A model generated the notes under the pieces. It searched no databases and had not been told where the DNA came from. It saw nothing but the letters and a program-made list of their open reading frames with translations. From an uncultured Lachnospiraceae bacterium (GTDB taxonomy: Bacteria; Bacillota; Clostridia; Lachnospirales; Lachnospiraceae): DNA of 36,059 bases. The stretch covers positions 1 through 36,059 of the forward strand of contig CAMOIV010000005.1 of NCBI GenBank assembly GCA_946616305.1, read 5' to 3'. The first letter of the stretch is position 1. The number at the start of each line of letters is the position of its first letter. Of this stretch, positions 1 through 36,059 are shown piece by piece. Position numbers and translations under genes: made by a program.

Positions 1-23
1 ATCTTTATAAGTCATGATACGGT

Positions 24-53
24 AAGCGGTGCTTTATGCACCGCTTATTTTAT
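24..53 (+). terminator. Rho-independent terminator of an upstream gene
   Basis: AAGCGGTGC-tttat-GCACCGCTT perfect 9-bp stem followed by ATTTTATT. Confidence 0.7.
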
Positions 54-78
54 TAAGCAGCAGGGAGAATAAGGGATT

Positions 79-321
79 ATGAGACTGGACAAATATCTTA
101 AGGTTTCGCGTCTGATAAAAAGACGCACCATAGCAAACGAAGCCTGTGATGCCGGCAGGGTCATGGTGAACGACAGGGTTGCGAAAGCAGGTACGGATAT
201 CAAAGAGGGAGATACCATCGCCATATCCTTCGGAGACAAGACTGTCAGGGTCAGAGTGGTCTCCGTAGCTGAAACCGTGCGCAAAGAAGAGGCTGCACAA
301 ATGTACGAATACTTGCAATAA
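79..321 (+). CDS. rqcP: S4-domain RNA-binding protein, RqcP/YabO-like
   Basis: 80 aa, MRLDKYLKVSRLIKRRTIANEACDAGRVMVNDR S4 signature; upstream of divIC/tilS/hpt/ftsH as in the B. subtilis yabO region. Confidence 0.85.
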   Translation: MRLDKYLKVSRLIKRRTIANEACDAGRVMVNDRVAKAGTDIKEGDTIAISFGDKTVRVRVVSVAETVRKEEAAQMYEYLQ

Positions 322-380
322 ACGGGATATTATGTTAATCTGATTCTATCTTTTCCTTAAAAATGAAGGGCTGAAGGGCA

Positions 381-719
381 ATGGGAAACGAAAGAGTCAG
401 AATAAAAAAGAGCAAAGCAGCCATGTACAGGACCATCAGGCATAATAAGCCTGCTGTTTTTGCTATTCTGATAATCGTTCTGCTTTTGCTAGTGGTCATC
501 AGTGTAGACGGAAAAAGCCTCAGCGAAAAGAACAAGTCTTTACTGGAGCAGAAGAGTGTCCTGGAGGAACAGCTGAAGCAGGAGGAGCAGCGCACAAAGG
601 ATCTGGAAGAGTTCGAAAAATATACCAAAACGAAAAAGTATGCCGAGGAAATGGCAAAAAAGAAGCTGGGTCTGGTGCATGAAAACGAGATAATATTCAG
701 AACGGATGACGGTAAGTGA
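381..719 (+). CDS. divIC: Septum formation initiator (DivIC/FtsL family)
   Basis: 112 aa, single TM followed by coiled coil (EKNKSLLEQKSVLEEQLKQEEQRTKDLEE) and YAEEMAKKKLGLVHENEIIF; synteny with tilS. Confidence 0.8.
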   Translation: MGNERVRIKKSKAAMYRTIRHNKPAVFAILIIVLLLLVVISVDGKSLSEKNKSLLEQKSVLEEQLKQEEQRTKDLEEFEKYTKTKKYAEEMAKKKLGLVHENEIIFRTDDGK

Positions 720-2070
720 GATCAAAAAGCTTGTAAAAGACTATATCAAAGAACATGCCATGATATGCAAAGGGCAGACCGTAGGCGTGGCTGTTTCGGG
801 AGGTGCAGACAGTATGTGCCTTCTTTTTTTGCTGCATGAATTGAAAGAAGAGATGGATTTTGACATAAAGGCGGTTCATGTAGAGCATGGTATCAGAGGG
901 GAGGAATCAGTCCTTGATATGGAATATGTCAGGGAAACCTGTCTGGCATGGGATATACCTCTTGAGATACACAGGATCGATGTTCCTGCCGTTTCGAAGG
1001 AAACGGGGACAAGTGTGGAGGAAGCGGCCAGAAACGAAAGATACAGGATCTTTACGGACACTGAAGCAGACCGGATAGCACTGGCCCACCATAAGGATGA
1101 TATCGCGGAAACAGTGATATACAACCTCATCCGGGGCAGCGGGGTAAACGGGCTTAAGGGTATAGATCCCGTAAGAGGCCGTTATATCAGACCTTTGCTG
1201 TGTCTTACAAGAGAAGATACGGAAAAGGTCTGTAGGGAAAACGATATCCGGTATCGTACGGACAGTACCAACGAAGACACGGACATACCAAGGAACAGGA
1301 TAAGGCATAAGATCTTGCCCGAACTGATGGAGATAAATGACAGGGCCGTAGACCATATCGTGGATACTTCTTCGGACATCCGTATGATCTCGGGACATAT
1401 CCATAATGAGACCGGAAAGGCAAAGGAGAGCTGTCTCTCCTATACCAATGGCAGGTATGAACTGGACATAGAGAAATTGGACAGGCTGGATCAGGCCTTA
1501 CGATCTGCACTGATAAAGGATACCCTGATATTGGCTGCCGGCAGGGCCAGAGATATCGGCAGACGACATATAGATGCGGTTTTGGATCTGATGTGCGGCC
1601 AGTCCGGAAGGCATGTGGACCTTATATACGGCATAAAAGCCGCGAGACAATTTGGCAAACTTGTGATCTTCGGCCCGGGAAAATATGAGCCGGATGGAGG
1701 ATCAGCCCTGCCGGATGGCCCTCCTCATATAGAGTTTACGGTTCTGGATATGGCAAAGACTGATATGGAGGACATATCAAAGGGCAATAACTACACTAAA
1801 TTCATAGATTATGCTACAATAGGCGGTACTTACGACCTTGCGATAAGACACAGACAGAGCGGAGATCATATATCCATTAAAGGCGGCAGCAAGAAGATAA
1901 AGGATCTTATGATCGAAGAGAAGGTCCCCCCCGATATGCGGGATGCTCTGTATCTGGTCACGTTGGGAAGCGAAGTAGTCTGGATGATCGATACCGGCAG
2001 GATAGGAGAAAGGTTCAAGGTCACCGAGGGAACAAAACAGGTTTTGAAAATGGAGATAAAAAATGGCTGA
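706..2070 (+). CDS. tilS: tRNA(Ile)-lysidine synthase TilS
   Basis: PP-loop motif VAVSGGADSMCLL, AHHKDDIAETVIYNLIRGSG; synteny. Confidence 0.93.
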   Translation: MTVSEIKKLVKDYIKEHAMICKGQTVGVAVSGGADSMCLLFLLHELKEEMDFDIKAVHVEHGIRGEESVLDMEYVRETCLAWDIPLEIHRIDVPAVSKETGTSVEEAARNERYRIFTDTEADRIALAHHKDDIAETVIYNLIRGSGVNGLKGIDPVRGRYIRPLLCLTREDTEKVCRENDIRYRTDSTNEDTDIPRNRIRHKILPELMEINDRAVDHIVDTSSDIRMISGHIHNETGKAKESCLSYTNGRYELDIEKLDRLDQALRSALIKDTLILAAGRARDIGRRHIDAVLDLMCGQSGRHVDLIYGIKAARQFGKLVIFGPGKYEPDGGSALPDGPPHIEFTVLDMAKTDMEDISKGNNYTKFIDYATIGGTYDLAIRHRQSGDHISIKGGSKKIKDLMIEEKVPPDMRDALYLVTLGSEVVWMIDTGRIGERFKVTEGTKQVLKMEIKNG

Positions 2071-2590
2071 GAAGATCACAACAATAATTTCGGAAGAAGA
2101 GATCGATCGTAAGATAAGAGAGCTGGGGAAACAGATCAGCGAGGATTTTAAGGGTCAGGAGGTTACCCTCATATGCATCCTTAAGGGAGCAGCCACCTTT
2201 GCCTGCGATCTGGCAAAAAGGATAGAATGCCCCGTTACCATGGAATATATGCGTTGTTCCAGCTACGGCAATGAAACGGAAAGCTCCGGAGTCGTCAAGA
2301 TAACGCTGGATCTTGATGAGCCCATACGTAATAAAAACATACTTGTGGTAGAGGACATCATAGATACGGGACGCAGCATGGCATATCTCATGGAGATCCT
2401 TAAGCAGCGAGGACCCGCCCAGCTTAAGCTTTGCGCTCTGCTGGATAAGCCCGACAGGAGAGTAGCCGATGTGGATATCGACTATACCGGATTCGTGATA
2501 CCGGATAAGTTTATCGTAGGCTACGGCCTCGATTATGCACAGAAATACAGGAATCTGCCATTTATAGGCGTCGTTGACACGGGGGTATAG
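2063..2590 (+). CDS. hpt: Hypoxanthine phosphoribosyltransferase
   Basis: PRPP motif [17 protein letters not shown]; between tilS and ftsH. Confidence 0.93.
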
Positions 2591-2592
2591 CA

Positions 2593-4422
2593 TTGAGAAA
2601 TTCCAACAGAGGTTTAGGTATATATTTCCTGATCGTGGCAGCGGTGCTGCTTTTGATCTCCTTCATGTCCTCAGGTCTGAAGGTAAGGGATCCGTATAAT
2701 TACAGGACCTTTTTAGATGACCTGGAAGCAAAAAGGGTGAAGGGCGTATTGGTGTCTCCCTACGCGGAAACTCCAACGGGCGAGGTGACCGTAACGTTGA
2801 GCAACAGCGAGACGCATACCATATATGTTGCCGATATCACGGAAACGGAAAAGGAATTAAAGGAGCTTTTTCCCGGATTCGAGGAGGAAGCCGTCAAAAG
2901 AGAGAATCCCATCATAGTATACGGATTGCCCATACTGCTCACAGTGGTGGCTGTGATGGTGATCATGGCCATGATGAACTCCCAGAATGCGGGAGGTGCC
3001 GGAGGCGGCCGGATGATGAATTTCGGCAAGAGCAGAGCAAAGATGGTAGCTCCGGGGCAGACAAGCATCACCTTTAAGGATGTGGCCGGACTGGCGGAGG
3101 AGAAGGAGGATCTGGAGGAAATAGTGGATTTCCTTAAGGATCCCGGAAAGTATACCGAAGTGGGAGCGAGGATCCCCAAGGGTGTTATACTGGTAGGCTC
3201 CCCCGGAACAGGTAAAACACTTCTCGCAAAGGCGGTTGCCGGAGAAGCAGGGGTTCCCTTCTTTTCCATATCCGGTTCCGATTTCGTGGAGATGTTCGTA
3301 GGTGTAGGTGCGTCAAGAGTCAGAGACCTTTTTGAAGAGGCAAAGAAAAACTCACCCTGTATAGTGTTCATAGATGAGATAGATGCTGTGGCAAGGCGCA
3401 GAGGTACAGGCCTTGGCGGCGGACATGATGAGAGAGAGCAGACTCTTAATCAGCTGCTGGTAGAGATGGACGGATTCGGAGTAAATGAAGGCATAATCGT
3501 CATGGCTGCAACGAACAGGGTAGATATCCTGGACCCCGCCATCATGAGACCCGGAAGATTTGACAGAAAGATCGGGGTGGGAACACCGGATGTAAAGGGA
3601 AGAGAGGATATCCTGAAGGTTCATGCCAAGAACAAGCCGCTGGGAGATGATGTGGATCTGACCCAGATAGCCCAGACAACGGCGGGCTTTACGGGAGCGG
3701 ACCTGGAAAACCTGCTGAACGAAGCCGCGATAAAGGCGGCCAAAGGTGACAAATCCTATATCACCCAGGAGGATATAAAGTCCGCATTTATCAAGGTCGG
3801 CATAGGAAATGAGAAGAGAAGCAAGGTCATATCGGATGAGGAAAAGAAGATAACGGCATACCACGAGGCGGGACATGCGATCCTGTTTCATGTACTTCCC
3901 GGAGTCGGGCCTGTATACAGCATCTCCATCATACCCACGGGAATGGGAGCAGCAGGATATACCATGCCTCTTCCCGAAAAGGATGAGATGTTCAGGACCA
4001 AATCAAAAATGCTCAACGAGATCGTTGTTGATCTGGGAGGCAGGGTGGCTGAGGAGCTTATCTTCGGACCCGACGATGTGACTACCGGAGCATCCGCTGA
4101 TTTCAAACAGGCTACAAAAATGGCCAGAAGAATGGTGACCACCTATGGCATGAGTGACAAGATCGGAGTCGTGAGCTTCAATGAGGATGATGACCAGGTA
4201 TTCATCGGTCGGGATCTGGCTCACGGAAGGAGCATGTCGGAGGAAACCTTACGAGAGATAGATATCGAAGTGAAGACCATCGTGGAGGATTGTCACGAAA
4301 GAGCCAGAGCACTTATAAAGGAGCATATGGACATACTTGAAAAGACCGCTAAACTGCTCCTTGAAAAGGAAAAGATCAGCATGGATGAGTTCAATTCCCT
4401 GTGGGAGGCAGAGCCCGTCTGA
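2593..4422 (+). CDS. ftsH: ATP-dependent zinc metalloprotease FtsH
   Basis: AAA+ Walker [22 protein letters not shown] region, HEAGH zinc motif, two N-terminal TMs. Probable TTG start preceded by GGGGGT. Confidence 0.97.
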
Positions 4423-4479
4423 CAAACATGCACAAAAAACGATCATAAAGTTTGTAAAGATTGTATATTTTGTGCATTG

Positions 4480-4507
4480 TTGACATATCCTTGCAGTGCT
4501 ATATTAT
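4480..4507 (+). promoter_or_regulatory. Sigma-A-type promoter of the candidate small RNA
   Basis: TTGACA (4480-4485), 16-nt spacer, TATTAT (4502-4507). Confidence 0.65.
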
Positions 4508-4513
4508 AGGCGT

Positions 4514-4612
4514 ACCCCCCAATACATGATACCGTCCGTTCAGGGCGGTACCCCATAAGAAAGAAATACCTTCTCCTGAAATGGCTGATCGCGATCGGCC
4601 ATTTCTACTTTT
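4514..4612 (+). ncRNA. Candidate C-rich small RNA (or terminated leader) upstream of the tad locus
   Basis: Starts just after a strong promoter; hairpin TACCGTCC-gttca-GGGCGGTA (4530-4550), C-rich single-stranded stretches, terminal hairpin plus CTTTT. No ORF with a ribosome-binding site. Confidence 0.5.
4578..4612 (+). terminator. Intrinsic terminator of the candidate small RNA
   Basis: GAAATGGCTGATC-GC-GATCGGCCATTTC long palindrome followed by TACTTTT. Confidence 0.6.
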
Positions 4613-4622
4613 AAAAAAGTTC

Positions 4623-4651
4623 TTGACAAGAAATCCCCCAGGGTGTATTTT
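4623..4651 (+). promoter_or_regulatory. Candidate sigma-A promoter of the tad operon
   Basis: TTGACA (4623-4628), 17-nt spacer, TATTTT (4646-4651), ~70 nt before the first tad gene. Confidence 0.6.
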
Positions 4652-4719
4652 TTATTTCACTTTCAGATTATCTTTTCACGTTTCAGTGACAGATCCAATC
4701 ATTAAAAGGACAGGTAGCA

Positions 4720-5112
4720 ATGAAGGAATATCTATATCTTTTCATGCTGTTTGCCTGCGCCATGACGGACATTGTAACATATCGGATAAAGAACGTATTT
4801 CTGGCCCTTCCTTTAGGCATACTTCTCATTTGTGACCCGTCTTCGCAAAATCTTCGCGACATGCTATTGATATTTATCCTCTTTATCCCCTTTTACTGTC
4901 TGGGTATGGTCAAGGCCGGCGATATAAAACTCTTAATGGCCGCAACGGCCTTCATCGGAACAGCCTCTCTCATAGAGACAGCCGTTTATACGGTACTTAT
5001 CTCCGTCATCTCGATCATGGCATTGAGTATCAGAAATCAAACCCCCGTTCTACAGACGAAAATACCTTTCGCATTCTCATTTTTCATGGGATCATTTCCG
5101 TTTTTTATCTGA
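4720..5112 (+). CDS. Type IV prepilin peptidase (A24 family, TadV-like), copy 1
   Basis: 130 aa, multi-TM, MTDIVTYRIKN and KAGDIKLLMA catalytic Asp motifs. Confidence 0.75.
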   Translation: MKEYLYLFMLFACAMTDIVTYRIKNVFLALPLGILLICDPSSQNLRDMLLIFILFIPFYCLGMVKAGDIKLLMAATAFIGTASLIETAVYTVLISVISIMALSIRNQTPVLQTKIPFAFSFFMGSFPFFI

Positions 5113-5124
5113 AAAGGAGTGAAT

Positions 5125-6126
5125 ATGGGATCAAATGACAGAGCCAATATGGCAGTGATCTTTTCCCAGAGCGACTATCTGCTGGGATTCATGAATTACA
5201 TATATGACAGCAAAACAGGCTTTTCCTGCTTCGGTTTTACAAGCAATGACAAGCTGATGGGATTTGCCAAAGAACATGGCATATCTTTACTGCTGTCGGA
5301 TAAGGAGAGCTATGAAACAGGTGCAAAACAGATCAAGTCCGAGATCACGGTAGTTCTGGCAGACAGGGCGGAGATGGAAACATGCAAGGATGCATATGTG
5401 GTAGACATCCTGCAGCCTGTGGATGAGATCTTAAGAGAAGTCCTTTCCATAGCCTCCATGTCTGATATAAAGGTCTCCTCCGTGACTTCGGGAAACGACG
5501 GGATGGTCCATACGGTTTATTCCCCTGTAAACAGATGTCTGAAAACCACTCTCGCCATGACCTTTGCCCAGATATTATCCGAGAGAGAAGACACCATATA
5601 CATAAATTTCGAGGCGGATTCGGGTTTTTCTTCCCTTTTCATGGAAACCTACGACGGGGACCTTTCGGATCTGATGTTTTATCTGAGGGACGACGGCAAG
5701 GACAGGTTCGGCTTAAGACTTCAGAGCATAGTGAGAGAAAGCAGAGGTGTTAGGTACATACCGCCGGTCTCGGTGCCGGGAGATCTGGCCCAGATCGGAG
5801 CGGAGGAAGTGACAGAGCTTCTGCTTTGCATAAAGAGCATGGGATACAGAAATATAGTGATGGATCTGGGAACCTATATGGAGGGCTTTGAAAAGATACT
5901 TGAGGCTTCAGACAGGATATACACTCCCGTAAGACGGGACAGTATGTCACAGGCAAAACTCTCATATATGGATTCATATCTGCACTTTACGGGACATGCA
6001 GCCTTGGCGGAGAGAATGGAGCTTTTGGAACTCCCTTATTTCAAGGATATACCGTCAGTGGCGGGAGATCTTAAGAGCACGGAGCTTGGAAAGTATGCAA
6101 GAGATCTGCTGGAGAGAGAACAATGA
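5125..6126 (+). CDS. TadZ/CpaE-like MinD-family ATPase homolog
   Basis: Directly upstream of tadA; P-loop-like YSPVNRCLKTTLAMTFAQIL, YINFEADSGFSSLF. ATG 5125 preferred over GTG 5119 because AAAGGAG abuts the GTG. Confidence 0.7.
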   Translation: MGSNDRANMAVIFSQSDYLLGFMNYIYDSKTGFSCFGFTSNDKLMGFAKEHGISLLLSDKESYETGAKQIKSEITVVLADRAEMETCKDAYVVDILQPVDEILREVLSIASMSDIKVSSVTSGNDGMVHTVYSPVNRCLKTTLAMTFAQILSEREDTIYINFEADSGFSSLFMETYDGDLSDLMFYLRDDGKDRFGLRLQSIVRESRGVRYIPPVSVPGDLAQIGAEEVTELLLCIKSMGYRNIVMDLGTYMEGFEKILEASDRIYTPVRRDSMSQAKLSYMDSYLHFTGHAALAERMELLELPYFKDIPSVAGDLKSTELGKYARDLLEREQ

Positions 6127-7361
6127 AGGAAGAAAACACGGAAGTATTATCAAAGCTGAGAGAGGATGTTATCTCCAGGATAGATATGTCAAGGGATGTA
6201 TCCGATGAGGAGATACGGTCCATCATAAAGGAAGAGATCTCGGCACTGAAAAAGAAGACCTGCATAGGACTGAATGAGAGAGAAGAGTATTTCAGGATCC
6301 TTTTCAACGAGGTCAGGAGACTGGGGATACTGGAGGAACTCATAGCCGATAATTCGGTGACGGAGATCATGGTGAACGGCACAGATGAGATATTCATAGA
6401 AAAGAACGGCAGTGTATCCAAATGGGATAAGCACTTTGCCTCCGTGGATAAGTTAAGAGCAGTCATACAGCAGATAGTGGCTAAAAACAACAGAGTCGTA
6501 AACGAAGCTTCTCCCATAGTGGATGCCCGACTTGAAAACGGTGCGAGAGTAAATGTGGTAATGGCTCCCGTGGCCATAAACGGGCCCATCCTTACCATCA
6601 GGAGGTTTCCGGATGATCCCATAAGGATGAAGGATCTGATCTATTTCGGGTCCATAACCTCCGAGGCAGCTGATTATCTTAAAAATCTTGTAGCATCCGG
6701 CTACAACATATTTGTCTCGGGGGGAACCGGCTCCGGTAAAACCACCTTTCTGAACGCATTATCCGAATTTATTCCCCCTGACGAACGCATAATCACCATA
6801 GAGGATTCCGCAGAGCTGCAGATAAAGGGAATAGACAATCTGGTAAGACTTGAGACCAGAAATGCCAATGTGGAAGGCCTTAAGGAGATAACCATAAGGG
6901 ACCTTATCAAAACCTCCCTGAGAATGCGCCCGGACCGTATCATCGTGGGGGAGATCAGGGACGGAGCGGCGCTGGATTTTCTGTCGGCAGCGAATACGGG
7001 GCATGACGGCTCTCTATGTACGGGACATGCCAACAGTGCGAAGGACATGTTATCCAGGATCGAGACCATGGTACTTATGGGGATGGACCTGCCCCTCCCC
7101 GCCATACGCAGACAGATGGCTTCGGCCATAGATATCATAATCCACCTTGGAAGGCTCAGGGATAAAAGCCGGAAGGTGCTGGAGATATCGGAAATGTCAG
7201 GCCTTGAGAGGGGCGAATTCGTGCTGAATCCCATATACAGATTTATAGAGGAAGGAGAAACAAAAAGTGGACTCATTAAAGGACATCTCAAAAAAACGGG
7301 AAAGCTTGAATTTGTTGAAAAACTCAGGCGAAAAGGTCTTTATGATAAGGATCTTGTTTGA
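6123..7361 (+). CDS. tadA: Tad pilus secretion ATPase TadA/CpaF
   Basis: GGTGSGKTTFLNAL Walker A, EDSAELQI, RMRPDRIIVGEIRDGAALDFLSAANTGHDG. Confidence 0.95.
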   Translation: MKEENTEVLSKLREDVISRIDMSRDVSDEEIRSIIKEEISALKKKTCIGLNEREEYFRILFNEVRRLGILEELIADNSVTEIMVNGTDEIFIEKNGSVSKWDKHFASVDKLRAVIQQIVAKNNRVVNEASPIVDARLENGARVNVVMAPVAINGPILTIRRFPDDPIRMKDLIYFGSITSEAADYLKNLVASGYNIFVSGGTGSGKTTFLNALSEFIPPDERIITIEDSAELQIKGIDNLVRLETRNANVEGLKEITIRDLIKTSLRMRPDRIIVGEIRDGAALDFLSAANTGHDGSLCTGHANSAKDMLSRIETMVLMGMDLPLPAIRRQMASAIDIIIHLGRLRDKSRKVLEISEMSGLERGEFVLNPIYRFIEEGETKSGLIKGHLKKTGKLEFVEKLRRKGLYDKDLV

Positions 7362-8043
7362 ATGGCTGGCTATAAGCGGTGCCGCAGCATACATCTTTTA
7401 TCAAAGTATGATCCCCTTTTTCATCCTGCTGCCGGGTATCGCAGTATACGGAAGGTACCGCCTTGATCAGGAAAGAAGGGCTAAAAAGAGCCTGCTTGCC
7501 CTGCAGTTTCGTGAAAGCATCCTGTCCGTCAGTACGGCTCTGAATGCCGGATATTCCGTTGAGAACTCATTTATTGAAGCATATTACGACATGAAGAACA
7601 TGTACGGCGAAGATGCACTGATCACATCCAGGTATCGCCGGATGGTGATGAAGCTTCGGGATAATGAACCAATAGAGTACATAATCAAGGATTTTGCCAT
7701 GGAATCGGATATAGAGGATATATACGATTTTGCCAGTGTATTTGACGCTGCGAAAAAGGTGGGCGGAGACATGACTAAGATCATTAAGCGGGCAGCATCC
7801 AATATAAGTGAGAAGATAGATGTGAAAAGGGAGATCGCTACATCCGTCAGTGCCAAAAGGTATGAGATAAGAGTGATGGAGATAGTACCCTTCGGAATAC
7901 TTGCTTATCTGCAGCTGACCTCCGGTGAATTCATATCCGTCCTGTATCACAACGTGACGGGAGCAGCCCTCATGACCGGGGCACTTACGGTTTACACTGC
8001 GGGATTCATAATGGCGGAAAAGATACTGGATATCGAGGTGTAG
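7342..8043 (+). CDS. tadB: Tad pilus inner-membrane platform protein TadB-like
   Basis: T2SSF-type region LQFRESILSVSTALNAGYSVENSF...DFASVFDAAKKVGGDM. The ORF track begins at 7267, but the ATG at 7342 gives a normal short overlap with tadA. Confidence 0.8.
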   Translation: MIRILFEWLAISGAAAYIFYQSMIPFFILLPGIAVYGRYRLDQERRAKKSLLALQFRESILSVSTALNAGYSVENSFIEAYYDMKNMYGEDALITSRYRRMVMKLRDNEPIEYIIKDFAMESDIEDIYDFASVFDAAKKVGGDMTKIIKRAASNISEKIDVKREIATSVSAKRYEIRVMEIVPFGILAYLQLTSGEFISVLYHNVTGAALMTGALTVYTAGFIMAEKILDIEV

Positions 8044-8046
8044 GTC

Positions 8047-9393
8047 ATGAAGCTGTTTTATCTGCTGGCAGAAAAGATACTTATATTCCTGCCGCCTAAG
8101 GAAACGGAATATGTAAGAGAAAAACAGATGCTGATGCATCCCGGTGAATCGGGATCCAAGGTAACAAGGGAATACTATATAAAAAAGCTTGGAGACGCCA
8201 TGCTCATCGCTGTGGTCGGAGTGATCCTGTCGGTGTGCATCCTGATCGCCGACTGGAACAACAGACAGGCAATGCTTGGAAGCTCCATTCCCAGAAACGG
8301 ATACGGAGAAGGGGACAGAAGAGTACGGGTCAATGTATACACCGATGGGGAGATATATGAAAAGGACAAGGTCATCACGGTGGAGGAGAGACAGTTCTCT
8401 CAAAAGGAAACGGAAAAGGTGTTCCGTGAGACCAGAGAATGGATAGATCGGACCGTGCCCGGAAAAAACGCTTCCCTGGATCATGTGGTATACGATCTGG
8501 TTTTCCCGGAAGCCGCCGTGGATTATCCCGTAAACATAGAATGGATGACGGATAATTATGATGTACTGGACACAAACGGGAAGATACAGGAGGATTTTGA
8601 GGACGAAAAGGGGGAGAAGGTGAGGATCAGTGCAACATTGAGCTATGGAGCCAGGGAGGAAGTATACGAATTCTATGCATTGGTTTTCCCCAGATACAGA
8701 GAAGAAAAGGAGCAGCTGACCCATGATATCGACCGGATGATAGATACATACGCAAAGGCAAGTATAAGCAGCAATGAGCAGCCACTGCCGGAAAACGTGA
8801 ACGGGAGAAGTCTATCCTATGAGGAGGCTCTGCCCATGACCTGGCTGTACATCCTCTCCTGCGGGATCCTCTCCTCCGTTATCGTATACATGGGCAGGGA
8901 CAGGGAGCTTAAAAAGAAGGTGGAAAAAAGGGAGAGAGAAATGCTCCTGGATTATCCGGAGATAGTAAGCAAGCTTACTCTGCTTATAAGCGCGGGACTT
9001 ACGCTGAGGGCGGCCTTCGAGAGAGTGGCCTGTGATCATGCCGTCTGTTCCCATAAACGGAGGTCCTATGCCATGGAGGAGATGATGATAACCGTCCACA
9101 GGATGAGAAGCGGAATAAGTGAATATGAAGCATATCTGGACTTCGGTAAGAGATGCGCGGTAAAGAGATATACAAAGCTTGGGGCATTGTTCTCCCAGAA
9201 TATAAAAAAGGGAAGCGCAGGACTGCTTCAGGAACTTGAAAGAGAGGTACAGGATGCTTTTGAAGAGAGAAAAGCCAATGCCAGAAGAGTGGGAGAGGAA
9301 GCAAGCACGAGGCTTCTGCTCCCCATGGTAATGATGCTCTCGGTGGTGATGATAGTGGTCATCGTGCCGGCTTTCATGTCTTTTTCCCTATAG
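8047..9393 (+). CDS. tadC: TadC-like platform protein with a large extracytoplasmic insertion
   Basis: C-terminal T2SSF-type region (YPEIVSKLTLLISAGLTLRAAFERV...EELEREVQDAFEERKANARRVGEEASTRLLLPMVMML); position after tadB. Confidence 0.8.
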   Translation: MKLFYLLAEKILIFLPPKETEYVREKQMLMHPGESGSKVTREYYIKKLGDAMLIAVVGVILSVCILIADWNNRQAMLGSSIPRNGYGEGDRRVRVNVYTDGEIYEKDKVITVEERQFSQKETEKVFRETREWIDRTVPGKNASLDHVVYDLVFPEAAVDYPVNIEWMTDNYDVLDTNGKIQEDFEDEKGEKVRISATLSYGAREEVYEFYALVFPRYREEKEQLTHDIDRMIDTYAKASISSNEQPLPENVNGRSLSYEEALPMTWLYILSCGILSSVIVYMGRDRELKKKVEKREREMLLDYPEIVSKLTLLISAGLTLRAAFERVACDHAVCSHKRRSYAMEEMMITVHRMRSGISEYEAYLDFGKRCAVKRYTKLGALFSQNIKKGSAGLLQELEREVQDAFEERKANARRVGEEASTRLLLPMVMMLSVVMIVVIVPAFMSFSL

Positions 9394-9398
9394 ATAGG

Positions 9399-9456
9399 GC
9401 ATAGAGCGCCCGGGCGCTTATGCATATATGTGATATCCGGGTTTCACCGGGGTATC
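9399..9456 (+). promoter_or_regulatory. Two consecutive RNA hairpins between tadC and the flp pilin gene
   Basis: GCATAgAGCGCC-CGG-GCGCTtATGC inverted repeat (9399-9423) and GATATCCGG-gtttca-CCGGGGTATC (9432-9456); no T-tract. Confidence 0.55.
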
Positions 9457-9480
9457 CGTAATAATTGAAAGAAAGGAGGG

Positions 9481-9648
9481 ATGTCTATGCTGATGAGGTT
9501 TCTCAAAGAAGAGGACGGTATCGGAACAGTGGAGATGATACTGATCCTCGTGGTTCTTATCGGGCTTGTGCTCATCTTTAAATCTCAACTCACCGATCTG
9601 GTGAACAGTATTTTCAAGACAATCAACAAAAAGGCGGGACAGGTATAA
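9481..9648 (+). CDS. flp: Flp-type pilin (major Tad pilin)
   Basis: Hand translation: MSMLMRFLKEEDGIGTVEMILILVVLIGLVLIFKSQLTDLVNSIFKTINKKAGQV*. G-x4-E Flp processing motif and hydrophobic segment; strong AAAGGAGG. ATG 9487 may be the true start. Absent from the ORF track. Confidence 0.85.
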   Translation: MSMLMRFLKEEDGIGTVEMILILVVLIGLVLIFKSQLTDLVNSIFKTINKKAGQV

Positions 9649-9668
9649 GTAACGCCGGGAGGGAATAA

Positions 9669-11090
9669 ATGAAATACAGGGGAACTATCACTGTTTATTT
9701 AAGCCTGATACTGACCATCATACTGTCAGTCATTATGGGTATGACGGAAAGTGCCGCATATGCAGCAGCAAGGATGAAATGTGAACTTGCGACAGACTTG
9801 GCTTTAGAATCGGCATTTGCGGAATACAACAGAGAGCTTCTTAACAGGTACGACCTGTATTTCATTGATACCTCCTACGGAAGCAAAACGCCGTCGGTTG
9901 AGCAGCTTAAGGAGCACATTAAGGATTATGTCAGTTATAACATCGACCCCTCAAAGGGAACTCTGAGCCTTATACAACCGGCGGACTTCACTGCCCTGAG
10001 ACAGGATGAACTGGAGATAGTTGAGATATCCTATGCATCGGATGCTGCAGGAAGAGTGTTCAAAAGACAGGCAATACAGGCGCTGGAAGACATGTATGGG
10101 ATAAATGCCGCCAGATCCCTTGCATCCAAAGCTGGAAGCCGGGTATCGGAATATGAAAACAGCGGCATTGAGAGGGAAAACCCGGATGAAAAGAGAATGG
10201 AGATCGAGGAGAGGCTAAACGGCCTTGACTATAAGATAGACGAAAATCCGGCGAGAAATGCCTTTGATGACCGTCCGGGTATACTGGAGCATGTCATGAG
10301 AACGGATCATCTGTCAGATAAAACCATAAACATCGGCGAATACATCTCTCACAGGCAGACCATAAAAGGCACGGGGCTGCACGGAGGGCAGACGGATACG
10401 GAGAGCACGCTTTCCGAGCTGATGTTTGATGAATATCTTTTGGAGAAGTGCACGTCCTATACGGATGGCCCCAGAGACTTAAGTGCTGACTACGAGCTGG
10501 AGTATATCCTGCACGGAAGGAGCTCGGACAAGGCAAATCTGAGAGAGACGGTGGAGAGACTGCTGCTGCTCAGATACGGAGCAGATGCGGCATATATATT
10601 TACGGATCCGGGAAAGAAGGATGCGGTGGAAGCAGTAGCTCTGGTCATAACGGCGATCCTTATGGTACCTGACGCGGCAGAGCCCCTGACGGATCTGATA
10701 CTGCTGGCATGGGCATACGGAGAGAGCGTATCCGACGTGGTAAGGCTCATGGCAGGAGAAAGAGTTCCCCTGACAAAAACAGATGAGGACTGGAAGATGC
10801 CTCTATGGGGACTGCTGTCCATAAAAACCTCGGCCAGACCAACGGGTCAGATCGGTACAGGCTTCTCGTATGAAGATTATCTCAGGGTTTTCCTGTTTTT
10901 TCAGAATAAGACCGAGAAGTGCATGAGAGCCATGGACGTGGTGGAAATGAACATGCGGCTTACAGAAGGGAATCAGGGTTTCAGGATGGACGGCCTGGTG
11001 GAATATGTATCCGTGGCAGCGGCCATGACCTGCAGAGGAAAATACAGGCTGACCATAGACCGGAAAATGAGTTATCTGAGTGATCACTAA
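9669..11090 (+). CDS. Tad-locus membrane protein, DUF5702-like
   Basis: N-terminal TITVYLSLILTIILSVIMGMTESAAYAAARMKCELATDLALESAFAEYNRELLNRYDLYFID; position in the tad operon. Confidence 0.65.
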   Translation: MKYRGTITVYLSLILTIILSVIMGMTESAAYAAARMKCELATDLALESAFAEYNRELLNRYDLYFIDTSYGSKTPSVEQLKEHIKDYVSYNIDPSKGTLSLIQPADFTALRQDELEIVEISYASDAAGRVFKRQAIQALEDMYGINAARSLASKAGSRVSEYENSGIERENPDEKRMEIEERLNGLDYKIDENPARNAFDDRPGILEHVMRTDHLSDKTINIGEYISHRQTIKGTGLHGGQTDTESTLSELMFDEYLLEKCTSYTDGPRDLSADYELEYILHGRSSDKANLRETVERLLLLRYGADAAYIFTDPGKKDAVEAVALVITAILMVPDAAEPLTDLILLAWAYGESVSDVVRLMAGERVPLTKTDEDWKMPLWGLLSIKTSARPTGQIGTGFSYEDYLRVFLFFQNKTEKCMRAMDVVEMNMRLTEGNQGFRMDGLVEYVSVAAAMTCRGKYRLTIDRKMSYLSDH

Positions 11091-11913
11091 AGGAAAGGCA
11101 AAGGTAATGTTTCGAAAAAGAGGCTTCTTTCGGGGAGTTCACTATAACCCCAAGAATAAAGCAAAAAATATGTGTGAAAAAAAGGTGCAAAAAACAAACA
11201 TGTCTCTCTACCCACTCCGGAGGAAGTCTCTTTTTGGGAGCATTACCGTGGAAACTGCCCTCATCCTGCCTATCTTCCTCTTTGCCATGCTTTCCGTCAT
11301 GTTTCTTACGGATGCCATAAGAGAATCCTCAAAAAAGCTGGCCCTGCTGTCAGAGAGAGCCTATAAGGCCGCAAAATATGCCTATCTCGGTAATGCCGTG
11401 GTAGACAGGACAGGCCTTGAGGATACACTGGACATCCTTAACGGGGGAGATGACATCATAGATCTGGTGGACAGGTACCGCATAGACGTTCCTTTCGACA
11501 TCCTGGGGACATATGATCCCTATACCGTAGACAGGGTACGGATCAGGGCCTTTACAGGCTATGACAATCTAAAGGCCGGTCACAGCGCCACGGGGGATCC
11601 GGAGGAGATGGTATTCGTGACTGAGACCGGGTCGGTATATCACAGGTCCTTAGGCTGTTCACATCTGAATCTCAATATCAGGAGCGTACCATTTGGCGAA
11701 CTGAAAAAAGAGAGGGCAAACGACGGGTCAAAATACTATGCCTGTGAGCATTGCGCAAGAAACAGGGGAGACCCTGCAGTGGCTTATATTACGGATGACG
11801 GTAACAGATACCATACCACTTTAGGGTGTCCGGACCTCAAAAGGACTCTCAGGGAGGTCCCCCTTAGTGATGTGTCCTTAAGACCCTGCAGTGAGTGCGG
11901 AGGAGGCTTATGA
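11080..11913 (+). CDS. TadE-like pseudopilin with two C-terminal Cys/His repeats
   Basis: GSITVETALILPIFLFAMLSVMFLTDAI (TadE signature), then VYHRSLGCSHL...CEHC and RYHTTLGCPDL...CSEC. Confidence 0.7.
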   Translation: MITKGKAKVMFRKRGFFRGVHYNPKNKAKNMCEKKVQKTNMSLYPLRRKSLFGSITVETALILPIFLFAMLSVMFLTDAIRESSKKLALLSERAYKAAKYAYLGNAVVDRTGLEDTLDILNGGDDIIDLVDRYRIDVPFDILGTYDPYTVDRVRIRAFTGYDNLKAGHSATGDPEEMVFVTETGSVYHRSLGCSHLNLNIRSVPFGELKKERANDGSKYYACEHCARNRGDPAVAYITDDGNRYHTTLGCPDLKRTLREVPLSDVSLRPCSECGGGL

Positions 11914-12335
11914 TGATAAAACTGTTTTTACTGGGGTTTTCGATCACGGCGTGTGTATACGACCTGAAAAGCAGGCAGATACCGGTTTTGCTTTTTCTCA
12001 TATTCGGGATCACAGGCATGGTGCTTTACCCCATCTACGGGACCAATACCTTTATTGACGAATTGTATGGTGTGATCATAGGAGTTGTTTTCATAGCCAT
12101 ATCATATATCTCCAAGGGGCAGCTGGGCATGGGAGACAGTCTTGCCATACTTATCACGGGTATATGCCAGGGAGGCACCAAAGTGGCATTTTCCTGTATA
12201 TATGCCCTTTTTGCCGCAAGTATATTCTCACTGGGACTGATGATAATAAAGAGGTACAAGAAGGACCATACCATCCCCTTCATCCCCTTCCTGACGGCGG
12301 GCATAGTATTTCAGGAGATCATATCATGTCAGTGA
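11895..12335 (+). CDS. Type IV prepilin peptidase (A24 family), copy 2
   Basis: CVYDLKSRQIPVLLFL and GQLGMGDSLAILITG catalytic motifs; multi-TM. Overlaps the upstream CDS by 19 nt; the internal ATG at ~11910 is a plausible start. Confidence 0.8.
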   Translation: MRRRLMMIKLFLLGFSITACVYDLKSRQIPVLLFLIFGITGMVLYPIYGTNTFIDELYGVIIGVVFIAISYISKGQLGMGDSLAILITGICQGGTKVAFSCIYALFAASIFSLGLMIIKRYKKDHTIPFIPFLTAGIVFQEIISCQ

Positions 12336-12790
12336 AAAAAAGGCTTGCCGGATCATATACCATAGAAGCGGCCCTTATATTTCCCTTAATAATGACAGTC
12401 ATAGTGTTTCTTATATACTGCTCCTTCTATCTGCACGACAGGGCAGTGATGCAATCCTGCGCCTATCAGGCTGCCCTTAAGGGAAGCATGGAAAGAAGAT
12501 CCGATGAAGATATGGCAAGGGAGGCCAAAAGGGCAGCGGATTACAACATAGAAGGGCTGCTGCTTCGGACCGAGGGGCTTGAGACCAGGGTTGATGTTTC
12601 GGGCTCTTCGGTCACGGTAAGCTACAGCGGGTATCTTATGGTGCCGCAGAACATAGTGTTCATGAAGATAGCGGGGTTTGATGAGATAAAGGTTGAGGGC
12701 AGCAGCAGTGCATCGAAAAAGGATGCCATAGAGTTTATACGCATGTGCCGGGGAACCAAGAACCTTGCGGAAAATGTTGGAGGTGAATGA
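12326..12790 (+). CDS. TadE-like pseudopilin
   Basis: MSVKKRLAGSYTIEAALIFPLIMTVIVFLIYCSFYLHDRAVMQSCAYQAAL; ATG 12326 chosen over the ORF-track start at 12164, which lies inside the preceding gene. Confidence 0.75.
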   Translation: MSVKKRLAGSYTIEAALIFPLIMTVIVFLIYCSFYLHDRAVMQSCAYQAALKGSMERRSDEDMAREAKRAADYNIEGLLLRTEGLETRVDVSGSSVTVSYSGYLMVPQNIVFMKIAGFDEIKVEGSSSASKKDAIEFIRMCRGTKNLAENVGGE

Positions 12791-14148
12791 TGGATATAAC
12801 ATATAAAAGGATGGGTCTGAAAACATATCTCGTGATCGGTAAGAATGATAATACGATATCCGGATTCCATGAAAAGATGATAACCAGGAACCGTATACCG
12901 TATCTTATAAGGATGATGCCGCAGAATATAGACGGCAGGACTTATTATTACTATGACATACAGGGCAGGGTTAACATGGAAACCCTGTATTCCGTGAGGA
13001 CCATGAGTGCTTCCGAGGTTTCCTGTTTCCTTGAAAAGCTTTCCGCCATGCTTTCGGAGCTGCAAAGATATCTGCTTCTTCCGGGAGATATAATATTCGA
13101 TCCGGCCAACATATGGTTCAGTCTCGATAACATGGAGCCGGGATTCATATATGTCCCGGAGAAAAGAGGAGATCATCAGGAAGGGGCCAGAGAGCTTGCG
13201 GAATATATAGCCCTGAGGGCAGACCCGGAGGACAGGGAGGCAGCGGGGATGGCCTATTCCTACCTTGAAAGTGTGGAAAGCGGCGATATCATACCTAAGG
13301 TGCGACAGGTGCGTAACGACCCTGACAACGGTATGGCGGGAGATGGGAAGGATGCACCGGATAATGGATTATCCGAGTTTATGACGGATGAGAGCTGGAA
13401 GCTTAAAGAGGGTGTGGACGAGGATATGCAGTCTCTCTTTAAAGAAGAAAGCCGGGGGTGGGACAAGGGCATAGGTCTGTTTGTGGGACTCGGGGTTTCC
13501 ATAGCATTCTGTGTATTATATGTGGTATGGGTGATATGGCCGGATCTTTTTCCCCTTGCACTGACTGAGGATGAATACATGATATTCGGAGTATCGGTTG
13601 CAGTGGGGTTCGCCATAGTCCTGGTGCTATCCCTGATAAGGTATAACAGGTCTCTTGCGAAGAAGAGGGCCGAAGAGGGTGAGATAAAGGACAGGCTCAT
13701 GGCTGAAAGAGAGGAGGACCCCGTTGACCGTATGGACTATATGGCCGGTGTGGAGGATGCGGATCCCTCTGATGAGAGGACCATGCTCCTGAGAAGAAAA
13801 GAGGAAGGTGCGGTCAATGATATGGTAACAGCATGCCCGTCTCTTACATCACAGGATGGCAGAAGGATAGTCATGAAGCACTTTCCCTTCATACTGGGTA
13901 AGATGAAGAACCGCGTGGATGAGATAATAGAGGCGGAGGGTATAAGCAGGCTCCATGCCATGATAAAGGAAACGGACGGAAAGTATTATCTGTCCGATCT
14001 GAATTCTCTGAACGGCACCTATCTCAACGGGGAAATGCTCATGACCAACTCGACGGCAGAGATATCAGATGGGGACGTGATATCTCTGGCCGATATTTCC
14101 TTTACTTTTCAAACGGGAAGAGGGTATCAAGTATACGCAGCTTTTTAA
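12787..14148 (+). CDS. DUF6382-like protein with two TMs and a C-terminal FHA domain
   Basis: C-terminal RRIVMKHFPFILGKMKNRVDEIIEAEGISRLHAMIKETDGKYYLSDLNSLNGTYLNGE is a clear FHA domain; translationally coupled to the upstream tadE-like gene. Confidence 0.8.
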   Translation: MMDITYKRMGLKTYLVIGKNDNTISGFHEKMITRNRIPYLIRMMPQNIDGRTYYYYDIQGRVNMETLYSVRTMSASEVSCFLEKLSAMLSELQRYLLLPGDIIFDPANIWFSLDNMEPGFIYVPEKRGDHQEGARELAEYIALRADPEDREAAGMAYSYLESVESGDIIPKVRQVRNDPDNGMAGDGKDAPDNGLSEFMTDESWKLKEGVDEDMQSLFKEESRGWDKGIGLFVGLGVSIAFCVLYVVWVIWPDLFPLALTEDEYMIFGVSVAVGFAIVLVLSLIRYNRSLAKKRAEEGEIKDRLMAEREEDPVDRMDYMAGVEDADPSDERTMLLRRKEEGAVNDMVTACPSLTSQDGRRIVMKHFPFILGKMKNRVDEIIEAEGISRLHAMIKETDGKYYLSDLNSLNGTYLNGEMLMTNSTAEISDGDVISLADISFTFQTGRGYQVYAAF

Positions 14149-15097
14149 ACTCGCCCTTTACCTGCATCTCTCCTGTCATAAATGCCCGCTGGAAGGTTTT
14201 GGCTCCGGCGGTTATGTCGATGAGCTTGTCTCTGTCTATACGGCACAGGGCATCGGGCTTATCTACGTTTCCGTAATGTACATCAAGAGTCTCTCCCTTA
14301 ACTATGATCGCAAGGGGTGAATCTATCTCCTTGATCTTAATGGCAAAGGTGGCGGATATCGCAGGGTCCGGAGCGAAATGCTCCTTAAAATCCTTGATCA
14401 GCATATCTTCCACGGACATGCCCTGATTATCCATAAGGGTCTTGAAATGAGAGGCCAGCTCCCTTATATCCTCTTTCTGTGTCTGAACATACTTATCATC
14501 GGAAGCATATTTGGACAGCTGCTCCGACTCCTGAGGAGTAAGCTCTATCTGAGGTGCCGCGGAGACCTTCTGACGGACAGCCTGGTTGGAGGCAGGAAGT
14601 GAGATCATCTTCTGGGATATGGTACGATACATGTTCTCCGCCTTCTTTTCGATCAGCGTGGCATAAGCCTCATCCAGTTCAAAGGATACGGAATCCTGAA
14701 CATAGCCGCAAAGACCCGAGCAGGGCTTTCCCCCGAGGATCTCCCAGGCCTGGGTAAGATACAGCTTGCCTTCTCTCTCCCCATATGTGGTGCTCATCAC
14801 TATGGGACACATGTAGATCTGGGCGATGCGCTCCTTTGTGCCGTACAGCCACAGGTCATCCAGGAATTCGGTCATGAGACCGCCTATACCATGCCACTCC
14901 ACTGTTGAAGCAAGGATGATGCCATCGCACTCATTTACCGTATTTGCAATGGTGGAAATATTCCTCTTCTCTTCATAGAGGTTGTAGCGGGTCACCTTAA
15001 CATTGATGTCCTCTAAAACCGCCTGCATCCTGGTGATCACCGTGTTGGCAGGATCTCCTACTATACCTCTTCCGCCGTAGTAAATGTTTATCTTCAT
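14102..15097 (-). CDS. Flavodoxin-family protein with a C-terminal SCP2-like domain
   Basis: MKINIYYGGRGIVGDPANTVITRM...CDGIILASTVEWHGIGGLMTEFLDDLW flavodoxin-like; C-terminal LAIIVKGETLDVHYGNVDKPDALCRIDRDKLIDITAGAKTFQRAFMTGEMQVKGEFKKL SCP2-like. Confidence 0.7.
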   Translation of the reverse strand: MKINIYYGGRGIVGDPANTVITRMQAVLEDINVKVTRYNLYEEKRNISTIANTVNECDGIILASTVEWHGIGGLMTEFLDDLWLYGTKERIAQIYMCPIVMSTTYGEREGKLYLTQAWEILGGKPCSGLCGYVQDSVSFELDEAYATLIEKKAENMYRTISQKMISLPASNQAVRQKVSAAPQIELTPQESEQLSKYASDDKYVQTQKEDIRELASHFKTLMDNQGMSVEDMLIKDFKEHFAPDPAISATFAIKIKEIDSPLAIIVKGETLDVHYGNVDKPDALCRIDRDKLIDITAGAKTFQRAFMTGEMQVKGEFKKLRILDTLFPFEK

Positions 15098-15112
15098 AAG
15101 TCCACTTCCTTT

Positions 15113-15520
15113 TTACAGACGGATGGAATCCGCAAGAGCCGCCAGTTCATCCTGGGAGGGCTGCTGGGGCTTCCAGCCTATCTTCTGATCATCATCCTTG
15201 TATCTTGGTATCAGATGGATGTGAAAATGGAATACCGTCTGTCCTGCTGTCTCGCCGTTATTCTGCACTATATTGTATCCGTCGGATCCAAGCTTCTCCG
15301 ACAGATGCGATATCAGCTTTTTTGCCAGCACCGCCGCCTTTTGAAGCAGATCCTCGGGCATATCCGTTATATCCTTATAATGCTCCTTTGGCAGGATGAG
15401 GGCATGGCCTCTTGTTGCGGGAGAAACATCAAGGATAACGGTAAAGTCATCATCCTCATATATTATATTGGTATCGAAAACATGATTTGCCAGTTTGCAG
15501 AAAATACAATCATCCTTCAT
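15113..15520 (-). CDS. HIT family protein
   Basis: CIFCKLAN...ILPKEHYKDI...NNGETAGQTVFHFHIHLIPRY (HxHxH motif). Confidence 0.93.
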   Translation of the reverse strand: MKDDCIFCKLANHVFDTNIIYEDDDFTVILDVSPATRGHALILPKEHYKDITDMPEDLLQKAAVLAKKLISHLSEKLGSDGYNIVQNNGETAGQTVFHFHIHLIPRYKDDDQKIGWKPQQPSQDELAALADSIRL

Positions 15521-15560
15521 TTACTGATCCTCCTTGTCTTTTGTAAGAGCTGCTGCCTGA

Positions 15561-16643
15561 TCACTGAAACGGCCCCTCTGCCACCTCTTCTATGACCCGG
15601 CAGATATTTGATACTGCATCATTCTCCGGGGCAGCTGCCATAGCCTCTGTATATCTGTCCTTATTGTCGTATACTTCCATCACGCTTTCAAGAAGAGTTT
15701 CGTTTGTAATATCCTCTTCTCTGAGGACTTTGCTGTAGCCCTCCTTTTCAAAGGCCTGTGCGTTTAGTATCTGATCGCCTCTTGATCCGGCTGTCCCCAA
15801 AGGTATGAGGACGTTGGGTTTGTTCAGGGCGAGTATCTCAAATATGGCATTGGATCCGGCCCTTGAGACGATCACATCGCAAAGGGCATAAAGATCCTTT
15901 AGCTCCTCGGAAATGTAATCATACTGCATGTATCCGGGTATATGATTCAACGTGGGATCCCCTTTTCCCTTGCCGCAAAGATGGATGACATTGAATCTGT
16001 CAGTAAGCAGATCTACAGCGGATCTGATGGCTTCGTTCACTTTTACGGCACCGGTGGATCCTCCTATGACCATGAGATACGGTTTGCCGTTATCAGGCAT
16101 ATTAACGAATCTCCTGGCCCGTTCCTTATCCCCCTGAAGAAGTGATGCTCTAATGGGTGAGCCGGTAAACACTCCCTTATCCTTCGGAAGCAGAGGAAGG
16201 GTTTCCTTGAAGGAACAGCAGATCCTTTTTGCCGCGCTGTATGACAGTTTATTTGCCAGACCCGGCGTCATATCCGATTCGTGACAGACTACGGGGATCT
16301 TAAGCCGGGATGCTGCCCTTACAACTGGAGGGGTAACGTACCCTCCCTTGGAGAATACTATATCGGGAGAAAGGACCTTTAATATGTGACAGGCCTCCGA
16401 AAAACCCTTGACCACCCGAAATGGATCCGTAAAGTTTTTAAGATCGAAGTATCTTCTAAGCTTGCCGGATGAGATCCCTATGTACCTTATGCCCTCCGCT
16501 TCGGTTATGGATCTTTCTATACCCTCATAGGAACCGATATAGGTGATCTCATAGTTCATGGACAAAAGGGTGGGTACGAGAGCCAGGTTGGGGTAGCAGT
16601 GTCCTGCGGTCCCTCCTCCGGTAAGCACTATTTTTTTTGCCAT
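15561..16643 (-). CDS. murG: UDP-N-acetylglucosamine--N-acetylmuramyl-(pentapeptide) pyrophosphoryl-undecaprenol GlcNAc transferase (MurG family)
   Basis: VLTGGGTAGHCYPNLAL, VFSKGGYVTPPVVRAA, VICHESDMTPGLANK-type motifs, SRAGSNAIFEILALNKPNVLIPL. Confidence 0.88.
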   Translation of the reverse strand: MAKKIVLTGGGTAGHCYPNLALVPTLLSMNYEITYIGSYEGIERSITEAEGIRYIGISSGKLRRYFDLKNFTDPFRVVKGFSEACHILKVLSPDIVFSKGGYVTPPVVRAASRLKIPVVCHESDMTPGLANKLSYSAAKRICCSFKETLPLLPKDKGVFTGSPIRASLLQGDKERARRFVNMPDNGKPYLMVIGGSTGAVKVNEAIRSAVDLLTDRFNVIHLCGKGKGDPTLNHIPGYMQYDYISEELKDLYALCDVIVSRAGSNAIFEILALNKPNVLIPLGTAGSRGDQILNAQAFEKEGYSKVLREEDITNETLLESVMEVYDNKDRYTEAMAAAPENDAVSNICRVIEEVAEGPFQ

Positions 16644-16825
16644 ATGTCATCTGCTCCGTCTGCCGGTGTCATCATCGGTATACCGGTATGGTCGTTCGTT
16701 TTACAAATGCCCACCCGGCTGATAATCCATCGGTTTTATTGAAAACATTTCCGATTTATTATACCATACTATGTTGAGTTTATTAAAAACGTAATGCATA
16801 GCATATTATTGAAAGGAGATACATT

Positions 16826-18172
16826 ATGGCAAAGGTCACATATGATTATTCCAAGGCCCTCAGGTTCGTCAGCAGTGAGGAAGTGGAGCTGATACGTCCT
16901 CAGGCAGAGGCAGCTAAGGAGCTGCTTACCTCAAAAAAGGGAGCAGGCAATGATTTCCTCGGCTGGCTCGACCTGCCCGTAGCATACGATAAGGAAGAGT
17001 TTGTCCGTATAAAGAAGGCTGCGGACAAGATAAGGAATGATTCCGAGGTGCTTCTCGTTGTGGGTATCGGCGGATCCTATCTGGGAGCAAGGGCTGCCAT
17101 AGAGTTCTTAAAGCACAGCTTCTTTAATTCCGTGGATAAGGAAAAAAGGAATGCACCCGAGATCTATTTCCTTGGAAATAACATATCCTCAACATATATC
17201 CATGATCTTATCGAGGTAATAGGAGACAGGGATTTTTCCATAAACATGATATCCAAATCCGGTACCACTACGGAGCCCGGTATATCCTTCCGTATCTTCA
17301 AGGAGCTTCTGGAAAAGAAATACGGAAAAGAGGCAGCATCAAAAAGGATATATGCTACAACTGATGCCCACAAGGGAGCATTGAAGAGCCTTGCGGATTC
17401 CGAGGGATACGAAGAATTTGTTGTTCCCGATGACGTGGGAGGAAGGTTCTCCGTACTGACGGCTGTAGGTCTTCTGCCCATAGCCGTAGCGGGAGCTGAT
17501 ATAGACGCTTTGATGGCAGGAGCCGCAAAGGGACGTGAGATGGCCATGAATAACGCATTTGAGGACAATGATGCCCTTAAATATGCGGCAGTCAGAAACA
17601 TCCTTTACAGAAAGGGCAAGAGTGTGGAGATCGTGGCGAATTACGAGCCTTCACTCCACTACATCTCCGAATGGTGGAAGCAGCTTTACGGAGAGTCCGA
17701 GGGTAAGGATCAGAAGGGTATCTTCCCTGCTTCGGTAGACCTTACAACGGATCTTCATTCCATGGGTCAGTTCATACAGGACGGAGCCAGGATAATGTTT
17801 GAGACAGTCATAAACATTGAGAAGCCCAGATATGAGATAGAGATGAAGAAGGCGGACAATAATCTGGACGGTCTTGATTATCTGGCAGGCAAGAGCGTTG
17901 ATTTTGCAAATAAATGCGCAATGAACGGGACCATACTCGCACACACCGACGGAAATGTGCCCAATGCTCTGATAAACGTTCCCGAGCAGACAGAGGAATA
18001 CTTGGGACAGCTGTTCTACTTCTTCGAGTTCGCCTGCGGAGTATCGGGATATATGCTCGGAGTTAATCCCTTTAACCAGCCCGGAGTGGAGAGTTATAAG
18101 AAGAACATGTTCGCCCTTTTGGGAAAGCCCGGTTTTGAGGATAAGACCGAGGAGCTTAGGGCAAGGCTCTGA
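16826..18172 (+). CDS. pgi: Glucose-6-phosphate isomerase
   Basis: [60 protein letters not shown]. Confidence 0.95.
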
Positions 18173-18200
18173 TGCCCTGAGCGTTTCTTGAGGAGACACT

Positions 18201-19472
18201 ATGAATATAGAGATAAAGGATGCTTATGCCCTTATAGAAGACAGGATCGCAAGGCACAGCATTTATATACAGGGAAACAGCATAACGGGAGTTGACAGGA
18301 TCCCGGAGGGCTTTAAGGCGGATAAGACCATAGACGGCACAAACAGGCTTGTGATCCCGGGTCTTATAAACGCCCATACTCATTCCTATATGGCCCCGAT
18401 GAGGAATATAGCGGATGATATGCCCTTCATGGATTGGCTGCTGAAGGGAGTGACTCCCGTAGAAGACCGGATGACGGGAGAAGATGCATATTGGGGTGCG
18501 ATGCTTGCCATCGCGGAAATGATAAGGTGCGGCACCACTACCTTTAACGATATGCAGATGCACATTCATAATACCACCAGAGCAGCAAAGGAGACAGGCA
18601 TGAGAGCCGTGATATGCCGCGGATTGGTGGGGGATAAGTATGATAAGAGCGACTACCGCATAAGGGAAGCCTTTGAGGAGATGCCCGACGGAGAGGATAC
18701 GGACGGAAGGATCTCCTTCAGGCTGGGTCCCCATGCCCCGTATTCCGCAGGATTTGATTATCTCAGGCTCGTGGCGGATATCGCAAAGGAAAAGGGCCTC
18801 GGGATCCATATCCATCTAGCGGAGTCTGATACCGAGATGGAAAACCTGAAAAAGGAACACGGGCTGTCTGCCATCGAATATGCGGACAAGGCCGGCTGCT
18901 TTGAGGTGCCTTGTATCGCCGCTCATTGCGTAAAGGTAAGTGAATCCGACATTAAGCTTATGGCGGAGAAAAACGTATCGGTGGTGACCAACCCCGCCTC
19001 CAACATGAAGCTCGGAAACGGATTTGCGCCTGTTCCGAAGATGATGGAAGCCGGGATAAATGTCTGTATCGGTACCGACGGGGCCGCCTCAAACAATACC
19101 CTCAATCTTTTCCATGAGATAAGTCTTCTGACCCTGATACACAAGGGAGTGAACAGGACACCGGTATGTATAGGAGCCGAAGAGGCCATGAGGATCGCAA
19201 CGGTAAACGGGGCAAAGGCACTGGGACTTCATGACGTGGGAGAGATAAAAGAAGGCTATAAGGCGGACCTTGCCATCCTTAATATCGATACCCCCAGCAT
19301 GACACCGAGAAACAATATGCTTTCAAGCCTTGTTTATTCCGCTAACGGATCTGAGGTGGACACCACCATAGTCAACGGAGAGATACTTATGGAGGGCAGG
19401 GAGCTTAAGACCATGGATTTGGAAAAAGTGCTCTACAACTGTAATAAAATGATGGAAAGACTTTGTAAATAA
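18201..19472 (+). CDS. Amidohydrolase, 5'-methylthioadenosine/S-adenosylhomocysteine deaminase-like
   Basis: VIPGLINAHTHSYMAPMRNIADDMPFMDWLL, HIHLAESDTEM, AAHCVKV, IGTDGAASNNTLNLFHEI. Confidence 0.8.
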   Translation: MNIEIKDAYALIEDRIARHSIYIQGNSITGVDRIPEGFKADKTIDGTNRLVIPGLINAHTHSYMAPMRNIADDMPFMDWLLKGVTPVEDRMTGEDAYWGAMLAIAEMIRCGTTTFNDMQMHIHNTTRAAKETGMRAVICRGLVGDKYDKSDYRIREAFEEMPDGEDTDGRISFRLGPHAPYSAGFDYLRLVADIAKEKGLGIHIHLAESDTEMENLKKEHGLSAIEYADKAGCFEVPCIAAHCVKVSESDIKLMAEKNVSVVTNPASNMKLGNGFAPVPKMMEAGINVCIGTDGAASNNTLNLFHEISLLTLIHKGVNRTPVCIGAEEAMRIATVNGAKALGLHDVGEIKEGYKADLAILNIDTPSMTPRNNMLSSLVYSANGSEVDTTIVNGEILMEGRELKTMDLEKVLYNCNKMMERLCK

Positions 19473-19478
19473 TTACCC

Positions 19479-19507
19479 TTGCGTCACATTATGTAAAGTA
19501 GTACAAT
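19479..19507 (+). promoter_or_regulatory. Sigma-A-type promoter of the repeat-protein gene
   Basis: TTGCGT (19479-19484), 17-nt spacer, TACAAT (19502-19507). Confidence 0.6.
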
Positions 19508-19563
19508 ACACGGGTAAAAATGATACTATATAACATATTATTTATAGTGAAGGGAGAATCATA

Positions 19564-20166
19564 ATGTTTAAGAAAGTAATAGCAGTACTTACAGCAGGCG
19601 TTCTTACGGCACTTATGGCAGTTCCTGCATTCGCAGCTCCTCTTGCTGAGGTAGCAGCAGCTCAGGCAACTCAGGATGCACAGAACGCAAAGATCGCATC
19701 AGAGAAGCAGAGACTTGCTGATTTTCAGGCATCAGAGACTGCAAAGGGTCAGGCACAGGCAGCAGCAGGCCAGACAGCAGTAGCAGCAGGCCAGGCAGCA
19801 TTAAAGAGCTTCTACGAGAGTGAGCTTGCAAAGGGTCAGACACAGACAGCAGCAGGCCAGGCAGCAGTAGCAGCAGGTCAGGCAGCATTAAAGAGCTTCT
19901 ACGAGAGTGAGCTTGCAAAGGGTCAGACACAGACAGCAGCAGGCCAGGCAGCAGTAGCAGCAGGTCAGGCAGCATTAAAGAGCTTCTACGAGAGTGAGCT
20001 TGCAAAGGGTCAGGCACAGACAGCAGCAGGTCAGACAACACTTGCAAAGGGCCAGCAGGACCTTAACGCTTTCTGGGAGGCTCAGAAGAAGATCGCCAAG
20101 CAGGAAGAGGATGAGAGGAACGAGGCAAATCAGAAGGTTCAGGTATATCTTAACAGCCTGAAGTAA
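19564..20166 (+). CDS. Secreted Ala/Gln-rich tandem-repeat protein of unknown function
   Basis: Signal peptide MFKKVIAVLTAGVLTALMAVPAFAAP, then ~4 x 29-aa repeats; strong upstream SD (AAGGGAGA), own promoter and terminator. Confidence 0.85.
   Translation: MFKKVIAVLTAGVLTALMAVPAFAAPLAEVAAAQATQDAQNAKIASEKQRLADFQASETAKGQAQAAAGQTAVAAGQAALKSFYESELAKGQTQTAAGQAAVAAGQAALKSFYESELAKGQTQTAAGQAAVAAGQAALKSFYESELAKGQAQTAAGQTTLAKGQQDLNAFWEAQKKIAKQEEDERNEANQKVQVYLNSLK
19741..20085 (+). repeat. 87-bp in-frame tandem repeat (3 near-identical units plus 1 degenerate)
   Basis: Units 19741-19827, 19828-19914, 19915-20001 and degenerate 20002-~20085; units 2 and 3 identical by eye at nucleotide level. Confidence 0.95.
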
Positions 20167-20216
20167 TGATATGTTCGTGATGCCTCATGGCATACAGCAG
20201 ATGTGATATTAGAGGG

Positions 20217-20256
20217 ACCGCCGTCCGGATACAGGATCCGGACAGCGGTTCTTTTT
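20217..20256 (+). terminator. Rho-independent terminator of the repeat-protein gene
   Basis: ACCGCcGTCCGGAT-acagg-ATCCGGACaGCGGT followed by TCTTTTT. Confidence 0.9.
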
Positions 20257-20368
20257 ATGTGCGATATGCCGGTTAGGCAGGCAGCACACGTTCCTATGGA
20301 CTTATGACGGATGTGAGGTAAAATATAATACATAGATCTGACATATCGCTGATACGGAGACAGGGACA

Positions 20369-22681
20369 ATGAAGAATAACGGAATAAATAAGATACTTGC
20401 CATAATAGCGGCAGCACTGGGACTTGTGGTTATCATGCTGACAGTGGGACTCTTTTTCCTGATACATACAAAGAAAGCTTCAAGTGAGGCCGGGGAGGGA
20501 GATAAGGCACAGACGGAAAGTGTCAGCGACGAGTCGGATGACGCCGCCTTGGAGGATGATAAGGAGGATACGGCGAAATCTCGGACTGAGGAAAACAAGG
20601 ATACGGACAGCGGTGATGCAGCCACGGTATCCTACGCCAGAGATGCCCTTACCATAGATTTTACATCGGCAAAATACGAGGACACCCCCTCGGTAGACTC
20701 TTATCAGGCAACGGATTACGACGACGTTGTCAACAACCAGAGATTCTACCTGCAGGATCATGTAGAGGAAAAGCTTCTTAAGAACAATTTCGTGGTGACC
20801 GACAACTCATACAATGAGTTCTTTGATATCTATGAAAACAACAGATACCGCATGAGGGCAAATTTCATCTCAGCGGATTCTATGATGCATACATATCATC
20901 TCTTCTTTGCCATGCTCCAGAAAGCCACGGAAAAGGATTACCTCATTGATGAGTGTAAAAAGCTCAGTGAGAGAATGCTTGAAAACAGTAAGGATCAGTA
21001 TGACAAGCTTAAGGGTACCGAATGGGAGGATGCTGCAATACTGAACGTGGAATTCTTCGGAGTGGGGTCAGAGCTCATCAACAAAGATGCCGATATACCG
21101 AAGTACGCATCCAAGGCAGTAAAGGAAGAGCTTGAAAAGATCAACAGCGCATCGGCAATAGAAGAATCCGCTCTGATGGATGAAAAAGAGGACTACTCCC
21201 AGTACAAGCCCAGAGGCTACTACGAAGGAGATGAGGAGCTGGAGGACTATTTCCGTACCATGATGTGGTACGGCAGAAGGAATTTCGCGCAGGATCAGGA
21301 AACATCAAACAGAAGCGCACTTCTCATGACCCTTGCACTGGATGACAAGGCAAAGGAGTCCTGGGACAGGATATATCAGGTAACAGCCTTCTTTGCCGGC
21401 TCAAGCGATGACAGCGGTTACTACGAATATATGCCCCTCATCGAGGAGGCATACAAAAAGGGAGCCGATACAGAGGATCTCATAGGAGATGATGAAGGCT
21501 GGAAGAAATTTGATCAGCTTACGGCAGAACTGGATCCGCCAAAGATCAACTCCGTAGTCACCACTGATAATGAAGACGGTGCAAGTAAGACAGAGGAGGC
21601 CAAGGGCTACAGGTTCATGGGACAGAGATTTACCCTGGACGGAGAGATCTTCACCAATCTCTGCTACAGCAATGTAAAGGAAAATAACAACAACGAAAAA
21701 AGGATGCTCCCCGATGCCCTTGATGTACCGGCTGCAATGGGATCCGATACGGCTCTTACGATCCTGGATGAAAACGGGGATACGGAGTATGAGGGTTACA
21801 AGGAAAACATGCTGAAGCTCAGAGAAGAGATATCATCGGCAGGAGATGAGACGTGGAACAGCAGCCTTTACGGAGGATGGCTCAAGACCCTGGAACCGCT
21901 CCTCGAGAAAAAAGGTGACGGATATCCGTCCTTCATGACAAGCGAGGAATGGGCAAAGAAAGACCTTGAGACCTATCTGGGAAGCTGGACCGAGCTGAAG
22001 CATGATACCATACTGTATTCAAAGCAGTTCATGGCCGAGATGGGCGGAGATGATGATGAGGTCATAGATGACAGGGGATATGTGGAACCGGAGCCGGAAG
22101 TATACTTAAGACTTGCAGCCCTGACGGAGGATACCAGGAGCGGTCTTGAAGAGCTTCAGGTGATAAGCAAGGACAACGGAGAGTACCTTTCGGACCTGGC
22201 GGACCTGTCACGGGATCTGGCAGACATCTCCGTAAAGGAACTGAATAATGAAACCCTCTCCGATGAGGAGTACGAGCTTATAAGGACGTACGGGGGGAAC
22301 CTGGAGCATTTCTGGGAAAAGGCCATAGAGGGAAACGACACGAGTGTGGGAGACGACGGCACCAGCAAGATGTATCCCGCGGCTTTGGTGGCGGACGTTG
22401 CAACAGATCCCAACGGCTCGGTGCTTGAGGAAGCCATAGGCGGGATATCGGAGATCTATGTGATCTTTCCTCTCGAAGGCAAGCTCCATGTAGCATCAGG
22501 AGGAGTATTCACATATTATCAGTTTACGGTACCCATCAGCGAAAGAATGACGGATTCAAAGTGGCGTCAGATGCTTGGACTGGAAATAGGAGAGGATATG
22601 GAGTATCCGCAGAGGCAGGACGTGGATCAGCCTTCCTGGACGGACAGCTACAGGACCAAAGCGATCTACAGCATGAACTAG
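20369..22681 (+). CDS. DUF3160-family membrane-anchored protein
   Basis: N-terminal TM anchor, acidic low-complexity linker, then DDVVNNQRFYLQDHVEEKLLKNNFVVTDNSYNEFFDIYENNRYRMRANFISADSMMHTYHLFFAMLQ. Confidence 0.75.
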   Translation: MKNNGINKILAIIAAALGLVVIMLTVGLFFLIHTKKASSEAGEGDKAQTESVSDESDDAALEDDKEDTAKSRTEENKDTDSGDAATVSYARDALTIDFTSAKYEDTPSVDSYQATDYDDVVNNQRFYLQDHVEEKLLKNNFVVTDNSYNEFFDIYENNRYRMRANFISADSMMHTYHLFFAMLQKATEKDYLIDECKKLSERMLENSKDQYDKLKGTEWEDAAILNVEFFGVGSELINKDADIPKYASKAVKEELEKINSASAIEESALMDEKEDYSQYKPRGYYEGDEELEDYFRTMMWYGRRNFAQDQETSNRSALLMTLALDDKAKESWDRIYQVTAFFAGSSDDSGYYEYMPLIEEAYKKGADTEDLIGDDEGWKKFDQLTAELDPPKINSVVTTDNEDGASKTEEAKGYRFMGQRFTLDGEIFTNLCYSNVKENNNNEKRMLPDALDVPAAMGSDTALTILDENGDTEYEGYKENMLKLREEISSAGDETWNSSLYGGWLKTLEPLLEKKGDGYPSFMTSEEWAKKDLETYLGSWTELKHDTILYSKQFMAEMGGDDDEVIDDRGYVEPEPEVYLRLAALTEDTRSGLEELQVISKDNGEYLSDLADLSRDLADISVKELNNETLSDEEYELIRTYGGNLEHFWEKAIEGNDTSVGDDGTSKMYPAALVADVATDPNGSVLEEAIGGISEIYVIFPLEGKLHVASGGVFTYYQFTVPISERMTDSKWRQMLGLEIGEDMEYPQRQDVDQPSWTDSYRTKAIYSMN

Positions 22682-22687
22682 GATGAC

Positions 22688-24145
22688 ATGTTATCAGGGA
22701 AGGGTGTTCTAAGGACAGCATTGATCTTAACAACAATGGCAGTGATCATATTCACTGCCTTGTTTCTTATGTGGTGGAATGCCTTCTTCCTTCCGGGAGA
22801 TCTTAAGTGGAGGGAGTATGAGACCGCTTATGATGACGGCAGGATAGAGCTTAAGAATAAAAGAGTCTGTTTTACCGGTGATGATATTGTATGGAAAAGC
22901 GACAGAGGAGTATTCGTACAGGATATGCTCATCAGGGACATTGACAGGGACGGGCGGGAAGAGCTTGTGATGCTGTGCTGGAAGCACGGGAGCTTCGGAC
23001 ACCATATCCCCAGATGGGTTAAAAGAAACGATATACGGCTGGAACAGCATGTATTCATATACAGAAGGGAGACAGACACCATAAGGCCCCTTTGGATGTC
23101 ATCCTCCATAGGGAGCGGATTCTGTTCCATGGCAGGCTGGGGAGACGACAAGATCATACTGAACAGCCGAAAGGGAGATCATGATATATGGACCTGGGAG
23201 GATTTCGGACTTAAACTCGCAGGAAGGAGCAAAGAGGAAAAAGTCAGCGTGGTATGTGCGGGAGATAATCTGGTTCACACGAGACTTTTGAATGATGACA
23301 GATACAAACAGGTCTATGACAGGCTTAAGGACACCATATCGGGAGCGGATATAGCTACGGTAAATCAGGAAACGGTGCTGGTTGCGGATCCCGCGCTTGT
23401 AAGCGATCATCCCAGATTCGCCCTGCCCGCAAAGATCGCATACGATCTGGCGGATACCGGATTCGATGTTATAACTCTCGCCAACAATCATATGCTGGAT
23501 CTTGGGATGTACGGAGTGGACTCCACAGCAGGGATCATAGAGGATGCCTTTAATGAAACCGGTACAGATACTGCGGTTTCAAAGAGGATCTATACAGGGA
23601 TAAATCCCTCTTCCGGTGTATCGGGTGATAAAGCGCAGGAGGATATGTACAGGGCCGTAAAGTTTACAAGCTGCAGGGGAATAAGGATAGCATGCCTCTC
23701 CTACACATACGGGACCAACGGAATGAAGGAGCCAAAGGAGTCCCCGTATGCCGTGGAAAAACTCGAGAATACGGAGAGGGTGGCGGAACAGATCAGGTAT
23801 GCAGGGCCCCGGGCCGACGTGGTGATGGTATTTCCTCACTGGGGAGATGAGAACAGCAGCGAGGTAAGTAAGGAGCAGGAGAGACTTGCCCGCTTCTTCC
23901 TTGATGCCGGATGTGATGTGGTAGTCGGCACCCACCCCCATGTGGTTCAGAAATATGAGATATTAAAGGATCCGAAGGGACGGGAGATGCCCGTATTTTA
24001 TTCCCTTGGTAATTTTGTATCAGGCCAGAGTGAAGAGGCGAACCGCATAGGCGGACTGGCCGGATTTGATCTGGTAAAAGAGGCAGACGGGGAAGTCTGC
24101 ATAAAGGATCCCGAGCTGTCATGCTTTGATATCTGCTTTGAGTAG
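22688..24145 (+). CDS. CapA-family (poly-gamma-glutamate synthesis-like) protein
   Basis: VVCAGDNLVHTRLL, ATVNQETVLV, ITLANNHMLDLGMYGVDST, VVMVFPHWGDENSSEVSKEQERLARFFLDAGCDVVVGTHPHVVQ, FYSLGNFVSGQ. Confidence 0.88.
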   Translation: MLSGKGVLRTALILTTMAVIIFTALFLMWWNAFFLPGDLKWREYETAYDDGRIELKNKRVCFTGDDIVWKSDRGVFVQDMLIRDIDRDGREELVMLCWKHGSFGHHIPRWVKRNDIRLEQHVFIYRRETDTIRPLWMSSSIGSGFCSMAGWGDDKIILNSRKGDHDIWTWEDFGLKLAGRSKEEKVSVVCAGDNLVHTRLLNDDRYKQVYDRLKDTISGADIATVNQETVLVADPALVSDHPRFALPAKIAYDLADTGFDVITLANNHMLDLGMYGVDSTAGIIEDAFNETGTDTAVSKRIYTGINPSSGVSGDKAQEDMYRAVKFTSCRGIRIACLSYTYGTNGMKEPKESPYAVEKLENTERVAEQIRYAGPRADVVMVFPHWGDENSSEVSKEQERLARFFLDAGCDVVVGTHPHVVQKYEILKDPKGREMPVFYSLGNFVSGQSEEANRIGGLAGFDLVKEADGEVCIKDPELSCFDICFE

Positions 24146-24236
24146 AAGGGACCTGACAGGGCTTACAGCATTGAAAGTTCCCTGGGGCTTTGTTATCATA
24201 ATGGATAGTTTTTTATACCAAGAATGGAGGTTCATC

Positions 24237-25478
24237 ATGGCAAGTGAGATAAAAGACATAAACCTGGCCCCTTCGGGGGAAACGAAGATAGAGTGGGTCA
24301 GACAGCACTGCGATCTGCTCCGGATGCTGTATGGAGAGTTCGAAAAGACAAAGCCCTTTGCAGGTAAAAAGGTAGCCCTGTCGGTACATCTTGAAGCAAA
24401 GACGGCCTTTCTGTGCCTGACCTTGAAGGCCGGAGGGGCAGAAATGTACGTAACCGGTTCGAACCCGCTTTCCACGCAGGACGATGTGGCAGCGGCACTG
24501 GTGAAGAACGGACTGGAGGTACATGCATGGCACGGAACCACCGATGAGGAATACAACCGCCACATAGATGCGGTATTGTCCGTAGGTCCCAACATCATCA
24601 TCGACGACGGCGGCGATCTGGTACACAGGATGCATACGGCATACAAGGACCTGATACCCCAGGTTATAGGCGGCTGTGAGGAGACTACCACAGGCATCAT
24701 AAGACTTGAGGCCATGAACAGGGCCGGAGACCTGAAATTCCCCATGGTAAGGGTCAATAATGCCATGATGAAGCACTTCTTTGACAACAGATACGGCACC
24801 GGCCAGTCAGTCTGGGACGGCATAAACAGGACCACAAACCTGATAGTCGCAGGCAAGAGGGTGGTAGTTGCCGGATACGGCTGGTGCGGAAAAGGCGTAG
24901 CCATGAGAGCCAAGGGCCTCGGAGCAAGGGTCATAGTAACGGAGATAGATCCTGTAAAAGCCATCGAGGCTGTAATGGACGGCTTTGATGTAATGCCCAT
25001 GAAGGAAGCGGCGCCGCTGGGAGATTTCTTTGTGACCGTAACAGGCTGTGACAAGGTTATCGACAGTGAGGATCTCTCCGTGATAAAGGACGGAGCCATC
25101 CTGACAAATGCCGGTCATTTTGACTGTGAGATAGACATGGCATGGATAAAGGCAAACGCCAAGAGGACATGGGAGGCAAGGAATAATATCATGGGATATG
25201 AGCTCCCCACGGGACAGAGCATATATGTGCTGGGCGAAGGAAGGCTTGTGAACCTTGCGTGCGGAGACGGACATCCCGCAGAGATAATGGATATGTCATT
25301 TGCGATCCAGGCTCTTTCCGCCAAATATCTGCTAGAGCACGGATCCGAGCTAAAGGAGATGCTGATAGACGTGCCGGAGGAAGTAGACCGTCATGTGGCA
25401 GAGCTCAAGCTTGATTTCCTCGGCAAGAAGATCGATAAGCTCACAAAGGAGCAGGAGGCATACCTGAATCAGGCATAG
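24237..25478 (+). CDS. Adenosylhomocysteinase-family protein, candidate S-inosyl-L-homocysteine hydrolase
   Basis: MASEIKDINLAPSGETKIEWVRQHCDLL; NAD-binding VVVAGYGWCGKGVAMRAKGLGARVIVTEIDP; DGGDLVH; short form. Substrate motif reads H-L-E-A-K. Start at 24237 (GGAGG upstream) rather than 24126. Confidence 0.88.
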   Translation: MASEIKDINLAPSGETKIEWVRQHCDLLRMLYGEFEKTKPFAGKKVALSVHLEAKTAFLCLTLKAGGAEMYVTGSNPLSTQDDVAAALVKNGLEVHAWHGTTDEEYNRHIDAVLSVGPNIIIDDGGDLVHRMHTAYKDLIPQVIGGCEETTTGIIRLEAMNRAGDLKFPMVRVNNAMMKHFFDNRYGTGQSVWDGINRTTNLIVAGKRVVVAGYGWCGKGVAMRAKGLGARVIVTEIDPVKAIEAVMDGFDVMPMKEAAPLGDFFVTVTGCDKVIDSEDLSVIKDGAILTNAGHFDCEIDMAWIKANAKRTWEARNNIMGYELPTGQSIYVLGEGRLVNLACGDGHPAEIMDMSFAIQALSAKYLLEHGSELKEMLIDVPEEVDRHVAELKLDFLGKKIDKLTKEQEAYLNQA

Positions 25479-25524
25479 ATCAGGCAGAACCGGATGGACA
25501 CCTGTGCCGGCGGCATAAGGCCAT

Positions 25525-25553
25525 TTGACCGGGAATGCAATGTATTATAGAAT
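25525..25553 (+). promoter_or_regulatory. Promoter of SRP RNA
   Basis: TTGACC (25525-25530), 17-nt spacer, TAGAAT (25548-25553). Confidence 0.75.
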
Positions 25554-25558
25554 GTACA

Positions 25559-25716
25559 GGTCGGCTGGACGGGTTGAAGGTGATGACTCTCCGGTCCCGT
25601 GCAATGGAAGCCCTCGAACCGTGTCAGGTCGGGAACGAAGCAGCACTAAGGGGTGTCTTTCATGTGACGCGGGGAACCCGGGGACGAGCCTTTGATCCGC
25701 CCGGTCGATCTTTTTT
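25559..25716 (+). ncRNA. ffs: Signal recognition particle RNA (4.5S-like)
   Basis: Core GTGTCAGGTCGGGAACGAAGCAGCAC matches the SRP helix-8 CAGGUC-GGAA-GAAGCAG pattern; AGGTCGGCTGGACGGG at the 5' end pairs (with G-U pairs) with CCGCCCGGTCGATCT at the 3' end, followed by T6. Confidence 0.88.
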
Positions 25717-25865
25717 CCGATACGAGTCCGCAGGTTACCTTTTCCAACAAAAAAGAGAATAAAATCAACTTATAATCCGACGGATAACTGATATAATAGA
25801 AAAGGTTATCGACTTTTACATTATCAAAGATCGAGTCATACATACAGCACAGGAGGTAGAATCTT

Positions 25866-27455
25866 ATGGGAGCAAAAGAACTCATCGAAGCAGGAAAGAC
25901 CACACTCGGTATAGAATTCGGATCAACCAATATCAAAGCGGTCCTCATAGGGGAAGACTATGAACCACTGGCATCCGGAAAGCATTCCTGGGAAAACCGT
26001 CTGGAGAACGGGATCTGGACATACACCCTGGATGATATCTGGGACGGGTTACATGACTGCTATCAGAATCTGAGAAAAGATGTAGAGGATAAATACGGAG
26101 TTAATCTCACCACCACCGGAGCCATAGGCTTTTCGGCTATGATGCACGGATATATGGTATTCGATGAGAAGGACGAACTGATGGTTCCCTTCCGCACATG
26201 GAGAAATACCATTACAGGACAGGCAGCAGACGAGCTCACGTCCCTCCTTGATTTCAATATACCTCAGCGCTGGTCCATAGCGCATCTTTATCAGTCCATA
26301 CTCAATAAAGAGGAGCATGTGGCAAGGATACGTACTCTTATGACCCTTTCGGAGTATATACATTGGCAGCTTTCGGGAGAGAAAGTGGCAGGCATAGGAG
26401 AAGCATCCGGTATGTTCCCCATCGATTCCTCCATAAACGATTATGATCAGGGCCGCCTGGACAAGTTTGACGAGAAGATCGCATCCTACGGCTTCCCCTG
26501 GAAGATAAGGGATATCCTCCCCAAGGTCATGGTAGCCGGAGAGAATGCCGGAGTCCTGACCGAAGAAGGAGCAAAGAAGCTTGATATAACAGGCAATCTT
26601 AAGGCAGGTATACCCATGTGCCCTCCCGAGGGAGATGCCGGCACGGGCATGACGGCAACAAATGCAGTAAAGGAGCGTACCGGAAATATATCTGCAGGAA
26701 CAAGCTGCTTTGCCATGATAGTACTGGAGAAGCCCCTGTCCAAGGTATATACGGAGCTTGACATGGTAACCACCCCCACAGGTAAGCCCGTAGCAATGGC
26801 TCATGTGAATAACTGCACATCAGACCTGAATTACTGGGTAAATATCTTCAAAGAGGTTATTGCCCTGGGAGGTTTTGAATTCCCGGGTAATATCTATGAG
26901 GCCTTATTTGACAAGGCTTTGACAGAGGATCCGGATTGCGGCGGAGTCCTTTCATATAATTACTTCTCCGGCGAGCCAATTACGGGCATGGAGGAGGGGC
27001 GTCCCCTCCTGGTACGTACCCCCAATGCCAAATTCGATCTGGCCAATCTTATGAGATCCATCCTTTATTCCGCCATGGGCAGCCTGAAGATAGGTATGGA
27101 TATACTTATCCGTAAGGAAAATGTGGAAGTGGACAAGATCACGGGACACGGCGGATGGTTCAATTCCGGAGTCAGTGCTTCAAAGGTCATGGCAGCGGCA
27201 CTTGATACACCTGTGTCCACCATGTCTACGGCAGGCGAGGGAGGACCCTGGGGTCAGGCCGTTCTTGCAGCTTACATGATAGGTAAGCAGGACGGAGAGA
27301 GTCTGGATGAATTCCTTGAAAAGAAGGTATTTGCCAAAGCCGAGACGAAGACAGTGGAGCCTCTGGCAAGCGATGTGGAAGGCTTTGACAAGTGGCTTAA
27401 CATGTACAAGGCAGGTCTGCCCATCGAAAGAGCAGCCATTGACTCCATAAAGTAA
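25866..27455 (+). CDS. FGGY-family carbohydrate kinase
   Basis: [108 protein letters not shown]. Confidence 0.85.
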
Positions 27456-27490
27456 GGAATAAAAGATACCTGTATACCAAAGATCACATG

Positions 27491-27538
27491 CCCCCCGGCG
27501 GACCGGATGATATGCCATCCATTCGCCCGGGGGTTTTA
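27491..27538 (+). terminator. Rho-independent terminator after the FGGY kinase gene
   Basis: CCCCCCGGCGga...TTCGCCCGGGGG followed by TTTT. Confidence 0.7.
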
Positions 27539-27550
27539 TTCTGCAATCAT

Positions 27551-27577
27551 TAATTAAAACCGGATTCTGTCCGATAA
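27551..27577 (+). promoter_or_regulatory. Sigma-28 (FliA/SigD)-type promoter
   Basis: TAATTAAA-N11-TCCGATAA (27551-27558 / 27570-27577) versus consensus TAAAGTTT-N11-GCCGATAA; followed by flagellar genes. Confidence 0.65.
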
Positions 27578-27584
27578 ATTATTT

Positions 27585-30536
27585 ATGAGAATAGATTTAA
27601 ACATGCTGCAGTCTAAAAACCTCGAGGAGTCATCAGTCCCGGCAGCGACTATAAAAAATGACGCCTCTCATGTCTCAAAGCCTGTAAAGGGCGGCGGCGT
27701 ATTCCTGGATCATGCCCAGGATACCATCCTTAAGCAGGACCGTTCAAAAAAAAGATCCATCGCCGAACAGGCGGAACAGATAGATCTGATGGGACCCAAG
27801 GCACACATGGATCAGATGATCATCGTGTCCTCCACCATGTCCGAACAGGATGCAAAGAAGCTTTCGGAGGAGGGCTTCGACCTTAGCGAGATGGAGCCGG
27901 GGGATGCAGTGAACTCCCTTGACCGTATGAAGGTGCGTCTTGCAGAAGCAGGGGTCAATGTGGCGGGATATACGGATACCGTATCATCCAGGGAGGCCTC
28001 CGAGATCCTGGGCAGGACAGTTAACCTCGCAGCACAACCTGTGATACAGAATGATCCGGCAGTCTTCACGGCAACGGACTCCGGGTCCGCCATATTGTCA
28101 GATCCCGCATCCCGTGTAATGCCGGACCCTGCAGCCGGTGCCATCACCGAAGCGGCAGAAGGATTCTTTGACAAGGCTGTGACTGAAGATGAGATAGCCT
28201 TAACCCTTACGGCCTTTGATCTTCCGGTAACGGAAGCAAACACGGCATCGGTCATGGAGGCCGTGAACATGGCCTCACAGCTTGGCCCTGTCGGGGATGA
28301 TGTAAGGATATACATGACCGACAATGAAATGGAGCCTACCATAGAGAACCTCTTTGCAGCGGAATTCTCCGGAGCAGGGATGCGCCGTGGGGACGCGGAA
28401 AGATATGTCACCAATGATATGGGATATCTGGGCAAATCCGGAAATCTTGAAAGAACGGTCAGTACAGAAGTACCGGAAAAGGCAGGAGAGGATAAAGCGG
28501 CAGGACCCTATGAGGGTATAGAAGAGCAGATAAGGGAGATAGCAGCCGAAGCAGGTTATGAGGGAGATGACGAGGTTATAAGAGATGCCTTTGATCTGGT
28601 CAATGCGGGGGTGCCCTTAACAAAGGAAAGCATCAGGATGTATGAGGATACGAAGAGCATCGATATCCGTCCTTCAAAAAAGGCCCTGATGGAAGCCATT
28701 GCGTCGGGACAGCCTGCAAAAAAAGCGTACCTCGTCAGGGATTACAACAATATCAAATCAGAGCGTATCTTAAAGGAATCAGCCCTTTCCATATCCACGG
28801 ATGTGAACAGAAAGCTTGCCGATAAGGAAGTAAGGCTGGATACCTCATACCTTGAAAAAGATGTGGAATCCCTTAAGGCAAGGGAAAAGGAAGCCTTCGA
28901 CCTGCTGGAAGAGACCCTGTCCGTAAGGTCCGACATATTAAAGGCACCGGCAGATATCCTGGGAGATGACAGGATCCTTGACGCCTTAGGCTCCATGGGG
29001 TATGGCAGGGAGATACCTGCAGGGCAGGAAGGCACTGCAGGAGATGTAACTCTGAGGGACATACATGAGAGGATACCGGATCATGCCAGGGTATATGAAG
29101 AAGCCGGCAGGACCTATGAAGCGGTAGGGACCGAGGTAAGGGCAGATCTTGGAGACAGTATCCGTAAAGCATTTGCAAACACGGACTTTAAGGCTATCCT
29201 GGAGGATAAGGGACTTGAAGATAATCCTATCAACGAAAGAGCAGTAAGGATCATCGCAAACGACCATCTGGAGCTTACAAAGGAAAACATCGAAAAGATC
29301 GCATCAGCCGACCGGGAGCTGAATTCCGTTCTCGACGCTCTCACGCCGAACCGCGTGTTAAAGATGATAAAGAACAACATAAACCCCCTTGAGATGGGCA
29401 TAAATGAACTGGGTGAAAAGCTCCTCATGCTTCAGGATGAGGAACATGCCCCGGTAGAGGACTTTGCAAAATATCTGGTATCGGAAAGGCAGAAGGGAAA
29501 TATAACGGAAGAGGAAGCCACATCATATGTGGGCATATACAGGCTGGTAAATGCCATAAACTCCGGAGATCACAGCGCCATAGGCACGGTTCTTTCAAGC
29601 GGCATGGAGATGAATTTCACGAATCTCCTGTCAGCAGTAAGGACATCGAAAAAGGCTCATATAGACCAGTATATCGATGAGAATTTTGCCGGTATCGAAA
29701 GGGTCGCAGGCGAGAGCACTCAAAGGATAGATGCCATGATACGTACAGCGTACTCCGGCGAAGACTATAAGGAGGAGCAGTATAAGGACGAAGCAAGGAG
29801 CTTTGCCGAAGCCGCAAAGGCAGACGAAGAGATATACAGGATGCTGGAGGAGGCCGATCTGCCTCAGAGCGCCAGAAACGTCAATGCCTATGAGCAGCTT
29901 ATGAGCAGGGGAGGCAATCCCTTCATACAGGATCTTATGAAGGATACCTCCGAAAAAGCAAAGGAGCGGATAAAGGATCAAAGAGACAGAGTACTTGATG
30001 CCATGGGATCGGGAGACCCTGAAAAGCTTAAGGAAGCCTACGATGAGATGGTGGAGAGCGAGCTCATAGGAGCCTTTGAGGGAGAACGTATAGATATCAG
30101 AGCTCTCCAGAGCAGGGAAAAGGTCATAAATATAAAGAAAAGCCTTGCAAAAAACGAGAATTATCACATACCTGTGGAGTTTGAGGGAGAGATAATAAAC
30201 ATCAATCTTCAGATCAGGCATGGAGAAAAACGAAATTTGGTCGATATATATTTTGAGACCGATGTTTTCGGTCCGGTACATATGAACCTGAATTTCGAGG
30301 ATAAGGTGTCGGGCCGCATAATTACCGGGAATCCCTCGGGAAGAGACCACTTCAAAGAAAAGCTTGACAGCATAAGAAGTGCCATAGAGGAAGCATCGGG
30401 AAAGGAAACAGATCTTAAGGTCGGCAATAAGGAAATAGCCGATGATCATGAAGCCATGGATGGCGAAGTCAGAACAGGCAGTGCAATGCTTTACCGCACG
30501 GCAAAGGCAGCACTTGATGCCATACTGACACTTTGA
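27585..30536 (+). CDS. Large FliK-like/DUF6240-like flagellar-locus protein
   Basis: 983 aa; C-terminal NLQIRHGEKRNLVDIYFETDVFGPVHMNLNFEDKVSGRIITGN...KEKLDSIRSAIEEASGKETDLKVG resembles the FliK C-terminal hook-length domain; upstream of flagellin. Confidence 0.65.
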   Translation: MRIDLNMLQSKNLEESSVPAATIKNDASHVSKPVKGGGVFLDHAQDTILKQDRSKKRSIAEQAEQIDLMGPKAHMDQMIIVSSTMSEQDAKKLSEEGFDLSEMEPGDAVNSLDRMKVRLAEAGVNVAGYTDTVSSREASEILGRTVNLAAQPVIQNDPAVFTATDSGSAILSDPASRVMPDPAAGAITEAAEGFFDKAVTEDEIALTLTAFDLPVTEANTASVMEAVNMASQLGPVGDDVRIYMTDNEMEPTIENLFAAEFSGAGMRRGDAERYVTNDMGYLGKSGNLERTVSTEVPEKAGEDKAAGPYEGIEEQIREIAAEAGYEGDDEVIRDAFDLVNAGVPLTKESIRMYEDTKSIDIRPSKKALMEAIASGQPAKKAYLVRDYNNIKSERILKESALSISTDVNRKLADKEVRLDTSYLEKDVESLKAREKEAFDLLEETLSVRSDILKAPADILGDDRILDALGSMGYGREIPAGQEGTAGDVTLRDIHERIPDHARVYEEAGRTYEAVGTEVRADLGDSIRKAFANTDFKAILEDKGLEDNPINERAVRIIANDHLELTKENIEKIASADRELNSVLDALTPNRVLKMIKNNINPLEMGINELGEKLLMLQDEEHAPVEDFAKYLVSERQKGNITEEEATSYVGIYRLVNAINSGDHSAIGTVLSSGMEMNFTNLLSAVRTSKKAHIDQYIDENFAGIERVAGESTQRIDAMIRTAYSGEDYKEEQYKDEARSFAEAAKADEEIYRMLEEADLPQSARNVNAYEQLMSRGGNPFIQDLMKDTSEKAKERIKDQRDRVLDAMGSGDPEKLKEAYDEMVESELIGAFEGERIDIRALQSREKVINIKKSLAKNENYHIPVEFEGEIININLQIRHGEKRNLVDIYFETDVFGPVHMNLNFEDKVSGRIITGNPSGRDHFKEKLDSIRSAIEEASGKETDLKVGNKEIADDHEAMDGEVRTGSAMLYRTAKAALDAILTL

Positions 30537-30569
30537 ATCATTAATGCATCATAATGAGGAGGGCTATCC

Positions 30570-31724
30570 ATGAAGATCAACAGCAATATCACTGCGTATA
30601 TCACCAACAACGCATACCTTCAGAACGAAAAGAGACTGACTGCATCGACAGCCAGAATGTCCAGCGGATATAAGCTCAATACCGCAGGAGACGATCCCGC
30701 GAACTTTGCCATAGCCGCAAAGCTGCATTCCATGCTTAAGGGTATAGACAAGGTAAAAACAAACCTGACCACCGGCATATCAGTCATAGAGACAGCGGAA
30801 GCGGCAATGGCCGAGACCCAGGAGATGATACAGAGGATGAACGAGCTTGCGGTAAAGGGCTCCAACGGAACTCTGTCAAGCTCCGACAGAAGGAATCTCC
30901 AGGATGAAGTAGAGCAGATACTTAAAGAGGTGGACCGTATATCAAAGACCGTGGAGTTCAACGGCATGAAGCTGGTAAACGGCAACTTCCAGGACAGGGG
31001 CTATACAAACCAGCTTCCCGTATCCGTGATGTATTACAACGAACAGACAAAGGCAGGCCACTATCTTATAAACCTCCAGAAGAGCGGAGATACATATACG
31101 GTAGCCAACAGCGCAGCAACTCCTCTTCCTGCCGGCTACGGCAATGCAGAAGCTCTCTTCGGCTCGGTGGATCCTGCAAGCATCACTATTAAGACCGAAA
31201 CGGTGCCGGTGGAGAACAGTTCCGATTATATAGATTATGTGACGATATACGGACGCAACGGGTCCGAGATGCAGTTTCGTGTAAAGAACGGTGTTACAGC
31301 GGATCCGCTGGATATGGAGCTTACGGGAAAAGGCTCCATGAGGCTTCAGGTGGGAACAGAGGAAGGTGAGGTCATCAGCGCATCCATCCCGGATATGGGA
31401 GTGGACGCCATAGGACTTTCGGGCCTTGACCTGACCACCATGGAGAGCTCACGGGAAGCACTGGACAAGATCAATAATGCCATGGAATACGTGAGCAGAG
31501 CCAGATCAAGGATGGGAGCATACGAAAACAGACTTGAAAACACTGCCTCCTTCATGAATGCATATAACGAGGACGTAACCTCGGCAGTCTCCCGTATAAG
31601 GGATACCGATATGGCCGAAGAGATGACGGAATTCACCAACCTTCAGGTACTGACCCAGGCAGGCATCAGCATGCTGTCACAGGCAAATGAGATGCCCCAG
31701 CAGGCTCTGCAGCTCATACAGTAA
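30570..31724 (+). CDS. Flagellin
   Basis: N-term MKINSNITAYITNNAYLQNEKRLTASTARMSSGYKLNTAGDDPANFAIAAKL; C-term NLQVLTQAGISMLSQANEMPQQALQLIQ. Confidence 0.95.
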   Translation: MKINSNITAYITNNAYLQNEKRLTASTARMSSGYKLNTAGDDPANFAIAAKLHSMLKGIDKVKTNLTTGISVIETAEAAMAETQEMIQRMNELAVKGSNGTLSSSDRRNLQDEVEQILKEVDRISKTVEFNGMKLVNGNFQDRGYTNQLPVSVMYYNEQTKAGHYLINLQKSGDTYTVANSAATPLPAGYGNAEALFGSVDPASITIKTETVPVENSSDYIDYVTIYGRNGSEMQFRVKNGVTADPLDMELTGKGSMRLQVGTEEGEVISASIPDMGVDAIGLSGLDLTTMESSREALDKINNAMEYVSRARSRMGAYENRLENTASFMNAYNEDVTSAVSRIRDTDMAEEMTEFTNLQVLTQAGISMLSQANEMPQQALQLIQ

Positions 31725-31757
31725 GGAGCAGCGCCGTAAGAAGACAAGGAGGCGGCT

Positions 31758-32210
31758 ATGACATCTGAGAAAAAGCAGGAATACACACGCAGGATCGTAG
31801 AAGCAAATCCCACAGGGATCATAGCTATCACCTACGAGGTAGCCCGTGATTATTATCAGGATGCCATACTGGCATTTAAGGCAGGGGACAAGGACACCTA
31901 CCGTCTGGAGATAGAAAGGGGGAATAAATGCGTGGAGCAGCTCATCATGGCGCTGGATCCCGCTTATCCGATCTCGGTATATCTCCTAAGGCTGTATAAC
32001 TACATCCTCTCCTGCGCCAGAAAAGCATCTTTTGCATATGATATAAAGGAACTTGATGAACCTATAGATATACTTAAGACCATAGGAGAAAGCTTCGAAA
32101 AGATAGCTCCCGAGGACAAAAGAGCCCCTCAGGTAAATAAAAAAGAGGAGGTATACGACGGGCTCACATATAACGCAAAAGGCCTTACCAATACCACGGT
32201 AAAAAGATAG
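31758..32210 (+). CDS. fliS: Flagellar export chaperone FliS
   Basis: Downstream of flagellin; ANPTGIIAITYEVARDYYQDAILAFKAGD...RGNKCVEQLIMALD. Confidence 0.8.
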   Translation: MTSEKKQEYTRRIVEANPTGIIAITYEVARDYYQDAILAFKAGDKDTYRLEIERGNKCVEQLIMALDPAYPISVYLLRLYNYILSCARKASFAYDIKELDEPIDILKTIGESFEKIAPEDKRAPQVNKKEEVYDGLTYNAKGLTNTTVKR

Positions 32211-32337
32211 ATCACGCCATATTTGCGCCATTGTACATAAAAAAATACAATTACGATATTTATTTTTGAGGAAATCTGACGATATAATACATGGGTAAGC
32301 AGTTATGCCCGGATTTTATCGAAAGGAGGATTCTGAT

Positions 32338-32760
32338 ATGAGTATGAAGGTCGGAACAGGAATGAGCCGGTACTATGACGTATCCCGTCTTTCAAGAACT
32401 TCCGATATAGACAGGACCTCCCGTGTAGGACAGAAGGAAGCGGCGGATTCCCTGCAGAACAACAGCAGGAACGGAAGCCAGTATATATCACAGGATCACG
32501 GCGGAGTCATACAGACCCGTGTATCCGATGCCAATGCATACCAGAAGAATCAGATCGATACCAACCGTCAGACGGTTGAGAAGATGGCAGAGAAGCTCAT
32601 GAGCAAGCTTCCCGATATCCTTAAGGATATGCAGAGCATACCTCAGACAACAGCCCAGACCGAAACAGAGAGCCGCGTAGCTGTAAACGAGAGGAATGCG
32701 GCATTAGTAGCAGAGAGACAGCAGCAGGATGCGGCAGCGCTCCAGAACTTCTCGCTGTAA
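32338..32760 (+). CDS. Hypothetical Gln/Asn-rich protein, flagellar-locus associated
   Basis: Start ATG 32338 with GAAAGGAGGA upstream; ends ...NAALVAERQQQDAAALQNFSL*. No recognised domain. Confidence 0.7.
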   Translation: MSMKVGTGMSRYYDVSRLSRTSDIDRTSRVGQKEAADSLQNNSRNGSQYISQDHGGVIQTRVSDANAYQKNQIDTNRQTVEKMAEKLMSKLPDILKDMQSIPQTTAQTETESRVAVNERNAALVAERQQQDAAALQNFSL

Positions 32761-32784
32761 GATACATCATATACGATATCAAAG

Positions 32785-32812
32785 GCTGTCGCCGGAAGGC
32801 GGCAGCTTTTTT
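32785..32812 (+). terminator. Rho-independent terminator
   Basis: GCTGTCGCC-ggaa-GGCGGCAGC followed by TTTTTT. Confidence 0.9.
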
Positions 32813-32836
32813 CAGCCTTTTTTAAGCCTCATAGGT

Positions 32837-32865
32837 TTGACGAAGGATATGTGCTGCGATAAAAT
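32837..32865 (+). promoter_or_regulatory. Sigma-A promoter of metG
   Basis: TTGACG (32837-32842), 17-nt spacer, TAAAAT (32860-32865). Confidence 0.7.
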
Positions 32866-32898
32866 CATTTTAATCGAATTTCAGGAGGAAACACATAA

Positions 32899-34878
32899 AT
32901 GGCACAGAATAAAGGACCGTATTATATCACAACGGCTATAGCATATGCCTCGGGCAAGCCCCATATCGGCAATACATACGAGATAGTCCTGGCGGACGCT
33001 ATCGCAAGGTATAAGCGTCAGCAGGGATATGAAGTATTCTTTCAGACCGGTACTGACGAGCACGGCATAAAGATAGAAGAAAAGGCGAAGGCTGCCGGCA
33101 TCACGCCCAAGCAGTTTGTTGATAATGCCTATGGCGAGATCAAAAGGATCTGGGATCTGATGAACACATCCTATGACAGGTTCATCAGGACAACGGATCA
33201 GGACCACGAGGTACAGATCCAGAAGATATTTAAGAAGCTCTATGACCAGGGAGATATATACAAGGGCTCCTACGAGGGCATGTACTGCACACCCTGCGAA
33301 TCCTTCTGGACACCCTCGCAGCTTGTGGACGGAAAGTGCCCCGACTGCGGACGTCCGGTAAAGCCCGCCAGCGAGGAAGCGTATTTCTTCAGGATGAGCA
33401 AGTATGCAGACAGGCTCATGAAGCATATCGAGGAGAATCCCGAATTCATACAGCCCGTGGCCAGGAAGAACGAAATGGTCAATAATTTCCTGAAGCCCGG
33501 CCTTCAGGATCTGTGCGTATCAAGGACCAGCTTTACCTGGGGGATACCCGTGACCTTTGACACAAAGCATGTGGTCTATGTATGGCTGGATGCCCTTTGT
33601 AACTACATTACAGGCATAGGATATGATGCAGACGGAGATTCGGGAGAAAAGTACAGGAAATTCTGGCCTGCCGACCTGCATCTGATCGGCAAGGATATCG
33701 TCAGATTCCATACCATATACTGGCCCATATTCCTTATGGCATTAGGGGAGCCCCTGCCAAAGCAGGTGTTCGGACATCCCTGGCTGCTGGTAGGTGACGG
33801 CAAGATGAGCAAATCAAAGGGAAACACCATATACGCGGACACCCTTGTGGACATGTTCGGAGTAGATGCAGTCAGGTATTTCATGATACACGAGATGCCC
33901 TTTGACAATGACGGAGTATTCACCTGGGATACCATGGTGGAAAGGTACAACTCGGATCTGGCCAATACTCTGGGGAACCTGGTAAAGAGGACCATATCCA
34001 TGGGGAATCAGTACCTTGGCGGCGTTATAGAAGATAAAGGCGTAAAGGAGCCTGTGGATGACGACCTTTATGCTGCCGTGCTGAAAACCAAGGAAAAGGT
34101 GGAGGATAAGATGTCATCGCTGCATGTAGCCGATGCCATCACGGATATCTTTGACCTGTTCAAAAGATGTAATAAATACATTGACGAGACGACCCCCTGG
34201 ATACTGGGCAAGGATGAAGACAGCAAGGACCGCCTGTCCACCGTACTGTATAACCTGTGCGACTCCATAGCCATAGGTGCAGCATTGCTCGCTCCCTATA
34301 TGCCCGATACATCAAAGGCCATATTGTCACAGCTTAATACGGCAGAAGGGGACTTTGATTCACTGAGCGCAAGAGGACTGTTCATATCGGGAACCAAAGT
34401 AACAGAGGAGCCGGAAGTTCTGTTTGACAGGAAGAAGCTGGAGGATATCCTGAAAGAGGTTGAAAAGCTCTATCCTACGGTAAAGGAAGAAAAGAAAGAC
34501 AGCAAGGACAATAAAGAAAACAAAGAAGGCAGGACGGAGCTAAAGCACAAGGAGCAGATAAAGATAGATGACTTTGACAGGCTGGAGTTCCGCATCGGGG
34601 TGATAAAGAAGTGCGAGGCAGTGGAAAAGTCAAAGAAGCTTCTGTGCAGCCAGGTAGATATCGGAGACAGAACGGTTCAGATCGTCTCCGGCATAAGGAA
34701 GCATTATTCCCCCGAAGAGATGGTAGGCAAAAAGGTTATGGTCATAGCCAACCTGGCACCCGCATCCCTTGCGGGAGTGGAATCACAGGGAATGCTCCTT
34801 TGTGCCGAGGATCCTGACGGAAACCTGGCTCTTATGGTACCTGAAAAGGATATGCCCGGAGGAGCGGAAATATGCTGA
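32899..34878 (+). CDS. metG: Methionyl-tRNA synthetase with C-terminal tRNA-binding domain
   Basis: YYITTAIAYASGKPHIGNTYE, CTPCESFW...CPDC zinc knuckle, KMSKSKGN, C-terminal FDRLEFRIGVIKKCEAVEKSKKLLCSQVDIG. Confidence 0.96.
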   Translation: MAQNKGPYYITTAIAYASGKPHIGNTYEIVLADAIARYKRQQGYEVFFQTGTDEHGIKIEEKAKAAGITPKQFVDNAYGEIKRIWDLMNTSYDRFIRTTDQDHEVQIQKIFKKLYDQGDIYKGSYEGMYCTPCESFWTPSQLVDGKCPDCGRPVKPASEEAYFFRMSKYADRLMKHIEENPEFIQPVARKNEMVNNFLKPGLQDLCVSRTSFTWGIPVTFDTKHVVYVWLDALCNYITGIGYDADGDSGEKYRKFWPADLHLIGKDIVRFHTIYWPIFLMALGEPLPKQVFGHPWLLVGDGKMSKSKGNTIYADTLVDMFGVDAVRYFMIHEMPFDNDGVFTWDTMVERYNSDLANTLGNLVKRTISMGNQYLGGVIEDKGVKEPVDDDLYAAVLKTKEKVEDKMSSLHVADAITDIFDLFKRCNKYIDETTPWILGKDEDSKDRLSTVLYNLCDSIAIGAALLAPYMPDTSKAILSQLNTAEGDFDSLSARGLFISGTKVTEEPEVLFDRKKLEDILKEVEKLYPTVKEEKKDSKDNKENKEGRTELKHKEQIKIDDFDRLEFRIGVIKKCEAVEKSKKLLCSQVDIGDRTVQIVSGIRKHYSPEEMVGKKVMVIANLAPASLAGVESQGMLLCAEDPDGNLALMVPEKDMPGGAEIC

Positions 34879-35783
34879 GAGAATTCTCCATAGACAGCAG
34901 AGATATGAAGTCGGAGCTTACCTGCTATGCCTTTGAGCCCAAGGGTGACATAGGAGCCATCCTGATCCTGGTCCACGGCATGCAGGATCATATCATGAGG
35001 TTCAGGGAGCTGGCGGAATATCTCGAGTCGGAGGGGATCCTTTGCGCAGGGGTGGACCTTTTGGGACACGGCCGCTCCGCAAAGAAAGAAGAGGACTTCG
35101 GATATTTCTGTGAGCAGGATGCCGCAACGGTGGTTGTAAGAGATGTTCACAGACTGAAAAAGACGGTGCAGGCCGAGCATCAGGGTGTACCGGTCTATAT
35201 CATGGGTCATTCCATGGGCTCCTTTATAGTAAGGAACTATATGACCCGGTACGGCACCGGCATAGCGGGAGCCATACTGGAGGGCGGTAATGATACGCCG
35301 CCCGTAGAGTCTGCAGCCGGCAAGTTCATGTCCCGGTTATTGGCCGCGGTGTACGGCTGGCATCACAGATCCCGCTTTATGAACAATGCCATAGTCGGTA
35401 AATACAAGAAGGCGTTCCCCGGTGAGGATGACTGGCTCAGTACCAGGAAAGAGACGATAGAGGATTATAAAAACGATCCTCTGACACAGTTTGTATTCAC
35501 GCTGAACGGGTTTTACACCCTGTCCGAATTTACCAGAAGAGCAGGCGATACAAAGCTTATGGAGAATATCCCCAGGGATCTTCCCATACTTATCGCGTCC
35601 GGCGAGGAGGACCCGGTAGGGGAGATGGGCAGAGGAGTTAGAAGGATGTATGAATTGTACAGATCCCGCGGCTTTACGGATGTAAAGCTGGATCTGAGAC
35701 CCGGCGACAGACATGAACTTCACAACGAAACAGACAGATATAAGTTTTATGAGGAGATAAAGGATTTTATCATCAAGGGATGA
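34872..35783 (+). CDS. Alpha/beta hydrolase (monoacylglycerol-lipase-like)
   Basis: LVHGMQDHIMRFRELAEYLESEGILCAGVDLLGHGRS, GHSMGSFIVRNYM nucleophile elbow; overlaps the metG stop. Confidence 0.85.
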   Translation: MLREFSIDSRDMKSELTCYAFEPKGDIGAILILVHGMQDHIMRFRELAEYLESEGILCAGVDLLGHGRSAKKEEDFGYFCEQDAATVVVRDVHRLKKTVQAEHQGVPVYIMGHSMGSFIVRNYMTRYGTGIAGAILEGGNDTPPVESAAGKFMSRLLAAVYGWHHRSRFMNNAIVGKYKKAFPGEDDWLSTRKETIEDYKNDPLTQFVFTLNGFYTLSEFTRRAGDTKLMENIPRDLPILIASGEEDPVGEMGRGVRRMYELYRSRGFTDVKLDLRPGDRHELHNETDRYKFYEEIKDFIIKG

Positions 35784-35803
35784 TATCTTAAGAAGGAGAT
35801 TTT

Positions 35804-36059
35804 ATGAAAAAGATCGTATCACTTGCCATTGCCGTCATAATGACTGTAAGCACGACACTTCCCGTTATGGCAGCAAGCGGGGACGTAGTTATCTTCGGCA
35901 GCGGAGCAGGTACCCAGACACAGGAGAGTACACCTGCTGCTTCCCAGACACAGGAGAGTACACCTGCTGCTTCCCAGACACAGGAGAGTGCACCTGCTGC
36001 TTCTCAGACACAGGAGAGTGCACCTGCTGCTTCTCAGACAGGGGACCGGAGCAAACCGT
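35804..36059 (+). CDS. Secreted low-complexity repeat protein (truncated by window end)
   Basis: SD AAGAAGGAGA; signal peptide MKKIVSLAIAVIMTVSTTLPVMAAS then GDVVIFGSGAGT(QTQES[T/A]PAAS)x4. No stop before window end. Confidence 0.8.
   Translation, partial: MKKIVSLAIAVIMTVSTTLPVMAASGDVVIFGSGAGTQTQESTPAASQTQESTPAASQTQESAPAASQTQESAPAASQTGDRSKP
35915..36034 (+). repeat. 30-bp in-frame tandem repeat, 4 units
   Basis: CAGACACAGGAGAGT[A/G]CACCTGCTGCTTC[C/T] at 35915, 35945, 35975 and 36005. Confidence 0.95.

Follow-up and report, generated by a model that had tools for sequence, protein, structure and literature searches.

The closest described counterparts of the RNA reported here are found in Bacilli. 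The csRNAs of Streptococcus are CiaR-dependent small RNAs of about 100 nt which are terminated and occur in several copies per genome (PMC3091779). They typically comprise two stem-loops and an unpaired linker complementary to the Shine-Dalgarno (SD) sequence and AUG, some of them containing only the terminator stem-loop, and in their promoters a repeat site further upstream stands in for a good -35 box (PMC3091779). RsaE, RoxS and other C-rich sRNAs of Bacilli use C-rich single-stranded stretches that are able to pair with SD sequences. RoxS of Bacillus, itself C-rich, is sponged in turn (PMC8216469).

The Lachnospirales sRNA described below shares with the csRNAs a length of ~100 nt with a terminator, an unpaired anti-SD/anti-AUG linker, the occasional presence of several copies and an upstream site replacing the -35 box. 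Its linker between hairpin and terminator (ACCCCAUAAG...ACCUUCUCC) is complementary to SD and AUG as in csRNAs, which is an analogy only, and a member in which the first hairpin is deleted (L032) resembles the csRNAs that have only a terminator stem-loop. Unlike the csRNAs, it has another sequence, occurs in another order, keeps exact modules order-wide, shows synteny with ftsH and a GH13 glycosidase gene, and is usually present in one copy. Moreover, no CiaR repeat (TTTAAG-N5-TTTAAG, located 10 nt before the -10 box in csRNAs) was detected near positions 4480-4507 with up to two mismatches. Judged by this analogy, the RNA is csRNA-like in plan, but neither a csRNA nor a homologue of one. C-rich single-stranded stretches with the potential to pair with SD sequences are likewise shared with RsaE and RoxS. 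However, none of the 4227 families of Rfam release 15, RsaE/RoxS included, matched above its gathering threshold, and scans of two stretches at permissive E-values gave, at best, chance-like matches below threshold. The RNA thus has the general form of known Rfam sRNAs (promoter, hairpin, terminator) but matches none of their families, and no published description of it was found.

A predicted small RNA gene downstream of ftsH

The gene lies on the forward strand of the window (the whole stretch of DNA analyzed, 36,059 nucleotides from an uncultured Lachnospiraceae bacterium). Its upstream neighbour, in conserved synteny and on the same strand, is ftsH (2593-4422; TIGR01241, 806 bits). Downstream, outside the sRNA unit, a profile match to PF01478 identified a type IV prepilin peptidase (4720-5112, forward strand) as the first gene of a tad locus. 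The features described for this region in an earlier note were all recovered base for base when the sequence was checked. The promoter TTGACA-N16-TATTAT spans positions 4480-4507 (TTGACA 4480-4485, TATTAT 4502-4507), and its -10 box, together with an upstream TG, is kept in relatives. Because sigma-70-like sites were not above chance in the stretch (4 found versus 2.9 expected), conservation was taken as the test, and it decided the question. The RNA is predicted to start at A4514 and to stop within the U-rich tail that follows the terminator (4514-4612). The gene is backed by its fold, its match to covariance model R1 and covariation.

None of 200 dinucleotide shuffles folds as well as the RNA from this start (-32.2 kcal/mol versus -18.3 for the shuffles, z = -4.2), which comprises two stems and three C-rich modules on the same strand. 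Module M1 (CCCCCCAATAC, 4515-4525), which holds CCCCCC (4515-4520), is nearly invariant and has a predicted unpaired probability of 0.99. Hairpin 1 (TACCGTCC/GGGCGGTA with a GTTCA loop, 4530-4550) shows double-sided changes in six of its eight pairs in alignment A1. It is followed by M2 (ACCCCATAAG, 4550-4559), which contains CCCC (4551-4554) and the anti-start-codon CAU. Next comes the anti-SD module M3 (AAATACCTTCTCC, 4564-4576), which includes CCTTCTCC (4569-4576) and in which ATACCTTCTCC is invariant in the 25-row alignment; the unpaired probability predicted for M3 (AUACCUUCUCC) is ~55-92%. The intrinsic terminator (4578-4614) consists of a 12-bp stem (4578-4605) and a U-rich tail, and its sequence varies with compensating changes.

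The region had been described as holding no translatable ORF. Taken literally this is incorrect, since a 10-codon ATG...TAA frame exists at 4526-4558, but by comparison with relatives the frame is not a gene. There is next to no likelihood that the region is a gene for a small peptide (ATGATACCG...TAA, 11 codons with the stop included): the frame, although present in the window, lacks a ribosome-binding site, carries interruptions or frameshifts in close relatives (e.g., ATGATATAG in L015-L018), and has lost its ATG in most other genera, where ATT is found. This candidate was rejected. Separately, an 84-amino-acid ORF without family match overlaps the sRNA terminator (4581-4835, forward strand) and is probably spurious.

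Conservation, covariation and distribution

A whole-genome DNA search retrieved homologues from most of 36 genomes of the same genus, with ftsH as the upstream gene wherever that gene was visible. In their alignment, the promoter is conserved, the start reads GTACCCCC(C)AATACATGAT, the hairpin stem carries compensating changes, ACCCCATAAGAAAGAAATACCTTCTCC comes next, and the terminator drifts in sequence while its stem is kept. The single-stranded CCCCCCAAUAC, ACCCCAUAAG and AAAUACCUUCUCC are nearly invariant whereas both stems vary, a pattern that points to base pairing as the function of the unpaired stretches. In one subgroup (L025, L030-L032) hairpin 1 is deleted altogether, leaving the 5' C-rich end, TACCTTCTCC and the terminator, which argues that the unpaired modules matter more than the hairpin.

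The earlier note had proposed a covariance search over homologous regions downstream of ftsH, and its outcome was positive: hairpin and terminator pairs covary, and the C-tracts are conserved. Among 25 sequences, double-sided changes were observed in 15 of the 19 base pairs, with a covariation score of 0.639 versus 0.298 for shuffled alignments and at most 0.176 for slid structures. For 86 further members from named genomes, which were picked with model R1 and aligned to it, the score was 0.414 versus 0.146 (shuffled) and at most 0.135 (slid). Hairpin 1 takes a somewhat different form in these members, 65% of its cells pairing in the register of the window.

Model R1, which was built partly from the window sequence, matched the window at 4512-4615 with 105.5 bits. 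Across the order it had matches in 156 of 295 genomes (131 of the 212 good ones), and in the family of the window 44 of 48 genomes matched. In the rest of the class, only three weak matches appeared in ~370 genomes, about the number expected by chance for E <= 0.01 per genome. A pattern scan of named genomes retrieved loci from Butyrivibrio, Pseudobutyrivibrio, Roseburia hominis, Coprococcus catus, Blautia, Fusicatenibacter, Enterocloster, Lachnoclostridium, Hominisplanchenecus and numerous uncultured Lachnospiraceae, and a small number of unrelated loci that matched by chance; R1 found 86 matches in the first 100 of these loci. Although usually single, the sRNA is present in two or three copies in some genomes, partly in tandem. 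Tandem copies were seen in L078 (4001-4781), L117, L136 and L152, and in L078 and L152 they have promoter-like and terminator sequences of their own. In more distant families (L076, L079, L082 and L085) the RNA seems to be longer at its 5' end, with an extra C-rich stretch in an apparent hairpin loop (GTGAAAAACCCC...TTTTCAC), so the family could grow with an improved model. We file the RNA as a new sRNA family common to the order Lachnospirales and of a known general kind, analogous to the csRNAs.

Gene neighbourhood and promoter element

Of 124 loci compared, 85 have ftsH on the same strand no more than 700 nt upstream, and ~70 have a same-strand gene for a GH13 glycosidase downstream, usually also within 700 nt. 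The best NCBIfam match of the latter is maltodextrin glucosidase, under the cut-off of that model. The typical order is therefore ftsH, sRNA and GH13 gene, with a downstream gene that varies in the genus of the window. In other families the upstream gene is that for penicillin-binding protein 2, the downstream gene is ftsH-like, or the neighbours are unrelated.

These data bear on the suggestion that the element is a terminated leader. As an attenuator, it would control the gene that follows it, i.e., tad in the window and GH13 in most relatives. The frequent GH13 linkage and the strong terminator between the sRNA start and the downstream gene would fit such a role, but we consider it improbable. 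In 41 loci whose downstream sequence exceeds 700 nt, no GH13 gene follows, and elsewhere the next gene is ftsH-like or unrelated. In addition, we saw no sign of an alternative antiterminator pairing, conservation falls on unpaired C-rich sequence rather than on an aptamer, and the starts of the neighbouring ftsH and GH13 genes are not preferred pairing targets (p = 0.55 for GH13). The tad version, which had been raised in the earlier note, fares no better: instead of a constant linkage to tad genes, the A24 peptidase is found downstream only in the window and five relatives (L004, L005, L007, L009 and L011), and the locus has a separate promoter. This second promoter (TTGACA-N17-TATTTT, 4623-4651, forward strand), also predicted in the earlier note, is present and has equivalents in four relatives (L004, L007, L009 and L011) of the form TTGACA-N17/18-TAGAGT or TAAAGT (TTCTTGACA-N17/18-TAGAGT-like). 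Both leader readings were rejected on genomic context. The varied neighbours, and tad in so few relatives, indicate a free-standing gene. With its own conserved promoter and intrinsic terminator, as in trans-acting anti-SD sRNAs, its order-wide conservation, its covariation and many different downstream genes, the earlier proposal of an autonomous sRNA is strongly supported, and the element, predicted at about 4514-4612, is a small RNA gene of its own, neither a chance hairpin nor a tad leader.

Conservation extends upstream of the predicted transcript. In the window, a distal element (TGCACAAAAAA, 4429-4439), conserved in relatives ~30 nt upstream of the -35 region, is followed on the same strand by a proximal one (TTTGTAAAG...TTTTGTGCATTGTTGACA, 4451-4485) that overlaps the -35 box, is the equivalent of the order-wide TTTTGTGAAGTTTGTGCACACTT and is a probable regulator site. 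The consensus derived from 80 members with enough upstream sequence reads TGCACAAAAA - ~10 nt - AAATTTTGTGAAGTTTGTGCACACTTA - N16 - TGnTATAAT, and TTTGTGCACACTT was matched at 12 or 13 of its 13 positions in 66 of these members (shuffles reached 10 at best). Most genera have a poor TTGACA at -35 and TTTTGTGAAGTTTGTGCACACTT there instead; the variant in the genus of the window has a better TTGACA. A genome holds about one copy of the 13-mer TTTRTGCACACTT, which sits at the sRNA promoter (seven of nine matches in 15 genomes). From this pattern we infer that the element is the site of a dedicated activator or regulator. Its reading as a DnaA box was dropped as inconsistent between genera.

Complementarity to initiation regions and mode of action

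The reverse complement of the 3' linker is GGAGAAGGUAUUUCUUUCUUAUGGGGU (GGAGAAGG...AUGGGG), i.e., an SD sequence followed by an AUG-GGG start. Targets were sought in 400-436 kb samples of two genomes, that of the window and a near-complete congener, using genes called with an SD requirement. Complementarity to AAAUACCUUCUCC peaked at translation-initiation regions (mean 13.4 versus 10.2-10.9 elsewhere in the two genomes), ~2.3 standard deviations above composition shuffles (11.4, sd 0.87). As part of this enrichment is built in by the SD requirement, it shows that the module is anti-SD-like and not that any gene is a target. The bias was smaller for ACCCCAUAAG, and none was detected for the 5' C-tract in the two samples. 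In keeping with this, duplex energies of the core were -12.6/-11.2 at starts, -11.1/-9.4 inside genes and -10.2/-9.0 for shuffled cores. The conserved unpaired sequence is thus complementary to ribosome-binding sites, as in anti-SD sRNAs, within a gene set pre-selected for SD-like sites.

No single target with long exact complementarity was conserved across genera in 200 genomes, where the exact long anti-initiation-region pattern was listed at 15 places, roughly half of which were the sRNA itself, versus three control matches. Candidate targets in the genus of the window are the genes for an FGGY carbohydrate kinase (start at 25866 in the window) and phosphoglucomutase, both with AUG-GGN after GGAGGU. 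Kinase orthologues still pair fairly well in close relatives (-15 to -23 kcal/mol) and lose this further out, and those of phosphoglucomutase likewise pair in close relatives only; for both, most of the pairing falls on GGAGGU and AUGGG, motifs under constraint in any case, so the two genes are no more than candidates. Just upstream of the kinase gene lies a bacterial large SRP RNA (RF01854, 102 bits; 25530-25719, forward strand). Matches to GGAGAAGGTATTT in the same genome were discarded as targets because they were dominated by a repeated element near contig ends. This element, which carries GGAGAAGGTGTTTTCTGCGCAGTACTTTTTCGAGGCGTGATG (L213, L214, L216-L220, L223 and L224, many near contig ends), is probably the end of an insertion sequence or similar repeat; the sRNA seed could pair with its start in full, with one G-U pair, whether by chance or not.

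Hfq, on whose presence in the host an Hfq-dependent sRNA would rely, was not found (PF17209) in any of 37 genomes of the window genus, in which the sRNA is kept; it is therefore unlikely to be needed there, and the sRNA probably works without it. Among the other families sampled in the order, 13 of 24 had an Hfq match.

Our preferred reading, to which we give odds of roughly two in three, is that 4514-4612 represents an autonomous, Hfq-independent, trans-acting sRNA family of Lachnospirales that masks the SD sequence and start codon. Its transcription would begin at a regulated promoter and stop at an intrinsic terminator, both belonging to the gene itself, and the unpaired 5' end (ACCCCCCAAUAC) and the unpaired hairpin-terminator linker (ACCCCAUAAGAAAGAAAUACCUUCUCC) would serve as seeds. 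As the reverse complement of an initiation region (GGAG-AAGG ... AUG-GGG), the linker would base-pair with a set of mRNAs across their ribosome-binding sites and start codons and so block translation. The trans-acting SD-masking role proposed in the earlier note draws indirect support from the invariant unpaired anti-SD/anti-AUG stretches and from the concentration of complementarity on initiation regions, and its targets remain candidates. A bolder version appears unlikely to us: a single-copy core-genome regulator of the order, with a generic anti-SD plus anti-AUG-GG seed and a dedicated activator with about one site per genome, that would act as an Hfq-free global translation brake on many genes instead of a small set of specific targets.

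A broadly acting base-pairing sRNA would not usually be invariant across an order, and a protein-binding site could be the alternative. The C-rich modules would then hold or sponge an RNA-binding protein, with no pairing to mRNA, which would account for three modules that are near-invariant over the order beyond what pairing with diverse targets needs, and for the lack of a conserved target in our searches. We judge this quite unlikely, as M3, and to a lesser extent M2, are biased to initiation-region complementarity and Hfq was not found in the genus. To our knowledge, no C-rich-binding protein of this kind is a partner of bacterial sRNAs. Pairing with another, purine-rich sRNA as a sponge has very little probability; the sponging of RoxS in Bacillus makes such pairing in reverse conceivable (PMC8216469), but a search that was not systematic found no partner RNA.

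Among gut bacteria, Lachnospirales are dominant and largely beneficial, and we found no regulatory sRNA described for them. The masking sRNA proposed here, which occurs in roughly nine in ten of the sampled genomes of the main family, with near-invariant seeds, a dedicated promoter site and a genus without Hfq match, offers an entry point to RNA-based regulation in these organisms.
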